64,000 nt of DNA from Thermodesulfobacteriota bacterium (GTDB lineage: Bacteria > Desulfobacterota > BSN033 > UBA1163). The position numbers and the translations under genes are program-made. How positions within the stretch are numbered: position 1 is the stretch's first letter; every line of letters starts with the position of its first letter. Below the pieces are notes generated by a model. The model saw nothing but the letters and a program-made list of their open reading frames with translations. It searched no databases and was not told where the DNA came from. Below, in pieces: positions 1 to 64,000 of the stretch. The stretch is taken from assembly GCA_030017685.1 (NCBI GenBank), contig JASEHH010000008.1, positions 1 through 64,000 on the forward strand, written 5' to 3'.

Positions 1-82
1 TTATATCAAAACTCCCCCTCATAAGTCAATAATTAAGTTAGCGCTTATGCCCCCTGGGGGAGAGGGATGGGGTGAGGGGGGA

Positions 83-1564
83 TTATCTCTCCATTCGAAG
101 AAGAGGGAAGAAGATGACATCGCGGATAGAGGGTGAATCGGTCAGAAGCATGACCCACCGATCGATCCCGATTCCCTCGCCCGCGGTGGGCGGCATTCCG
201 AATTCGAGGGCGAGGAGAAAATCCTCGTCAAAGAAAAGAAAGGAATCCCCTTCCTCTGTTTTCTCCTTCAACTGCTGGAGGAAACGCTCTCTTTGATCCA
301 GGGGATCATTGATCTCCGAGAAGCCATTGGCGATCTCCCGGCCCGCAATAAAAAGTTCAAAACGGTCCACCACCTCGGGGTCCTCTTCATTCCGCCGGGA
401 GAGTGGGGAAACCTCGGTCGGATAATGGGTGATGAAGGTGGGTTCAAGGAGATTGGGTTCCACCCGTTCTTTGAAGAGATCGGCCAGAACCCTTCCGTGG
501 GAGGTCCCCTTTTTCAGTTCAAGACCGAGCCCCCTGGAGATTTCAATGGCTTTTAAGGGGTCCTTCAAAATAACCGGATCGAGCTTCCCTATCTCGAGGA
601 GGGAATCCTTGAAGCGTATTCTCCTCCAGGGCGGGGTAAAATGGATCTCTTTTCCCTGGCAGGGGAGACGGAGTCCACCATGAATTTCTTTGACCATTGA
701 GCAGAGGAGTTCCTCGGTCATCTCCATCATTTCCATATAGGTGGCGTAACTCTGGTAGAATTCAAGCATGGTGAATTCCGGATTATGAAGCGTGGAGATT
801 CCTTCGTTGCGGAAACTCCGGTTGATCTCAAAAATCCTCTCGAACCCGCCGATCACGAGCCGTTTAAGGTAGAGCTCCGGAGCGACCCTGAGAAAGAGTT
901 CCATGTCGAGGGCGTTGTGATGCGTCCCGAAAGGTTTGGCTGTTGCTCCTCCGGGAATGGGGTGGAGCATGGGAGTTTCGACCTCACAGAAGCCCTTGCC
1001 GTTAAAGAACTCACGGATCCTCTGGATGACAAGGGCGCGCGTGAGGAAGACCTCTTTAACCTTCGGGTTGGCGATCAGGTCGAGGTAGCGCTGGCGATAC
1101 CGAATCTCAATATCAGTAAGGCCATGCCACTTCTCCGGAAGGGGACGAAGCGACTTTCCGAGAAGACGGAACTTCTGAACCTGAAGGGTCAGCTCTCCTG
1201 TCTTCGTCCGGAAAACTTTTCCTTCCAATCCGATAAAATCTCCGATATCGAATTTTTTAAAGAACTGGAAGGGTTCTTCCCCGACGATCTCTTTCTGAAA
1301 GTAAACCTGTATCTTTCCATTCCGGTCCTTAACCTGAATAAAACTGGCCTTGCCGAAATTCCGGATGGCTACGATCCTTCCTGCGAGGCAGAAGGTCTCC
1401 GAGATTGATTTGAGTTCCTCATCCGACATGGGGCCATAGGTCTTCAGGATGTCTCCGGAGGTATGGGTCACCTTGAAATCGTTAGGATAAGGGTTGACCC
1501 CTTCCTTCCTCAATGCCTCCAGTTTTCGTACCCTCTGCTGGACCAGTTCATTCGTCTCATCCAT
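83..1564 (-). CDS. lysS: Lysyl-tRNA synthetase, class II
   Basis: 493 aa ORF with class II LysRS motifs (RYRQRYLDLIANP, FLRVAPELYLKRLVIGGFERIFEINRSFRNEG, GIGIDRWVMLLTDSPSIRDVIFFPLLR). Confidence 0.97.
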   Translation of the reverse strand: MDETNELVQQRVRKLEALRKEGVNPYPNDFKVTHTSGDILKTYGPMSDEELKSISETFCLAGRIVAIRNFGKASFIQVKDRNGKIQVYFQKEIVGEEPFQFFKKFDIGDFIGLEGKVFRTKTGELTLQVQKFRLLGKSLRPLPEKWHGLTDIEIRYRQRYLDLIANPKVKEVFLTRALVIQRIREFFNGKGFCEVETPMLHPIPGGATAKPFGTHHNALDMELFLRVAPELYLKRLVIGGFERIFEINRSFRNEGISTLHNPEFTMLEFYQSYATYMEMMEMTEELLCSMVKEIHGGLRLPCQGKEIHFTPPWRRIRFKDSLLEIGKLDPVILKDPLKAIEISRGLGLELKKGTSHGRVLADLFKERVEPNLLEPTFITHYPTEVSPLSRRNEEDPEVVDRFELFIAGREIANGFSEINDPLDQRERFLQQLKEKTEEGDSFLFFDEDFLLALEFGMPPTAGEGIGIDRWVMLLTDSPSIRDVIFFPLLRMER

Positions 1565-1684
1565 CTCTATCTACCGCATTCTCCTGATTAAAAATAAATG
1601 TAAGATTAAAGGGTTATCCCACTCATTTCAAGATTTCCTAAACTAACCCATTTTCCCATCTCCGTCAAGTAACGGGGTCTTAAC

Positions 1685-2692
1685 GGGGTCAGGCCTGCAA
1701 TGTTGCAATTTAGCGAACCTCTTCCAATAATTCGGCCATCAAATGGGCCAATTTTCTATCATTATTTGACAAAATCTGTATGCGTTTTGCTGCTGAACTT
1801 AGGGTAGTAGCATCCCGTTTGATCAGTTTGCTCAACTCTGATAGAGTTGAATTTCCAGACTCCAAAACTAACCAAGCTAATATTCCTCGAATCTTAGATA
1901 ATTTATGGTCTTTGCCAAGAGCTGACAGATCCTTTTCTTTTATAGCAAAGCGATTGCATACTTTCAAAACGATCTCGTTGAGGTCTTTATTCTGTTTCAA
2001 TCTCATACGATGATTTCCCAAAACTTTATCGATAAACTTATCATCCCCAAGAATACGATGGTCAATATTAGAACCACTGCAATATTCCTGCTGGCGTCCA
2101 ATTCCTATTCCATCGTTAATGAATTTCTCGTATGCTTTTCGGGCGTGGTCAAGTCGCTGTGAAAACTGCGATAATACCCAATCGGTGGTAAGCCATGATG
2201 TTTTTTCTATCCCAAGATAGGTACGGTGTCCACTCCACAAATAACTCTTCGGTTCTTTAACGATACCAGAGCGGACTGGATTAAGATGGATATAACGTAT
2301 AAGTTCCAGCAAATAAGAGTCTGCATCGACCAAGATCGCCTTATAACGTCCCTGGAAAAGGTGACCTGTCCGACCCTGCCGTCTATTTATCCAACGTGTA
2401 AAGCGAAAACAAACATTTTGAAATATACGGGAGAGGGGAATATCCTCTACTTGAACGGCTAAATGGATATGGTTTTTCATCAAGCAGAATGCATGGATAC
2501 GATGCTTATATTGTTCAACCCCTTCCTGGAGTAGAGAATAGAAATGGTAGCGATCCTTGTCATTGAAAAACACAGATTGTCCTGCATTACCGCGTAATAT
2601 GACGTGATATAATGCCGATGGATAATGGACTCGTGGTTTTCGTGCCATGGCCAATATTACATTTAAAATTCCATTATTGCAAGCCTGACCCC
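1685..2692. mobile_element. RAYT (REP-associated tyrosine transposase) element bounded by inverted ends GGGGTCAGGC[C/T]TGCAAT
   Basis: GGGGTCAGGCCTGCAAT at 1685-1701 and its near-perfect inverse ATTGCAAGCCTGACCCC at 2676-2692 flank the transposase ORF. Confidence 0.8.
1710..2654 (-). CDS. REP-associated tyrosine (Y1/HUH) transposase
   Basis: 314 aa; MARKPRVHYPSALYHVILRGNAGQSVFFNDKDR...HAFCLMKNHIHLAVQ (HUH motif) ...RYIHLNPVRSGIV. Confidence 0.95.
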   Translation of the reverse strand: MAMARKPRVHYPSALYHVILRGNAGQSVFFNDKDRYHFYSLLQEGVEQYKHRIHAFCLMKNHIHLAVQVEDIPLSRIFQNVCFRFTRWINRRQGRTGHLFQGRYKAILVDADSYLLELIRYIHLNPVRSGIVKEPKSYLWSGHRTYLGIEKTSWLTTDWVLSQFSQRLDHARKAYEKFINDGIGIGRQQEYCSGSNIDHRILGDDKFIDKVLGNHRMRLKQNKDLNEIVLKVCNRFAIKEKDLSALGKDHKLSKIRGILAWLVLESGNSTLSELSKLIKRDATTLSSAAKRIQILSNNDRKLAHLMAELLEEVR

Positions 2693-4020
2693 ATTGTCAT
2701 TTGGATCGTACCAATGAGATCATAGGGTAGGGCCTGGGTGATCAGGGCCTCCACCCAATCGCCGGGTCGGGCCTTGCCTTTCAGAAAGACACAACCATCG
2801 ATCTCAGGGGCCTGGGTTTGAATTCTTCCTCTCAAAGCGGTTCTCTGGAGATCCGATCCCTCGACCAGGACCTCTGTTTTTCGTCCCACCATCCTTCGAT
2901 ATTTTTTAAGCGAAATTTTCTTTTGAACCTCCATCAGGATTCTCAACCGCTCTTCTTTCACATCCTCAGGGACTGGATTGGAAAGCCTAAAGGCTGGCGT
3001 TCCCTCTTCAGGGGAGTATTGAAAGACTCCGAGGTGATCGAACTGAACCTCTTCGACGAAATGGAGTAGGGCTTTGAACTGACTTTCATCCTCTCCTGGA
3101 AATCCGACGATGAGGGAGGTTCGAAGAGCGATTCCAGGAACAGAGGTTCGAATCTTCTGAATGAGGTCCCGAATCTCTTGGCCTTTCGATCGCCGGCCCA
3201 TCCGCCTGAGGATCTCATCATCGATGTGCTGGATGGGGAGATCGAGGTAAGGGCAGATCTTCTCTTCCCGTCCGATGAGTTCGAGAAGGCTCTCCGTGAA
3301 GCGGGCTGGCTTCGGGTAGGCGTAGAGGATCCGGATCCAACGAAACCCCTCCACCCTGATCAACCCCTTGAGAAGTCTTTCCAGGGAGGTTCCATCCCGA
3401 AGGTCTTTTCCGTAGGCGGTCGTATCCTGTGCGATCAGGATCAACTCCTTGACACCCTGATCCGCCAGCCTCTCCGCCTCTTTCAGGATGGAACGAATCG
3501 TTCTGCTCCGGTAGGGGCCCCTGATTTTTGGCACCGTGCAGAAGGTGCAGGTTCTGGAGCAGCCTTCTGCGATCTTCAGATAAGCGGTAGATGGAGGAGT
3601 GGAGAGGATCCGGGGCGTCTGGTCGTTATAGAGAAAGGCCTGCCCGGAGAGAAAGCTCTTTCTCTTTCCTCCCTGTGAGATGAGCTGTGGAATCTTTTGA
3701 AAGGATCCTGTGCCGACAAAGAGGTCCACCTCCGGCAACCCCTTCTCCAGAATCCTGCCGTAGCGCTGGGGAAGGCAACCGGAGACGATGAGGAGACGAC
3801 AGCACCCCTCTCTCTTATAAGGAATAAGCTGAAGGATGGTCTCAATCGCTTCCTGAGCGGCATCCTTAATAAAGGAGCAGGTATTGACGATGATGATATC
3901 ACCCCTTGAAGGATCGGTGGTGAGAGGATGCCCCTCTTTTGAGAGGAGGCCAAGGATCACTTCGGAATCAACCAGATTCTTCGGGCAGCCCAGACTGACC
4001 AGACAGACGGTCTCTTTCAT
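2674..4020 (-). CDS. rimO: Ribosomal protein uS12 methylthiotransferase RimO
   Basis: 448 aa; MKETVCLVSLGCPKNLVDSEVILG, radical SAM CSRTCTFCTVPKIRGPYRSR, C-terminal TRAM-like region. Confidence 0.95.
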   Translation of the reverse strand: MKETVCLVSLGCPKNLVDSEVILGLLSKEGHPLTTDPSRGDIIIVNTCSFIKDAAQEAIETILQLIPYKREGCCRLLIVSGCLPQRYGRILEKGLPEVDLFVGTGSFQKIPQLISQGGKRKSFLSGQAFLYNDQTPRILSTPPSTAYLKIAEGCSRTCTFCTVPKIRGPYRSRTIRSILKEAERLADQGVKELILIAQDTTAYGKDLRDGTSLERLLKGLIRVEGFRWIRILYAYPKPARFTESLLELIGREEKICPYLDLPIQHIDDEILRRMGRRSKGQEIRDLIQKIRTSVPGIALRTSLIVGFPGEDESQFKALLHFVEEVQFDHLGVFQYSPEEGTPAFRLSNPVPEDVKEERLRILMEVQKKISLKKYRRMVGRKTEVLVEGSDLQRTALRGRIQTQAPEIDGCVFLKGKARPGDWVEALITQALPYDLIGTIQMTMGSGLQ

Positions 4021-4141
4021 GGCCTTTCATTATACCTTACAGATGTCCAATGTCCAATCGTCCCATTTAATCAATCCTTGTTTTGTCCTTTGAAAAGTTG
4101 CAGAATTTATGATAACGAATGATTCGTTCAGGAGATTTTCA

Positions 4142-6157
4142 ATGGGACTCCTTCAGAAACAGTATGAATCTTTAAGAAAGAAGATCAAAAAATCCGAACT
4201 GGAGAATCAGAGGCGGGCCTTCAGGGAGACCCGGACCCGCCAGAAGCAGAATCTCCATCTCTTCGACGATTTTGAAAAGGTGAAGGAAGAGGTGAAACGG
4301 ATTCGCTCTCAATCCCTGGAAAACCTGGATCTCCTTGAGGAGGCGATCACCCATCTCGAGAAGAACCAATTTAAGGTCTTTCGAGCGAAAGATTGTGAAG
4401 AGGCCCACGCCATCTTCCTGAAAGAGATCGGAGAGGAGAGGCTCGTTGTCAAATCGAAATCCAACCTCTCCAAAGAGATCGGGCTTACCCCCTTTCTCAC
4501 CGGACACGGGATCGAGGTCATTGAGACCGATATCGGCGACCGAATCATTCAGCTTGCAGGTGGACGGCCCTCCCATTATACCGGGCCGATTGTCCACCTC
4601 TCCCGGTATGAAGTGGCGGAAATCCTCTCTGGACATTTGAAGAGGAAGGTTCCTCCTGTTCCGGAAGAGGAGATGCAGGCAGTCAGGGAGGATATCGAAT
4701 CTTATCTCCAGAGGGCAAAGGTGGGGATCACGGGCACCAATGCGATCGCCGCAAGAGAAGGGGCAATCCTGATCATTCACAATGAAGGAAATGTGACAAG
4801 GGTTCGGACGAGATCGAAGCATCTCATCATCACCTCCATCGATAAGGTCTATCCGGATATGAACGATGCCATCCGCATGGCAAAGCTTGAGACCTATCTG
4901 GCCACAGGTTCTATCTTCCCTTCTTTCATCGACATCATCGGAGGAAGGTCCAAATCTTCGGATGTGGAGAAGATCCCTTTTTACGGAATGCATGAGCCGA
5001 ATGAACTGGTGATCATCCTCCTCGATCATGGAAGGAGCGGGATTCTAAAGGAGGCGGAAGACTTCTCCGACCTCCTCTACTGCATCGGATGCGGCAACTG
5101 CCTTCTCGATTGCCCCACCTATAATGCCATCGGCCCCTCCTTCGGGACAGATGGCATGTTAGGCGGAAGGGGAGTGGCCCTCTCCTCACTGATCCATGGC
5201 ATGAGAGAAGGGGTTGAGGATGGCCTCTTTCTCTGCACCACCTGCGGTCTCTGCGGAGAGGTCTGTCCGGTCGGGATCGATGCGGGAAAGAGGCTCAAGG
5301 ACCTGAGGCGATTGAGTTTAAGGAGTCCAGAGGTCTCCTCTGAACTCGATGAAGTGACTCAGCTTCAATCCACGATCGATCGGTTCGGAACGCCCTATGG
5401 CGAGATGGAACGGACCTCATTTCCGTCCCTCAAGAAGAAAGGTCCTGTCGTCCTATATATCGGCTGTGTGGGATTGACGACAGAGGTGGAATCTGCAGTG
5501 AGAATGATTGAACTTCTACAGCGATTGGGCGTCGATTTCACAGTGATCGATGAGGTCTGCTGTGAGGCTGTGAAGGGGGATACGGGATCGAGCCCCAATT
5601 CGGAGCGAATCAAACAAAACATTGAGAGAATAAAAGAAGCCGGCGGCCGCGAGGTTCTCTTCCTCTGCCCCACCTGTCTTAAGACTTTCTTAGAATATGA
5701 CGAAAAACATCCCACCGGAATCACCTTTGAAACACTGCTTTCCTATCTTCGGAAACATTTTTCCTTTATCTCATCGGAGGAAAATCCAGCCACGATCACC
5801 TATCACGATCCCTGCCACCTCGGAAGAGGGCTTGGCTCCTTTGATGGAGCGAGAGAACTGTTAAAAGGCATTGGGGCCAAGTTCGTTGAGATGGAGCATC
5901 ATCACCGGGAATCGCTCTGCTGCGGAGCCGGAGGAGGGGTGAAAGGGTTTTACCCGAAATTCTCAAGAGACATTGCGCGAAGAAGGGTGAAAGAGGCAGA
6001 GGAGGTAAAGGCAGAAACCTTGCTGACTGACTGTCTCTCCTGCAGACATAACCTGAGACAGGGTGTGCCGTTTGACGGGAAGATGAGAGTGATGACGACT
6101 CCGGAATATCTTCTGGAGAGAATCGAGGCTGAAAAAGTTAAGTCCTCACGAAAATAG
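4142..6157 (+). CDS. LUD-domain iron-sulfur protein (LutB/LldF-like fused to a C-terminal CCG-type cysteine-rich domain)
   Basis: VGITGTNAIAAREGAILIIHNEGN (LUD), CIGCGNCLLDCPTY and CTTCGLCGEVCPVGID (2x4Fe-4S), CCEAVKGD...CCGAGGG. ATG at 4142 follows AGGAG; ORF track opens at 4109. Confidence 0.85.
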   Translation: MGLLQKQYESLRKKIKKSELENQRRAFRETRTRQKQNLHLFDDFEKVKEEVKRIRSQSLENLDLLEEAITHLEKNQFKVFRAKDCEEAHAIFLKEIGEERLVVKSKSNLSKEIGLTPFLTGHGIEVIETDIGDRIIQLAGGRPSHYTGPIVHLSRYEVAEILSGHLKRKVPPVPEEEMQAVREDIESYLQRAKVGITGTNAIAAREGAILIIHNEGNVTRVRTRSKHLIITSIDKVYPDMNDAIRMAKLETYLATGSIFPSFIDIIGGRSKSSDVEKIPFYGMHEPNELVIILLDHGRSGILKEAEDFSDLLYCIGCGNCLLDCPTYNAIGPSFGTDGMLGGRGVALSSLIHGMREGVEDGLFLCTTCGLCGEVCPVGIDAGKRLKDLRRLSLRSPEVSSELDEVTQLQSTIDRFGTPYGEMERTSFPSLKKKGPVVLYIGCVGLTTEVESAVRMIELLQRLGVDFTVIDEVCCEAVKGDTGSSPNSERIKQNIERIKEAGGREVLFLCPTCLKTFLEYDEKHPTGITFETLLSYLRKHFSFISSEENPATITYHDPCHLGRGLGSFDGARELLKGIGAKFVEMEHHHRESLCCGAGGGVKGFYPKFSRDIARRRVKEAEEVKAETLLTDCLSCRHNLRQGVPFDGKMRVMTTPEYLLERIEAEKVKSSRK

Positions 6158-6165
6158 GTCCATCC

Positions 6166-7410
6166 ATGGAAAAGGGGATCGCCCCCTTTTTAAAGAGGAT
6201 AGAGAGATTGGGCTGGGATTTTGATGTCATTGTGGTGGGTGCGGGGCCGGGAGGATCGACTGCGGCTCGTTTCTGCGCCCGGTACGGATTGAAGACACTC
6301 TTGATCGAGAAGGAGAGGTTCCCCAGGTACAAGCCCTGCGGAGGATGCCTCTCGCTCAAGACCATTCATCTACTGAATTTCGATCTCACTCCTGTCATCG
6401 AGAATACCATCCTGGGAGCAAAATTCAGTTACTGCCTCAAAGAGCCTTTCCACATTGAGTTGAGAGAGCCGATCGCCTTTCTGGTGATGAGAGACCGCTT
6501 CGATCAGTTTTTGAAGGAGAAGGCGTTAGAAGAAGGGGCGGAGATACTGGAGGGAGAAAAGGTTGTAAAAGTTCAGGAGAAGGGAAAAGGGATCGAGGTT
6601 GAGCTGGCCGGCGGAGAGAAATTCCATTCACACTATCTCATCGGCGCGGACGGCGCTGAAAGTATTGTCGCAAGATCCATCTCTTTGTCTCCGCATGGAA
6701 ATGATGGAAACGGAATTGCCATCCAGAGTGAGATTCCATTCGACTCTTCCATCCCTTTCCCTGAAAAGGAACTTCATTTTATCCATTTGGATTTCGGCGG
6801 AATCCCCAACGGCTATAGCTGGGTTTTTCCTAAAAAGGATTGGCTCTCGATCGGAATCGGCGGGATGTTCAGGGAGACGAAAAAGATGAATCCCCGCCGG
6901 TACCTGGATCATTTTCTTAAGGGTTTGACCTATGTCCCGGAGGGAAAGACGGAAATAATGAGAGGCCACCTTCTCCCCTCTTTTTATGATGAATGGCAGA
7001 AAGTTTCACAGGGAAGGATCCTTCTTGTGGGAGATGCCGCCCATTTAATGGATCCTCTGCAAGGAGAGGGGATCTACTATGCGGTCCGAAGCGGGATGCT
7101 GGCCGCGGAGGCTATCATCGAATCAAAGGAGAAAGGAATTTCCCCATCCGATCTCTATCAGAAAACAATCCGTCTTCACATCTCTGAAAATCTGAAATGG
7201 GCTCTCTCTTTTTCCAGATTCATTTTCAGGTTTCCGAAGCTTGCCTACCAGACTCTGAGGCACTACCCCGAATTAAGTAGCCTCTACCTTCAGGTCCTGG
7301 AGGGAAGAGAGACCTATCAGGGATTTGTGTCAGGGGTCAAGGGGCGAATCAGGGATTTCATGAAGGGAAGGCTGAGTGAGAAGATCAGAAGGGCCATGGC
7401 AAAGGCATAA
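6166..7410 (+). CDS. Geranylgeranyl reductase family FAD-dependent oxidoreductase
   Basis: DVIVVGAGPGGSTAARFCARYGLKTLLIEKERFPRYKPCGGCLS and LLVGDAAHLMDPLQGEGIYYAVRSG. Confidence 0.9.
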   Translation: MEKGIAPFLKRIERLGWDFDVIVVGAGPGGSTAARFCARYGLKTLLIEKERFPRYKPCGGCLSLKTIHLLNFDLTPVIENTILGAKFSYCLKEPFHIELREPIAFLVMRDRFDQFLKEKALEEGAEILEGEKVVKVQEKGKGIEVELAGGEKFHSHYLIGADGAESIVARSISLSPHGNDGNGIAIQSEIPFDSSIPFPEKELHFIHLDFGGIPNGYSWVFPKKDWLSIGIGGMFRETKKMNPRRYLDHFLKGLTYVPEGKTEIMRGHLLPSFYDEWQKVSQGRILLVGDAAHLMDPLQGEGIYYAVRSGMLAAEAIIESKEKGISPSDLYQKTIRLHISENLKWALSFSRFIFRFPKLAYQTLRHYPELSSLYLQVLEGRETYQGFVSGVKGRIRDFMKGRLSEKIRRAMAKA

Positions 7411-8095
7411 AGATTTAAAAGCGAAGGTAAAAAGGCTCGCCCTCCTTCTGGAAAAAGGATACGGCGCCCCTCAGAGGGAGAGGGGAGCTAACCCTCTCGA
7501 TGTCCTCATCCAGACCATTCTCTCCCAGAATACGAATGACCTTAACCGGGATCGAGCCTATCAAAGGTTAAAAAGCCGGTTTCCCCTCTGGGAAGATGTC
7601 CTCAACGCAAAGACAGAAGAGGTCATTTCAGCCATCCGGCCCGGCGGCCTTGCCGGACAGAAGACCGGACGCATCCGGGAGATCCTCCGCTGGATTAAGA
7701 AGAGGGAAAAAAGATTGAGCCTCTCCTTTCTGAAGGGGATGGATTCGGAGGAGATCAAGAAGTTGATCGGAGGACTAAAGGGGATCGGTCCCAAAACAGT
7801 CCATTGCCTCCTTCTATTCGGCCTGGAAAGGGATGCCTTCCCGGTGGATACCCATATCCTCAGAATCGGAAAGCGTCTTGGTTTCATTCCGGAGAGGATG
7901 GAGGCAGTCAAAGCCCATCCCTGGATGGTTCCGCTCATTCCCAAAGGGAAATCCCTATCGCTTCACCTCAACCTCATACGGTTTGGAAGGGAAATCTGCA
8001 AAGCGAAAAACCCGAAATGTTGTAATTGTTTTCTTAATAAGGAATGCCTCTATTCCAGTCATTGGGTGACCGTGTCCGTGCCTCGTGCCCGTTAA
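7376..8095 (+). CDS. Endonuclease III-like DNA glycosylase
   Basis: HhH-GPD fold: LDVLIQTILSQNTNDLNRDRAY...LKGIGPKTVHCLLLFGLERDAFPVDTHILRIGKRLG and a C-terminal Cys cluster CKAKNPKCCNCFLNKEC; start uncertain. Confidence 0.85.
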   Translation: MRRSEGPWQRHKDLKAKVKRLALLLEKGYGAPQRERGANPLDVLIQTILSQNTNDLNRDRAYQRLKSRFPLWEDVLNAKTEEVISAIRPGGLAGQKTGRIREILRWIKKREKRLSLSFLKGMDSEEIKKLIGGLKGIGPKTVHCLLLFGLERDAFPVDTHILRIGKRLGFIPERMEAVKAHPWMVPLIPKGKSLSLHLNLIRFGREICKAKNPKCCNCFLNKECLYSSHWVTVSVPRAR

Positions 8096-8585
8096 AGAAT
8101 ATTCAAATGGCTTGTATAAAGGGGCTCATCACGAAACTTCTTCATATCACATCGAAGGTACTCCTGAACGGACGGCCCTGGCCTATTCCATCGGCATCTT
8201 CTTAGGATTCTCACCTTTTTTAGGCTTTCACGCCCTGGGAGGCATAGCCATCGCTTTTCTATTCAATCTCAATCGTGTGGCTGTGCTTGCAGGGGTTTGG
8301 ACCAATACCCCCTGGTGGATTGTTCCTTATTACATGATTGCCACCTGGCTTGGGATGTGGGTGGTTGGGTTTAAAATCAATAGCACAACCCTTCAGGAGA
8401 TATTCCAGTTAGGAATGAATCAGGGATTCATCAGTTCGGATTTCTGGAATCGGATTACCTCCCAATGGGGCCTGCTGCTCTCTTTTACAGTCGGCTCTCT
8501 CATTTTATCCATTCTTCTCGGATTGGTTGCCTATCCCCTTTCCCTGAAATGGATCCGGTTCTATCGGTCAAAAAAGGGAAAGTAG
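8085..8585 (+). CDS. DUF2062-family membrane protein (N terminus probably frameshifted)
   Basis: GTPERTALAYSIGIFLGFSPFLGFHALGGIAIAFLFNLNR typical of DUF2062; see finding at 8107-8160. Confidence 0.75.
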   Translation: MPVKEYSNGLYKGAHHETSSYHIEGTPERTALAYSIGIFLGFSPFLGFHALGGIAIAFLFNLNRVAVLAGVWTNTPWWIVPYYMIATWLGMWVVGFKINSTTLQEIFQLGMNQGFISSDFWNRITSQWGLLLSFTVGSLILSILLGLVAYPLSLKWIRFYRSKKGK

Positions 8586-8608
8586 GCCTCGTGCAATCAA
8601 CAGATTCC

Positions 8609-11536
8609 TTACGATGGTTTAAGACCTTCCTTTCTTTTAATTTCCTCAGGTAACAATTCGTCAGAGCGAGTAATCATTTTCACAATATCAGCCACTATCT
8701 CTCTTTCTTCAACCTGAAGACTATAGTATCTCTGGATATCCTTACTATAAATGATCTCTATTGCCATAATGATTGGTTTCAAGAGTTCTCGATAATCGTC
8801 TCCTTTTAGTGTTATAATTTCATTCACTGCAGCCTTGATGAGCGAAATTTCTCCGGTGCTCGCTGTCTTCTTTAGGAATGTCATTGTTAATTCAGCAATA
8901 TTGTTAGCTTTCAGTTTATAGCTTTTACTATAGGCACTCTCGATCAATTTTCCTGCGTTTCCGCGATTACCAACTTTCAGTTCATTGATCGCAATACTAA
9001 AACTGATATCTATAAGGTTTACAAGGGCATATTCATAATCTGGGTCAATTTTTATTGCTTTTTCAAGGGCTTGCAGTGCCTCCTCGTATCTGCTGAGATT
9101 TTCTAATGTTAATCCCTTATTTGTGAGCGCCCATTTATCATTTGGGTCGATTTCTAGTGCCTTATTAAAGACTTCCAATGCCTCCTCATACCTGCCTAAT
9201 TTTGCCAAAGTAGATCCCTTGTGTGAAATGGTTTCTTCATTTTTAGAATTAATTTCCAATGCTTTATCAAAAATTTTTAAAGCATCCTCATGCCGATGTA
9301 GCCCGCAACTTAAAACATGACCCTTTTGTGTAAGTAAGTCTATATCATTTGGGTTATTTTCTAAAGCACGGTTAAAAGTATCTAATGCTTCCACGGATTT
9401 TCCCAAAAATACTAATGCGATACCCTTATAATACAATGTATAGTCGCAATTCGGTTCAATTTCTAGAGCCTTGTTGAAAGCCTCCAATCCTTCATCTTCT
9501 CTATTGAGATTAAATAACGCCAATCCTTTATTTGCTAAAGCACGATGGTCCTTTGGATCGATTTTAATAGATTCATTTAAAATTTCCAGTGCCTCTTCAA
9601 ACCTGTCAATGTTTAATAAAACCTCTCCCTTATTAGCCAATGTATAGCTATCATTTGGATCGATTTCGAGAGCCTTATTGAAAGCTTCCAATGCCTCCTC
9701 ATATCGGTTGAGGTTAACTAATGCAAAGCCTTTTCTTGATAAGGCATAAGCATCCATTGGATCGATTTTGAGAGCCTTATTGAAGGCTTCCAATGCATTC
9801 TCATATCGGTTGAGAGTTAACAACAAGGATCCTTTATTTTCTAGTGTAATGCCATCCGTTGGATCGATTTTGAGAGCCTTATTGAAAGCTTCCAATGCCT
9901 CCTCATATCGGTTAAGAATAAATAATGCAATGCCTTTTCCTGATAAGGCATAAGCATCCGTTGGATCGATTTCGAGAGCCTTATTGAAGGCTTCCAATGC
10001 CTCATCATATCGATCAAGACTTTCTAACGCGTCACCTTTCCCTTTGAGAGCAAGTTCGTTTTTGGGATTAATTCCTAGAACCTTGTCGAAGGCTTCCAGT
10101 GCATTTTCATATCTTTCTTTAGAAAGAAGTAGGGATCCCTCATACAAGGTTATAATATTTTTTAATTTATCATTTTTAGTATCAGTTGCAGTTTCCTTAA
10201 GTTTCTGAATTTCATATTCAGCCTCATCCCACTCGCCAAGGGCTAGCAGTTTGGATGTAACTTTCAGTAGAGCATCTGGCTTAAATTTAAGTGGTAAAGT
10301 TTCAGCATAGTAGCATATGTCTCTGATTGCAGTTCTTTCCCCAGCTTCAAGAAGTTCAAATTTTGCTTTAAAAAGTTCTCTCCGTTCGTCCGGGGTATAC
10401 CAAAGTTGTAAGAACTCCATAAGAATCGAAACCCTTTTTCGGCCAAAAGGCTGCCTCATCTCCCTCCATAGCCGAAAGAGCCTTTCCCTCACTTCGTAAT
10501 AGGTCCGTCTCCCAGTAGGCCTTGAGATAATATATCCATCCTTCTCCAATCTCCTAAGCTGCGTTGTTACAGTGGGGAGGTCGATTCTGGCTTTATTTGA
10601 GATTTGTTTGGGAGTAATAGGTGCCCCAGCTGAGATGAGTATATCGAAAATTCTTCTTCGCTGCGTTGGTAAAATCTGAAATATCTCTTGATAATAAGGG
10701 GTATGCTCATCAATTATTTTCAAAAAAGCTTTCTCTATATTCTCAAGTTCTCCTTTTGTGATCATCTCATAAAACAGTATAACAAGCCTTGGACTGCCAC
10801 CTGTGAGATGAGCCATGCCGTGAATCCTCGGCTCATATTTTTTGAATTCTTCAATGAATTTATTATTTCCCTCTACTTCTGCAATTTTTTGGATTAACTC
10901 CATTATCTCAGGAAGTGAAAACTCTCTAAGGTGTTGAACATCGAAAAAATTAAAAAAGGGTTCCTCATGGTCGGATATAGCTGGGAAAATCATTGGTGCG
11001 GTAGCTATAATAGAAAAGAAATTATGTTCTTGAAAGATGGACCTCAATTTTTGTAATTCCTCTGTATCTAGCTGTCTGAATAGTTCATGCAGGTTTTCAA
11101 CAAAGATGACATACCCTTTCTTATCTCTTTTTGATATCTGTTTAAGCTTTTCTAATGCGGCATCAAGGATTTCATCTTCTTCCTTGGAAGAAAGAATATC
11201 TGAGGTCATTTCTGATTTCTCTTCTAATATTCTCAGTAAAAGGTCAGATGCACGGAAAACAGAATATTCTTCTTCGGCGAGTTTGATTGGGATCAGCAGG
11301 GAACCCAATTTATTCTGGATTTCAAAGTATAGCAAGACTAAGAAATGTGATTTCCCAATTCCCCTTGGTCCTACAATTAAATAGAATCTTGGAGTCTTTT
11401 TTCTTGCTGCATTTTCAATTTCCTTAAAGAGACTTTCGAGAAGCTTTTGTCTACCTACGAAAAGCTTCTCCAGGGTGGTTTTATCCATGTTTTCTGGTGA
11501 AAATCTGTAAAAAATGATGTTACTCGATGTCGCCAT
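8609..11536 (-). CDS. STAND-like P-loop ATPase with winged helix and C-terminal TPR array
   Basis: 975 aa; Walker A IVGPRGIGKSHF, VIFVENLHELF, wHTH (ITPKQISNKARIDLPTVTTQLRRLEKDGYIISRPTGRRTYYEV), then many 34-aa repeats (YEEALEAFNKALEIDPND). Confidence 0.85.
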   Translation of the reverse strand: MATSSNIIFYRFSPENMDKTTLEKLFVGRQKLLESLFKEIENAARKKTPRFYLIVGPRGIGKSHFLVLLYFEIQNKLGSLLIPIKLAEEEYSVFRASDLLLRILEEKSEMTSDILSSKEEDEILDAALEKLKQISKRDKKGYVIFVENLHELFRQLDTEELQKLRSIFQEHNFFSIIATAPMIFPAISDHEEPFFNFFDVQHLREFSLPEIMELIQKIAEVEGNNKFIEEFKKYEPRIHGMAHLTGGSPRLVILFYEMITKGELENIEKAFLKIIDEHTPYYQEIFQILPTQRRRIFDILISAGAPITPKQISNKARIDLPTVTTQLRRLEKDGYIISRPTGRRTYYEVRERLFRLWREMRQPFGRKRVSILMEFLQLWYTPDERRELFKAKFELLEAGERTAIRDICYYAETLPLKFKPDALLKVTSKLLALGEWDEAEYEIQKLKETATDTKNDKLKNIITLYEGSLLLSKERYENALEAFDKVLGINPKNELALKGKGDALESLDRYDEALEAFNKALEIDPTDAYALSGKGIALFILNRYEEALEAFNKALKIDPTDGITLENKGSLLLTLNRYENALEAFNKALKIDPMDAYALSRKGFALVNLNRYEEALEAFNKALEIDPNDSYTLANKGEVLLNIDRFEEALEILNESIKIDPKDHRALANKGLALFNLNREDEGLEAFNKALEIEPNCDYTLYYKGIALVFLGKSVEALDTFNRALENNPNDIDLLTQKGHVLSCGLHRHEDALKIFDKALEINSKNEETISHKGSTLAKLGRYEEALEVFNKALEIDPNDKWALTNKGLTLENLSRYEEALQALEKAIKIDPDYEYALVNLIDISFSIAINELKVGNRGNAGKLIESAYSKSYKLKANNIAELTMTFLKKTASTGEISLIKAAVNEIITLKGDDYRELLKPIIMAIEIIYSKDIQRYYSLQVEEREIVADIVKMITRSDELLPEEIKRKEGLKPS
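9557..10020 (-). repeat. 102-bp (34-codon) coding tandem repeats with high nucleotide identity inside the TPR gene
   Basis: Unit GGATCGATTT[TC]GAGAGCCTTATTGAA[AG]GCTTCCAATGC...CTCATATCGGTT repeats at 102-bp spacing. Confidence 0.85.
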
Positions 11537-12736
11537 AATATATCCTCCACCAGTCTCTGAGCATCTTCGAGTAAAATTTAAGCCCCCTTTTGGGGTCGTG
11601 TTCTATGTAAAAGTCATGGCTCAGGTCCGCTATTAAATCCATAAATTTCTCATAATCATCTTGGCCTGTTTCTTGTTTGAAAATACCAAAGGCAATATCA
11701 ACCGGGAAGTATTCTTGGTTGCATACTTTCCTTAATATAGCTTTAGCGGCTTTTTCTTCCAATCCTGCCATTCCTGTATAGAAAATTTTAAGTCTCTGGA
11801 AATAGTGCTCAAAATAATGTTTCCCTTCGTTACCAAGTATGCAAAAATTATAAACGGTTTCAATTAATTTCTCGTTAATTTCCTTACCCTTCAAAATTTT
11901 TTCTTCCTTTATTGCACTTAGCATCACGGCGATAAAATATGGTATGCAATCCTCTCCGATACAGTCCAATATTTTTTCTCCGAAAGGAATCTTGTACTTC
12001 CACCCTTCTTCCTTAAAAACTTTCTCAATAAGAGATAACGCTATCTCTGTCTGAAATCCACCTATTCTAAATCTCTTAAAATCGTTTATGGTGGTAACCC
12101 CGCCGACATCCCTTACAACACGATCTATGCTTACCGATCCTCCGGCAATAAACCTCAGGTTCCTGTTCAATTGCCTCAACTTCCTGAACCAATGCAAAAA
12201 CTTCTCTGTTTTAGTCTTATCTGCTTTGCTCATATTCTTAATAGCAACCGGAAATTCATCGATGACGATATAGACTTCTGATGTTTCCTTTCCGATTATC
12301 TCAAAAATTTGTCTGGATCTTTCCATCCAATCTTTTTTTAAATCTTCCTCTATGTTTCTTCTCAACTTTACTTTGAACTCGGATATTCCAATTTCTTCTA
12401 TATTTTCTCTGATATTTTCTTTGATCCATTTAGTGCCTTTTCTTAAAGCATGAAAAAGTTTGGTCTTCTTTCTGATTCTTTCATTTTCAATCAGAGCCAT
12501 AATAATCTCAGTGAGGAAGCGTTGAGGGGAGTAAACGTCTTCCACTTCGAGGAAAACACTTGTTTTATCCTTGCCCAACAGCTCTTTTTCCACCCCTCGC
12601 ATGATAGAGGTCTTTCCAAACCTACGTGGTGCGATTAAAAGAACACTATCCTTGTCAACCATTGAAATTATTTGAGAAATTCATATTCACGGTCAAAAAA
12701 ATCATCTCCAACTGCTGGGCTGCCTACTGGTATCAT
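11520..12736 (-). pseudogene. AAA/ATPase_2-type ATP-binding protein; 5' end disrupted by a 1-nt frameshift (ORF track start 12662, likely original start 12736)
   Basis: SVLLIAPRRFGKTSIM (Walker A), EVYIVIDEFPVAI. Upstream GTAAGGAGACAACC-ATG encodes MIPVGSPAVGDDFFDREYE in another frame, joinable by adding one A. Confidence 0.7.
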
Positions 12737-12752
12737 GGTTGTCTCCTTACAG

Positions 12753-12781
12753 TTTTGTTATATAACTATTTTGTTATATAA
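12753..12781. promoter_or_regulatory. Direct repeat TTTTGTTATATAA x2, 16-bp period, upstream of the ATPase pair
   Basis: TTTTGTTATATAA at 12753-12765 and 12769-12781, just upstream of the Shine-Dalgarno/ATG at 12736. Confidence 0.5.
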
Positions 12782-12957
12782 TCAATCTGTTTTAAAATGT
12801 CAAGAGAAATTTTAAGGTCTCTTTCAAGATAAGCCTCACTTTTTCTTTAGAAAGCAACCCCTTCCCTTAAGTAGAAAAGAACAAGAAAGATGGAGGTAGC
12901 ATGATATTGTGAGGAAGCCTTGACACTTCAACGATTTTAAGAGAAAAATAAGTAAAT

Positions 12958-15900
12958 ATGGCAGATTGGATAAAGGAAAAACCCCCTTCTATTTCAGTAT
13001 GGTTTGACTCAGAACCCTGGAAGAAGTGGAAGCGGATCGGTCTGACCGGATTGAAGGGATCCTCCAGGGCCTATCTCTTATCCCGGTGGAAAGAGAAGGT
13101 GAGAGGTCCTATTCTGGTCATTACGCCTCACCTCCGTGACGCCGAATTCCTCCTCGAAGACTTCCGCTTTTTTCAGAGGGAAGGCAGCGGGATCGCCTGT
13201 CTCTTTCCTCAGTGGGAGACACTTCCCTATGATGAGATCCCTCCCCATCCGGAGAGCATCCGGGAGAGGGTAAATTGCCTCTTCACGCTCATGAGGGATG
13301 AAGGTCCGGTTATCTTCTCCTCGGTAAAAGCCCTGATGCAAAGGGTTCTCCTCTCTTCGGACTTAAGGAGATTGACCTATACCCTTACGAAGGGAGAAGA
13401 GGTTGAACGGGACCGCCTCGTCCATTTTCTTCATGAAGGCGGATATGCTTCCGCAAGGATCGTTGAAAAGAGGAGTGATTTCAGCCTTCGGGGAGCGATC
13501 ATCGATATCTTTAGCCCGCTTTATGAGGAACCCCTCCGGCTCGAATTCGATGGAGACCGGCTGGAATCGATCCGGAGGTTTGATGTTGAAAGCCAGCGGT
13601 CGATCAGAGGGGCTGAGATGGAGAAGGCCACTCTTCTGCCTGTCAGAGATATTTCAAGAGATCCCTCTGCTCAGACCATGGCCACCCTCTTTGACTACCT
13701 TAAGAAAGGGGGATGGGTTTTTATCGTTGAAGGGGAAGAGGTGGAGAGGGAGGCAGAGGCCTTCTCCCATATGGCCGAAGCCCATTATGAGAAGGTCCGG
13801 GTTAAGAAAGGCTCTGTTCCTCTGCCCGATTCGCTTTACCTCCGTTCTGAGGATCTCCTCAACGTTCTCGGAAGATTTCAAACGGTCTTTCTCCAGGAAG
13901 GCCCTGTTGCTCCTCCCCGATGTGAGCGCATTTATCCATTGGATGTGGAGAGCAACGAAGATCTTCAGAGGGAGATCAAATCGATCTTTCAAACAGAAGA
14001 GCGTTCGACCGAAGGTTCACCCTTGTCCATTCTCCTGAAACACCTTCGCCACTGGCAGAGAGAGGGAAAGGGCGTCTTCATCGTCTCCCATACCACGGGC
14101 CAGGCTGAAAGGATGAGGGACCTTCTTTCCCACTACGAGATCGCCTCCCGCCTTGAACGGGGGAAGAGGTTCGGTGAGGTGATAGAAGAAAGAGGAATGA
14201 TCACACTCCTCATCGGGCTGCTCTCCTCCGGGTTTCGAGCCTTTGAAGAGGGCTGGGTTCTCTTGACAGAAGAGGAGATCTTCGGAGAGAGAAGAAGGCT
14301 CAAGGAGGAGAAACCGGGGAAACGTCTGCCGAAAGGGGAAGGCGCTCCTCTTTCCTCCTATGGCGAACTCCGTGAGAACGATTTTATCGTCCACACAGAC
14401 TATGGCATCGGCCTCTACAGGGGGCTGAGACACCTGAAGATCGGGACCGTTTCAAACGACTACCTCCTCCTGGAGTATCTCGATGCGGATAAGCTCTATG
14501 TTCCTGTGGACCGGCTCAATCTCATTCAGCGTTTCATCGGAGGCGACGGAAACCATCCCCGGCTCGATAAATTGGGGGGTCGCTCCTGGCAGAGGGCGAA
14601 GAAGAGGGCGAAGGACGCCATCTCGGAGATGGTCAAAGAGATTCTCGACCTCTATGCCGCGAGAGAGGCTTTCAAGGGAATGACCTTTGCTCCGGTTGAT
14701 CAATTCTACAGGGAGTTTGAAGCGACCTTTCAATACGAGGAGACACCCGATCAGATCAGGGCCATCGAAGAGGTGATGAACGATATGGGAAACCCGAGGC
14801 CCATGGACCGGTTGGTCTGCGGGGATGTGGGATTTGGAAAGACCGAAGTCGCCCTCCGGGCGGCCTACCGCGCCGTGATGGATGGAAGACAGGTTGCGTT
14901 CCTGGTTCCCACCACTGTTCTGGCCCAGCAGCACCACCAGACCTTTTGTGACCGGTTCAAGAATTATCCGGTCGTCATCGAGATGTTGAGCCGGTTTAAA
15001 AGCCCCCGGGATCAGAAGAAGATCCTTCAGCGGCTGAGAGACGGGAAGGTGGACATCATCATCGGGACGCACCGGCTCCTCCAGAAGGATGTCTCCTTTC
15101 ATGATCTGGGTCTGGTGGTCGTCGATGAGGAGCACCGATTCGGCGTGAGCCACAAAGAGAAACTGAAACAGATGAGGAAAATGGTCGATGTGATCACCCT
15201 GACGGCCACACCCATCCCGAGAACGCTCCAGCTGGCCGTCTCCGGGATCCGTGATCTCAGCCTCATTCAGACCCCTCCTGAAAACCGCCTTTCGATCCGC
15301 ACCTTCGTGACCCGCTATGAGGATGAGATCGTCCGGGAGGCGGTTCTGAGAGAGCTTGCCCGCGGAGGACAGGTCTTCTTTGTCCACCATCGCGTCCAGA
15401 ATATCTATTCGATGGCCGCACATCTCAGAAAGCTTGTTCCCGAGGCGCGGCTGGCCATTGCCCATGGTCAGATGAAGGAGAGGGAACTGGAGGAGGTGAT
15501 GCTCCAGTTTGTGAGGGGAGAACATAACCTTCTGGTCTGCACGAGCATCATCGAGTCCGGCCTGGACATCCCGGCGGCCAATACGATCCTGATCAACCAT
15601 GCCGAGCGCTTCGGCCTTGCGGATCTCTACCAGCTACGGGGACGGGTGGGACGGGGAAGGCATCAGGCCTATGCCTATCTTCTCATCCCCTCAGACCTCT
15701 CCCTTTCGAGGGATGCGGCAAAAAGGTTCCGGGCGATTCAGGAGTTGAGTGAATTAGGATCCGGATTCAAACTGGCCCTCCAGGATATGGAGATCAGGGG
15801 GGCGGGAAATCTTCTCGGCCGTTCCCAATCCGGACATATTTCCGCCGTGGGGCTCGAATATTACACCCAGTTGATGGAGAAGGCGGTCAGAGAGTTGAGG

Positions 15901-16356
15901 GGAGAGGAAGTGATCGAAGAGATCACACCGGAGATTCATTTCCATCTTCCCGCCTTCATTCCCGAGAAGTATGTGGAGGACCCGGAAGAACGGCTGCGCC
16001 TCTATCGGAGGCTTTCACATTCCCGCTCGGATGAAGCGGTGGAGATGATCCGGGGAGAACTGGCGGATCGCTTCGGTAAGATTCCGGAGGAAGCGGGCCA
16101 TCTCTTTGAAGTGATCAAGGTGAAGATCCTCCTGACGAAGCTTTCCATCCGGAAGTTCGACGAGACCCCCTCGCAAATGGTTTTGACCTTCGATGAAACG
16201 ACACGGATCTCTCCTCAGAGAGTGGTCGAATGGGTCCAGCAGGGAGAGGGGAGATATCGACTCACCCCTGACTCCAGGTTGGTCGTTGAAGGGTGGCCGG
16301 GGATGAAGAAGAACCCCTTTGAGGCGGCGAGAAAGCTATTGCAAGCACTGGCCTGA
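12958..16356 (+). CDS. mfd: Transcription-repair coupling factor
   Basis: 1132 aa; SYGELRENDFIVHTDYGIGLYRGL (RID), VCGDVGFGKTEVALRAAYRAVMDGRQVAFLVPTTVLAQQHHQTF, DEEHRFGVSHKEKLK, QLRGRVGRGRHQAYAYL. Confidence 0.98.
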   Translation: MADWIKEKPPSISVWFDSEPWKKWKRIGLTGLKGSSRAYLLSRWKEKVRGPILVITPHLRDAEFLLEDFRFFQREGSGIACLFPQWETLPYDEIPPHPESIRERVNCLFTLMRDEGPVIFSSVKALMQRVLLSSDLRRLTYTLTKGEEVERDRLVHFLHEGGYASARIVEKRSDFSLRGAIIDIFSPLYEEPLRLEFDGDRLESIRRFDVESQRSIRGAEMEKATLLPVRDISRDPSAQTMATLFDYLKKGGWVFIVEGEEVEREAEAFSHMAEAHYEKVRVKKGSVPLPDSLYLRSEDLLNVLGRFQTVFLQEGPVAPPRCERIYPLDVESNEDLQREIKSIFQTEERSTEGSPLSILLKHLRHWQREGKGVFIVSHTTGQAERMRDLLSHYEIASRLERGKRFGEVIEERGMITLLIGLLSSGFRAFEEGWVLLTEEEIFGERRRLKEEKPGKRLPKGEGAPLSSYGELRENDFIVHTDYGIGLYRGLRHLKIGTVSNDYLLLEYLDADKLYVPVDRLNLIQRFIGGDGNHPRLDKLGGRSWQRAKKRAKDAISEMVKEILDLYAAREAFKGMTFAPVDQFYREFEATFQYEETPDQIRAIEEVMNDMGNPRPMDRLVCGDVGFGKTEVALRAAYRAVMDGRQVAFLVPTTVLAQQHHQTFCDRFKNYPVVIEMLSRFKSPRDQKKILQRLRDGKVDIIIGTHRLLQKDVSFHDLGLVVVDEEHRFGVSHKEKLKQMRKMVDVITLTATPIPRTLQLAVSGIRDLSLIQTPPENRLSIRTFVTRYEDEIVREAVLRELARGGQVFFVHHRVQNIYSMAAHLRKLVPEARLAIAHGQMKERELEEVMLQFVRGEHNLLVCTSIIESGLDIPAANTILINHAERFGLADLYQLRGRVGRGRHQAYAYLLIPSDLSLSRDAAKRFRAIQELSELGSGFKLALQDMEIRGAGNLLGRSQSGHISAVGLEYYTQLMEKAVRELRGEEVIEEITPEIHFHLPAFIPEKYVEDPEERLRLYRRLSHSRSDEAVEMIRGELADRFGKIPEEAGHLFEVIKVKILLTKLSIRKFDETPSQMVLTFDETTRISPQRVVEWVQQGEGRYRLTPDSRLVVEGWPGMKKNPFEAARKLLQALA

Positions 16357-16400
16357 TGTGGTAGATTTGCGTAGAAAATAAAGATTCCGTCTAAAAGCAT

Positions 16401-16494
16401 AGGTTAAGGTTACGGTAACGAGGCCCGCCCTGTACCATGCTAGGTTCAGGGCGGGCCTCGTTACCCTTACCGTTAGACTTTTATTTTCTAGGCA
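16401..16494. repeat. Intergenic palindromic element, perfect 19-bp stem (family G)
   Basis: GGTAACGAGGCCCGCCCTG (16414-16432) / CAGGGCGGGCCTCGTTACC (16447-16465), 14-nt loop. Confidence 0.9.
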
Positions 16495-16520
16495 ATGCAT
16501 CGCACTTTCTGGGAGGGAGG

Positions 16521-17423
16521 ATGATGAAAAAGATAATCATTTTCATCTTCGGTGTCTTTCTCTTATTGAACACCTCGAGTTGCGGGAAGTCAGGGAAGGA
16601 GGAGTTGGGCAGAAAGGAACTGGCGAGGATCAATGCTCTCTCCATCTCTCTCGAAGAATTTCGCCAGATGTCGGAGAAACAGCCCCTTGAGGGAAAGATG
16701 AGACTCCTTGATGAAAAGGGGATGAGAGATTTTCTTGAGAATTATATCATCACCCGGGAGGTGCTTTATCAGGAGGCGAAAAAGAAGGGTTTCGACAAGA
16801 GCAAAGAGATCCTGGCCAAAGTGGAAGATTTCAGAAGGGCAATGATCATCGATGGACTCATTGAGGAGGTGTTGAAGGGAAAAAGCGAGGCCACCGAAGA
16901 CGAGATCCAGCGGTACTATAAGGAGAATAAATTACTCTTTACTGAACCCCTTGAGGTGAAGATTCGACACATCGTGGTCAACTCCGAACCCGTGCTCAAG
17001 GAGGTGTTGACGAGGCTCTCCAAGGGAGAGAATTTTGAGAAGTTAGCCTCCACTTACAATATTGACCGGACACGGGAGGATGGTGGAAGCCTCGGCTATA
17101 TCCGGAGGGGACAGATGGCTCCCTCCTTTGCTCAATTTGAGGAGGCCGCTTTTTCACTGGTGAAGAAAGGGGATATGAGCGAGGTCGTGAGAACGCCCTA
17201 TGGATACCACATCATCCAGATGGAAGAGATGCGGGGGGCCAGCCTGAGGCCATTCGAACAGGTGAAGGAGAAGATTCGGTTTTTCCTTCAAGCAAAGAAA
17301 AAGCAGGAGGCTTACATCGAATATGTGAAAGAGGCGAAATCGAAGGCTAAAATCCTGATCAATGAGAAGTTATGGGCCGAAGAAGAGAAGAAGGGAGGAA
17401 AAACAAAGGAAGAGAAAAAATGA
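16521..17423 (+). CDS. Parvulin-type peptidylprolyl isomerase lipoprotein
   Basis: MMKKIIIFIFGVFLLLNTSSCG lipobox; EVKIRHIVVNSE...GENFEKLASTYNIDRTREDGGSLGYIRRGQMAPSFAQFEEAAF...YGYHIIQMEE. Start corrected from 16437. Confidence 0.9.
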   Translation: MMKKIIIFIFGVFLLLNTSSCGKSGKEELGRKELARINALSISLEEFRQMSEKQPLEGKMRLLDEKGMRDFLENYIITREVLYQEAKKKGFDKSKEILAKVEDFRRAMIIDGLIEEVLKGKSEATEDEIQRYYKENKLLFTEPLEVKIRHIVVNSEPVLKEVLTRLSKGENFEKLASTYNIDRTREDGGSLGYIRRGQMAPSFAQFEEAAFSLVKKGDMSEVVRTPYGYHIIQMEEMRGASLRPFEQVKEKIRFFLQAKKKQEAYIEYVKEAKSKAKILINEKLWAEEEKKGGKTKEEKK

Positions 17424-18352
17424 GTAGGTTCCTTTTCCATCTCTGTTTACCTCTCATCCTCCTTTTATTTCCGGGATGCGGGTTGTGGGAGGGAGGGCTT
17501 CCAGAGCATATTATTGCGCGAATCGATCGTGAAGAGATTACAATCGATGAATTCAACCAGGAATTTAAAGAGCTGGTCACCGATCAGAACCGGGAAGGGA
17601 GCCGATCAGAATTAAGAGAGGTTAAAGAAGCCTATCTCAATCAGATGATCGAACGGAAGATCCTGGCACAGGAGGCCAGGCGATTGGGAATTCGGGTCTC
17701 CGCAGAGGAATTGAGCCAGGCCATCCTTGAGATCAAAAAGGACTACCCCGGAGAGGGATTCGGGGAGAAATTGGGCCTCACGGGGATGAGCCTGGAGAAG
17801 TGGAAAGTTCGCCTGGAGGAGAAGTTACTGGCGGAGAAGATGGTCCGGGGCAGCCACCCATATAAGGGAAAGATTGAGGAGAAGTCGGCCCGAGAGTTCT
17901 ATGAGACCCATCGCTCCTTATTTCAACTTCCGCGAAGGGTGAGGGTCCGTCAGATCGTTGTGACGGATGGAAATGAGGCGATCCAGATCCAGAAGCGGTT
18001 GAAGAAGGGGGAAAGTTTTGAAAGACTGGCAAAGGAAAAGTCGCTGGGACCTGAAAAGGTCCAGGGAGGCGACCTGGGCTATTTCAGCGAGGGAGAGAGA
18101 CCTGCGGAATTTGATCATGTCTTCTCCATGGAGGTGGGCGCCATCAGTGAAGTGATCAAGAGTCCTTATGGCTATCACCTTTTCAAATTAGAGGAGAAGT
18201 CGGAGCCCCGGGAGATCTCTTTTGAAGAGGCGAAAAAGAGCATTCTTCAGAGGCTTGAGCGGGAGAAGGGAGAGGAGGAATATCAAAGGTGGTTCAAAGA
18301 TCTAAGAGAGAAAGCAAAGGTGAAGGTCAACAGAAAGTGGTTGAGATCATGA
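17420..18352 (+). CDS. Parvulin-type peptidylprolyl isomerase lipoprotein
   Basis: MSRFLFHLCLPLILLLFPGCG lipobox; VRVRQIVVTDG...GGDLGYFSEGERPAEFDHVFSMEVGAISEVIKSPYGYHLFKLEE. Confidence 0.9.
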   Translation: MSRFLFHLCLPLILLLFPGCGLWEGGLPEHIIARIDREEITIDEFNQEFKELVTDQNREGSRSELREVKEAYLNQMIERKILAQEARRLGIRVSAEELSQAILEIKKDYPGEGFGEKLGLTGMSLEKWKVRLEEKLLAEKMVRGSHPYKGKIEEKSAREFYETHRSLFQLPRRVRVRQIVVTDGNEAIQIQKRLKKGESFERLAKEKSLGPEKVQGGDLGYFSEGERPAEFDHVFSMEVGAISEVIKSPYGYHLFKLEEKSEPREISFEEAKKSILQRLEREKGEEEYQRWFKDLREKAKVKVNRKWLRS

Positions 18353-19314
18353 GAAGAAGAGGTTCTTTCATCCTGGGGATTCTCTTGCTCCTATCAGGCC
18401 CCCTCTCTTCGAGCGAGGCCGTGGTCGATCGAATCGTGGCCGTTGTCAATCGGGAGATCATCACCCTCTCGGAGGTCGAGAGGATGATCGGTCACCTCAA
18501 GGAAGAGATCGAAGGGAGAAACCGCCTGGAGAGGCGGGGGCGCATCAATGAACTTTCTCGAATGGCGCTTGAGAAACTGATCGAGGAGAAGCTGATCGAT
18601 CAGGAGGCCAAGAGGTCTGGAATCAAAGCGGCTGCCAAAGAGATCGATGGAGCCATCGATGAGATCAAACGGAGAAATGCGGCCACTCAGGAGGACCTGG
18701 AAAAAGCCCTGGCCAAAGATGGGTTGACCCTGGAGGTATTTAAGAAAGAGATCGAGAAGAAGATGATCCGGACCAAGCTGGTTCAATTGGCAGTGAAAGT
18801 GGAGCCCAATGTGGGAGAGAAGGAATTAAGGGATTTCTATCTGAAGAATGCGGATCGATACAGGACAGAGGAGTCCTATCGACCCGGCCACATCCTTTTA
18901 AATGTCCCGAAAGAGGCCACCCCTGAAGGGGTTCGCGAAATCAGGGCAAAATGTCAGAAGGTGCTGGCAAAGATTAAGGCAGGAGAAGATTTCGGAGAGA
19001 TCGCCATCCTCTACTCAGAGGATATCTCGAGCAAGGATCGGGGAGATCTGGGCGTTTTCAAAAAGGGGGAGCTCCTTCCTGCGTTTGAAAAGGAGGCGCT
19101 ACGGCTGAAGGTTGGAGAGGTGAGCGAGGTCTTTAGAACCGATTTCGGTTTTCACATCATCAAACTCCTCGACCGCAAAGGAGGAGATCCTCTTCCATTT
19201 GAGGAGGTGAAAGAGAAGATCCGGCAGGACTACCTTGAAAGGGAATTTGAAAAAGGGCTCAAACAGTTTCTCACCACGCTCAGGGAGAAATCGATCATCG
19301 AAATCAAACTATGA
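18349..19314 (+). CDS. SurA-like periplasmic chaperone / peptidylprolyl isomerase
   Basis: Signal peptide then VVDRIVAVVNREIITLSEVE, parvulin domain YRPGHILLNVPKEATPEGVREIRAKCQKVLAKIKAGEDFGEIA. Confidence 0.9.
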   Translation: MRRRGSFILGILLLLSGPLSSSEAVVDRIVAVVNREIITLSEVERMIGHLKEEIEGRNRLERRGRINELSRMALEKLIEEKLIDQEAKRSGIKAAAKEIDGAIDEIKRRNAATQEDLEKALAKDGLTLEVFKKEIEKKMIRTKLVQLAVKVEPNVGEKELRDFYLKNADRYRTEESYRPGHILLNVPKEATPEGVREIRAKCQKVLAKIKAGEDFGEIAILYSEDISSKDRGDLGVFKKGELLPAFEKEALRLKVGEVSEVFRTDFGFHIIKLLDRKGGDPLPFEEVKEKIRQDYLEREFEKGLKQFLTTLREKSIIEIKL

Positions 19315-19402
19315 ACAGTTCGGAGTAAAAACTTATCCTTTTAGAATCCAGAAATCAGAATCCAGAATCCAGAATCCAGAATTAAAATATCCAACGTCCA
19401 AA

Positions 19403-20455
19403 ATGACAAATGATCACCCCATCTCTCCATCCCCCCATCCCCCCAGAATCAACGCCCTTCCTATCATCGGCATCACCATGGGTGATCCCACGGGTATCGG
19501 GCCTGAGATTATTGTGAAGGCCCTGTCAGCGGGAGAGCCATTTCAAGCCTGCCGGCCCATTGTCTTCGGAGATGAACAGGTTCTTCTGGAGGCGATTCGA
19601 AGAGAAGGCCTCCCTGGTCGGATAAAAGTCATTGATGAAATTCCTGAAGAGGGATATCAACCCGGGGAAATCTTTCTCTTCCCCTCAAGCCGATTGGAGG
19701 CCAACTCCCTCTCTTTCGGAAAGCCCGACCGGAAGTGCGGCGAAGCCATGGTGAGATATGTCCAAGAGGCAGTGAGGTGGCTGAAAAGAGCAAAGATCGA
19801 TGCCATTACCACCTGCCCCATCAATAAACAGGCGATGAACAAAGCCGGCCATCCTTTTTCGGGCCATACCGAGCTCTTAGCCCACTTAACTCAAGTCTCT
19901 TCTGTGGCGATGATGTTCTTAGGATCGAAGTGGAAGGTGGTTCTGGTCACGACCCATCTTCCCCTCAAAGAGGTGTCGAAATGGATTACCCGTGGTCGCA
20001 TCCTCACTACCATCCGCCTAACCGGGGAGGGCTTGAGAAGATACTTCGGAGTTTCTCAACCCCGGTTGGCTATACTTGGCCTTAATCCCCATTGCGGAGA
20101 GGAAGGGCTTTTAGGAGAGGAAGAGAAGGACGAGATTATCCCGGCCATTGAGGAGGCGAAAACCCTGGAAATGAAAGTTCAGGGACCCTTTCCTGCCGAT
20201 TCCTTTTTTGACATTTCAAGCCTCCGTAACTTCGATGCTGTGATTGCCATGTATCACGACCAGGGCCTTATTCCCATAAAGATCTTCGATTTTAGAGAGT
20301 CGGTCAATTTCACTCTCGGCTTGCCATTTGTCCGGACCTCTGTTGGACATGGAACCGGTTATGATATTGCGGGGAAGGGATTGGCTGATCCGGCCAATCT
20401 GATCAAAGCTGTTGTCACTGCCGCCAACCTATTAAAATTTAAAAGAGAATTTTAA
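19403..20455 (+). CDS. pdxA: 4-hydroxythreonine-4-phosphate dehydrogenase
   Basis: IIGITMGDPTGIGPEIIVKALS, CPINKQAMNKAGHPFSGHTELLA, YHDQGLIPIKIFDFRESVNFTLGLPFVRTSVGHGTGYDIAGKG; ATG at 19403 preferred. Confidence 0.95.
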   Translation: MTNDHPISPSPHPPRINALPIIGITMGDPTGIGPEIIVKALSAGEPFQACRPIVFGDEQVLLEAIRREGLPGRIKVIDEIPEEGYQPGEIFLFPSSRLEANSLSFGKPDRKCGEAMVRYVQEAVRWLKRAKIDAITTCPINKQAMNKAGHPFSGHTELLAHLTQVSSVAMMFLGSKWKVVLVTTHLPLKEVSKWITRGRILTTIRLTGEGLRRYFGVSQPRLAILGLNPHCGEEGLLGEEEKDEIIPAIEEAKTLEMKVQGPFPADSFFDISSLRNFDAVIAMYHDQGLIPIKIFDFRESVNFTLGLPFVRTSVGHGTGYDIAGKGLADPANLIKAVVTAANLLKFKREF

Positions 20456-20620
20456 TGTCCTGATTTTAGAAAAAATTGTTGACAAAAGAAAGGATTTGGG
20501 CTAAAAACCATACTTGTGAAAAAAATCTTTTGAATTAATCCGGGTCAGGAAACCCGAATCTATACCCTACGGAAACGAACAAATCTTCTGACTTACGTTT
20601 ATTATTAAAAGGAGAATCAT

Positions 20621-21904
20621 ATGAAGGAAGTTGTTGTTGTGAGCGGTGCGAGGACTGCCATTGGTAATTTTGGAGGTTCTCTGAAGGATGTTCAGGTGGT
20701 GAAACTGGGCGCCACTGTCATCAGAGAGGCCTTAAGGAAAGCAGGCCTTAAACCCATCCCGAAGAAGGAATATTCGGAGATTGGCCCTGATCTACTAAAA
20801 GGAGCGGGTATGACCGACCTGGAGAAGACTCATTACCAGTGGGATGGGTCTCTCAAAGAGGTGGAAGTCGATGAGGTTATCATGGGCAATGTGCTTCAGG
20901 CCGGACAGGGACAGAACCCGGCCCGGCAGGCCGTGATCTATGGAGGCATTCCAAAGGAGACGAATGCCTTTACGATCAATAAGGTCTGCGCTTCGGGTCT
21001 CAAGGCGGTTGCCTTAGGGACTCAGGCGATTCAGACAGGAGAAGCGGAGGTGGTCATTGCGGGCGGGATGGAGAATATGAGCCAGGTTCCCTATGCCTTT
21101 CCGCAGGGCCGCTGGGGCGCTAGAATGTTCAACCAGGAGATGGTGGACCTCATGGTCTTCGACGGCCTCTTTGAAATCTTTTATGGATATCATATGGGGC
21201 TCACCGCTGAAAATATTGCAGAAAAGTACGGGATCTCAAGAAAAGATCAGGACGAAATCGGGCTGCTCAGTCACCAGAGGGCAAGGGCCGCCATTCAGAA
21301 GGGGATTTTAAAAGAGGAGATCATTCCCGTTATCATCCCTCAAAAAAAGGGGGAGCCGCTCATCTTTGATACGGATGAGAGGCCGATGGATACCTCGCTT
21401 GAGAAGATGGGCAAGATTCCCACGGCCTTCAAGTCAGGAGGAACGGTCACGGCCGGCAATGCCTCAGGGATCAATGATGCGGCGGCAGCGGTTCTTCTGA
21501 TGTCAAAAGAGAAGGCCAAGGAGATTGGCCTGGAGCCTCTGGGAAAGATCAGAGGTTGCTCCTCCGCAGGGATCGATCCGGCCTATATGGGCCTGGGTCC
21601 CATTCCTGCGGTGAGAAGGGTGCTTAAAAAAACCGGTCTCTCCCTTGGAGACATCGAACTGATCGAACTGAATGAAGCTTTTGCCTCCCAGGCGATCGCC
21701 TGCATCCGGGAACTGAAGTTCGATATGGAGAAGACCAATGTCAATGGAAGCGGAATCTCCCTGGGCCATCCCATCGGCTGCACAGGGGCGAGATTGATCG
21801 TCTCGCTCCTCTACGAGATGAGAAGGAGGAAGGTGAATCTCGGGCTGGCCACGCTCTGCATCGGCGGCGGCCAGGGCATGGCGATGGTCGTGGAAAAGAG
21901 TTAA
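20621..21904 (+). CDS. Acetyl-CoA acetyltransferase (thiolase)
   Basis: [76 protein letters not shown]. Confidence 0.95.
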
Positions 21905-22045
21905 ATTCGAAGCACGAAATCCCTGCCTTCGCCGAAGCGGCTTCGCGCAGGCAGGCGAAATACGAAACAATTTCAAAATTCAAATGATCTAAACTTGTTT
22001 TGAATTTCTGTCATTCGATATTCGAATTTGTTTCGGATTTGTGAG
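21905..22045. repeat. Intergenic word-type repeat with nested palindrome
   Basis: CGAAGCACGAAAT...CCTGCC[TTCGCCGAAGCGGCTTCGCG]CAGGCAGG...GAATTTCTGTCATTCGATATTCGAATTTG. Confidence 0.65.
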
Positions 22046-22063
22046 ACACAAGAAGGAGGAACG

Positions 22064-22846
22064 ATGGAATATAAAAATATTATGGTATCGTTTGAAAGGG
22101 AGATCGGAATCCTGACGATTAACCGTCCCAAGGCCCTCAATGCCTTAAACGTCGAAACGCTCCAGGAGATCCGGTTGGGCATTGAAGAGGCGAAGGATCA
22201 ACCGGGGCTAAAGGTTCTCATCGTCACCGGAGCCGGAGAGAAGGCCTTTGTGGCCGGAGCCGATATCCTTCAGATGAAGGAGATGAATTCGATCGAAGCC
22301 CTCAACTTTTCAAAGACAGGCCACCACACCTTGAAAATGTTACAGGACTTTCACTGTCCGGTCATTGCGGCGGTCAATGGTTTTGCCCTGGGAGGGGGAA
22401 CGGAAATCGCCCTTGCCTGTGATTTTATCTATGCCTCTGAGAATGCGAAGTTCGGCCTTCCGGAGGTGACCCTGGGCATCTTTCCCGGTTTCGGAGGAAC
22501 ACAGAGGCTTCCCCGCCTGATCGGAAAAGGGAATGCAAAGGAACTGATCTTCACCGGGAAGATGATCAGCGCCCAGGAAGCATTTCAGATGGGGATCGTC
22601 AACAAAATCTTTCCCCAGGCATCACTCATGGAAGAGACGAAGAAGGCGGCCCTCCAGATTGCCGGAAATGGAGCCATCGGCGTGAGGCTGGCAAAGATGG
22701 TTATGAATGGCGGCTTCAACATGGATCTCGCAGAAGCCTGCAACCTGGAATCTTATGCCTTTGGCATCGGGTTTTCCTCGGAGGATCAGAAAGAAGGGAT
22801 GCGGGCTTTTATCGAGAAGAGAAAACCCGATTTTAAGGGGAGATAA
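22064..22846 (+). CDS. Enoyl-CoA hydratase/isomerase (crotonase)
   Basis: ILTINRPKALNALNVETLQEI, GAGEKAFVAGADILQMKEM, AAVNGFALGGGTEIALACDFIYASENAKFGLPEVTLGIFPGFGGTQRL. Confidence 0.95.
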   Translation: MEYKNIMVSFEREIGILTINRPKALNALNVETLQEIRLGIEEAKDQPGLKVLIVTGAGEKAFVAGADILQMKEMNSIEALNFSKTGHHTLKMLQDFHCPVIAAVNGFALGGGTEIALACDFIYASENAKFGLPEVTLGIFPGFGGTQRLPRLIGKGNAKELIFTGKMISAQEAFQMGIVNKIFPQASLMEETKKAALQIAGNGAIGVRLAKMVMNGGFNMDLAEACNLESYAFGIGFSSEDQKEGMRAFIEKRKPDFKGR

Positions 22847-22857
22847 GGAGGAGCGAA

Positions 22858-23652
22858 GTGAAGATCGTTGTCTGTATCAAGCAAGTTCCTGATACCACGG
22901 ATGTGAAGATCAACCCCGAGACCAATACCCTGGTCCGCGAGGGTGTGGCCAGCATTACTAACCCCTTTGATGAGTTTGCCATCGAAGAGGGACTCCGCAC
23001 CAGGGAGAAGTATGGCGGTGAGGTTCATGTGATTACCATGGGGCCTCCGCAGGCGATCGAGGTTTTAAAGAATGCGCTGGCCGTGGGTTGCGACAAAGTC
23101 TATCTCGTCTCGGACAGGGCTTTTGCAGGGGCCGATACGCTGGCGACCGCCTATGCCGTGTCCAAGACGATCGAACATATCGGAGGCGCGGACCTCATCT
23201 TCTGCGGAAAGCAGGCCATTGACGGAGATACGGCGCAGGTCGGTCCGGGCGTTGCCACCCGTCTGGGGATCCCGCAACTGACCTATGTCTGCAAGGTGAG
23301 GGAGATCAATGTCGAACAGAAAAAGGTCGTGGTGGAACGAATGATGGAGAATGGAAGAGAGGTGGTCGAATCGTCGCTCCCCGCTCTTATCACCGTTGTC
23401 AAGGATATCAACGAGCCCAGGCTTCCTTCCCTCCTGGGGATCAAGAGGGCGGCCAAGGCGCAGATCCCGACCCTTTCGGCAAAGGATATCAATGCCGACG
23501 AGAACCGCCTCGGACTGAAGGGCTCGCCCACCTGGGTGACAAAGGTCTTCACGCCCGAGGCCAGAGGGGGAGGAGAGGTCTTGAAAGGGGAGTTGACGGA
23601 TGTGGTTCCACTCCTGATCAATAAATTGATGGATTCGAAGTTCATAAAATAA
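22858..23652 (+). CDS. etfB: Electron transfer flavoprotein subunit beta
   Basis: MKIVVCIKQVPDTTDVKINPETNTLVREGVASITNPFDEFAIEEGLR, GKQAIDGDTAQVGPGVATRLGIPQLTYV; GTG start with good RBS. Confidence 0.95.
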   Translation: MKIVVCIKQVPDTTDVKINPETNTLVREGVASITNPFDEFAIEEGLRTREKYGGEVHVITMGPPQAIEVLKNALAVGCDKVYLVSDRAFAGADTLATAYAVSKTIEHIGGADLIFCGKQAIDGDTAQVGPGVATRLGIPQLTYVCKVREINVEQKKVVVERMMENGREVVESSLPALITVVKDINEPRLPSLLGIKRAAKAQIPTLSAKDINADENRLGLKGSPTWVTKVFTPEARGGGEVLKGELTDVVPLLINKLMDSKFIK

Positions 23653-23707
23653 AGGACGCTAAGCGCTTAGCGCTTTGCGCATAGCGTAAAAAATAGGGGG
23701 AGAGAGA

Positions 23708-24907
23708 ATGGCGACATTATTGATCGATAAAGAGACGTGCACGGGATGCGAAGCCTGCATTCCTTCCTGTCCCTTCGGGGCATTGAGCATGAAGGAGGGG
23801 ATTGCCGTCGTTGACGAGAAGTGCACCTTCTGCGGGGCCTGTGTGGATGTCTGCCCGGTAAGCGCGATTACTATGGAGAAGGATGAGAAGGCTGTGACGA
23901 TCGACGCCGGCGCCTACAAGGATGTCTGGGTCTTCATCGAGCACGAACAGGGAAAGGTCTCCAGCGTCTCCTTTGAACTCCTTGGAGAGGGAAGAAAGCT
24001 GGCCGATGCCATCGGATGCAAATTAAGCGGGTTCATCTTCGGAAAAGAGGCCGAGGGATTTATTAAGGAGGCGATCGCTTACGGGGCGGAAAAGGTCTAT
24101 GTGACCGAAAGCTCCCTGCTCGAACCTTATCGGACCGACCCCTTTGCCTGCGCCGCGGTCAACCTCATCCGAAAATATAAACCCGAAATCGTCCTCTTCG
24201 GAGCCACAATTCAGGGACGGGATTTTGCCGGGACGGTTGCCACCACTCTGGGGACAGGACTGACTGCCGATTGCACAGGCCTGGAGATCGATCCCGAGAC
24301 GAAATATCTCAAACAGACACGGCCCGCCTTTGGCGGCAATATCATGGCGACCATTCTCGACTATCCCAATTACAGGCCCCAGATGTCCACGGTGAGGCCC
24401 AAGGTCTTTCCCATGCCCCGAAGGGATGATTCGAGAAACGGGGAGGTGATCCGGGAACCCCTGCCGATGACCGAAGACCAGATCCGGACAAAGGTTCTGG
24501 AATTCATCAAAGGAGCGGAAGCAGTCAATCTGGCTGATGCAGAGATCATCGTTTCAGGAGGCAGAGGGATTGGAAGCGCAGAGAACTTCAAGGTGGTCCG
24601 CGAACTGGCAGGCGTTCTTGGGGCGGCCGTAGGGGCCTCTCGTGCCGCCGTGGATGCGGGCTGGATCCCTTATGAGCACCAGGTGGGACAGACCGGCAGG
24701 ACGGTCAGGCCGAAGATCTATTTTGCCTGCGGCATTTCAGGTTCGATTCAGCATCAGGCCGGGATGAAGACCTCGGACATCATCGTTGCCATCAATAAGG
24801 ACCCGGAAGCCCCCATCTTTAAGATTGCCACCTATGGCGTGGTCGGCGACCTCTTCACCATCATCCCCATGATAAAGGAGGAATTCAGGAAGAGGCTGGG
24901 ACGGTAA
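23708..24907 (+). CDS. etfA: Electron transfer flavoprotein subunit alpha with N-terminal 2x[4Fe-4S] ferredoxin domain
   Basis: CTGCEACIPSCPFGAL and CTFCGACVDVCPVSAI, then FAD-domain VGASRAAVDAGWIPYEHQVGQTGRTVRPKIYFACGISGSIQHQAGM. Confidence 0.95.
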   Translation: MATLLIDKETCTGCEACIPSCPFGALSMKEGIAVVDEKCTFCGACVDVCPVSAITMEKDEKAVTIDAGAYKDVWVFIEHEQGKVSSVSFELLGEGRKLADAIGCKLSGFIFGKEAEGFIKEAIAYGAEKVYVTESSLLEPYRTDPFACAAVNLIRKYKPEIVLFGATIQGRDFAGTVATTLGTGLTADCTGLEIDPETKYLKQTRPAFGGNIMATILDYPNYRPQMSTVRPKVFPMPRRDDSRNGEVIREPLPMTEDQIRTKVLEFIKGAEAVNLADAEIIVSGGRGIGSAENFKVVRELAGVLGAAVGASRAAVDAGWIPYEHQVGQTGRTVRPKIYFACGISGSIQHQAGMKTSDIIVAINKDPEAPIFKIATYGVVGDLFTIIPMIKEEFRKRLGR

Positions 24908-24971
24908 AGCTACAAAAACAGTAATCAGTGACCAGTATTCAGGATCAAGCATCTTGCTTCCGCAATCCATC

Positions 24972-25149
24972 AGTTACGGGGAGTCACAAAATTCCTGATA
25001 AAAATTTAATTACACCTGATAGGCGGGACATTCTCTCCGAGCCAGAGGCTCTTCTGAGCCGGAGGCCTGTCCCGCCTATGTTGGAAGCGGGGTTAGACCT
25101 GCAGCAGGCCCCGCCTATCGACTCCTACTATCAATGAAATGAAATTACT
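24972..25149. repeat. Family R nested palindromic element, copy A (short form)
   Basis: GATAGGCGGGACATTCTCTCCGAGCCAGAGGCTCTTCTGAGCCGGAGGCCTGTCCCGCCTATGTTGGAAGCGGGGTTAGACCTGCAGCAGGCCCCGCCTATCGA; same element at 39402 and 52582. Confidence 0.9.
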
Positions 25150-25259
25150 GTAATTACCAGCATCCAGGATCAAGCATCTAACCCTCCTTTTTTTCTCCTT
25201 GCTTTTTTCCCTCCCTTTCATCATAATTGGAAGAAATCATTTGAAGGGGGTTTCCGTCC

Positions 25260-26228
25260 ATGATCGTCACCTGCGCCTCCTGTTTGACAAAGTATCAACT
25301 CGATGATTCAAAAATTTCAGAAAAGGGGGCAAAGGTTCGATGTTCCCGGTGCAAACATGTATTCTATGTCGTCTTGCCTCCGGAGACGAAAGAGGAAGTG
25401 ACTGAGAATTTCGAGTCTTTTGCCAAATATCATGAAGAACTGATGGGGCCGGATCAGAGGGGAGTGGGAATTTCCACTCCGGAGGAAGAGGAAGAAAGGG
25501 GAAAAGAGGCGGCGCCCAAGGAGGGGGAAGAGGAGGAGGAAAAATTTCTCTTTTCAGACCAGACTCCTGCAGAGAAAGTGGAGCCCTTTTCTCTCCCGGA
25601 ATTTGAAGAAGAGGCGGAGACCGAGATCAGGGAGGCCAAACCGAAAAAAACCGCCATTGATCAGTGGAAAATGAGAGGGGAGAGAAGAAGGCCTTCCCGT
25701 TTATTTGCCCTTGTTGTCGTCATTGCCATTCTAATATTCGGTCTTTTCTACTTATGGGCGGAGATGGAGTCCGGAGGAAAGCTTTCTTCCTATTTAGAAA
25801 ATCCCATCAAGAAAGTGACCCAGTTGTGGGAGAAGGTCTGGGGAGCCGAGAAAGAGGGCCTGGTCGTAAAAGACCTGACCGGATATGAGGAAAAGGTGGA
25901 AGAATTTCCCCTTTATATCATCGAGGGAAAGGTGGATAACCAATCCCAGAAAACGAAGAAGCTTATTAAAGTGAAAGTGGTCATCTTTGATCAGAACAGG
26001 ATGAAAGTGACTGAGAAGGAGACTCTTTGCGGCCGGACCATCGGCCGAGGAGAGCTAAAAAATCTTCCCTCCGACTTCTTTTCCGGAGAAATGATCATCC
26101 AGCCTAAAACGGAGAAGGAGATGATCGCCCCTTCGGGCAAGGCCGTTCCCTTTGTGGTCGTCTTCAAGGACTTGCCCGCTCAGGCCAAAGAGTTCAAAGT
26201 CGAGATCGTCGAAGCCCCAAGCCTTTAA
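25260..26228 (+). CDS. Zinc-ribbon (MJ0042-type) / DUF3426 membrane protein
   Basis: MIVTCASCLTKYQLDDSKISEKGAKVRCSRCKHVFYV; one TM helix (LFALVVVIAILIFGLFYLW); C-terminal DUF3426-like domain. Confidence 0.85.
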   Translation: MIVTCASCLTKYQLDDSKISEKGAKVRCSRCKHVFYVVLPPETKEEVTENFESFAKYHEELMGPDQRGVGISTPEEEEERGKEAAPKEGEEEEEKFLFSDQTPAEKVEPFSLPEFEEEAETEIREAKPKKTAIDQWKMRGERRRPSRLFALVVVIAILIFGLFYLWAEMESGGKLSSYLENPIKKVTQLWEKVWGAEKEGLVVKDLTGYEEKVEEFPLYIIEGKVDNQSQKTKKLIKVKVVIFDQNRMKVTEKETLCGRTIGRGELKNLPSDFFSGEMIIQPKTEKEMIAPSGKAVPFVVVFKDLPAQAKEFKVEIVEAPSL

Positions 26229-26259
26229 AAAAACTAAGTCCGTTACTTTATCGAACTGC

Positions 26260-27843
26260 TCAAATATTGAGGATCTCCTCTGTCTTCGATTTATCCATAT
26301 CCATCACATACTTGATGCCGCTGATTTCCGATGCCTCGCGTGTCAGGGCGGCAATGTCATCCCGGGATAGGAATTCGAGAGAAAACTTTCGGCTCCCGGC
26401 CATGAGCTGGCGAAGACCCTGAGCCAGACGTTCATAGTAGGTATAGAGGCCAAGGGCGCCGGTAGGTATTTTCTCGAACTCTACATCACCCAATTCCTTA
26501 CGCAATGAACTTGCCGTTACAAAAATTTCATCTTTGGTTTGACCGAAGCGTTCGATATAGACAGGAACCTGATGGTTTTCGATCGTCCGGCCAATGGTCT
26601 TTCCCACCATGGCCGCAGCGACCGGAGCCCTGGCCATCCCGACGAGTTTGACAAAAGGGGCGCCCAGGGCAAGGGCCTTGAAGATGCTGTCTTCGAAGAT
26701 GAACCCTCCTCCCACGGCCAGGGGAGGCACATATTTTTTATTCAGGTGGAGATAGGAGGCATATCGATAGAGGAGGGAGTGAAGTTCGACAGGAGGGACT
26801 CCCCATTCATTCATCATTCGCCAGGGGCTCATGCCGGTTCCGCCTCCGGCGGCATCCACCGTGAGAAGGTCGAGCCTATATTTTGAGGCGAAGGCGATTG
26901 CCCTGGCAAGGTCAGCCGGGCGATAGGCGCCGGTTTTGAGGAAGAGGTATTTGGCCCCGGCTTTACGCAGGGCTTCGACTCTCTCTGCAAAAGATTCTTC
27001 CGAGACCATCCCTACCCGTGAGTGCCGTTCAAACTCCTTAAAGGCCTTGCGCTCGAATGCCCTGATCACATCGGGATCGGTCGGATCGGGCAGGACGATA
27101 TAACCCCGTTCATGGAGCATCTGGGCTTTTTCAAGATCTTTGACCTTTACTTCGCCGCCGATATCCTTTGCTCCCTGCCCCCATTTAAGTTCAATACATT
27201 TGACCCCAAGGTTTTCAATGGCGTACTCATGAGTTCCAAGACGGGTATCTTCAATATTGGCCTGAACAACGATTGCTCCATAGCCATCGCGCTGGTAATC
27301 CTTATAGAGTTGGACCCGGCGTTTCAGTTCCACCGTATCGATGACCCTGCCATCTTTGATCACAGCCTCCGGGTCCATGCCAACGACATTTTCTCCGATG
27401 GTCAGGCCAGTCCCTGAAAGGGCGGATCCAATTGCCAACCCTTCCCAATTGTTTTTGGCAATGTCGGTTGAGCCGATTCCGGAGATCAGCCAGGGGTAAC
27501 GAAACTTTATCCCTTTATCATGGCCGATCGTCACTGCGAGATTGACCAATGGAAAGATCGCCTTATCACTGTCCGGTTCGATCCCCTGGGCCCCTACCGC
27601 AGTGCCCATAATATTAAAATGGGAGTAATCCACAGGGTAATTCTTTTCGGAAGCGGTGGTGATGACTCCGAAGGGTTGCGGGTAGATCACTTCATGGCCC
27701 CGGTAAGCGGATTTGCCGATCTCGCACATTCCGATACAACCATCCACACAGGTCACGCACATCCCTGAAGCGGGGACCACGGAACCTTCGGTCCTGTTTT
27801 TCGTCAGGGTTGCTGCCGAGGCATTGATCCTGGATAAGGACAT
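26260..27843 (-). CDS. FMN-binding glutamate synthase (GltB central domain)-like oxidoreductase
   Basis: IGENVVGMDPEAVIKDGRVIDTVELKRRVQLYKDYQRDGYGAIVVQANIEDTRLGTHEYAIENLGVKCIELKWGQGAKDIGG, VDAAGGGTGMSPWRMMNEWG; N-terminal CVTCVDGCIGMC; no glutaminase domain. Confidence 0.85.
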   Translation of the reverse strand: MSLSRINASAATLTKNRTEGSVVPASGMCVTCVDGCIGMCEIGKSAYRGHEVIYPQPFGVITTASEKNYPVDYSHFNIMGTAVGAQGIEPDSDKAIFPLVNLAVTIGHDKGIKFRYPWLISGIGSTDIAKNNWEGLAIGSALSGTGLTIGENVVGMDPEAVIKDGRVIDTVELKRRVQLYKDYQRDGYGAIVVQANIEDTRLGTHEYAIENLGVKCIELKWGQGAKDIGGEVKVKDLEKAQMLHERGYIVLPDPTDPDVIRAFERKAFKEFERHSRVGMVSEESFAERVEALRKAGAKYLFLKTGAYRPADLARAIAFASKYRLDLLTVDAAGGGTGMSPWRMMNEWGVPPVELHSLLYRYASYLHLNKKYVPPLAVGGGFIFEDSIFKALALGAPFVKLVGMARAPVAAAMVGKTIGRTIENHQVPVYIERFGQTKDEIFVTASSLRKELGDVEFEKIPTGALGLYTYYERLAQGLRQLMAGSRKFSLEFLSRDDIAALTREASEISGIKYVMDMDKSKTEEILNI

Positions 27844-27865
27844 TTGTCATTCTCCTTTCTTTTTC

Positions 27866-28543
27866 TCAATCTTTTTTGATCTCGCAGGCCACACAGGGCT
27901 CCATATAACACATCATGTCATCGAAAGAATTCTTCTCAAGGCAGGGCGGACTCAGATTGGCGCATCCTCCACAAATTGCCTTATCAGGCTCCGTATAGGT
28001 GCATCGAAGCTGACAGGCCGGACAGACATACATGCAGGCCCCGCACAGACGGCAGACCTCTGACTTGAGGTCAAAGGGAGTGCCCAGGCTTCTTTTCTCA
28101 CCCCGACTACGGAAACCGATGGCCTTGGCCGCCATCTGCTCTTCACAGACCCGGACGCACCGGCCACAGAGAATACAATCGTCATGCTCCTGTTTGAAAC
28201 GTTGCTGGCGAACGTCATAACTGGAGGCCAGATCCTGAATGGTCTTTGATTGCGGGCAGGAGGCGAGAAAAAGCTCCAGAATCATCTTCCGGGCTTTGAC
28301 CACCCGCGAGGAGGCGGTGCGCACCTGAAGGCCTTCTTCAACCGGATAGGTGCAGGAGGTGACCAGTTTGGCGTTCGCTCCCTGGCCGATCTCCACCACA
28401 CAGAGACGGCAGGCCCCATAGGGGGAGAGTCCGTCAAGATGACAGAGCGTGGGGATAGGGAACCCATAGAACCTTGAGGCCTCAAGCAGAGTTGTTCCCT
28501 CTTCCGCCGAAACTTCTAAGCCATTGATATGGAGAGTGACCAT
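27866..28543 (-). CDS. NuoG-N/HoxU-like iron-sulfur subunit ([2Fe-2S] plus 4Fe-4S)
   Basis: TLLEASRFYGFPIPTLCHLDGLSPYGACRLCVVEI, HDDCILCGRCVRVC, CRLCGACMYVCPACQLRC. Confidence 0.9.
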   Translation of the reverse strand: MVTLHINGLEVSAEEGTTLLEASRFYGFPIPTLCHLDGLSPYGACRLCVVEIGQGANAKLVTSCTYPVEEGLQVRTASSRVVKARKMILELFLASCPQSKTIQDLASSYDVRQQRFKQEHDDCILCGRCVRVCEEQMAAKAIGFRSRGEKRSLGTPFDLKSEVCRLCGACMYVCPACQLRCTYTEPDKAICGGCANLSPPCLEKNSFDDMMCYMEPCVACEIKKD

Positions 28544-28569
28544 GGTTTTAATCCTTGTTTTGAGTCCGT

Positions 28570-30420
28570 TTATCTTATGTCTATGGCATTCAATTTACAG
28601 ACATCCCTGCAGGCCCCACACCTGATGCATTTGGCCTGGTCAATCAGATGGACTTTCTTCTTCTCTCCCGTGATCGCCTCGACGGAGCAGGTTCGCACAC
28701 AGAGCTGGCATCCCGTGCAATTTTCGTTAATGGAGTAGGTGATAAGACTTTTACAGACCCCTGCCGGACAGCGATGGTGTTCAATATGGTTCAAATACTC
28801 CCGGCGAAAATAGAGAAGCGTTGAGAGAACAGGATTGGGTGCGGTCTGTCCCAGTGCGCACAGGGTTGTGTCCTTCACCGTAGCGGCGAGTTCTTCAAGA
28901 AGGTCCAGCGCTTCCCGAGCGGCCCTGCCCGCGGTGATGTCGTCCAGAATCTCATACATCCGCTGTGTCCCTTTGCGGCAGGTGAAACATTTTCCGCAGG
29001 ACTCCTCTTTGAGAAAGTTCATAAAATATTTGGCGACATCCACCATGCAGGTGCGCTCATCCATGACGATCATCCCGCCGGAACCCATGATGGACCCAGC
29101 CACCTTCAAACTCTCATAGTCAATGGTCAGGTCAAATCGTGAGGCAGGGATGCAGCCACCGGATGGGCCGCCTGTCTGAACCGCTTTGATTTCAGTCTTT
29201 CCGGAAGAGCCTCCTCCTATTCCGTAGACGACTTCTCCGAGAGTGATCCCCATCGGGACCTCGATCAACCCCGTATTCTTTACCTTACCCACGAGGCTGA
29301 AGATCTTTGTGCCGTAATTTCGTTCCTTCCCAATTTTTTTAAAACTCTGAGCGCCGGTGTTCATGATGATCGGAACATTGGCCCAGGTCTCGACATTGTT
29401 AATGAGGGTGGGTTTGCCATAAAGCCCTTTCTGCACAGGGAAAGGAGGCCTCTGAACAGGCTCTCCCATCATTCCCTCAATGGACTTGATCAATGCCGTC
29501 TCCTCACCGCATACGAAAGCGCCTGCTCCCCTGACGAGTCTGAGGTCGAATGAAAACCCTGTTCCGAGAATGTCCGAACCCAGCAAGCCGAGTTGATAAG
29601 CCTGACGGAGGGCGATGACGAGGTGTTTGATGGCAAGAGGATATTCGTTGCGGACATAGAGGATGCCCTCGTTTGCTCCGGTTCCATAGGCCCCGATGAT
29701 CATTCCCTCGATGATGCTGTGAGGATTTCCTTCGAGAACGCTACGGTCCATGAAGGCGCCCGGATCGCCCTCGTCGCCGTTGCAGACCAGGAATTTACCA
29801 TGGCCATTGGGTTGTCCGGCGAGTATCTCCCACTTCAGCCCTGTGGGAAACCCTGCCCCGCCACGACCTCGAAGTCCGGAAGCCTTGATCTCCTCAATGA
29901 CCCATCCGGGATTGCCTTTGGAAAGGACTCTGACCATTGCCTGGTATCCGCCATGCTCGATGTAGTTATAAATGCGGATCGGGTCCACTTTTTCGTTGAA
30001 GCCAAGCAGAGTCCTGACCTGATTCTTGAAAAAAGGGATTTCATCCTGTGTCTCAATTCTCTTTTCGGTGGTCGGATCCGCAAAGAGGAGATCCTCGAGG
30101 ATTGCATCTGCGGCCACAGCATCAACGATTCGATCCATGTCCCTGGGGGTCACCTTTGGGTAGAAGGTTCTCCTGGGCTCCACGAGGACTGATGGCTCCA
30201 TCTCGCAGAACCCGTGGCAGCCGGTAATGCGAAGATGAATTTTCTTTGTGAGTTTTTTGCTCAGAAGTTCGCGCTTGGCAATTCGAATGAGGTCGTTAGC
30301 GCCGCTTGCCTGACCGCAGGTTCCTGCAGAGATGATGAGCGTTGGAATGCCTGGGTCTCTATCAGCAACCAGCCGGGCTTGAAGTGTTAGAAAGTTGTCA
30401 ATCGTTTTTAGAGTTTCCAT
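28570..30420 (-). CDS. NuoF/HydB-like flavin diaphorase subunit with N-terminal thioredoxin-like [2Fe-2S] and C-terminal 2x[4Fe-4S]
   Basis: ASGLRGRGGAGFPTGLKWEIL, CNGDEGDPGAFMDRSVLEGNPHSIIEGM, GAGAFVCGEETALIKSIEGMMGEP, EESCGKCFTCRKGTQRM, CTGCQLCVRTC, CIRCGACRDVC. Confidence 0.95.
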   Translation of the reverse strand: METLKTIDNFLTLQARLVADRDPGIPTLIISAGTCGQASGANDLIRIAKRELLSKKLTKKIHLRITGCHGFCEMEPSVLVEPRRTFYPKVTPRDMDRIVDAVAADAILEDLLFADPTTEKRIETQDEIPFFKNQVRTLLGFNEKVDPIRIYNYIEHGGYQAMVRVLSKGNPGWVIEEIKASGLRGRGGAGFPTGLKWEILAGQPNGHGKFLVCNGDEGDPGAFMDRSVLEGNPHSIIEGMIIGAYGTGANEGILYVRNEYPLAIKHLVIALRQAYQLGLLGSDILGTGFSFDLRLVRGAGAFVCGEETALIKSIEGMMGEPVQRPPFPVQKGLYGKPTLINNVETWANVPIIMNTGAQSFKKIGKERNYGTKIFSLVGKVKNTGLIEVPMGITLGEVVYGIGGGSSGKTEIKAVQTGGPSGGCIPASRFDLTIDYESLKVAGSIMGSGGMIVMDERTCMVDVAKYFMNFLKEESCGKCFTCRKGTQRMYEILDDITAGRAAREALDLLEELAATVKDTTLCALGQTAPNPVLSTLLYFRREYLNHIEHHRCPAGVCKSLITYSINENCTGCQLCVRTCSVEAITGEKKKVHLIDQAKCIRCGACRDVCKLNAIDIR

Positions 30421-30436
30421 ATCTTAGTTCTTTCGG

Positions 30437-31291
30437 TCAAAGGTTTACGCCTGTCAAATCCAACATATGACCTTTGCATCCCCGACGGGAGCAAATCTGA
30501 ATCATTCCCCCTTCTCCACGAACCAACATCGGGACCATGGGGGCGCCGCAGGTCATACACTCCGAGGCGCCGATCAGCTCCGCATGGCAGTGGGGACAAA
30601 AGAAGTTGACCACCGTGTCCCTTGGCGCCTCATACTCCTGGTCAACAGAGAAGCTGCCATAAAGGCAGGAGAGCCTGACCCAGCCGTGTTTCTGTCCGAA
30701 GGACACAGTCACCCGAATCGAAGGATAACCATCAATATAATGGTGGCGATCCATAAGACTGTGATTGCAGCGGGGACAGGCGACTTCTACCGGAAAGATT
30801 CGCTCGTCTGTTTGAATATCCACTCTGTCAAGGCCAGCCTTGGCCTTATGAATAATCTCTTTTACCCTGGGGGAAGTGACATTCGAAAAATAGCGCCCAT
30901 CCACTGTGACAATGGGGCCAAGGGCACAGGCGCCGAGACAGTTCACCGTCTCCAGGGTGATCTCCCTATCCTTGGTGGTCTCTCCTGTTTTGATCTCTAA
31001 TTGACGCTCAAACTCCTCAGCAATATGGGGCCCGCCCCTGACATGGCAGGCTGTGCCCAGGCAGACGGAGATGAGGTGTTTCCCCCTTGGCTTCAGACTG
31101 AAGGCTTTATAGAAAGTGGCAACGCCATAAATATCCACAAGGGAACGCCCTGTCTTCTCAGCCACGATCTTTAAGGCTTCTTCCGGGAGGTAACTGTATT
31201 GAGCCTGGATGTCCTCCAGAATAGAGATGATCCCGGCCTTCTTTCCTCCCTCATGATGATCAATGATTTCCCTGATATGCTCCGGATGCAT
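30437..31291 (-). CDS. NuoE-like [2Fe-2S] subunit with C-terminal zinc-ribbon-like extension
   Basis: VDIYGVATFYKAFSLKPRGKHLISVCLGTACHVRGG...ETVNCLGACALGPIVTVDGRYF; extension with CPRC...CPHC...CMTC...CSRRGC. Confidence 0.9.
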   Translation of the reverse strand: MHPEHIREIIDHHEGGKKAGIISILEDIQAQYSYLPEEALKIVAEKTGRSLVDIYGVATFYKAFSLKPRGKHLISVCLGTACHVRGGPHIAEEFERQLEIKTGETTKDREITLETVNCLGACALGPIVTVDGRYFSNVTSPRVKEIIHKAKAGLDRVDIQTDERIFPVEVACPRCNHSLMDRHHYIDGYPSIRVTVSFGQKHGWVRLSCLYGSFSVDQEYEAPRDTVVNFFCPHCHAELIGASECMTCGAPMVPMLVRGEGGMIQICSRRGCKGHMLDLTGVNL

Positions 31292-31339
31292 TCCTTTTCC
31301 CCCGACTAAAGACTCCCTGACAATGGCCGACAGGTCTTT

Positions 31340-31810
31340 TTAACAATACTCCTCACAATGCCACACTCCTCCCTCTGGTTTCGGATAGGTACAGGTATTG
31401 AGGCCATCGCAGTAAGCGCATAAGCCTCTTAAAATGGACAGACTTTGAGCGTCGGGAATTGGTCCTGAGAAGCGATTCACAGAGGGTTTTTCCACACACT
31501 TCATCATCTGGTTCAGAGGGGGAGAGATTCCATCAAACTCATCGCACTGGAGGACCGGCCTTCCGGAGTCTCTTGGATAGGTGCAGGCCGGAGCGCAACT
31601 GCAACATGAGCAGAGCCCTAAATAGTTCTTTACCCCGTTAGAAATAATGGACCGCTGCTCTGCAGCGGGGTTAGATTTTAGAATAATTCCGGTGGAGTTT
31701 AAAGCCCCGCTCGGTTTCGAGTCGCAACGACTGGAATTTCTAACGGGGTTTACTTCTGTGAGGATTTTTCCCTTGACTACTTTCAGTTCCGAGTTGGTTT
31801 TCCTCTTCAT
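31340..31810 (-). CDS. Small Cys-rich protein with duplicated CxxC-CTYP motif, interrupted by an in-frame palindromic insertion
   Basis: LCSCCSCAPACTYPRDSGRPVLQCDEF and LCAYCDGLNTCTYPKPEGGVWHCEEY; good RBS AAAGGAGG before the ATG at 31810. Confidence 0.7.
   Translation of the reverse strand: MKRKTNSELKVVKGKILTEVNPVRNSSRCDSKPSGALNSTGIILKSNPAAEQRSIISNGVKNYLGLCSCCSCAPACTYPRDSGRPVLQCDEFDGISPPLNQMMKCVEKPSVNRFSGPIPDAQSLSILRGLCAYCDGLNTCTYPKPEGGVWHCEEYC
31632..31749. repeat. 118-bp palindromic element inside the Cys-rich CDS
   Basis: Perfect 14-bp inverted ends ACCCCGTTAGAAAT (31632-31645) / ATTTCTAACGGGGT (31736-31749); inner stem CCGCTGC-TCT-GCAGCGG. Confidence 0.9.
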
Positions 31811-31851
31811 CCTGCACCCTCCTTTGCGTCAATAGGTAACGACTTGGATAG

Positions 31852-31867
31852 TGCAAACTCTTTGCCA
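31852..31867 (-). promoter_or_regulatory. Candidate sigma-54 promoter (-24/-12): TGGCAAAGAGTTTGCA
   Basis: On the minus strand TGGCA-N6-TTGCA with canonical GG/GC spacing, ~42 nt upstream of the ATG at 31810, next to an NtrC-family activator gene. Confidence 0.75.
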
Positions 31868-32031
31868 GCGGAGGCGGCAAAGGGTGAATGGAGATGGCTT
31901 ATTAGAGGGAGAGTCAAAAGTGGAGTTAAAACAATAAATTAACTGTGGAAAGAGAGTTTACTTCTGACAGGACTGCATGAAAGAGGTCTCAGAAAAAGAG
32001 GATATGGATGGGGAATTTTGAACCGCTGGGG

Positions 32032-33408
32032 TTAAATGCCTCGGTTTTTCGATTGGGTTGGGTCGCTTTTTTCGATTTTATTTAATTTTTCTCGCAATGT
32101 CTTGCGGTCAATTCCGAGGATCTTGGCTGCCTGGGTCTTGTTGCCGGTGACACAGGTCAACACATTTTGAATATAATCAAATTCCACCTCGGCAAGGGTT
32201 CGGTTGAAACCATTCTCCCTCAGTGCAGAGAAGCGCATCAGGGAGGGCAGGTCAGGAACCTCGATGAGATCTCCATCTGTCATGACCACGAGACGCTGAA
32301 TGACATTTTCCAGTTCTCTCACGTTGCCTGGCCAATGATAGTTTTTTAGCATTTGTAGTGCATTATCGGAAAACCGAAGTGTCGGTTTTCCCAATTCTTC
32401 GGCAAACTTATTTGTGAAAAAGTGGGTTAAGAGCAAAATATCATCCCCTCTTTCCCGCAACGGGGGTATTTCTGTTGTGATCACATTGATTCGGAAAAAG
32501 AGGTCTTCCCGAAATACTCCCTTCTTGATCAAACCGGACAAGTCTTTGTTGGTCGATGCCAGAATCCTCACATCTACCCTTCGAGAACGGCTTGATCCAA
32601 CCATACAGACTTCCTTATCCTGGAGCACTCGTAGAAGTTTTACCTGCATTGAGAGACTGGTCTCGCTGATTTCGTCAAGAAAGATAGTTCCACCATCTGC
32701 TGTCTGGAAGAAGCCTGCCCTGGTTTCAGTGGCGCCGGTAAAGGCCCCTTTGATGTGGCCGAAAAGTTCACTCTCCAAGAGCTCGTTCGGGATGGCGCCG
32801 CAATTGACTGGAATAAAAGGAGCTGAGGCCCTCGGGCTATTGTAATGGATTGCCCTTGCTACCAGCTCCTTACCCGTGCCGCTTTCTCCAGCGATCAGAA
32901 CCGTGGCAGAGGTGAACGCAACCTTTGCAATCGAATCCCTGACCCTTGCCATGGCCTCTGACTCGCCGATAAGTCCATAAGGGGCTGAAGCCCTTCCCAT
33001 CAGGGGAGCCTTCGTGATCATCCGGAGGTGGAGTTTGTCGAGGGTTCGGCTGACGGCAGAAAGGAGCTCCTCATCTGTAAAGGGTTTGACAAGGTACTCT
33101 TCAGCTCCCTTCTTCACTGCCTCCACCGCCCCCTCCACGGTGGGATAGCCCGTGATCATCATCACCTCGGTCTCTTTAAAGTTTTCTCGGACATGCCTGA
33201 TTAAATCAAGACCGCTGACCCCCGGCATTTTGAAGTCCGTGATGACCAAATCAATGGGTGTCACATCAAGTATTTTGATGGCTTCAGCCGCCTGAGAGGC
33301 AATGAAGGTTTGGTATCCCTGGGATGTCAGGTTTCTCTGAAGCACCTCCAATGTATTTGGGGTGTCATCAACAATTAGAATCCGTTCTTTCCTGACTGAA
33401 TCTGCCAT
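32032..33408 (-). CDS. Sigma-54-dependent response regulator (NtrC family)
   Basis: Receiver domain, GESGTGKELVARAIHYNSPR, ELFGHIKGAFTGATETRAG, C-terminal Fis-type HTH NKTQAAKILGIDRKTLREKL. Confidence 0.95.
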   Translation of the reverse strand: MADSVRKERILIVDDTPNTLEVLQRNLTSQGYQTFIASQAAEAIKILDVTPIDLVITDFKMPGVSGLDLIRHVRENFKETEVMMITGYPTVEGAVEAVKKGAEEYLVKPFTDEELLSAVSRTLDKLHLRMITKAPLMGRASAPYGLIGESEAMARVRDSIAKVAFTSATVLIAGESGTGKELVARAIHYNSPRASAPFIPVNCGAIPNELLESELFGHIKGAFTGATETRAGFFQTADGGTIFLDEISETSLSMQVKLLRVLQDKEVCMVGSSRSRRVDVRILASTNKDLSGLIKKGVFREDLFFRINVITTEIPPLRERGDDILLLTHFFTNKFAEELGKPTLRFSDNALQMLKNYHWPGNVRELENVIQRLVVMTDGDLIEVPDLPSLMRFSALRENGFNRTLAEVEFDYIQNVLTCVTGNKTQAAKILGIDRKTLREKLNKIEKSDPTQSKNRGI

Positions 33409-35163
33409 TTATTGACCCACTTCAACCTCTTGCGAACCCGTAACGGGTAATTGAATCTCGAATCTTGAACCTTGATTGAGTTTGCTCTCAATTTTAATGG
33501 AACCTCCGTGCGATGTCACAATTCCATGAACAACGGGTAGTCCCAACCCGGTTCCCTGGCCAACGTCTTTCGTCGTAAAAAATGGAGTGAATATCTGCTT
33601 CATGACCTCTTCGTCCATGCCGATGCCTGTATCTTCTACAATAAGCGAGATGTGTTCTTTACCGGCAAGAGTCCGTATGGTCAATCTGCCGCCTGTTTTC
33701 ATTGCCTGGAAAGCATTGATGATCAGATTGACAATCACTTGATTCAACTGTGCCGGATCGGCCGGGATCTCCGGCAAGTCGGGAGAAAGTGAACGGAGAA
33801 GTTCAATGCCCTCATTGGCGCACTGGGATTCAAAAAAATTGAGCCCCTCTTCGACCAACTGATTCACATTTACGTTTGTCTTTCTTGGAGGCAATTTTCG
33901 AGCAAATATCAGAAGCTTCTTGACGACTTCCCGTGCATTCAAAGAAGCCGTCAAGATCTTTTCGATGTCCCACTCCGCCTGTTTGGGTAGTCCCGGGCAT
34001 TTTTTTGCAAGTTGGGCAAATCCCAGGATATTCCCTAAAGGCTCATTCAGTTCATGGGCTACACCTGCGGAAAGTTGTCCGATAGTGGCCAATCGCTCAG
34101 CATGTCGAAGCTGCTCCTGGAGCTCCAATTTTTCCTGCTCAGCCTGTCTCCGCACGACAATAATTGCCACCTCTTTTGCAACCGTATCCAGAAGATTTCG
34201 CTCCTCTTTCAGAAAAGGGCCTTCATCGAGTTCCGGTCTCTCCTTTACATAGAAGATCTCGGCCTGTCCCCGTGTTTCTTCATTGACAACGATATCTGCA
34301 GTCTGTTTCCATCTTCCCTCTTGGAAGTGAGGGGTTGAATACGAATGACCGTCCATGACGATCCGGGCATAGGCGACCTCAGGGTATAGCCAGGCAGAAG
34401 GGAGAAGTTCTACAATACCACGCAAAATTCCTTCCAGCGTTATTCCGGGCTGGGAAACCAGGCGAGCGATACCGTAAAGGCACGTCAGTTCCTTGACGCG
34501 TTCACGTAAATCTATCTGGGCATCCCGGTGTGCTGCGGCAATTTCAAGACTTCGGGCGAGGCCTTCATAGAGTTCTATTTTATCCTTTTTAAAGTAGTTC
34601 CTGGAATTGCTTTTCAACTGCAACAGTCCAATACTTTGTTGATTGACTAAGAGGGGTATCAGGAAAAGGGATGGGTGATGACCGCTAATTTTGAACTCTC
34701 GATCATGCAATTTTCTGAAAGGTTTCAAACGAAGTGAAAATGGTTTTTTCGAATTGGCTGTCAAGAAACTTCCATTTTCTGTTAACATAGAAGAAGGTTC
34801 AACCTGACCTCGGACGATGTTGTTGCAAAGACAGATTAGGTCTGGGTCATCATCCGGCCCCGGGAGGATCTCCCCGTTCTCATTTTGTGCGGATGATCTG
34901 ATTCCAAAAAGGAAGGGTTTTTTGGGATGGCGCTTCACCACGCTACGGAAGTATTTACCATGGTCCTTCAGCCACAGCTCAACCTCATCGGCCCCTGAAA
35001 AGTCGAGTATCATTTGAGAGACTTCCCGTTGGAAATGAGGCCTCAAGGCGCCCCGGTTGGCAAATTGGAGAATCTGGTTGGACAGCGCCTGGAATTCTTC
35101 AATCAACTTACGATAAGATAAATTCTTTTTGATTCGATTCGGACTGTTTTCCCTTGCCGACAT
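33409..35163 (-). CDS. Sensor histidine kinase (GAF-like region, HisKA, HATPase)
   Basis: LATIGQLSAGVAHELNEPLGNILGFAQLA, LNQVIVNLIINAFQAM, VGQGTGLGLPVVHGIVTSHGGSIKIES. Confidence 0.95.
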   Translation of the reverse strand: MSARENSPNRIKKNLSYRKLIEEFQALSNQILQFANRGALRPHFQREVSQMILDFSGADEVELWLKDHGKYFRSVVKRHPKKPFLFGIRSSAQNENGEILPGPDDDPDLICLCNNIVRGQVEPSSMLTENGSFLTANSKKPFSLRLKPFRKLHDREFKISGHHPSLFLIPLLVNQQSIGLLQLKSNSRNYFKKDKIELYEGLARSLEIAAAHRDAQIDLRERVKELTCLYGIARLVSQPGITLEGILRGIVELLPSAWLYPEVAYARIVMDGHSYSTPHFQEGRWKQTADIVVNEETRGQAEIFYVKERPELDEGPFLKEERNLLDTVAKEVAIIVVRRQAEQEKLELQEQLRHAERLATIGQLSAGVAHELNEPLGNILGFAQLAKKCPGLPKQAEWDIEKILTASLNAREVVKKLLIFARKLPPRKTNVNVNQLVEEGLNFFESQCANEGIELLRSLSPDLPEIPADPAQLNQVIVNLIINAFQAMKTGGRLTIRTLAGKEHISLIVEDTGIGMDEEVMKQIFTPFFTTKDVGQGTGLGLPVVHGIVTSHGGSIKIESKLNQGSRFEIQLPVTGSQEVEVGQ

Positions 35164-35222
35164 GCTGCACCTTCATGCAGATCCATTTTATGCGTTCCAA
35201 TGAATTATTGCAAGAGACCCCG

Positions 35223-35273
35223 CCAGGGGCAAAAGAGTTAAAAGTCGAGATCGTCGAAGCCCCCGGACTTTAA
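35223..35273 (+). pseudogene. 3'-end fragment of a DUF3426-type gene (homologous to 26179-26228)
   Basis: Encodes AKELKVEIVEAPGL* versus AKEFKVEIVEAPSL* at the end of the 25260-26228 gene; nucleotides AGTCGAGATCGTCGAAGCCCC identical. Confidence 0.85.
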
Positions 35274-35278
35274 TAAAA

Positions 35279-35351
35279 ATTCGGAGTTCGGAGTCCACAG
35301 TTCGGAGTTTTTTTTATTTACTCCAAACTCCGAACTCATTACTCCGAACTT
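35279..35351. repeat. GTTCGGAGT word hairpin, right arm overlapping the end of the AI-2E-type transporter gene
   Basis: TTCGGAGTTCGGAGTCCACAGTTCGGAG...CTCCAAACTCCGAACTCATTACTCCGAACTT. Confidence 0.85.
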
Positions 35352-36403
35352 CTTATTCCCTGGGCATAGATTTCAATGAGGGTGAGAGAAAGGGTCATGA
35401 TCAGGGGACCAGCGACCAGCCCGATCATCCCGAAGGCCTGAATTCCTCCAAGAACAGAGAAAAAAAGAAGAAGGGGATGGATCTTCGTTCGGGTGCTAAC
35501 CAAGAGGGGACGGAGAAGATTGTCGATCATACCGATGAGTAAAATTCCCAAACCCAGAAGAATGATCCCTTTCAGAAAAGCTCCCTGAATGAATAAGAAG
35601 AGGGCTGCCGGACCCCAGATGAGGGCTGTTCCGCCCATCGGGATGAAGGAGAGAAAAGCCATGGCTGTCCCCCAGAAGATCGGAGAGGCAAGCCCTAAAA
35701 TCCAGAACGATAACCCGCCTAGGATCCCCTGAATGATTGCAATCAATATTCCTCCATAGATAGTGGCAGAGACCATATCTTTGAATCGCTGAATAATCAG
35801 TTTACTCTCCCTTGCAGGAAGAGGGACTATCTCTTTAAGCCTGTTCAGGAGGCGATCTCCGTCTTTGAAAAGGTAGTAAAGGGAGAGAAGGGTGAAAAAG
35901 AAGCCGACGACAAAGGTGGAGATGGACTTCAGGAGATTGGAGGTCTGGTTGAAGAGAAAAGCGCTGATCTGTTGAACATTCTTCAACAGAAAATTGAATG
36001 GGTCTGCCTGGGATAGATCAACATAATGTTTGAACCTTTCCAGAACCCCTCTGAGCAGGGGGAGCTCCCCGATCCGGTTCAAATAGGATTGCAAACGTCC
36101 GGTTTTGATCATCTCGTCCAAGTGATGGTAAAAATCGATCACTTCATTGGCCAGAGAGACCATCAGGAGACCAGCTGGAAGAACGATCACCAGGACCACG
36201 AAGAGTGTCATCGCAAGAGCGGAAAGAACCCTCTTTTTCTTCAAAAGGCGTTGGAGTTTCAGAAAGAGGGGGTAGAAGACGATGGCCAGAAGAATCGCCC
36301 AGAGGATGGGCGCTAAAAAAGGAGAGAGGACCTGGTAGAGGTAGTAAAACGAGAGAGAGGCAAGAAGAAGAATAAAGATCAGAAAGATGTGCTCTTTTTT
36401 CAT
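35339..36403 (-). CDS. AI-2E family transporter (PerM-like membrane protein)
   Basis: 354 aa polytopic; FLAPILWAILLAIVFYPLFLKLQRLLKKKRVLSALAMTLFVVLVIVLPAGLL...IGMIDNLLRPLLVSTRTKIHPLLLFFSVLGGIQAFGMIGLVAGPLIM. Confidence 0.9.
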   Translation of the reverse strand: MKKEHIFLIFILLLASLSFYYLYQVLSPFLAPILWAILLAIVFYPLFLKLQRLLKKKRVLSALAMTLFVVLVIVLPAGLLMVSLANEVIDFYHHLDEMIKTGRLQSYLNRIGELPLLRGVLERFKHYVDLSQADPFNFLLKNVQQISAFLFNQTSNLLKSISTFVVGFFFTLLSLYYLFKDGDRLLNRLKEIVPLPARESKLIIQRFKDMVSATIYGGILIAIIQGILGGLSFWILGLASPIFWGTAMAFLSFIPMGGTALIWGPAALFLFIQGAFLKGIILLGLGILLIGMIDNLLRPLLVSTRTKIHPLLLFFSVLGGIQAFGMIGLVAGPLIMTLSLTLIEIYAQGIRSSE

Positions 36404-36441
36404 TTTTAATTCCGCCTTTTTGCAGATGCGGGGTCAGCCGT

Positions 36442-37053
36442 CTATCGTCTATCGTCTATCGTCCTCAATCTATGTTCTTTATGACTTCTTACAAGATAGA
36501 TCAAGGGAAGACTGACGAGGGTGATGGCCATCTTCACCACATACTGACCTTTGATCAGGGGCCAGACCGGCATGAGACCATAGAAGGCAAGGGTGATGAA
36601 GACCACACTGTCCACCCCGGTCGAGAGCGTATTGCTCACCAGAACCCTCAACCACTTCGGGCCACGGATACGGGATCTCCAGAAGGCAAAGATCTCCGTA
36701 TCGATGAGCGAACTGATCAGGTATGCCGTAAGACTTGCAAAGACGATCCTTGGAGTGCTTCCCAGGACACCTGCAAAACCTTCCTGCCCTTTATAGAAAG
36801 GGGCAGAAGGAAGGGCAACGGCAAATTGGGCATAGGCCGCGAGGAGGAGGTTTGCGATGAAAGCGGTCAGGATCACCCTCCGGGCTCCCTGTTTGCCCAT
36901 CGATTCGTTGATCAGGTCAATGAGGGTGAAGGTGAGGGCATAGATGAAGATGGCCGCCGGAACGACCAGGCCTCCTATCTGGACGGGTTTGGAAGCGGTC
37001 ACATTGGCGATCAACTCACAGGCGATATAGAGTCCGATCAGGATCGTATCCAT
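36442..37053 (-). CDS. VUT/YhhQ family queuosine precursor transporter
   Basis: ELIANVTASKPVQIGGLVVPAAIFIYALTFTLIDLINESMGKQGARRVI...IVFASLTAYLISSLIDTEIFAFWR. Confidence 0.85.
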   Translation of the reverse strand: MDTILIGLYIACELIANVTASKPVQIGGLVVPAAIFIYALTFTLIDLINESMGKQGARRVILTAFIANLLLAAYAQFAVALPSAPFYKGQEGFAGVLGSTPRIVFASLTAYLISSLIDTEIFAFWRSRIRGPKWLRVLVSNTLSTGVDSVVFITLAFYGLMPVWPLIKGQYVVKMAITLVSLPLIYLVRSHKEHRLRTIDDRR

Positions 37054-37079
37054 TGCTCAGGAGATAAGAGTTTCGTTCA

Positions 37080-37229
37080 ACGGTAACGGTAAGGATGCCC
37101 GTATCGTTAATAAAAGGTTATGTTTGTCGTCTCTCGATTCTTTACATGAAACCGTAACCGATAACCGAAACGGGCCCTGAACCTAACATGGTACAGGGCG
37201 GGCTTCGTAACCGTAACCGAAACCTAAGA
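37080..37229. repeat. Family G palindromic element, copy 2
   Basis: Contains CCCTGAACCTAACATGGTACAGGGCGGGC (inverse of the 16401 copy core) and shares ~60 bp with the 42495 copy. Confidence 0.85.
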
Positions 37230-37288
37230 ACTTGAGTAATTTTCATTGTTCAAGGGTGATGAAGCCGTCATGAAAGATTCCGAAGGAT

Positions 37289-37726
37289 TCAATCCTTTGA
37301 ACGTATTAGGAGGATGGGGGTCTCCGCCCGTGTTAAGACCTTAAGAGCGATGCTTCCCAGGACCCACCGGGTAATTCCGGATCGGCCATGGGTGCACATA
37401 ACGATCAGATCAGCCCCGCTCTCTTTTGCAAAATCGATGATCTCCACAGCCACCTGCTGACCTGTCTTCACCGTGGCCGAGACCTTGAGGCCCCTCTGTT
37501 TCAACTCCTCTCCCAGACCCAGAAGATAACGCTCCGCCGCCTCCTTCTGCTTCTCATCAATGATCAGGGGCGTGACCAGTTCGGGCGATCCATAGATGGG
37601 CATAAAGGGAACGACCTGGAAGAGAATGATTTCAGAACCAAAAGTATGGGCCAGTTTCTCAGCCTGAGGCAGGGCTTTTTTGGCCAACTCCGAACCGTCG
37701 AGAGAAACTAAAATCTTCTTATACAT
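37289..37726 (-). CDS. Universal stress protein (UspA family)
   Basis: MYKKILVSLDGSELAKKALPQAEKLA...ADLIVMCTHGRSGITRWVLGSIALKVLTRAETPILLIR. Confidence 0.93.
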   Translation of the reverse strand: MYKKILVSLDGSELAKKALPQAEKLAHTFGSEIILFQVVPFMPIYGSPELVTPLIIDEKQKEAAERYLLGLGEELKQRGLKVSATVKTGQQVAVEIIDFAKESGADLIVMCTHGRSGITRWVLGSIALKVLTRAETPILLIRSKD

Positions 37727-37751
37727 ATCGACCTCCTCCACAAAGATGATT

Positions 37752-37882
37752 ATTGGAATAGTGGAAGGTTGGGTTGAACACTTTGAGGCTTAGGTTAAGG
37801 TCAAGATTTTCTTAACCTCATCCTTAGCCTTAACCTTTTATTTTTCCAATATTCCAACATTCCATTATCCCAGTATTCCAAT
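37752..37882. repeat. Word hairpin (ATTGGAATAGTGGAAGGTTGG) with inner GGTTAAGG hairpin
   Basis: Left arm 37752-37772, right arm CCAATATTCCAACATTCCATTATCCCAGTATTCCAAT 37846-37882; inner AGGCTTAGGTTAAGG / CCTTAGCCTTAACC. Confidence 0.8.
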
Positions 37883-37930
37883 TTATACCAATTTTACTTT
37901 CTTAAGGCAACAGAAAAGAGATATAGGTGC

Positions 37931-38135
37931 AATTCAGACACTGGACTTCAGACGTAAGACATCAGACTCCTCTAATAGATGAAATTAATTCTATATTTCA
38001 CTCTTTTGAAATTTTTTCGTGTATACCAAGAGTGCCATTTCCACTGTTACCTGTTAATCTTTTATCTTTATGTCATCTCTGGCTATTTCTACTCTTCAGT
38101 CTAAATTCTGATGTCTATAGTCTTACTGTCTGAAT
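37931..38135. repeat. Word hairpin (CAGAC words)
   Basis: ATTCAGACACTGGACTTCAGACGTAAGACATCAGACT and inverse AGTCTAAATTCTGATGTCTATAGTCTTACTGTCTGAAT. Confidence 0.75.
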
Positions 38136-38334
38136 CACAGAGATATAGGAATCCCCGTTAAAATGGGAAGGGAGGTATCGAAAAAACCGATTTGACTTCT
38201 TTCGTCAAGAGATTAAAATAGTCTGGAGAAGACCGTTGGCAAGAGGAGATGCAGGAGTGAAGATCGATAGGGTCCATCTGATAGAGAGATATTTTAAGAA
38301 ATTGAGATTGAAATTATCCAACAGGAGGAGAGGA

Positions 38335-39375
38335 ATGAACGAGGTTCGCCTGACAGCAACGGTTAAAAAGGCGGGTTGAGCTTCAAAGGTAGGTCCGGAG
38401 GATCTGGACCGGGTTTTAAGGGAGTTGCCCATTCGGCGAGACCCAAATGTGCTGGTGGGTCTGGAGACATCGGATGACGCAGGGGTCTATCGTTTGAACG
38501 ATGAGATGGCCCTCGTTCAGACGGTCGATTTCTTCACGCCCATTGTGGACGATCCCTTCACCTTCGGCCAGGTGGCGGCCGCCAATGCCTTAAGCGATGT
38601 CTATGCGATGGGAGGAACACCCCTGACGGCGATGAACCTGGTCGCCTTTCCGATCCAGACCCTCTCCTCATCCATCTTAAAAGAGATCCTTCGAGGGGGA
38701 CTCTCAAAAATCGATGAGGCGGGCGTGGCCCTGGTGGGAGGGCATACGATTGAGGATCAGGAGATCAAGTACGGTCTCTCCGTGACAGGGATTGTCCATC
38801 CGGATAAGATTCTCTCCAATGCAAAGGCTGTGGCCGGAGACAAACTGGTTGTGACCAAACCGCTCGGTACAGGAATCATCTCCACGGCGCTCAAGGGCGA
38901 GATGGCTTCTGAGAAGGCAGTGAAAGAGATGGTGGAAACCATGATTGCTCTCAACCAAAAGGCATCGGAGCGAATGAAGGCCTTTGGAGCCCATGCTTGC
39001 ACCGATATCACGGGATTTGGGTTTATCGGCCATGCCCTTGAAATGGTGATGGCCAGCCGGATCGGGATGGTCATTGACTCAAAGAAGATTCCCCTTCTTT
39101 CAGGGGTAATGGAATATGCAGGCCTGGGTTTGATTCCAGGAGGGGCTCATTCCAATCGCCGATTTTATTCCTGCCGGGTCGAAGTCAATTCCAGCGTATC
39201 GAACCTTCTGATGGATATCCTCTATGATCCTCAAACCTCCGGTGGACTTCTCATCTCCCTGCCCTCCGGTCAAGCAGAAGCGCTGGTGGAAGCCCTGAAG
39301 AGAGAGGGAGGGGTGAATACCTCCATCATCGGAGAGGTTGTCGCAGAGCCCGAAGGAAAGATCCGGATCACCTGA
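38335..39375 (+). CDS. selD: Selenide, water dikinase, selenocysteine-containing (UGA=Sec at 38377-38379)
   Basis: [109 protein letters not shown]. ORF track starts at 38425 only because of the TGA. Confidence 0.95.
38380..38412 (+). promoter_or_regulatory. Candidate bacterial SECIS element
   Basis: Directly after the UGA: GGTCC (38392-38396) loop GGAGGATCT GGACC (38406-38410). Confidence 0.7.
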
Positions 39376-39401
39376 TTGCCGATTGCAGATTTGCGATTTT
39401 A

Positions 39402-39592
39402 GTCGATAGGCGGGGCCTGCTACAGGTCTAACCCCGCTTCCAACATAGGCGGGACAGGCCTCCGGCTCAGGCTCCGCCCCAGAGGGGCTTCTGCCCCGGA
39501 GGGAAGAGCCTCTGGCTCCGAGAGAATGTCCCGCCTATCGGGTGCAATTAAATTTTTTCAGGAATGTGGTGTTCCCCCATAACTGAGGAATT
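39402..39592. repeat. Family R nested palindromic element, copy B (long form, inverted orientation)
   Basis: TCGATAGGCGGGGCCTGCTACAGGTCTAACCCCGCTTCCAACATAGGCGGGACAGGCC...AGAGAATGTCCCGCCTATCGGGTGCAATTAAATTTTTTCAGGAAT. Confidence 0.9.
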
Positions 39593-39672
39593 ACCCTAAT
39601 TCCTTTTCCCTTGCGAGAAACTCCATTTCCCAATATAATGGATTTGAAGAAGAAGAGGGGGGACTTTATTCC

Positions 39673-40149
39673 ATGGAAAAGGTAGCTCTACCTGGCCATT
39701 CCACCCAGAACCTGGTTGTGGCGAAGTATTGGGATGGAAGGATGATCAAAGGGGTAACCTATAATTTTGGGTCTGAAAAAAAGGCATTCCATGTCATCCC
39801 CGTACCGGAGGAGAAATCGGAGGAGAAATCGGAGGAGAAAGAAGAGGGGACAAGAAAGGGCGTGGAGGTCGTTATCCCCGAATTGAAGGCCATCTTTTTT
39901 GTGAAGTCCCTTGAAGGAAGAAAAGGGCCCCGAACCCTCGAAGGGCTCCTCGAAGAAGAAGAGGAGGAACAGGCGAGCGCGATGAAGGTGAGGGTCACAT
40001 TTCAGGATGGAGAGACCCTGATCGGAATGACACATGGATATTCGAGAGAGAAACAGGGTTTTTTTGTCGTCCCCCTGGAGAAGGAGAGCAATAATCTGCG
40101 AATCTTTGTTGTTTTTAATGCGGCCAAGGAGATTGATATCCTGAAATAG
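39673..40149 (+). CDS. Conserved hypothetical protein with two related halves (VxVxFxDGE-type)
   Basis: 158 aa; LVVAKYWDGRMIKGVTYNFGSEKKAFHVIPV and MKVRVTFQDGETLIGMTHGYSREKQGFFVVPLE are internally similar. Confidence 0.65.
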   Translation: MEKVALPGHSTQNLVVAKYWDGRMIKGVTYNFGSEKKAFHVIPVPEEKSEEKSEEKEEGTRKGVEVVIPELKAIFFVKSLEGRKGPRTLEGLLEEEEEEQASAMKVRVTFQDGETLIGMTHGYSREKQGFFVVPLEKESNNLRIFVVFNAAKEIDILK

Positions 40150-40167
40150 ATATTTTAAGGCAGGAGG

Positions 40168-40422
40168 TTGGAGCAGATTTTGATGGAAATTGAAGTGAAA
40201 CTCTTTGCTACATTGCGAGATTATCTTCCGAAGGGGAGTGGTCGTTTTTCATGCCGGATGGAGATCGACGGACAGACGAGGGTTGAAAAAATCCTGACAC
40301 GGCTCAACATACCCGAAGAGATGCCCAAAATCATTCTCATCAACGGCGTCCACGGAAAAAAAGATCAGGTTTTGAAGGAAGGAGATGTCCTCTCTATTTT
40401 CCCTCCAGTGGCAGGAGGGTAG
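40168..40422 (+). CDS. MoaD/ThiS family sulfur carrier protein
   Basis: 84 aa; MEIEVKLFATLRDYLPKGS...LKEGDVLSIFPPVAGG with C-terminal GG; ATG at 40183 may be the true start. Confidence 0.9.
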   Translation: MEQILMEIEVKLFATLRDYLPKGSGRFSCRMEIDGQTRVEKILTRLNIPEEMPKIILINGVHGKKDQVLKEGDVLSIFPPVAGG

Positions 40423-40432
40423 TCAAAATAAC

Positions 40433-40619
40433 CAAATCCCAAGCACCAATCACCAAATAATCTCCAAATTCCAATAACCAAAACTGAAATAAGTTATGTG
40501 AATTACGGTATTGATTTTTTACATTTGGAATTTGGTGATTCCTGCCTGCCGGCAGGCAGGGGATATTATTTGGTGTTTGACCTGCCTGCAGCAGGCAGGG
40601 ATTTGGTGATTGGGATTTG
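40433..40619. repeat. Word hairpin (CCAATCACCAAAT) with two inserted micropalindromes
   Basis: CAAATCCCAAGCACCAATCACCAAAT...ATTTGGTGATTGGGATTTG; CCTGCCTGCCGGCAGGCAGG at 40541-40560 and CCTGCCTGCAGCAGGCAGG at 40581-40599. Confidence 0.9.
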
Positions 40620-40621
40620 TG

Positions 40622-42370
40622 CTATTTCTTTCCCTTCAATTCCTCAATCTTCTTCTTCAGCCTTTCCATCTGATCGGGTTTCGGATTCAGGGTGAGCGCC
40701 TTTTCGTAAAACTCCCTTCCCTTCTCCCTCCGGCTCAGTTTGGAATAACCATCTGCCAGATGTTCTGTGATGACGGGATCATTTGGGGTCAGCTGGTTTG
40801 CCTTCTCGAGTTCAATCACCGCCCGCTCGTAGTCCCCGAGTTTGAAATAGGCCCAGCCCAGACTGTCGGTGATATAGCCCATATTGGGTTTTAATGCCAT
40901 CGCCTTCTGAATCAACTGGAGAGCCTCTTCGAGATGGATATCTTTCTCTGCATAGGAGTACCCCAGATAGTTAAGGGCATCGGCGTGATTGGGATCGAGC
41001 CGCAGGGCCTCCTTCATCTCGGAGACCATCTTCTCAAAGTCTCCCATTTTATCATAGAGTGCGCCGAGCTGATAATGGAGGTCAACATTCTCCCTGTTTT
41101 GCGACAGCCCTTTGTTTAGAGTTTGGAGGGCCTTCGGCAACTGCTCCTCTTTTTCGAAGAGAGCGGCGAGAATGAGATAGAGGTCCACCTCTTTTGGTTT
41201 GGCCTGAATCGATTCTTCCATGACTTGAATGGCCTCTCCCATCTTTTTCTGTTTGCTTAACACCAGGACAATGCTTCTCCGGGAGTCAGCAAAGAGATTC
41301 GATTCAGCGGGGATCTTTTTGAATTCCGAAATAGCCAGATCGAGCGCCTCTTTCTCCACATAGGCGGCTCCCAGGTAGTACCTGACCCGGTCGTCTCCGG
41401 GCGTGGCGCCAAGGACAAAGTTAAACTCGAGGATGGCCTGGTCCAGTTTCCCCTGTTCGAGATAGATCAGACCAATCTTTGTCCGGATGTTGAGATCGTC
41501 TGAGCTTGATTTCTGGAGCTCCTGAAATAGGGTCAACGCTTCATCCAGCTTCTTCTCTTTGATATAGGTCTGTCCCAGCCGGTTTCTCGCCCCTTTGTGG
41601 TCTGGATGGAGGGTGAGAATCTTTTGATAAACCTCTGAAGCCTTCCGGGTCTCGTTCCGGATTTCATAGACGATCCCCAGATCCATCAGGGCAGAGATCT
41701 GATTCGGCTCGATGGCGAGCGCCTTTAAAAAATACTCCTCTGCCCTGTCATAAGATTTTGTCTCGGCGTAAATCCTTCCGAGGGAGTAGAAACCGAGTGC
41801 GGAGTTGGGTTCAATTTTTAGAAACTGCTGGAGGAGAAGAATCGCCTTCTCATACTCCCGGCCCTCTGCATAGAGGGAGCTGAGGTAGAGATAGCTTTCA
41901 CGATGCCGGGGCGAAATCTCAATGGCCTTCTTATAGGCGTCGATGGCGAGCTCGTTCTTTTTCAGGGAGGAATATATTCCGCCCAGCAGGAGGTGGGCCG
42001 TCAGGTGAAGGGGGTCCGCACGAACAGCCGCCTGACACTCCTCAATCGCCTCGTTCATGCGTCCCTTATAGATAAAGAGGGAGGCCAGCTCCACGCGGAG
42101 TGAAGGCTCTTTTCCATCGTGGTTAATCGCCTCTCTCAGTTCTTCGATGGCTTCATCGAGCTTTCCCTCCCGCAGTTTTAACTGGGAGAGAAGGAAGTGA
42201 TAATAGGCGCGGGGTTTGGGAGGAGGCGCCTTTTTCTGAAGGGATTCTTTAACCGGTGGAGAAGGGGCTGACTGGGGCGTTGAGGGGTCAGCCTTCTGAG
42301 CACTTGCGCACGAAGTGAGAAGGACAAGGGAAAACAGGACGGAGAGGGCTCTTGCTGTAAAATGTCTCAT
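40622..42370 (-). CDS. TPR-repeat lipoprotein
   Basis: MRHFTARALSVLFSLVLLTSCASAQ lipobox followed by a long TPR array (582 aa). Confidence 0.9.
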   Translation of the reverse strand: MRHFTARALSVLFSLVLLTSCASAQKADPSTPQSAPSPPVKESLQKKAPPPKPRAYYHFLLSQLKLREGKLDEAIEELREAINHDGKEPSLRVELASLFIYKGRMNEAIEECQAAVRADPLHLTAHLLLGGIYSSLKKNELAIDAYKKAIEISPRHRESYLYLSSLYAEGREYEKAILLLQQFLKIEPNSALGFYSLGRIYAETKSYDRAEEYFLKALAIEPNQISALMDLGIVYEIRNETRKASEVYQKILTLHPDHKGARNRLGQTYIKEKKLDEALTLFQELQKSSSDDLNIRTKIGLIYLEQGKLDQAILEFNFVLGATPGDDRVRYYLGAAYVEKEALDLAISEFKKIPAESNLFADSRRSIVLVLSKQKKMGEAIQVMEESIQAKPKEVDLYLILAALFEKEEQLPKALQTLNKGLSQNRENVDLHYQLGALYDKMGDFEKMVSEMKEALRLDPNHADALNYLGYSYAEKDIHLEEALQLIQKAMALKPNMGYITDSLGWAYFKLGDYERAVIELEKANQLTPNDPVITEHLADGYSKLSRREKGREFYEKALTLNPKPDQMERLKKKIEELKGKK

Positions 42371-42494
42371 AAATAATTAATAACACTGTTTCTTAATGTA
42401 GTCAACGAAACCGCGGCAGGAGGATCAGGAGGTTAAGATTCTGATTTGAAATTTTTGAAAAACCATTGAAATTTCTGTCATCGTTTTCTCGATT

Positions 42495-42611
42495 TCGGTA
42501 ACGGTTACGAAGCCCGTTTCAGTTACGTAAAAAGAATTAAGAGACGATAAACGTAGCCTTTTATTAACGATACGGGCCTCGTTACCCTTACCGTTAGCCT
42601 TTTATTTTCTA
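42495..42611. repeat. Family G palindromic element, copy 3
   Basis: GGTAACGGTTACGAAGCCCG...TTAACGATACGGGCCTCGTTACCCTTACCGTTAGCCTTTTATTTTCTA. Confidence 0.85.
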
Positions 42612-42616
42612 ATCAA

Positions 42617-43981
42617 TTAAGGGGATTCCCCGGAGGGACCCTTCTTTTCGAACCGGTAGAGCGTTCTGGGATTGACCTTTAAAATTTCAGCGGCCGTTTT
42701 TTTATTCCCATTGGTCTGCTTCAATATCTGGACGATATATTCGGCCTTGATCTCATCGAGGGATTTACGGCCCTTTGCCCCTCTTCTGATCAGGAAGGAA
42801 AATCCTTCTATCAAATCTCCGGGAAGATCCTGAGGGGTCAAAAATTCTCCGTCCGCCATGATGACCGCCCTTTCAATGGCGTTCTCCAGTTCCCTGACAT
42901 TTCCCGGCCAGTAATATTCGAGAAGGAGGTTCATCGCCTCTTTCGAGATTCCTTTGATCTCTTTTTTTGCTTCCTTCGAATAGAGATCGAGGAAGTGATA
43001 GGCCAGGAGGGAAATATCTTCCTTTCTTTCTTTCAGGTCCGGGAGGAAGATGGGAAAGACATGGAGCCGGTAGAAGAGATCTTCCCGGAATTTCCCATTC
43101 TTCATATTGGTTTCGAGATCTTCGTTCGTGGCCGCAATCATCCGGACATCGATCTTCGTTCTCTCGGTGCTTCCTATTTTCATCACTTCCTTTTCCTGAA
43201 GGACCCTGAGAAGTTTAACCTGAACGGATGGGAGGACCGTGGAGATTTCATCGAGGAAGAGGGTCCCGCCATGGGCTTCTTCAAACAGCCCTTTCTTGGT
43301 TTGAACCGCTCCGGTGAAGGCGCCGCGAGTGTGACCGAAGAGTTCGCTCTCCACAAGGGTTTCGGGAATGGCGCTGCAATTGAAAGGGATAAAAGGCTGA
43401 TCCGTCCTCGGGCTGTTGTAATGGATGGCCTTGGCAACGAGTTCTTTCCCGGTTCCGCTCCCTCCGTAAATGATGACCGTGCTGCTGCTCGAAGCCACCT
43501 TTTCGATGAGGGAGAAGACCTCCTGCATCTTCCGGCTTTTTCCGATGATGTTGGAGAACTCGAATTTTTTTCTTACCTCCATTCTCAGGAGACGGTTCTC
43601 CTGCAGGAGGCGGTTTTCCTGATGGACTTTGGAGATGCGGAGGAGGAGGTCTCTGAGGTCAACGGGCTTGGTGATGTAATCATTGGCCCCGGTCTTCATC
43701 GCCTCCACAGCCGTATCGATCGATCCATAGGCTGTCATCATGATAACCGGCATCTCCGGCCTGGTGCCCTTGATCATCTTAAGAAGTTCCATGCCGTCCA
43801 TCTCCGGCATCATCAGATCGGTTAAGATGAGATCGAAAATATCCTTTTCGATCTTTTCGATCGCCTCCTGACCATTTGGGGCGACTTCGACAGAGAACCC
43901 GCCCATCTGAGCCAGGCCCCTTTGAAGGATCTCCCGGAGAGGGGCTTCATCATCCACCACTAATATCTTTAAGGGCTCCAT
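42617..43981 (-). CDS. Sigma-54-dependent response regulator (NtrC family)
   Basis: MEPLKILVVDDEAPLREILQRGL, GGSGTGKELVAKAIHYNSPR, ELFGHTRGAFTGAVQTKKG, Fis-type HTH; start corrected from 44017. Confidence 0.95.
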   Translation of the reverse strand: MEPLKILVVDDEAPLREILQRGLAQMGGFSVEVAPNGQEAIEKIEKDIFDLILTDLMMPEMDGMELLKMIKGTRPEMPVIMMTAYGSIDTAVEAMKTGANDYITKPVDLRDLLLRISKVHQENRLLQENRLLRMEVRKKFEFSNIIGKSRKMQEVFSLIEKVASSSSTVIIYGGSGTGKELVAKAIHYNSPRTDQPFIPFNCSAIPETLVESELFGHTRGAFTGAVQTKKGLFEEAHGGTLFLDEISTVLPSVQVKLLRVLQEKEVMKIGSTERTKIDVRMIAATNEDLETNMKNGKFREDLFYRLHVFPIFLPDLKERKEDISLLAYHFLDLYSKEAKKEIKGISKEAMNLLLEYYWPGNVRELENAIERAVIMADGEFLTPQDLPGDLIEGFSFLIRRGAKGRKSLDEIKAEYIVQILKQTNGNKKTAAEILKVNPRTLYRFEKKGPSGESP

Positions 43982-44099
43982 ACACCTGCTTCCGTAGAAT
44001 ATAAATATGTTTATCAAAAAACCTTCTCGAAATCAAATGAAATTTGAAATGAAATTTGGGGTTGACTCCTGCTCCATTTCTTATTAAATAGATAGGCAT

Positions 44100-45122
44100 A
44101 TGAAGGAAGAGCGGATATTGATTGTTGATGATGAGGAGGTCATCTGCAACGTTTTAGACCGGAGGTTGACGAGGGAAGGGTATTTCTGCACTACGGCCCA
44201 TAACGGAAAGGAAGCCCTCAACCATTTTTATAAAGATTCTTTTTCCCTCATCATCTCCGATATCAAAATGCCTGAGATGACCGGGATTGAACTATTGCAG
44301 AAGGTAAAAGCCATTGACCCCAAGATGAAGATGATCATGGTGACCGCCTACCCAGAGATCGATCTGGCGGTGAATGCGATGAGACTGGGGGCTTATGATT
44401 TCATCATCAAGCCGGCCGACCTTGACCTGATCGTCATGAGCGTGAAGAAAGCCCTTGAGAGCAAGCGACTCGAAGAGGAGATCGAGGCTTATCACAATCA
44501 TATGGAAGAACTGGTGGAGGAACGGACCATAAAACTTAAGCAGGCTTATCGGACTCTGAAAAAAGCCCATCTGGATTCGGTAAAAGTTCTGGCTGAGGCG
44601 ATCGATGCGAAAGACCCATATACCCGGGGGCATTCCGACCGGGTGAAACGGATGAGCCTGGCGATCGCCAAGAAGATGGGTTTTTCGGAAGAGAGGCTGG
44701 AGAATCTGGAATATGGAGCGCTTCTTCACGATATCGGCAAGATCGGCATCAAGGACGAGGTCCTTCAGAAGCAGACCCCGCTGAGTTCCGAAGAATACCA
44801 ATATATTCAGGAGCACCCGCTGATCGGAGTGAAGATTGTGGAGGGGGTGGAATTTTTTAAGGATAAGATTCCGATGATCCGTCACCACCATGAACATTAT
44901 GATAGCAATGGTTATCCCGACGGGCTGGCAGGCGAGGCCATCCCCCTGGAGGCACGGATCATCAGCCTTCCTGATGCGTTTGATGCCATGACGAGTGCAA
45001 GACCCCATCGAGGGGTGATGCCCCTTCAGGATGTCCTTGCGGAACTGGAGAAGTTCAAAGGCAAACAGTTCGACCCGAAGGTGCTTGAGATTTTCCTGCG
45101 GGAGAAGATTTATAAATTATAA
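44100..45122 (+). CDS. Response regulator with HD-GYP phosphodiesterase domain
   Basis: Receiver (ILIVDDEEVICNVLDRRL) and HD-GYP (GALLHDIGKIGIKDEVL, RHHHEHYDSNGYPDGLAGEAIPLEARI). Confidence 0.95.
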   Translation: MKEERILIVDDEEVICNVLDRRLTREGYFCTTAHNGKEALNHFYKDSFSLIISDIKMPEMTGIELLQKVKAIDPKMKMIMVTAYPEIDLAVNAMRLGAYDFIIKPADLDLIVMSVKKALESKRLEEEIEAYHNHMEELVEERTIKLKQAYRTLKKAHLDSVKVLAEAIDAKDPYTRGHSDRVKRMSLAIAKKMGFSEERLENLEYGALLHDIGKIGIKDEVLQKQTPLSSEEYQYIQEHPLIGVKIVEGVEFFKDKIPMIRHHHEHYDSNGYPDGLAGEAIPLEARIISLPDAFDAMTSARPHRGVMPLQDVLAELEKFKGKQFDPKVLEIFLREKIYKL

Positions 45123-45138
45123 CTGCGAGATAAATACA

Positions 45139-45256
45139 TGGAATAATGGAAGATTGGAATACTGGAAGGTTGGGTTTGTATTACAGTTTGCAAAAGTAAT
45201 AAATCTTCCCCATTATTCCCTGTGTGCCGACAGGCAGGCATTATTCCAACATTCCA
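45139..45256. repeat. Word hairpin (GGAAGATTGGAATACTGGAAGG) containing a degenerate micropalindrome
   Basis: ATAATGGAAGATTGGAATACTGGAAGG...CATTATTCCAACATTCCAT; CCTGTGTGCCGACAGGCAGG at 45219-45238. Confidence 0.75.
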
Positions 45257-45322
45257 TGCAAAACGGAACGATACGGGTACTGATGAGGTTTAGATATTCC
45301 CGGTAGGTATAGCGTCAAGATT

Positions 45323-46309
45323 ATGCCAGCCAATCTCACCCCCCAGTATTTAGAAGCAGAGGCCAAGTTCAAGCAGGCCAAATCCGTTCCCGAAAAGATC
45401 AAGGCCCTTGAGGTGATGATGGCTGTCATCCCGAAGCACAAAGGGACGGAGAGGCTCCGGGGGCAACTGAAGTCCCGGATGGCCAAGTTGAAAGAGGAGC
45501 TTCAAAAAAAACCCGCGGTCAGCAGGGCAGAGCAGGCCTATAATGTCAAAAGAGAGGGTGCGGCCCAGGTGGTGCTTCTGGGCCTTCCCAATACGGGAAA
45601 GTCGAACCTCTTCACCCACCTCACCCATGCTCCTTCCGAGGTCGCGGATTACCCTTTTACCACACAGAAACCCATTCCGGGGATGATGAAGTTTGAGAAC
45701 CTCCAGATTCAACTGGTGGATGCGCCGCCCATCCAGATGGACCGGATCGAGCCCGGATTTCCCAATCTCATAAGGAACGCCAATGCCGTTCTCATCGTAC
45801 TTGACCTGACAGATGATCCCGTCTTCCAGATGGAGGTCCTTCTTGAAGAGTTGAACCGGATGAAGATAAAAATAGGAGATAAAGACCCGGTCCATTCCAT
45901 CGAGGAAGGGTGGGTTTTTAAAAAGGCGTTTCTTCTTGGGAATAAGGCTGATCTCAGGAATGCGACGGATGGACTCCGGGCGCTCGAGGGCCATTTCAAG
46001 GGAGAATGGATGGTCCTGCCGGTCTCTGCAAAGGAGGAGATGAATTTCGAAGAGGTGAGGAAAGAAGTCTATGGCCGCCTGGATATCCTCCGGGTCTATA
46101 CCAAAATTCCAGGGAAAGAGCCAGACCTGACAGAGCCTGTGATTCTGAGGAGGGGAAGCACGATCGAAGATGTGGCCCTTTCGGTTCATAAGGATTTCGC
46201 CGCCAAACTGAGGTATGCCCGGGTCTGGGGGTCGGGGAAATTTGACGGCCAGATGGTGAAGAGGGACTATCGGGTGAGCGAGGGCGATGTGATTGAGCTG
46301 CATCTTTGA
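45323..46309 (+). CDS. Obg/DRG-like GTPase with C-terminal TGS domain
   Basis: VVLLGLPNTGKSNLFTHLTHAPSEVADYPFTTQKPIPGMMKFENLQIQLVDAPPI; TGS region LRYARVWGSGKFDGQMVKRDYRVSEGDVIELHL. Confidence 0.9.
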   Translation: MPANLTPQYLEAEAKFKQAKSVPEKIKALEVMMAVIPKHKGTERLRGQLKSRMAKLKEELQKKPAVSRAEQAYNVKREGAAQVVLLGLPNTGKSNLFTHLTHAPSEVADYPFTTQKPIPGMMKFENLQIQLVDAPPIQMDRIEPGFPNLIRNANAVLIVLDLTDDPVFQMEVLLEELNRMKIKIGDKDPVHSIEEGWVFKKAFLLGNKADLRNATDGLRALEGHFKGEWMVLPVSAKEEMNFEEVRKEVYGRLDILRVYTKIPGKEPDLTEPVILRRGSTIEDVALSVHKDFAAKLRYARVWGSGKFDGQMVKRDYRVSEGDVIELHL

Positions 46310-46310
46310 A

Positions 46311-46488
46311 ACCAGTTCGGAGTAATGAGTTCGCCTGTCCGTCCGGTAGGCGGGGAGTTCGGAGATCAGAAAAAAATAAAAAAGGTCGGAGTTCGGAGTA
46401 ATGAGTTCGGAGTTTTTCAAAAAATTTTCAAGTCTTTTTTATTTTACACAATTACTCCGAACCCCGAACTCTGAACTCCGAACTTATC
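46311..46488. repeat. GTTCGGAGT word hairpin (large)
   Basis: CAGTTCGGAGTAATGAGTTCG...GGTCGGAGTTCGGAGTAATGAGTTCGGAG...ATTACTCCGAACCCCGAACTCTGAACTCCGAAC. Confidence 0.85.
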
Positions 46489-46490
46489 AT

Positions 46491-47336
46491 TTGACGAGAA
46501 GAAATTTTTTTCGGTGGATTTTAGGATTATCATTCCTTCCCATTTTCCCTTTCTATGTTCGGGAAACAGGAGCAAATTCCTATTCTGCATCGAGAGGGGA
46601 GAGAAGATCCATTGCCGAATTCTTTAAAGGGGAAGGACTCTCTTACGAGGTCGGGTTCTGGCTTTTTAAAAGGGCGGCCCTGGGTAAATTGAGCTTTAAA
46701 GAGATGGAGAAGAAAGGCCGTTACATGGCCATCCTTCAGGCGGAAACACTGGGCGTTCTGGGATTCGTTGTTCGTTATCGGGTGGACACCTACCGTTCCG
46801 TGATGGAAGAGGTGGATGGCGGGAGGCGTCTCAGAGCCCTGTCTTTCGAAGAGGATGTGAAGATCGGGGAGAGGCTGAGACGAAAAACCCATCTTTTCGA
46901 TTATCAGAAGATGAGATGGATTCAAACGAAACTGAAAAAGGACGGGACCTTGGTGAAGACGGAAGAGGGGATCCCTTCCGGAAAGATCTATGATGATTTT
47001 TTGACCGCCTCTTACAATTTCCGGTATGGCGTTTATGGAGAAATAGACAGGGGCAAGAGATATTCCGTTGCTACCTTTCCAAGAAAGGGTTCGAGCGCTT
47101 ATGAAGTGAGCGTGGCATCCAGGGAGGATGAGGAAAAGAGAAGGAGATCGGAAAAATTGAAAGACGGGAAGGAGTACTATCTTAAACTTGCATTAGATCC
47201 CGAAATCACCCATTCAAAAGAAGGCCTGATTGAGGGGTGGTTGTCAAAAGAACTCTGTCCCACCGAGGGGACAATTCGGGATGTCGTCCTGTTCGGGGAT
47301 GTGACAGGAAGGCTGATCAACAAAGTTCGGAGTTAA
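46491..47336 (+). CDS. DUF3108-like exported protein with possible Tat signal
   Basis: TTG start proposed at 46491: (M)TRRNFFRWILGLSFLPIFPFYV; body resembles DUF3108 (GEGLSYEVGFWLFKRAALGKLSF). Confidence 0.7.
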   Translation: MTRRNFFRWILGLSFLPIFPFYVRETGANSYSASRGERRSIAEFFKGEGLSYEVGFWLFKRAALGKLSFKEMEKKGRYMAILQAETLGVLGFVVRYRVDTYRSVMEEVDGGRRLRALSFEEDVKIGERLRRKTHLFDYQKMRWIQTKLKKDGTLVKTEEGIPSGKIYDDFLTASYNFRYGVYGEIDRGKRYSVATFPRKGSSAYEVSVASREDEEKRRRSEKLKDGKEYYLKLALDPEITHSKEGLIEGWLSKELCPTEGTIRDVVLFGDVTGRLINKVRS

Positions 47337-47340
47337 TAAG

Positions 47341-47437
47341 AGTGACCTAAAGTGACTAAAGTGCCTAAAATGCCTAAAGTTTAAAATCTTTTCTCACTTT
47401 AGTTCACTTCAAACTTTAGATCACTTTAGTCACTTTT
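47341..47437. repeat. Word hairpin (AAAGTGACT)
   Basis: AGTGACCTAAAGTGACTAAAGTGCC...CACTTTAGTTCACTTCAAACTTTAGATCACTTTAGTCACTTT. Confidence 0.8.
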
Positions 47438-47448
47438 ACCATCGCAGA

Positions 47449-47694
47449 ATGGACACTCATTCAAAATATTTTAGGCTGAGGCGGAAGGATATCGCCTATT
47501 TCAAGTTCATCATCGAATCGCACGAGGGGATGGCTGTGGTGAGAACGAAAGACCCTCATGAAGCGATTGTGGAATTAATGATTGCGCCGGGCTGGGAAAA
47601 GGATGTGGAGGAGGTTTTGGATGGACTCAGAGGAGAGATGACCATTGAACCTTTAGAGATGGAATATTTTCCCAATAAAAATGGTCGGTCTTAA
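47449..47694 (+). CDS. DUF4911 family protein
   Basis: 81 aa; KYFRLRRKDIAYFKFIIESHEGMAVVRTKDPHEAIVELMIAPGWEKDVEEVL. Confidence 0.75.
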   Translation: MDTHSKYFRLRRKDIAYFKFIIESHEGMAVVRTKDPHEAIVELMIAPGWEKDVEEVLDGLRGEMTIEPLEMEYFPNKNGRS

Positions 47695-47762
47695 ATCCGA
47701 AGCACAAAGCACGAATTTCGAAACAAGCACGAATGTTCAAAATTTAAATGACAGAAACCTAA

Positions 47763-47950
47763 TACCTAAATTGAGCGATTTATTATCCTAAATGTAGCCG
47801 CAACCTTCCCGCTGCGCCGGAGCGCATGCGAGGCGAGTAGGTTGCGTGATTTTATCGGAAACGATTTCTCACCCAAGGGGTGAGAGGAAACCGCCCCGGT
47901 AAACCGGGACGACTACAGGTTCCTTTCAAAAGAATCGCTCAATTTAGGTA
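47763..47950. mobile_element. MITE-like element, 188 bp, 18-bp perfect terminal inverted repeats
   Basis: TACCTAAATTGAGCGATT (47763-47780) / AATCGCTCAATTTAGGTA (47933-47950); inner TGTAG...CTACA arms. Confidence 0.85.
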
Positions 47951-47977
47951 ATAGTCACCTCAAATCAGGGGAATAGA

Positions 47978-49396
47978 ATGACAGAACATATTCCGTTTGA
48001 GAAGATTCTAAAGGAGGCCCTCAAGGAGGGTGGGGAGTTTGCGGATCTCTTCTTTGAGCAGACCTATTCGGTTGTGGTCGTCTGTGAAGAGGATCGTATC
48101 GAAAAGATGATTTCGGGCCAGGACACGGGAGTGGGACTTCGGGTCCTTTTCGATGGAAGAACCTTTTACAGTTTTACCAACCGGCTGGAAGAAGAGGGCC
48201 TTCTTGATTTGGCCAGGGTGGTCAGCCGCGCAGTTAAAGAAGACCGTGGAGAAAGGATCTTCAATCTCCTCCATCAGGGAAAGGCTGCTCCCTCCGCCCC
48301 TTCGGTTCATTCTCCCCTTGCGCCGATTGAGAAACATCCCCGGGGGATTCCGGTCGGAGAGAAGGTTTCAATGGTGAATCGGGCCAATGAGGTTGCACGG
48401 AAACTCGATTCCCGGGTCCGCCAGGTCAAGGTCCTCTACCGGGATGTGAGCCAATCTCTTTCCATTGCCAATTCGGAAGGTTTATGGATAGAGGGGGAGA
48501 GAGTGGGGACGGTCTTTTCCGTTCAGGTTGTTGCCTCTCAAGAGGAGATCATCCAGACCGGATACGAACCGATAGGAGGAACGACGGGCTTTGAGCTCTT
48601 CGACCTCTGCCCTCCGGAGCGAGTGGCTGAGATAGCGGCAGAGAGATCACTCCTCATGCTATCGGCAAGGAAGGCTCCCATGGGGAGAATGGCCGTTGTC
48701 CTGTCGAGCGATGCAGGTGGGACGATGATCCATGAAGCCATTGGACATGGACTGGAGGCAGACCTGGCTCAACAGGGCCTCTCCGTCTATTCAAAGAAGA
48801 TTGGAGAGAAAGTAGCCTCTTCTCTGATCACCGTAGTCGATGATTCCAAACTCTCACAAAAGAGAGGTTCTTATGCCTTTGATGACGAGGGAGTTGTTTC
48901 TCAAAGGACAGTCTTGGTAGAAGGAGGAATCTTAAAGAGGTATCTTTACGATCGTCTTACCGCCTTCAAAGACGGTGTTTCATCAACCGGAAACGGAAGG
49001 AAGGAATCCTATCATCACAAACCCGTTCCCAGGATGAGCAACACTCTCATTCTTCCAGGGATCACGAAGCCCGAAGAGATCATCCGCTCTGTGGAGAAGG
49101 GTTTATTCGTGAAGAAGATGGGCGGCGGGCAGGTCAATACGGTCAATGGTGATTTTGTCTTTGAGGTGAGCGAGGGATACCTGATCGAAAAAGGGAGCAT
49201 CGGAGAACCGGTCCGTGGAGCCATTCTGATCGGCAACGGGCCTCAGGTATTAAAAGAGATCGACATGGTCGGCGATGATTTGGGATTCGGAATCGGGACC
49301 TGTGGAAAGGATGGTCAGGGCGTCCCGGTTGCAGACGCCCAACCCACGCTGAGGATTCCGGAGATCGTTGTGGGAGGACGGGAGAACCCTGATTAA
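47978..49396 (+). CDS. tldD: TldD-like metalloprotease
   Basis: GGTMIHEAIGHGLEADLAQQGLSVYSKKIGEKVASSLITVVDDSK; KMGGGQVNTVNGDFVFEVSEGYLIEKG. Confidence 0.93.
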   Translation: MTEHIPFEKILKEALKEGGEFADLFFEQTYSVVVVCEEDRIEKMISGQDTGVGLRVLFDGRTFYSFTNRLEEEGLLDLARVVSRAVKEDRGERIFNLLHQGKAAPSAPSVHSPLAPIEKHPRGIPVGEKVSMVNRANEVARKLDSRVRQVKVLYRDVSQSLSIANSEGLWIEGERVGTVFSVQVVASQEEIIQTGYEPIGGTTGFELFDLCPPERVAEIAAERSLLMLSARKAPMGRMAVVLSSDAGGTMIHEAIGHGLEADLAQQGLSVYSKKIGEKVASSLITVVDDSKLSQKRGSYAFDDEGVVSQRTVLVEGGILKRYLYDRLTAFKDGVSSTGNGRKESYHHKPVPRMSNTLILPGITKPEEIIRSVEKGLFVKKMGGGQVNTVNGDFVFEVSEGYLIEKGSIGEPVRGAILIGNGPQVLKEIDMVGDDLGFGIGTCGKDGQGVPVADAQPTLRIPEIVVGGRENPD

Positions 49397-49618
49397 AGAA
49401 GATGGGGAGATGGGGGGATAGGGAGGTGGGGAGAACAAATGCGGATTTCGGATTGCGGAATGCGGAATGAAAACACGAATACAGAGATAGGGAGGTGGGG
49501 AGACGCGGTGATAAAGTTCGGAGTTTAAAGTTCGGATTTTAGATTTTGGATTTAAAAACTTGAAACTTGCATCTTGAACCTTGCAACTTGCAACTATCTA
49601 CACCTAACACTGATTAAA

Positions 49619-49757
49619 TCGTAAAAAGGTCATTCCCGTGAAAACGGGAATCCAGAGAATTCTAACTACTTGAAAATGCTGGATTCCTGCTGGAGTTTAC
49701 CCCGTACTTGATACGGGGCAGGAATGACTGATGATGGGCTTTTCAGACTTTTTACGA
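49619..49757. repeat. Palindromic TIR element (family D), copy 1
   Basis: TCGTAAAAAGGTCATTCCCGTGAAAACGGGAATCCAGAG...CAGGAATGACTG...CAGACTTTTTACGA. Confidence 0.9.
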
Positions 49758-49768
49758 GACAATCAACA

Positions 49769-51091
49769 CTATGTATCATTCATTTCTCCGGCGGGTTCGG
49801 GAAGTTTTTCTAATTTTACCTTTGAGATCCTCCTACCCACCATTTCAACGATATGAATTCTTTTTCCTTCAACCTCCACCCAATCATTGTCCTCAGGAAT
49901 CTTTTGCAGAGTGGCCATCAGGAATCCCCCCAGGGTTTCGTATTCAGGGGATTCCGGAAGTGAGATCTGATAGTCCTCTTTTAAATCTCTCAGGCTGATC
50001 GATGCATCGATCAGGAGGGTTCCGTCTTTCAACGGGGTAACAGGACTTTCGGTATCATGTTCGTCCCTGATCTCCCCAACAATCTCTTCGATCAAATCCT
50101 CGATGGTCACTAAACCAGAAACGCCGCCATATTCATCTACCACGAGGGCCATATGGATTCTTCTCTTTTGCATTTCTTTTAGGAGGAGACTGATGTTCAT
50201 TGTCTCGGGGATAAAGAAAGGGGCACGGATGGTCTTCCGAATATCCACCTGGCCTGTTTTTCCAAGGAGGGTAAGAAAATCTTTTGCATTGAGGATTCCT
50301 CTGATGTCATTCGGCTCCCTTCCGAAGACAGGGTATCGGGAGAACTGTTCCTCTTCGATGATTGAAAGAATTTCCTGGGTTGGTCGATCGATCTGGATCG
50401 CTACCATCTGTGTGTCGGGGACCATCACTTCTTTGACAGACATGTCCGTAAATTCAAAAACGCTTTGAAGGATCTTTTCTTCCGTAGACTCAAAAACGCC
50501 ATGTTTTCCGCCTTCTTTGATCAAGAGCTTTACCTCTTCTTCGGTAATATAAGCCCTTTCAGTAAAAGGCTTTCTACCAAAGGGGGCGAGCACGAGGGAG
50601 GTGCTGAAGGTGAGAAACTTGACAAAGATGGAAGCAACCTTTGAAAAAGCATCAACGGTTCTTGCGGTCCAGAGCCCGACTGTTTCAGGATGCATCAAAG
50701 CAATGGACTTCGGCACGAGTTCACCGAAGATCACGGAGAAATAAGTAATCAAGACGACCACGATCCCAATGGCAATAGGCTCAGCGGCAATTGAGATGGC
50801 TTTTATGGGAACCGACTGTAAGGCCGGTTTGATCACCTCGGCAGCGGCGGCTCCTCCAACCGCAGAGGCAAGAACACTCACGCCGGTAATTCCAATTTGG
50901 ATCGTTGCTAAAAACCGGTCAGGATTTTCTTTCAGCCTCAGCAAGATTTTCGCATTTCTTTTTCCACTTTCAACCATCTGCTGGACCCGGCTCTTCCTGG
51001 CCGTGACCACGGCGATCTCTGTGCCGGCGAGATAACCATTCAAGAGAATAAGGATGGCAATAAAAAATACCTCTCCAAAAAGTTCTTGCAT
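49769..51091 (-). CDS. Hemolysin family / CNNM-CorC-type transporter (DUF21, CBS, CorC_HlyC)
   Basis: GYLAGTEIAVVTARKSRVQQMV, VKEVMVPDTQMVAI, MALVVDEYGGVSGLVTIEDLIEEIVGEIRDEHD. Confidence 0.95.
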   Translation of the reverse strand: MQELFGEVFFIAILILLNGYLAGTEIAVVTARKSRVQQMVESGKRNAKILLRLKENPDRFLATIQIGITGVSVLASAVGGAAAAEVIKPALQSVPIKAISIAAEPIAIGIVVVLITYFSVIFGELVPKSIALMHPETVGLWTARTVDAFSKVASIFVKFLTFSTSLVLAPFGRKPFTERAYITEEEVKLLIKEGGKHGVFESTEEKILQSVFEFTDMSVKEVMVPDTQMVAIQIDRPTQEILSIIEEEQFSRYPVFGREPNDIRGILNAKDFLTLLGKTGQVDIRKTIRAPFFIPETMNISLLLKEMQKRRIHMALVVDEYGGVSGLVTIEDLIEEIVGEIRDEHDTESPVTPLKDGTLLIDASISLRDLKEDYQISLPESPEYETLGGFLMATLQKIPEDNDWVEVEGKRIHIVEMVGRRISKVKLEKLPEPAGEMNDT

Positions 51092-51145
51092 TTCGACCTC
51101 CCTACCTTTTCATAAAAATATGGAAGAAGTTTAAAAATGGTAGAA

Positions 51146-51262
51146 TCGTAAAAAGTCGTCATTCCCGTGAAAACGGGAATCCAGAGAATTTAACTAAATG
51201 AAAATACTGGATTCCTGCTTGCGCAGGAATGACAGAAAATCTCCCTTTCAGATTTTTTACGA
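51146..51262. repeat. Palindromic TIR element (family D), copy 2
   Basis: TCGTAAAAAGTCGTCATTCCCGTGAAAACGGGAATCCAGAG...GGATTCCTGCTTGCGCAGGAATGACAG...CAGATTTTTTACGA. Confidence 0.9.
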
Positions 51263-51331
51263 GACCATCAAAAATGACAGAAGAAAACTGTCGGGTTTCA
51301 TTCAACAGTTTTTTCGAAGGAAGAGATTTTT

Positions 51332-52498
51332 TTAAAAATTGATCTTCTTGAGTCGTTCGATTGCCTCTTGTAACCTCGACTCATCCACCGTCAGGGTCAT
51401 CCGGATATAACCCTCTCCTGCTTCTCCGAAACCATTGCCCGGAGTGGCGACGATTCCTGCCTTTTCAATCAGGAGCGTGGCGAATTGGGCGGAAGTGTAT
51501 CCTTGCGGAACCCGGATCCAGAGATAAAAGGTAGCCCTCGGCATGTCCACTTCCAGGCCCATCTCCCGGAGGCCTTTTACCATCACATCCCTCCGGCCCT
51601 CATAGATGCGGATGATGTTGGGGATGGGCGTATCATAGCGGTTAAGGGCTTCTATTCCGGCTTCCTGGATCGCCTGAAAGAGGCCCGAGTCGATATTGGT
51701 CTTGACCCTTCCCAATCCGGAGACAATTTCAGAATTGCCCACGGCAAAACCGATTCTCCAGCCTGTCATGTTAAAGGTTTTTGAAAGGCTGTGGAATTCG
51801 ATTCCCACTTCTTTCGCCCCTTCGACCTCAAAGAAGCTGAGCGGCCGATAGCCGTCGAAAGCCAGTTCAGAGTAAGCCGCATCATGGCAGACGATAATCC
51901 TGTAACGCCGGGCAAAGGCGACCACCTCTTCAAAGAAAGGTTTCTCGGCGATAGCCGATGTTGGATTATTGGGGTAATTGATGAAGAGAAGTTTCGACCT
52001 CTCCGCAACTTCTTTTGGGATTTCAGAAAGTTTTGGCAGAAAGCCATTCTCCTTGAGAAGGGGCAGGAAGTAGGGAGTTCCTCCTGCGAGGAGGGTCGCC
52101 ACACGATAGACCGGATATCCCGGACTGGGCACAAGCACATAATCTCCCGGATTGACAAAGGCCAGGGGGATATGGGCAATGCCTTCTTTTGAGCCGATTA
52201 AGGTGAGCACCTCTGTTTTTGGATCAAACGTGACACCAAATCTCCTCTCAAACCATTGAGCCGCCGCAGTTCTGAATTCGATCATCCCTTCATAGGAGGG
52301 ATAATGGTGATTTCCTGGGTCTTCGGAGGCTTTTTTCATTCGTTCGATGATCGGCTGAGGAGTGGGAAGATCAGGGTCTCCGATCCCCAGGTCGATGAGA
52401 TCCATCCCCTTCTTCCTCATCTCCTCTTTCTTCTTGTCGATCTCCGCAAAGAGGTATGGGGGAATTTGGTCAATCCGTTTCGCTTTTTCAATCCGCAT
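51332..52498 (-). CDS. dapL: LL-diaminopimelate aminotransferase (class I/II aminotransferase)
   Basis: LIDLGIGDPDLPTPQPIIERM, LLFINYPNNPTSAIA, SLSKTFNMTGWRIGFAVGN, FYLWIRVPQGYTSAQFATLLIEKAGIVATPGNGFGEAGEGYIRMTLT. Confidence 0.88.
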   Translation of the reverse strand: MRIEKAKRIDQIPPYLFAEIDKKKEEMRKKGMDLIDLGIGDPDLPTPQPIIERMKKASEDPGNHHYPSYEGMIEFRTAAAQWFERRFGVTFDPKTEVLTLIGSKEGIAHIPLAFVNPGDYVLVPSPGYPVYRVATLLAGGTPYFLPLLKENGFLPKLSEIPKEVAERSKLLFINYPNNPTSAIAEKPFFEEVVAFARRYRIIVCHDAAYSELAFDGYRPLSFFEVEGAKEVGIEFHSLSKTFNMTGWRIGFAVGNSEIVSGLGRVKTNIDSGLFQAIQEAGIEALNRYDTPIPNIIRIYEGRRDVMVKGLREMGLEVDMPRATFYLWIRVPQGYTSAQFATLLIEKAGIVATPGNGFGEAGEGYIRMTLTVDESRLQEAIERLKKINF

Positions 52499-52581
52499 GC
52501 GTTTCTCCTTCCCACCCGGTGTAAATATCTTTTATCCTATGACCATCCGAAATTCAAGAAGAAAAGAAGCATCGTAATACC

Positions 52582-52812
52582 TCATCTATGGGGGTCACAT
52601 AATTCCTGATAAAATTTAATTAGACCCGATAGGCGGGACATTCTCTCCGAACCAGAGGCTCTTCCCTCCGGGGCAGAAGCCCCTCTGGGGCGGAGCCTGA
52701 GCCGGAGGCCTGTCCCGTCTATGTTGAAAGCGGGGTTAGACCTGCAGCAGGCCCCGCCTATCGACTCCACCTATCAATGGAATGAAATTACTCCCATGAC
52801 TGAGGGGTTACA
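52582..52812. repeat. Family R nested palindromic element, copy C (long form)
   Basis: GATAGGCGGGACATTCTCTCCGAACCAGAGGCTCTTCCCTCCGGGGCAGAAGCCCCTCTGGGGCGGAGCCTGAGCCGGAGGCCTGTCCCGTCTATG...CCCCGCCTATCGA. Confidence 0.9.
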
Positions 52813-52887
52813 GGGCTTAAGTTTTTAATATTGACATCAACCCCCCTTCCTATCATAATTATAGGCAATTTTTAAAAAGAAGGTCCG

Positions 52888-54543
52888 ATGAAAAAGAAGC
52901 CTGTTATTCAAATACTCCTTCTCCTTTTCATTCTCTTCTCCCTTTTGAACGGATGCGCCGGGAAGGGAAAGGATGTCAAAACGATCAAGGGAGATCCGGA
53001 AGTCCTCTACCGCCAGGGATTGGAGCTGTTCAATAAGAGGGACTATTCCGAGGCATTAAAGATATTTGAACAGATCAAGTCCAACTTTCCGGATAGCCCG
53101 CCTTATACCCAGTGGGCAGAGGTAAAGGTCGGGGATTGCCATTTCTTTAATAAGGATTACGTGGAAGCCATCGCCGCCTATGAAGAGTTTAAAAAGACCC
53201 GTCCCACCCATGAAGATATCCCTTATGTTCAATATCAGATCGGTATGGCTTATTTCAACCAGATGCGAACCCACGACCGGGATCAGACCTCCACCCAAAA
53301 GGCCCTCTCCAACTTCGAATATTTAGTCGCCAATACCCCTCCCGGCATTTTCACTGACAAGGCTAAAGAAAAGATTGAGACCTGCAAGAAGCAGTTGGCT
53401 GACCATGAGTTCTATATTGGAAATTTTTATTACAAAAAGGGAAAATATCTGGCTGCAGCCTCCCGGTTCGAAGGATTACTGGAGAAGTTCCCGAAGAGGA
53501 CTGAAGAGGATAAGGCGCTTTATCTTTTAGGGAAAAGCTGTCTTGAACTCGATCAATGGGAGAAGGCCAGAGAAGCCTTTACGAGGATTGTCAACGAATA
53601 TCCGAAGAGTTCCCATTACAGGGAGGCCAAATCGATCCTGGATCAGGGCAAGAAGGAGAAGACGGTTATTCGCAAGGCAAAAGCCAAAGATCCCAAAAAG
53701 AAGGGGGATGCGAAAGAGGGAGAGGCTGAAACAGTTGCTCTGGCCAAATTCGATGAAGAGAGAAGACGGCCGGTTTTACTGAAAGATGATAAGATGGAGT
53801 TAAGGAGGGAAGAGAGGAAGGTTGTTCCTCCTTCCGCTGAAAAGCCGGGAGAGCCGGTAGTTCCAAAAGAAGAGACCAGGAAAGTGACCCCGCCATTGGT
53901 AAAATATGAAGAGGAAGGAAGACAACCTCGTGCTCCCTCCCCCCTGCCTCCTCCGAAGGAAGAATTAAAGGTCGAGGCAAAACCGGAGGATGAAAAGCGG
54001 ATGGCGCCGCTGCCCCTCCCACCTGCAACACCTGAGACCAAGGAAATACCGCCCCTCCCCTCAATGAAGGAGAGGGAGATTTTGAGAAAGGAGACTCCCG
54101 CTGAATCCAAGGAAGTCAAATTGGGGGACACGGGCGAGCCCATTGACATCACTTCGGACAGGGTGGAGACCTTTTCCAAAGAGAATCTGATTGTCTTCAA
54201 GGGGAATGTGATGGCCCGACAGAAGGATATGGTCATCTATTCCGATTCTCTCGAGGCCTTGGTCTTTGAAGATGGCAAGGGGATTGAGAGGGTGGTGGCC
54301 GGAGGGAATGTGAAAATCCAGCAGGGGCTTCGGGTCGCCAATTGTCAGAAAGCGGTCTTTTATAATCGGGATCAGAGAGTGGTTTTGACCGGCGACCCAA
54401 AAGTATGGGAAGGCGATAATTTGGTCTCCGGAGAGGAGATCATCTTCGATATTGCGAAGAATCGTATAGAGGTAAAAGGAGGACCGGGAGGGAGAGGGAA
54501 GGTGAGAGTTCTTCCCGGAGGAGAATTTGAAAAGTTGAAATGA
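52888..54543 (+). CDS. BamD-like TPR lipoprotein fused to an LptA/OstA-like domain
   Basis: Lipobox FSLLNGCAG; PEVLYRQGLELFNKRDYSEALKIFEQIKSNFPDSPPYTQWAEVKVGDCHF (BamD/YbgF-like); P/E/K-rich linker; GEPIDITSDRVETFSKENLIVFKGNVMARQKDMVIYSDSLEALVFE...VVLTGDPKVWEGDNLVSGEEIIFDIAKNRIEVKGG (OstA/LptA-like). Confidence 0.85.
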   Translation: MKKKPVIQILLLLFILFSLLNGCAGKGKDVKTIKGDPEVLYRQGLELFNKRDYSEALKIFEQIKSNFPDSPPYTQWAEVKVGDCHFFNKDYVEAIAAYEEFKKTRPTHEDIPYVQYQIGMAYFNQMRTHDRDQTSTQKALSNFEYLVANTPPGIFTDKAKEKIETCKKQLADHEFYIGNFYYKKGKYLAAASRFEGLLEKFPKRTEEDKALYLLGKSCLELDQWEKAREAFTRIVNEYPKSSHYREAKSILDQGKKEKTVIRKAKAKDPKKKGDAKEGEAETVALAKFDEERRRPVLLKDDKMELRREERKVVPPSAEKPGEPVVPKEETRKVTPPLVKYEEEGRQPRAPSPLPPPKEELKVEAKPEDEKRMAPLPLPPATPETKEIPPLPSMKEREILRKETPAESKEVKLGDTGEPIDITSDRVETFSKENLIVFKGNVMARQKDMVIYSDSLEALVFEDGKGIERVVAGGNVKIQQGLRVANCQKAVFYNRDQRVVLTGDPKVWEGDNLVSGEEIIFDIAKNRIEVKGGPGGRGKVRVLPGGEFEKLK

Positions 54544-54632
54544 TAAGATGGCTCCTCGGTCTGATCTTTCTCCTTTTATTCATTCACGCCTGCCAGACCT
54601 CTTCTGATATAAGACTAAAGATTCCAATCTAA
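54540..54632 (+). pseudogene. Truncated lipoprotein reading frame (30 aa) overlapping the previous stop (ATGA)
   Basis: MIRWLLGLIFLLLFIHACQTSSDIRLKIPI*; signal plus lipobox, then early stop close to repeat elements. Confidence 0.5.
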
Positions 54633-54677
54633 AATCCCGAATGGAAGCATCTCCAATTCCGTGATGACAGAATGGAC

Positions 54678-55006
54678 TCCAGAGGGGCAGGCGGACCAGA
54701 CTCCGAAATCTTTAGGATTGATCATTAGCATGTTGCTGAAAAAGTCTTTTTATTCAGGATGCTCAAAAATGCCCAGATACGAGGTGCCCGAAATCCTGAG
54801 GAGTGAGACGTACTTGGACGTACGTCGCAACGACGAAGGATGAGGGGAACGAAGTAGATGGGCGTTTTTCAGAATCCTGTTAGACGTTTAAGGGAAACTT
54901 TCATAGTCAATGAAAATGAGGTTTTTATTGGTTTTGGAGCGTCCGGAGTTAATCCTTAAGCGGTGCCGCCCTAAATCTTTCTCCGCTGGCCCGCCTGCCC
55001 CTCTGG
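54678..55006. repeat. Composite inverted-repeat element with a second palindromic element nested inside
   Basis: Outer arms TCCAGAGGGGCAGGCGGACCAG (from 54678) / CTGGCCCGCCTGCCCCTCTGGA (to 55006); inner AGGATGCTCAAAAATGCCCAGAT...ATGGGCGTTTTTCAGAATCCT (~54756-54880). Confidence 0.8.
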
Positions 55007-55128
55007 ATTTGGCATTCCCATGGATTTCTATCACGGGAAAAAAGATGCTTACATCCCGAATGGGGAATTTGACAATTCGGAAAAAAAATTATTAAAATGA
55101 ATCATTTAGCGAATTTCGGGCATGGGCC

Positions 55129-56469
55129 ATGTTTGACAATCTTTCATCCAAATTAGATGGCGTTTTTAAGAAACTTCGAGGCCACGGAAAGTTAACGGAG
55201 CAAAATATCCAGGAGGCCCTCAAAGAGGTGAGGGTGGCCCTGCTCGAGGCGGATGTCAATTTTAAGGTGGTGAAGGATTTCGTCCAGTCTGTCCAAGGGA
55301 GAGCCATCGGTCAGGAGGTGATGGCAAGCCTTACCCCTGCTCAGCAATTGATCAAGATCGTGAAGGAGGAGATGACTTCACTGATGGGCGGCCAGGAGCA
55401 GAGGATTCAACTTTCAGGAAGTCCTCCTGTCCCGATCATGCTGGTCGGCCTGCACGGATGTGGAAAGACAACCACTGCGGCCAAACTGGCACGCCACTTC
55501 CAGGGGATGAAGAAACGACCCTACCTCGTCCCAGCGGATGTCTACCGTCCGGCCGCCATCGAGCAGTTGCAAAAATTAGGGGAGGAGCTGAAGGTCGATT
55601 TCTACCGGCCCGGATCCTCGCAGATGCCGCTCGATATCTGCCTCAAGGCGAGGGATGCGGCCCTGAAGGGGGGATACGACCTGATGCTCATCGATACGGC
55701 TGGAAGGCTTCATATCGATGAGGCATTGATGCTTGAACTTAGAGAAATCAAAACGCAGATCAAACCGAGAGAGGTTCTTTTCGTCGCCGACGCCATGACC
55801 GGACAGGATGCCGTCAATGTCGCAAAGAGTTTTAATGAGCGGCTGGGCGTCGATGGAATCATCCTGACCAAAATGGACGGGGATGCCCGTGGAGGAGCGG
55901 CCCTTTCGATCAAAGCGGTGACGCAGAGACCCATTAAATTCATCGGCGTCGGGGAGAAGTTAGATGCCCTCGAAGTCTTCCATCCCGAACGGATGGTTTC
56001 AAGAATTCTGGGCATGGGTGATGTCCTGACCCTGATCGAGAAGGCAGAGGCCACCTTTGATGAGAAGAAGGTTAGAGAATTAGAGAAGAAGATCCGGAAG
56101 GATTCTTTCACGCTGGAGGATTTCCGGGATCAGCTCCAGCAAGTCCGGAAGATGGGATCGCTCGAATCGATCCTCAATATGATCCCCGGGCTTCCCAAAA
56201 AGATGAAAGGGATGGAAGGCCTCCAGGTGGATGATAGGGAACTGTTGAGAGTGGAGGCCATCATCAACTCGATGACGTTCAGGGAGAGGGCCAATTTCAC
56301 GATCATCAACGGAAGCCGGCGATTAAGGATTGCGACGGGAAGCGGGACAACCGTTCAGGAGGTAAATCGACTCTTAAAACAGTATGCCCAGGCCCGAAAG
56401 ATGATGAAACAGTTTTCCAAAATGGGAGGAAAAGGATTGGGAAGAGGACAGGTACCATTCTTTTCGTAA
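55129..56469 (+). CDS. ffh: Signal recognition particle protein Ffh
   Basis: [84 protein letters not shown]-terminal M domain. Confidence 0.98.
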
Positions 56470-56591
56470 AGACGCATAGCGCATGGCGCATAGAGCATAG
56501 CGTCTTAGATTCAGTTTCAAGTAAGGTTTTCGCTATGCGCTTTGCTCTCTGCCCTATGCGATTTTTTGATAAAGGAGGTGATCAAAGCAAT

Positions 56592-56861
56592 ATGGCTGCA
56601 TCAATGAGATTGATGAGATTTGGTGGGAAGAAGAAGCCTTTTTATCGGATTGTGGTTGCAGACCGCCGTTCTCCGAGAGATGGAAGGTTTATCGAACAAG
56701 TAGGGACTTACAATCCCGGGAAAGATCCGGCAGAAGTCCGAATTAAGGAAGAGAAGGCGATAGGCTGGCTGAAAAAGGGAGCCCAGCCCACCCCGACCGT
56801 CCGTCAGCTTCTGATTCGATCAGGTGTGACGAAGAAGTTGGCGGAGAGCAAAAAAGAGTAG
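56592..56861 (+). CDS. rpsP: 30S ribosomal protein bS16
   Basis: [46 protein letters not shown]; start corrected from 56535. Confidence 0.97.
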
Positions 56862-56879
56862 ATTGCCTTTTCTTCCTGG

Positions 56880-57060
56880 ATTGATACGTTCGACGGCGCC
56901 AAACCCCGATTTTTAAATCGGGGTAATGGTTCGACAAGCTCACCATCCCGAGCAGAGTCGAGGGAAAAGCGCCGCTCAGTATCAACCCTGAGCATACCCC
57001 GGGCGCCTGTCCTGAACGAAGTTGAAGGGTCAGACCGGGGAGTCGAATGGGTTGATTTCC
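56880..57060. repeat. Palindromic intergenic element between rpsP and the KH gene
   Basis: GATACGTTCGACGGCGCC...CCCCGATTTTTAAATCGGGG...GGTTCGACAAGCTCACCATCCCGAGCAGAGTCGAGGG...GGCGCCTGTCCTGAACGAAGTTGAAGGGTCAG. Confidence 0.75.
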
Positions 57061-57100
57061 AAGGATCTCTCCGAGAGCGGTTGCTCGAATTGGAGGTGGG

Positions 57101-57340
57101 ATGATGACGACAAAGGAGTTGATTGAGTTTATCGCCAAGGCATTGGTCGACCATCCGGAGCAGGTCAGGGTTTCTGAAGTCGAAGGAGAGAGGACCTCGG
57201 TCATCGAGCTCTCCGTAGCAAAGGATGATTTGGGGAAGGTGATCGGAAAACAGGGCAGAACGGCAAGATCCATCCGTGTGATTCTGGGAGCGGCTTCTGC
57301 CAATCTGGGTAAACGCTCTGTCCTGGAAATCATCGAATAG
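57101..57340 (+). CDS. khpA: KH-domain RNA-binding protein (KhpA-like)
   Basis: 79 aa; [56 protein letters not shown]; rpsP-KH-rimM-trmD context. Confidence 0.93.
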
Positions 57341-57346
57341 CGACCC

Positions 57347-57874
57347 ATGGAGCAAACTCTTTACCCGATCGGGAGGGTGGGCAAGCCCCATGGGGTCAGG
57401 GGGAAGATCAAAGTAGATTATTTCGGGGAGGACCCCGACCGCTTTCTCCTTTATCAGAAGATTTTCATCAAGGACGACTCAGGAAGACCGGAACCCTTTG
57501 AAGTTCTGGAAGTCACCCCTCAACCGCCACGCCTCATCCTAAGATTGAAAGGGATCGAAAGGATCGAAGAGACGGAGGGTCTCATCGGTAAGGAGATTCT
57601 CGTCCGCAGAGAAGATCTTCCCGAGCCGGAAGAGGGGGAATATTACTGGTTCGAGATTCTGGGGATGGCGGTCGAGACAGAGAAAGGCAAAAGGATCGGC
57701 ACGGTGAAGAAGATCTTTCCAACAGGCGCCCATGATGTCTATGTCGTCGAGGGAAAGAGAGGAGAGATCTTTCTGCCGGCAACCGAAGGGGTGATCCAAG
57801 GCATTGACCGTCAAAGAAGGGTGATGACGGTGGTCCGGATGGAAGGGTTGTGGGAGGAGGAAGATGAGATTTGA
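57347..57874 (+). CDS. rimM: Ribosome maturation factor RimM
   Basis: [29 protein letters not shown]...[42 protein letters not shown]. Confidence 0.95.
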
Positions 57875-58601
57875 CATCCTCACCCTTTTCCCGGAGATGT
57901 TTTCTTCTCCCTTTCAGGAGAGCATCCTGGCCAAAGCGATTGAAAAAGGGCTGATCGAGGTGAGGACGATCAACATCCGGGACTTTGCCCTTGATAAGCG
58001 CCGGATCGTCGATGATGCTCCCTATGGCGGAGGGCAGGGGATGGTGATGAAAGTGGAACCCATTGCCCGGGCCATTGAACAGGTGAAATCAGAAGATCCA
58101 TCGGTCAGGACAATCTATCTAACCCCCGAAGGAAAGCCGTTGAATCAGGAGATGGCCAGGCAACTCTCTTCCCGATCCCATCTGATCCTTCTCTGCGGCA
58201 GGTATGAGGGAGTGGATGAGAGGGTAAGGGAGCTCTTCATCGATGAAGAGATATCGATCGGGGATTATGTTCTGACCGGAGGAGAACTGGCCGCCATGGT
58301 TCTGATCGATACGGTCTCAAGGCTTTTGCCCGGAGTGTTAGGGTCGGACCGGTCGGCGGAGGAAGATTCCTTCTTTGGCTCTTTGCTGGAATATCCCCAG
58401 TATACCCGGCCTGCAAGTTTCAGGGGGTATGAAGTTCCCGAAGTCCTTCTTTCGGGAAACCATCAGGCGATCTCTCTCTGGAGAAGGAAGGAGGCCCTGA
58501 GACGAACGTGGATGAGAAGGCCGGATCTGTTAAGCAAAGCTTCTCTTTCTGAGGAAGATAAAAAGATCCTGGAAGAGATATCAAAAAAGGATGTTTCGTG
58601 A
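57864..58601 (+). CDS. trmD: tRNA (guanine-N1)-methyltransferase
   Basis: [93 protein letters not shown]. Confidence 0.98.
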
Positions 58602-58680
58602 CGGGTGCATTTCCCATCGAATGAAAAAAATGGCCTTTTAGGCAAGGGGAAGAGGTTAGGGCTATGAAGCCAGTTTGGAG

Positions 58681-58810
58681 AAAGGTCAATGGGTTAGGGT
58701 TAATGATTCTTGAACCCGGGGTAGACAGATTTAAACACCAATGACCTAACCTAACGACTAAACGGGCATCTTTACCCTTACCTTTAGACGGTACACTTTA
58801 CTTTCTAAAC
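58681..58810. repeat. Family G-like / CCTAAC word repeat, copy 4 (divergent)
   Basis: GGTCAATGGGTTAGGGTTAATG...CAATGACCTAACCTAACGACTAAACGGGCATCTTTACCCTTACCTTTAGACGGTACACTTTACTTTCTA. Confidence 0.6.
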
Positions 58811-58811
58811 A

Positions 58812-59378
58812 ATGGGCTCTAATCTCTATTTAGGATTGGTTCACCATCCTGTCTATGACAGGAGAAGAGAGGTGGTCACGACCGCTGTGACCAACTTCGA
58901 TATTCACGATATTTCCCGCTGTGCGCGGACATTCGGACTGGGAGGCTTTTTCATCATCACTCCCCTTGAAAGCCAGGTGGAGTTGGTGGAGAGGATCATC
59001 GGCCATTGGAGGCAGGGGGCAGGCTCAGTGTATAATCCCACGAGAAAGGAATCCCTCTCCCTTGTCCGGGTGTCCCGGAGCATTGATGAGGCGGATCAGG
59101 AAATTTCACGTCTCCATCAAAAGAAAGCCAAGAGGATTGCCACAGGAGCCTCCTCTTATCCTGATTGCATCGGTTATGGAGACTTGCGGAGACTTCTAAA
59201 AGATCGGGAAACTCCGTTTTTTCTTCTGTTTGGGACTGGATGGGGTTTAACCCAGGAGGTTAAAGGAAGTTCAGATTATGTATTGGCACCGATCGAAGGA
59301 AAAGGTTATAATCACCTCTCAGTTCGTTCAGCCGTTGCCATCATCTTAGATCGGCTGTTGGGAGAGCGAATCGAATAA
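58812..59378 (+). CDS. SAM-dependent RNA methyltransferase (SAM_MT_RNA/SPOUT-like family)
   Basis: LYLGLVHHPVYDRRREVVTTAVTNFDIHDISRCARTFGL...FFLLFGTGWGLTQEV...GYNHLSVRSAVAIILDRLLG; trmD-rplS context. Confidence 0.85.
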   Translation: MGSNLYLGLVHHPVYDRRREVVTTAVTNFDIHDISRCARTFGLGGFFIITPLESQVELVERIIGHWRQGAGSVYNPTRKESLSLVRVSRSIDEADQEISRLHQKKAKRIATGASSYPDCIGYGDLRRLLKDRETPFFLLFGTGWGLTQEVKGSSDYVLAPIEGKGYNHLSVRSAVAIILDRLLGERIE

Positions 59379-59506
59379 TTTCGGAATTCGCCTGCCTGCC
59401 GCAGGCAGGGATTTCGGAATGCGGAATTTTTAATAACATGGTTTAAAGATCTTCTATTCCGCAATCCGCATTCCACATTCCGCAATCGAATAGAAGGGAG
59501 AGTAAG

Positions 59507-59860
59507 ATGAATCCGTTAGAGTTGGTTGAAAGAGAACAGTTACGGACGGACCTCACCCCATTCAAGGTGGGTGATACGGTCCGGGTCCACGTGAAGATCA
59601 TCGAGGGAGAAAAAGAGAGAATACAGCCATTTGAAGGAGTGGTCATTCGCAAAAAGGCAGGAGGGATCCGGTCAAGTTTCACCGTCAGGAAGATCTCCTA
59701 CGGGATAGGGGTGGAAAGAATCTTTCCTATGCATTCCCCCAGAATTGATCGGATCGATGTGATCAGCCGCGGGAAGGTGAGACGAGCCAAACTCTTCTAC
59801 CTGAGAGGCCTGAAAGGCAAGGCGGCCAGGATCCGGGGCGAAAAGAAACAAGTAGCCTAG
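59507..59860 (+). CDS. rplS: 50S ribosomal protein bL19
   Basis: [90 protein letters not shown]. Confidence 0.98.
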
Positions 59861-59943
59861 AAAAACATCAATGCAAAGTGTAAAATTAGCATTGAAAATT
59901 TTAAATTAAGATTGTTAAATTTTCATTTTGCATTTTGCAATGA

Positions 59944-60579
59944 GTGGTTATCATGCTTTTTCCTTCTCTTCCCGCTCAGCCCATGGACTATTTCGAAAAG
60001 ATGTACCGTGGGCAGGGCTACCAGCGAGTTGCCGGTGTGGATGAGGTGGGAAGAGGCCCTCTTGCTGGGCCTGTCGTGGCCGCGGCTGTCATCCTTCCGG
60101 AAGAAGGTATCGGTCAGAAGCTCTTCGATTCGAAGAAGATATCCTCCAAGAAACGAGAAGAACTTTACAAACACATCTATCAGAAAGCCCTTGGCGTCGG
60201 GCTCGGTGTAGTCCATCACAAGGAGATCGATCTCCTCAATATCCTCCGGGCCACTTTGAAAGCGATGGTCCTGGCTGTTGAGAATCTTCCCTTGTCCCCT
60301 GATTTTATTCTGATCGATGGAAATCAGACCCTCCATTTTCCCGTACCCCAGAAGCCCATCCGCAAAGGAGACCAGATTTGCAACTCCATTGCGGCGGCAT
60401 CCATCGTGGCCAAGGTTACCCGGGACCGTATGATGCTGGAATGCCATCAAAAATACCCGCAGTATAATTTTGCAAAACATAAAGGCTACGGAACAAAGGA
60501 GCACCGGAAAGCCATTGAGACATTTGGCGTCTGCGAACTCCACCGGAAGACCTTTCGGGGAGTAAAAGAATATTTGTAA
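59944..60579 (+). CDS. rnhB: Ribonuclease HII
   Basis: VAGVDEVGRGPLAGPVVAAAVIL, LFDSKKISSKKREELY, HKGYGTKEHRKAIETFGVCELHRKTF. Confidence 0.96.
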   Translation: MVIMLFPSLPAQPMDYFEKMYRGQGYQRVAGVDEVGRGPLAGPVVAAAVILPEEGIGQKLFDSKKISSKKREELYKHIYQKALGVGLGVVHHKEIDLLNILRATLKAMVLAVENLPLSPDFILIDGNQTLHFPVPQKPIRKGDQICNSIAAASIVAKVTRDRMMLECHQKYPQYNFAKHKGYGTKEHRKAIETFGVCELHRKTFRGVKEYL

Positions 60580-60581
60580 TA

Positions 60582-60682
60582 AAGGGTTCAAGGAGTCCAG
60601 GGTTTGAGTGGTCAAGTGGGTGTCAAAAAAATTAAAAGGAAAACTTGAATCCTTGAATCCTCGAACCCTCGACCCCTTTGAG
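60582..60682. repeat. Word hairpin (TTGAATCC)
   Basis: AGGGTTCAAGGAGTCCAGGGTTTGAGTGGTCAAG / CTTGAATCCTTGAATCCTCGAACCCTCGACCCC. Confidence 0.75.
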
Positions 60683-61055
60683 TAAAAAGATGCAGAAAAA
60701 AGAACTCGGCAAAAAGGGCGAAGAGATAGCCCTCCGGTTTTTAAAAAAGAACGGATATCGCATCCTTGAAAAAAATTATGTCTGTAAAATGGGGGAGATG
60801 GACATTATTGCCAAAGAAAAGGATACTCTGGTCTTTATCGAAGTGAAAACTCGAACCTCCACAGAATTTGGCCCCCCTCAGCTGGCTGTCAACTCTCGGA
60901 AACAAAGGCAGCTTTCAAAAGTTGCCCTGAACTATTTAAATGAGAAGCGACTCAAAGATGTAAAGGCAAGGTTTGATGTCGTAGCCATTCTCCTCAGGCA
61001 AAAAGGAGAAAAGATCGAACTGATCAGGGATGCCTTCGATTTGAGTTGGGGATAA
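60678..61055 (+). CDS. YraN family (UPF0102) nuclease-fold protein
   Basis: GKKGEEIALRFLKKNGYRILEKNYVCKMGEMDIIAKEKDTLVFIEVKTRTSTEFGPPQLAVNSRKQRQL. Confidence 0.93.
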   Translation: MSKKMQKKELGKKGEEIALRFLKKNGYRILEKNYVCKMGEMDIIAKEKDTLVFIEVKTRTSTEFGPPQLAVNSRKQRQLSKVALNYLNEKRLKDVKARFDVVAILLRQKGEKIELIRDAFDLSWG

Positions 61056-61094
61056 AAAAAGTTAGGAGTTCGGAGTAGTTAGTCCGGAGGTAAA

Positions 61095-61358
61095 ATGTCT
61101 TCAAAAGATTTGAATTTTGCAGGAGAAGCTGTGTTTGAAGCAATCAATAACCAAATCCAAGATCAGAATCCACCTGAAACCAAACAAACTTATGATAGGC
61201 TTATGAAAGAAATAAAGAACCATGATGAGGTCATGAAATACATCGGCCTAGTGATGATGGCTGAAATATTGGATATATTAAAGAGTAAAAAACCATTCAA
61301 CAAAAAAAGATATATAGAACGGTTAAATAAACTACCAGATACATCATGGGCTGAATAG
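61095..61358 (+). CDS. Hypothetical protein (87 aa)
   Basis: Complete ORF, ATG preceded by GGAGG; no family recognised. Confidence 0.55.
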   Translation: MSSKDLNFAGEAVFEAINNQIQDQNPPETKQTYDRLMKEIKNHDEVMKYIGLVMMAEILDILKSKKPFNKKRYIERLNKLPDTSWAE

Positions 61359-61486
61359 ATATCAACTGCTTAACAATTCAATCCAGAGGTTGAGGAACTC
61401 GTGTCTTCAGGATCAGATTTAATTACTGAGATTTTTTCTTGCTCTCCTTAAAAACAAGATAATCTTTCGTTCTGTCCTTAAATGTC

Positions 61487-61505
61487 AATATTTAAGTCTG
61501 ACCCC
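61487..61505. repeat. Solo RAYT-type terminal motif (TTTAAGTCTGACCCC)
   Basis: AATATTTAAGTCTGACCCC resembles the RAYT element ends seen at 1685 and 2676. Confidence 0.5.
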
Positions 61506-61677
61506 AGGGTTTCACCTCCCAGGGATTTCAAGATTTGCACGACGTGGCCTGGCTATTCATGTCCGTTGATGTCATAGAAGGCGTCTAAAGGATGGCGACC
61601 TTTTTTAACGGCCCCCAGCATTCAGAGATCACTAGGAAAAAGTGGAGATTTTCAAAAATATTTCTGGTTCACCTCGA

Positions 61678-63078
61678 ATGTTCAATCACGTCCTGTGCGT
61701 GTACCCGTATCGTCGTGAGTTAAACCACTCAGGCTTCTGCCCTCCCCTGGGACTCGAGTTCATCGCAGCGGTTCTCAATCCACACGCTCGCACGCTCGAC
61801 CTCGTGGACCTTCGAAAGGAATCCGGCAGCACAAAGGACTTTTTTCGCCCGGAAACCGATATGGTTTGTTTCTCAATCAACTGGGACCGCGATCCGGAAT
61901 CCTTGGACAAGGAGATCCTTTCTGTGCCTCCCGGGATTTTCACCCTGTTGGGCGGGCGGTACGCTACGGAAAATCCCGACCACTGGCTGACCACCTATCC
62001 AAACGTGACCGCTGTCGTTCGCGGGGATGGTGAGGAGGCCACGGAAGAGATTTGCCGGGGCATGCCGCTCGAAAAGATTGCCGGCCTCAGCTACCGTAAA
62101 AACGGACAGATCTTCCACAACCCAAACCGCAAAGTAGGCCCTATACGGGACGACCTTTTCCCCATTCGGCGCTTGCGCCGGCATGCCTATGAGGTCACCC
62201 TGGATGGCATCGACACGGGCCTTTCAATTGATACGGTGGCCGCCTCGCGCGGTTGCCCGTTTAACTGTACCTTTTGCTCCTTCAACCGCAACCCCTGGGG
62301 CGAAAAGCGGCCATGGTCGGCACGCTCTCCTGAATCCGTGGTAGAGGAGCTCGCCGGCATCGAGTCCAATGTCGTTGGTTTCACAGACGACCTGTTCACC
62401 CATGACATGGATCGCGTGGGGCAGATCTGCGAATTGATCTTGGCCCGCGGCATCCGTAAGAAGTACATTATTAATGCACGGCTGGAAATCGCCCAGCGAC
62501 CGGATATCTTGCGGAAGATGGAGCGGGCCGGGTTCACCATGCTCCTGCTGGGCATTGAGTCAGCCCAGGATAAAACCCTGCGCGCCATGCGCAAAGGCTT
62601 CGACACCGCTCAGATTCGGAAACACTTCAAGGTGCTCCGGCGCAGCCGCATGTTTCTCCACGGCTACTTTATCCTCGGGAATATCGGGGAGAACATGGAA
62701 GAAATGCTTTATATCTCAACCTTCGCGCGTGAGCTGGGCCTTGACACGCTGGGTCTTTCGACGTTGCGCTTTAATCCTTACTCAGGTTTGGATGAACTCA
62801 TTGCCCAGAACCCGGGCTATTACATCGCTCCCGATGGGAATGTTTATTCCGACCATTGTTCTAAGCATGAGCTCAAGCAACTGCGCCGCCGGATTCTCCG
62901 GGAATTTCATACCGCTGGCCGGCTCTTTCATCTCATGCACAAAGGGCTCCAGAATGGCGCGCTCTGCTTTCTCCCAGCCTTGCTTCCAAGGCTGCCCGCC
63001 ATTGTTTGGCGCGTGGGGCATCGCGTGGTCAAGAAGACCAAGCGACGTGAACACCGTCAGATCCACCGTATGAAGTGA
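61678..63078 (+). CDS. B12-binding-domain radical SAM protein
   Basis: PPLGLEFIAAVLNPHARTLDLVDLR; radical SAM CPFNCTFCSFNRNPWG; FTMLLLGIESAQDKTLRAMRKG; ORF track opens at 61642 (GTG). Confidence 0.88.
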   Translation: MFNHVLCVYPYRRELNHSGFCPPLGLEFIAAVLNPHARTLDLVDLRKESGSTKDFFRPETDMVCFSINWDRDPESLDKEILSVPPGIFTLLGGRYATENPDHWLTTYPNVTAVVRGDGEEATEEICRGMPLEKIAGLSYRKNGQIFHNPNRKVGPIRDDLFPIRRLRRHAYEVTLDGIDTGLSIDTVAASRGCPFNCTFCSFNRNPWGEKRPWSARSPESVVEELAGIESNVVGFTDDLFTHDMDRVGQICELILARGIRKKYIINARLEIAQRPDILRKMERAGFTMLLLGIESAQDKTLRAMRKGFDTAQIRKHFKVLRRSRMFLHGYFILGNIGENMEEMLYISTFARELGLDTLGLSTLRFNPYSGLDELIAQNPGYYIAPDGNVYSDHCSKHELKQLRRRILREFHTAGRLFHLMHKGLQNGALCFLPALLPRLPAIVWRVGHRVVKKTKRREHRQIHRMK

Positions 63079-63147
63079 AAAGGTGAGATCATTCCATTTT
63101 CCCTTACTCTGTTTTTAGATACTATTTATTTGAAATCATAGTTGCTG

Positions 63148-63325
63148 TAGAGGCTTGGTTACAGGCGCCTCAGAAAAAGGAACCTGGGTTCGCCTATTCC
63201 ACCCGACGGTGGGAGGAAAACTGATACGAGGGTTTGAAGGTCTCGATGTCGGAGATCGAGTTCGCGTTGAGCCCATAGGGATTGATGCCGAACGAGGATT
63301 CATCGACTTTAGCCGAACAGGATGA
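63148..63325 (+). pseudogene. C-terminal remnant of an RNB-family exoribonuclease gene
   Basis: Frame reads VTGASEKGTWVRLFHPTVGGKLIRGFEGLDVGDRVRVEPIGIDAERGFIDFSRTG*; no catalytic domain upstream. Confidence 0.75.
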
Positions 63326-63501
63326 AGACAGGAGGATTGAGATTCGCCCGTTTTAGGTGAAGGAGATCGTTTCGCACCAATACAGCGCAGGCCTCAGATT
63401 TGTGAAGAAAAGGCAGACTTGGTGAAGGGGTATTTCGACTAATTTTCATATCACTGAAAAAAAGTCTTGACTTTTTTACGTATTTATGAAAAAAAGTCGG
63501 T

Positions 63502-64000
63502 ATGGAAAGGTTGGTCGGAAAATATATCTTTGACCCTGAGATCAGTGCTGGAAAGATGGTTTTCCTAACGGGTCCTCGCCAGGTCGGCAAAACCACTTTT
63601 GCAAAAAACTGGCTTTCTTCCGAAAGAGTTGAGGATACTTACTTCGACTGGGATGATCCGGCAGTCAGGAGCGAGTACAACCGGAACCCTCTTTATTTCC
63701 GAAATATTGTCAACGCTAAGTTTAAGGGCAGACCTGTTCCCATGGTTTTTGATGAGATACACAAGCAGAAAAACTGGAAGAACATTCTCAAAGGAGTCTA
63801 CGATCCCAACAGGGAAAAAGTGCAACTCCTTGTGACAGGGAGTGCCCGTCTGGGGCTTTATCGGAAGTCAGGGGATTCCCTTGTCGGCAGATACTTTTCC
63901 TTTCAGATGTTCCCTATGGGGCTACCCGAGGTTGCGAGTGATTTTTCCCGGATTCTTGAAGAAGATAGTCCCCTTGTTGCCGGCGAATCACTGATGGAAC
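63502..64000 (+). CDS. AAA_14/DUF4143-type ATP-binding protein (truncated by the window end)
   Basis: MERLVGKYIFDPEISAGKMVFLTGPRQVGKTTFAKNWL...FDEIHKQKNWKNILKGVYD...QLLVTGSARLGLYRKSGDSLVGRYFSFQMFPM; open to position 64000. Confidence 0.88.
   Translation, partial: MERLVGKYIFDPEISAGKMVFLTGPRQVGKTTFAKNWLSSERVEDTYFDWDDPAVRSEYNRNPLYFRNIVNAKFKGRPVPMVFDEIHKQKNWKNILKGVYDPNREKVQLLVTGSARLGLYRKSGDSLVGRYFSFQMFPMGLPEVASDFSRILEEDSPLVAGESLME

Follow-up and report, generated by a model that had tools for sequence, protein, structure and literature searches.

Among the described systems closest to the repeats analyzed here are the intervening sequences (IVSs) of 23S rRNA genes in Leptospira, Coxiella and other bacteria. 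These are units of ~430 nt with stem-forming inverted ends and an S23p/IVP open reading frame, i.e., a gene of the same protein family as that described below, in the loop, and they too have a sporadic, horizontally acquired distribution (PMC4990558). The function of S23/IVP has been open ever since the rRNA intervening sequences were described, and the open reading frame was long ago suggested to serve mobility (PMC4990558). Scattered heptamer repeats have also been reported earlier without an explanation.

The window, i.e., the whole stretch of 64,000 nucleotides analyzed here, represents contig 295 of a 3.96-Mb draft genome that is 92% complete. A preliminary description of it had pointed to imperfect hairpins in many gaps between genes, with arms made of short words repeated with drift, and had suggested one generating mechanism for them all, e.g., slippage plus inversion. 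The reading that best fits these hairpins makes them gene-less relatives of mobile elements that are similar to the intervening sequences of rRNA.

Iterated words and hairpins in intergenic DNA

In the intergenic DNA within 367 kb of the genome, self-matches at a lag of 7 nt occurred at 80 per 10 kb; coding DNA gave 2.6, and shuffled sequence 0.9. This represents a periodicity ~30-fold above that of coding DNA, and periods of 8, 6 and 9 nt were also seen. Multiples of the 7-nt lag gave peaks at 14, 21, 28 and 35 in intergenic DNA, with a smaller series at 8 and 16, and the commonest tandem arrays there had units of 7, 8, 14 and 16 nt. An array was present in ~41% of gaps of at least 60 nt. An inverted partner no more than 120 nt away was found for 32.5% of 120 intergenic arrays, whereas the figure for swapped arrays was 2.3%; reverse or complement controls gave 1.7%–8%. 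RNA folds at 35278, 47337, 59379, 59861, 60580, 45136 and 56470 had z scores between −3.0 and −9.8 relative to shuffles. A search of Rfam returned no match.

Periodicity, inverted partners and folds thus bear out the hairpins of iterated words, although two of the loci originally listed (19341–19380 and 36437–36465) lack a hairpin, and the GGGGAGAT array at 49400 is largely one-armed. Confinement to the window, or an origin in assembly artefacts, is excluded. The arrays and hairpins of the window, none of them assigned to a strand, are as follows (G numbers denote compared genomes).

19343–19382: CCAGAAT tandem words, no hairpin (z = +1.4)
35279–35350: TTCGGAG hairpin (fold z = −9.8)
36439–36465: CGTCTAT tandem words, no hairpin (z = +0.2)
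37068–37240: GTTACG (hexamer) hairpin element, found only in this genome among five congeners
37750–37897: outer arms of a TGGAATA-word hairpin
37785–37840: GGTTAAGG (hexamer) hairpin, nested in the TGGAATA loop and missing from the G007 orthologue
40433–40615: CCAAATC hairpin with two inserted CCTGCCTGCC palindromes
42493–42616: GTTACG-family element
45136–45250: TGGAATA hairpin (CCAAATC hairpin there in G004 and G009)
46316–46483: TTCGGAG hairpin (TGGAATA there in G007, CGATGAA in G004)
47341–47436: AAAGTGACT hairpin adjoining a TTCGGAG remnant (z = −6.7)
49400–49595: composite arrays of GGGGAGAT, ATTGCGG, TTCGGAG and AACTTGA
56473–56560: CGCATAG hairpin (fold and inverted partner)
59379–59487: ATTCCGC hairpin
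59870–59942: GCAATGC hairpin (TGGAATA hairpins there in 8 relatives)
60582–60677: TTGAACC hairpin (GGGGAGAT and other words there in relatives)

Alleles were compared between sister species, at three orthologous gaps near 59–61 kb across relatives and at others at 31–51 kb across five congeners. Orthologous gaps held different words, or none. The gap at 40433 contains another word in G007 and almost nothing in G009, and at 47341, where the window has the TTCGGAG remnant and AAAGTGACT, G004 and G007 keep a TTCGGAG hairpin. The gap at 59379 holds ATTCCGC in G000 and G004 and other words in G001, G002, G007, G009, G011 and G013–G015 (TTGAACC in G013 and G014; a TTCGGAG hairpin in G002, G007, G009, G011 and G015), and in G005, G006 and G010 it is element-free, with nothing but a ribosome-binding site.

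Several further observations concern the same DNA. At the orthologue of the 59379 gap in G009 and G007, the gene upstream takes its stop codon from the TTCGGAG hairpin (unit TAATGAG) and is lengthened by four codons. A REP-like palindrome, CCTGCCTGCCGGCAGGCAGG, occurs inside word hairpins at 40540–40600, 45220–45240, 46330–46350 and 59390–59410, and is missing from the G004 orthologue at 59390. A dispersed element of ~130 nt (ATTCCCGTGAAAACGGGAATCCAG ... TTTTTACGAGACCATCA) lies at 51133–51275 and 49610–49770; relatives have dozens of copies of it. Tandem repeats of 102 nt (9465–10113) lie within a 975-aa gene (8609–11536) whose product is probably TPR-like. A gene on the minus strand at 1710–2654, flanked by GGGGTCAGGCYTGCAA inverted repeats, encodes a Y1 transposase fused with a DnaA-like C-terminal domain (NCBIfam REP_Tyr_transpos and DnaA).

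Words were grouped in a sample of 1.05 Mb of the 3.96-Mb genome, taken by stretches. It contained 331 arrays, 242 of them in 23 recurring families of at least three members, although frequencies in the 1.05 Mb are slightly biased because the last 20 stretches were picked mostly at TTCGGAG matches. Shuffled arrays produced no links to these families. The preliminary view that the words at different loci are unrelated therefore holds only in part: most arrays belong to dispersed families, whereas the observation of one architecture with many words stands. The view that this is not one transposable family was also correct. Word families recur across species, and copies of one family at unrelated places have their loops and outer ends in common. 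The word TTCGGAG had 58 matches genome-wide (with at most one mismatch) and the reversed word none, and neighboring pairs within a family were inverted, in a single order, in 44 of 44 cases, with no direct pair.

The match between arms was lower within a hairpin than between loci (31.9 versus 35.2, p = 1.7e-4). The arms of one hairpin thus resemble each other no better than arms taken from different loci do, which contradicts local fold-back copying, and fold-back copying or arm-to-arm correction was rejected on this basis. The weaker match within hairpins may perhaps reflect selection, or an assembly bias, against perfect inverted repeats. The TAAACTC, CCAAATT and CGAAATT families have a similar scaffold and are told apart by one substitution that recurs in each unit, as though all copies of the word had changed together. 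Three tandem copies of TTCGGAG, mostly single-armed, occurred across about ten phyla, in no fewer than 116 stretches. Among exact TTCGGAG arrays in other phyla, only 1 of 80 had an IVP gene within 8 kb, and perfect arrays were few in a comparison of the vocabulary with other phyla.

S23/IVP genes between word arms

At the place corresponding to window position 36404, in the orthologue of the CGTCTAT locus, G007 has an insertion of 514 nt consisting of a word arm, a gene for a four-helix-bundle protein (IVP) and an inverted arm. Searching with PF05635 (23S_rRNA_IVP, S23) gave 16 matches in the genome analyzed here and none in 14 control genomes, and all 12 full-length IVP genes with both flanks covered lay between word arms. 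The arm words of the IVP genes are nearly all different (TTGAACC, AGGAGTCAG, AAGTTTC, GGGGAGAT, AACTCAT, CCAATAAC, GCAATGC and others). An inverted-arm score of at least 26 was reached by 9 of 15 IVP genes; of the other small genes, only 8 in 275 reached it (p = 3e-9), and about half of the genes with strongly inverted flanks were IVP genes.

Inverted arms also surrounded 23 of 41 IVP genes in the family and 18 of 27 in other families of the phylum, compared with 2%–4% for a swapped-flank null. On named cyanobacterial and Gemmatimonadota plasmids the proportion was 10/16 (null 6.7%), with near-perfect heptamer arms on plasmids of Nostoc, Calothrix, Anabaena and Gemmatirosa; one copy, on a Pseudanabaena plasmid, had its arms in direct orientation. 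IVP genes were present in 25 of the 26 genomes with TTCGGAG or TTGAACC arrays, compared with 62 of 122 others (p = 5e-6). For several word families (TGGAATA, GTTACG, CGCATAG) no IVP-bearing copy was seen. Possible IVP remnants in hairpins of the TAAACTC type were not counted, because the matches fall largely in the arm-encoded N-terminus. S23/IVP genes were also observed within cas operons, between cas6 and cas4 and between cas10 and cmr3 (stretches L381, L388 and L389).

The 44 IVP genes with arms yielded 944 pairs at non-orthologous places. The word was the same in 65% of the 23 pairs with a protein similarity above 0.6, and in about 0.2% of those below 0.35. Alignments of word-sharing elements extend as far as the outer arm ends, where the homologous blocks break off. 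One TTGAACC lineage was found in two families (f1 and f11), as was one AGGAGTCAG lineage (f1 and f56). A given protein lineage is accompanied by a word of its own, which makes the word families look unrelated although their layout is one. What unites the hairpins is a protein family, S23/IVP, whose genes occupy the loops of full-length copies.

The S23/IVP genes between word arms, which are the main result, lie outside the region singled out in the preliminary description (37752–38135). That region contains the TGGAATA hairpin, with the GGTTAAGG hairpin nested in it, and a separate element, which is a gene-less copy of a family with the word CAGAC and has the following features.

37917–37927, no strand: left copy of the target-site duplication AGAGATATAGG (element-free site in G004)
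37928–38138, plus strand: gene-less CAGAC-word mobile element with ends TGCAATTCAGACA...TGTCTGAATCAC (end-to-end alignment of 7 copies)
37994–38086, minus strand: remnant of an S23/IVP (PF05635) gene, first ~33 codons (tblastn with the G011 IVP)
38139–38149, no strand: right copy of the target-site duplication AGAGATATAGG (window sequence)

The ends of this element are sharp across aligned copies; an 11-nt duplication flanks it, and sister species lack it, the orthologous place in G004 being an element-free site. Duplications of 9–14 nt bordered 20 of 23 CAGAC copies, compared with 2.6% for the null. The remnant has 58% amino acid identity with the IVP in a CAGAC element of G011 (tblastn, E = 3e-6) and is clear in the DNA alignment; in the G011 element the IVP gene is interrupted by one internal stop, and an 11-nt duplication is present. 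There are roughly 25 CAGAC copies here, whereas the congeneric genomes have 0–3. An intact IVP of the CAGAC type was not identified in this genome (92% complete), although gene-less copies have multiplied there. Judging from the alignments, the gene-less CAGAC copies are derived from gene-bearing ones. Outside the CAGAC family, about 6 of 92 copies had duplications of at least 9 nt, with 3.3% expected, i.e., no clear excess. The lack of clear duplications in most word families would allow either a non-DDE mechanism or loss of the duplications with age.

Proposed small mobile elements and the alternatives

We consider it likely that the word hairpins represent copies within a superfamily of small mobile elements, in which a complete element would carry an S23/IVP gene in its loop. 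Sequence comparison establishes the layout, the coupling of protein and word, the copying of whole units, the turnover at orthologous gaps, and the CAGAC duplication with its gene remnant; from these we infer a role of S23/IVP in mobility. Points against this reading are the missing excess of duplications outside the CAGAC family, the word families in which no IVP-bearing copy was seen, the failure to identify an intact CAGAC-type IVP, the lack of a known catalytic activity in S23/IVP proteins, the mostly single-armed TTCGGAG arrays of other phyla with their scarcity of nearby IVP genes, and the direct arms of the Pseudanabaena copy. A full unit comprises an arm of an iterated 6–9-nt word (mostly 7), an S23/IVP (IVP, TIGR02436) gene and an inverted arm. 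Most copies would have lost the gene and become simple hairpins, as in MITEs, and units with or without it are copied into new gaps, replaced and lost. The iterated word is a putative recognition site of the cognate S23/IVP protein, which may help its own element and, in trans, gene-less copies to move or to be maintained. We know of no catalytic activity in S23/IVP proteins, and a host nuclease, polymerase or reverse transcriptase would probably be supplied for movement. A solved homologue (2gsc in the PDB) has five chains, and S23p is a toroidal homopentamer according to the literature; such an assembly would suit the binding of repeated short words. The hairpins occupy gaps that directly follow stop codons, a position in which they are tolerated and are probably transcribed as stem-loops like rRNA IVSs.

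The only reverse transcriptase of the genome (L378, 1318–2802), of retroelement type, lies beside a gene for a variable-type surface protein and looks like that of a diversity-generating retroelement. Pairs spaced around 1.2–1.3 kb (G004:C12, G006:C184) were considered as compound elements and rejected, since ordinary genes lie between them.

A different reading takes the elements for conventional MITEs that unrelated DDE transposases mobilize, with S23/IVP as a passenger, e.g., an RNA-binding or element-stability protein. The CAGAC family would suit such an origin, with its 9–14-nt duplications and short terminal inverted repeats, which would presumably fit an IS4-type transposase. However, no transposase gene was found between word arms, the genes with inverted flanks being those for IVP, a few housekeeping genes and Y1 transposase genes whose termini were different, and a passenger role leaves the coupling of protein and word unexplained; we regard this origin as unlikely. 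Mobilization as REP/BIME by RAYT (Y1) transposases would be compatible with the 13 Y1_Tnp matches in the genome and with insertion without duplication in most word families. It nevertheless deserves hardly any credence, because GGGGACGT / GGGGTCAGGC termini, and not words, surround the Y1 genes of this genome, and the hairpins differ from REP in length and word structure; the other termini of the Y1/RAYT genes also agree with the earlier judgement that these are not exactly REP/BIME.

The hairpins might also have come first, with S23/IVP genes as separate mobile genes that settled in their loops, much as IVSs stand in place of the loops of rRNA helices 9, 25 and 45 (PMC4990558). Gene-less hairpins do outnumber gene-bearing ones, and other palindromes do insert into word hairpins. 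This order of events is nonetheless quite improbable, given that protein and word move jointly at unrelated sites, that homology extends to the outer arm ends, that a gene remnant is kept in a gene-less copy and that the duplication brackets the entire unit. As for the mechanism first suggested, i.e., independent 7-nt slippage and local inversion at each locus without a mobile element, slippage has been proposed for heptanucleotide repeats, the commonest 5–11-nt repeats in many bacteria (PMC4679880), and the units here do drift and vary in copy number. Yet words, loops and ends are common to many loci and species, polarity is fixed in 44/44 pairs, the arms within one hairpin are not the most alike and insertions are polymorphic among sister species. 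As a single generating mechanism slippage plus inversion is already contradicted by these results, and its probability is very small.

A broader proposal can be made tentatively. The four-helix-bundle S23/IVP proteins could be a new class of mobile-element machinery, each recognizing its own iterated word and, with no need of a classical transposase, moving or maintaining its element and, in trans, its gene-less hairpins. Many intergenic heptamer repeats of bacteria, those of cyanobacteria among them, would then derive from such elements as arms or remains, and rRNA IVSs would form one corner of the class. The linking of S23/IVP with hundreds of gene-less hairpins per genome, at one word per lineage, makes the question of its function directly testable, and would give many puzzling heptamer repeats one common cause. 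The reported association of the family with CRISPR may be insertion, and S23/IVP "associations" with CRISPR or other operons can in general be mere insertions.

Comparison with described repeats and elements

The preliminary description knew of no named class that fits exactly, and no description of this class was found in the searchable literature, nor, in the open-access literature (subscription journals lying outside that scope), a paper linking S23/IVP genes with heptamer hairpins. The 20–40-nt palindrome with a GTAG/CGTC tag that marks REP/BIME was absent, neither feature appearing in consensus alignments, and there was no RAYT gene flanked by the same repeat. ERIC is by description a 127-nt conserved palindromic consensus, whereas here lengths and words vary by family. 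Like MITEs, the gene-less hairpins are short, dispersed and without a gene, with terminal inverted repeats; the target-site duplication of MITEs is found in the CAGAC family (20/23), with no clear excess in other word families, and the same-ended partners encode S23/IVP and no known transposase. BrickBuilt of Porphyromonas gingivalis is an intergenic MITE with a tandem array (PMC4596501), but its unit is 23 nt, the array forms the body rather than inverted arms, and it has no S23/IVP gene.

The intergenic tandem 7-mers qualify as heptanucleotide SSRs (LSSR/STRR), but that label leaves the inverted arms, the polarity and the encoded gene unexplained. Such repeats (TAACTGA in Beggiatoaceae; GGGNATC in Xanthomonas and Nostoc) are also intergenic, with the same words in distant phyla (PMC4679880, PMC4692102), but have been described as single-arm arrays, with neither inverted pairing nor an encoded protein. 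In P6b of the Nostoc trnL(UAA) intron, degenerate heptanucleotide repeats do pair into a hairpin (PMC3488679), although at one fixed intron position. The paired "global regulator binding sites" (classes 1–3) of Geobacter metallireducens consist of 3–5 tandem repeats of 7–8 nt, with pairs on opposite strands at variable distance, and the CAGAC word is similar to the consensus of class 3, MTYCTGA; however, they were read as IHF/HU sites and not as mobile, with no link to S23/IVP (PMC2700814). The Avd protein of diversity-generating retroelements is a homologous four-helix-bundle protein (PMC10053308), but works with a reverse transcriptase and a template repeat and has no word arms.

With 23S rRNA IVSs the elements have in common complementary, stem-forming ends and, in full-length forms, the S23/IVP open reading frame in the loop, the window copy being gene-less with a remnant. 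Unlike IVSs, they lie in gaps between protein-coding genes rather than in a 23S or 16S rRNA gene, have many arm words and many copies together with gene-less derivatives, and show a target-site duplication in one family.
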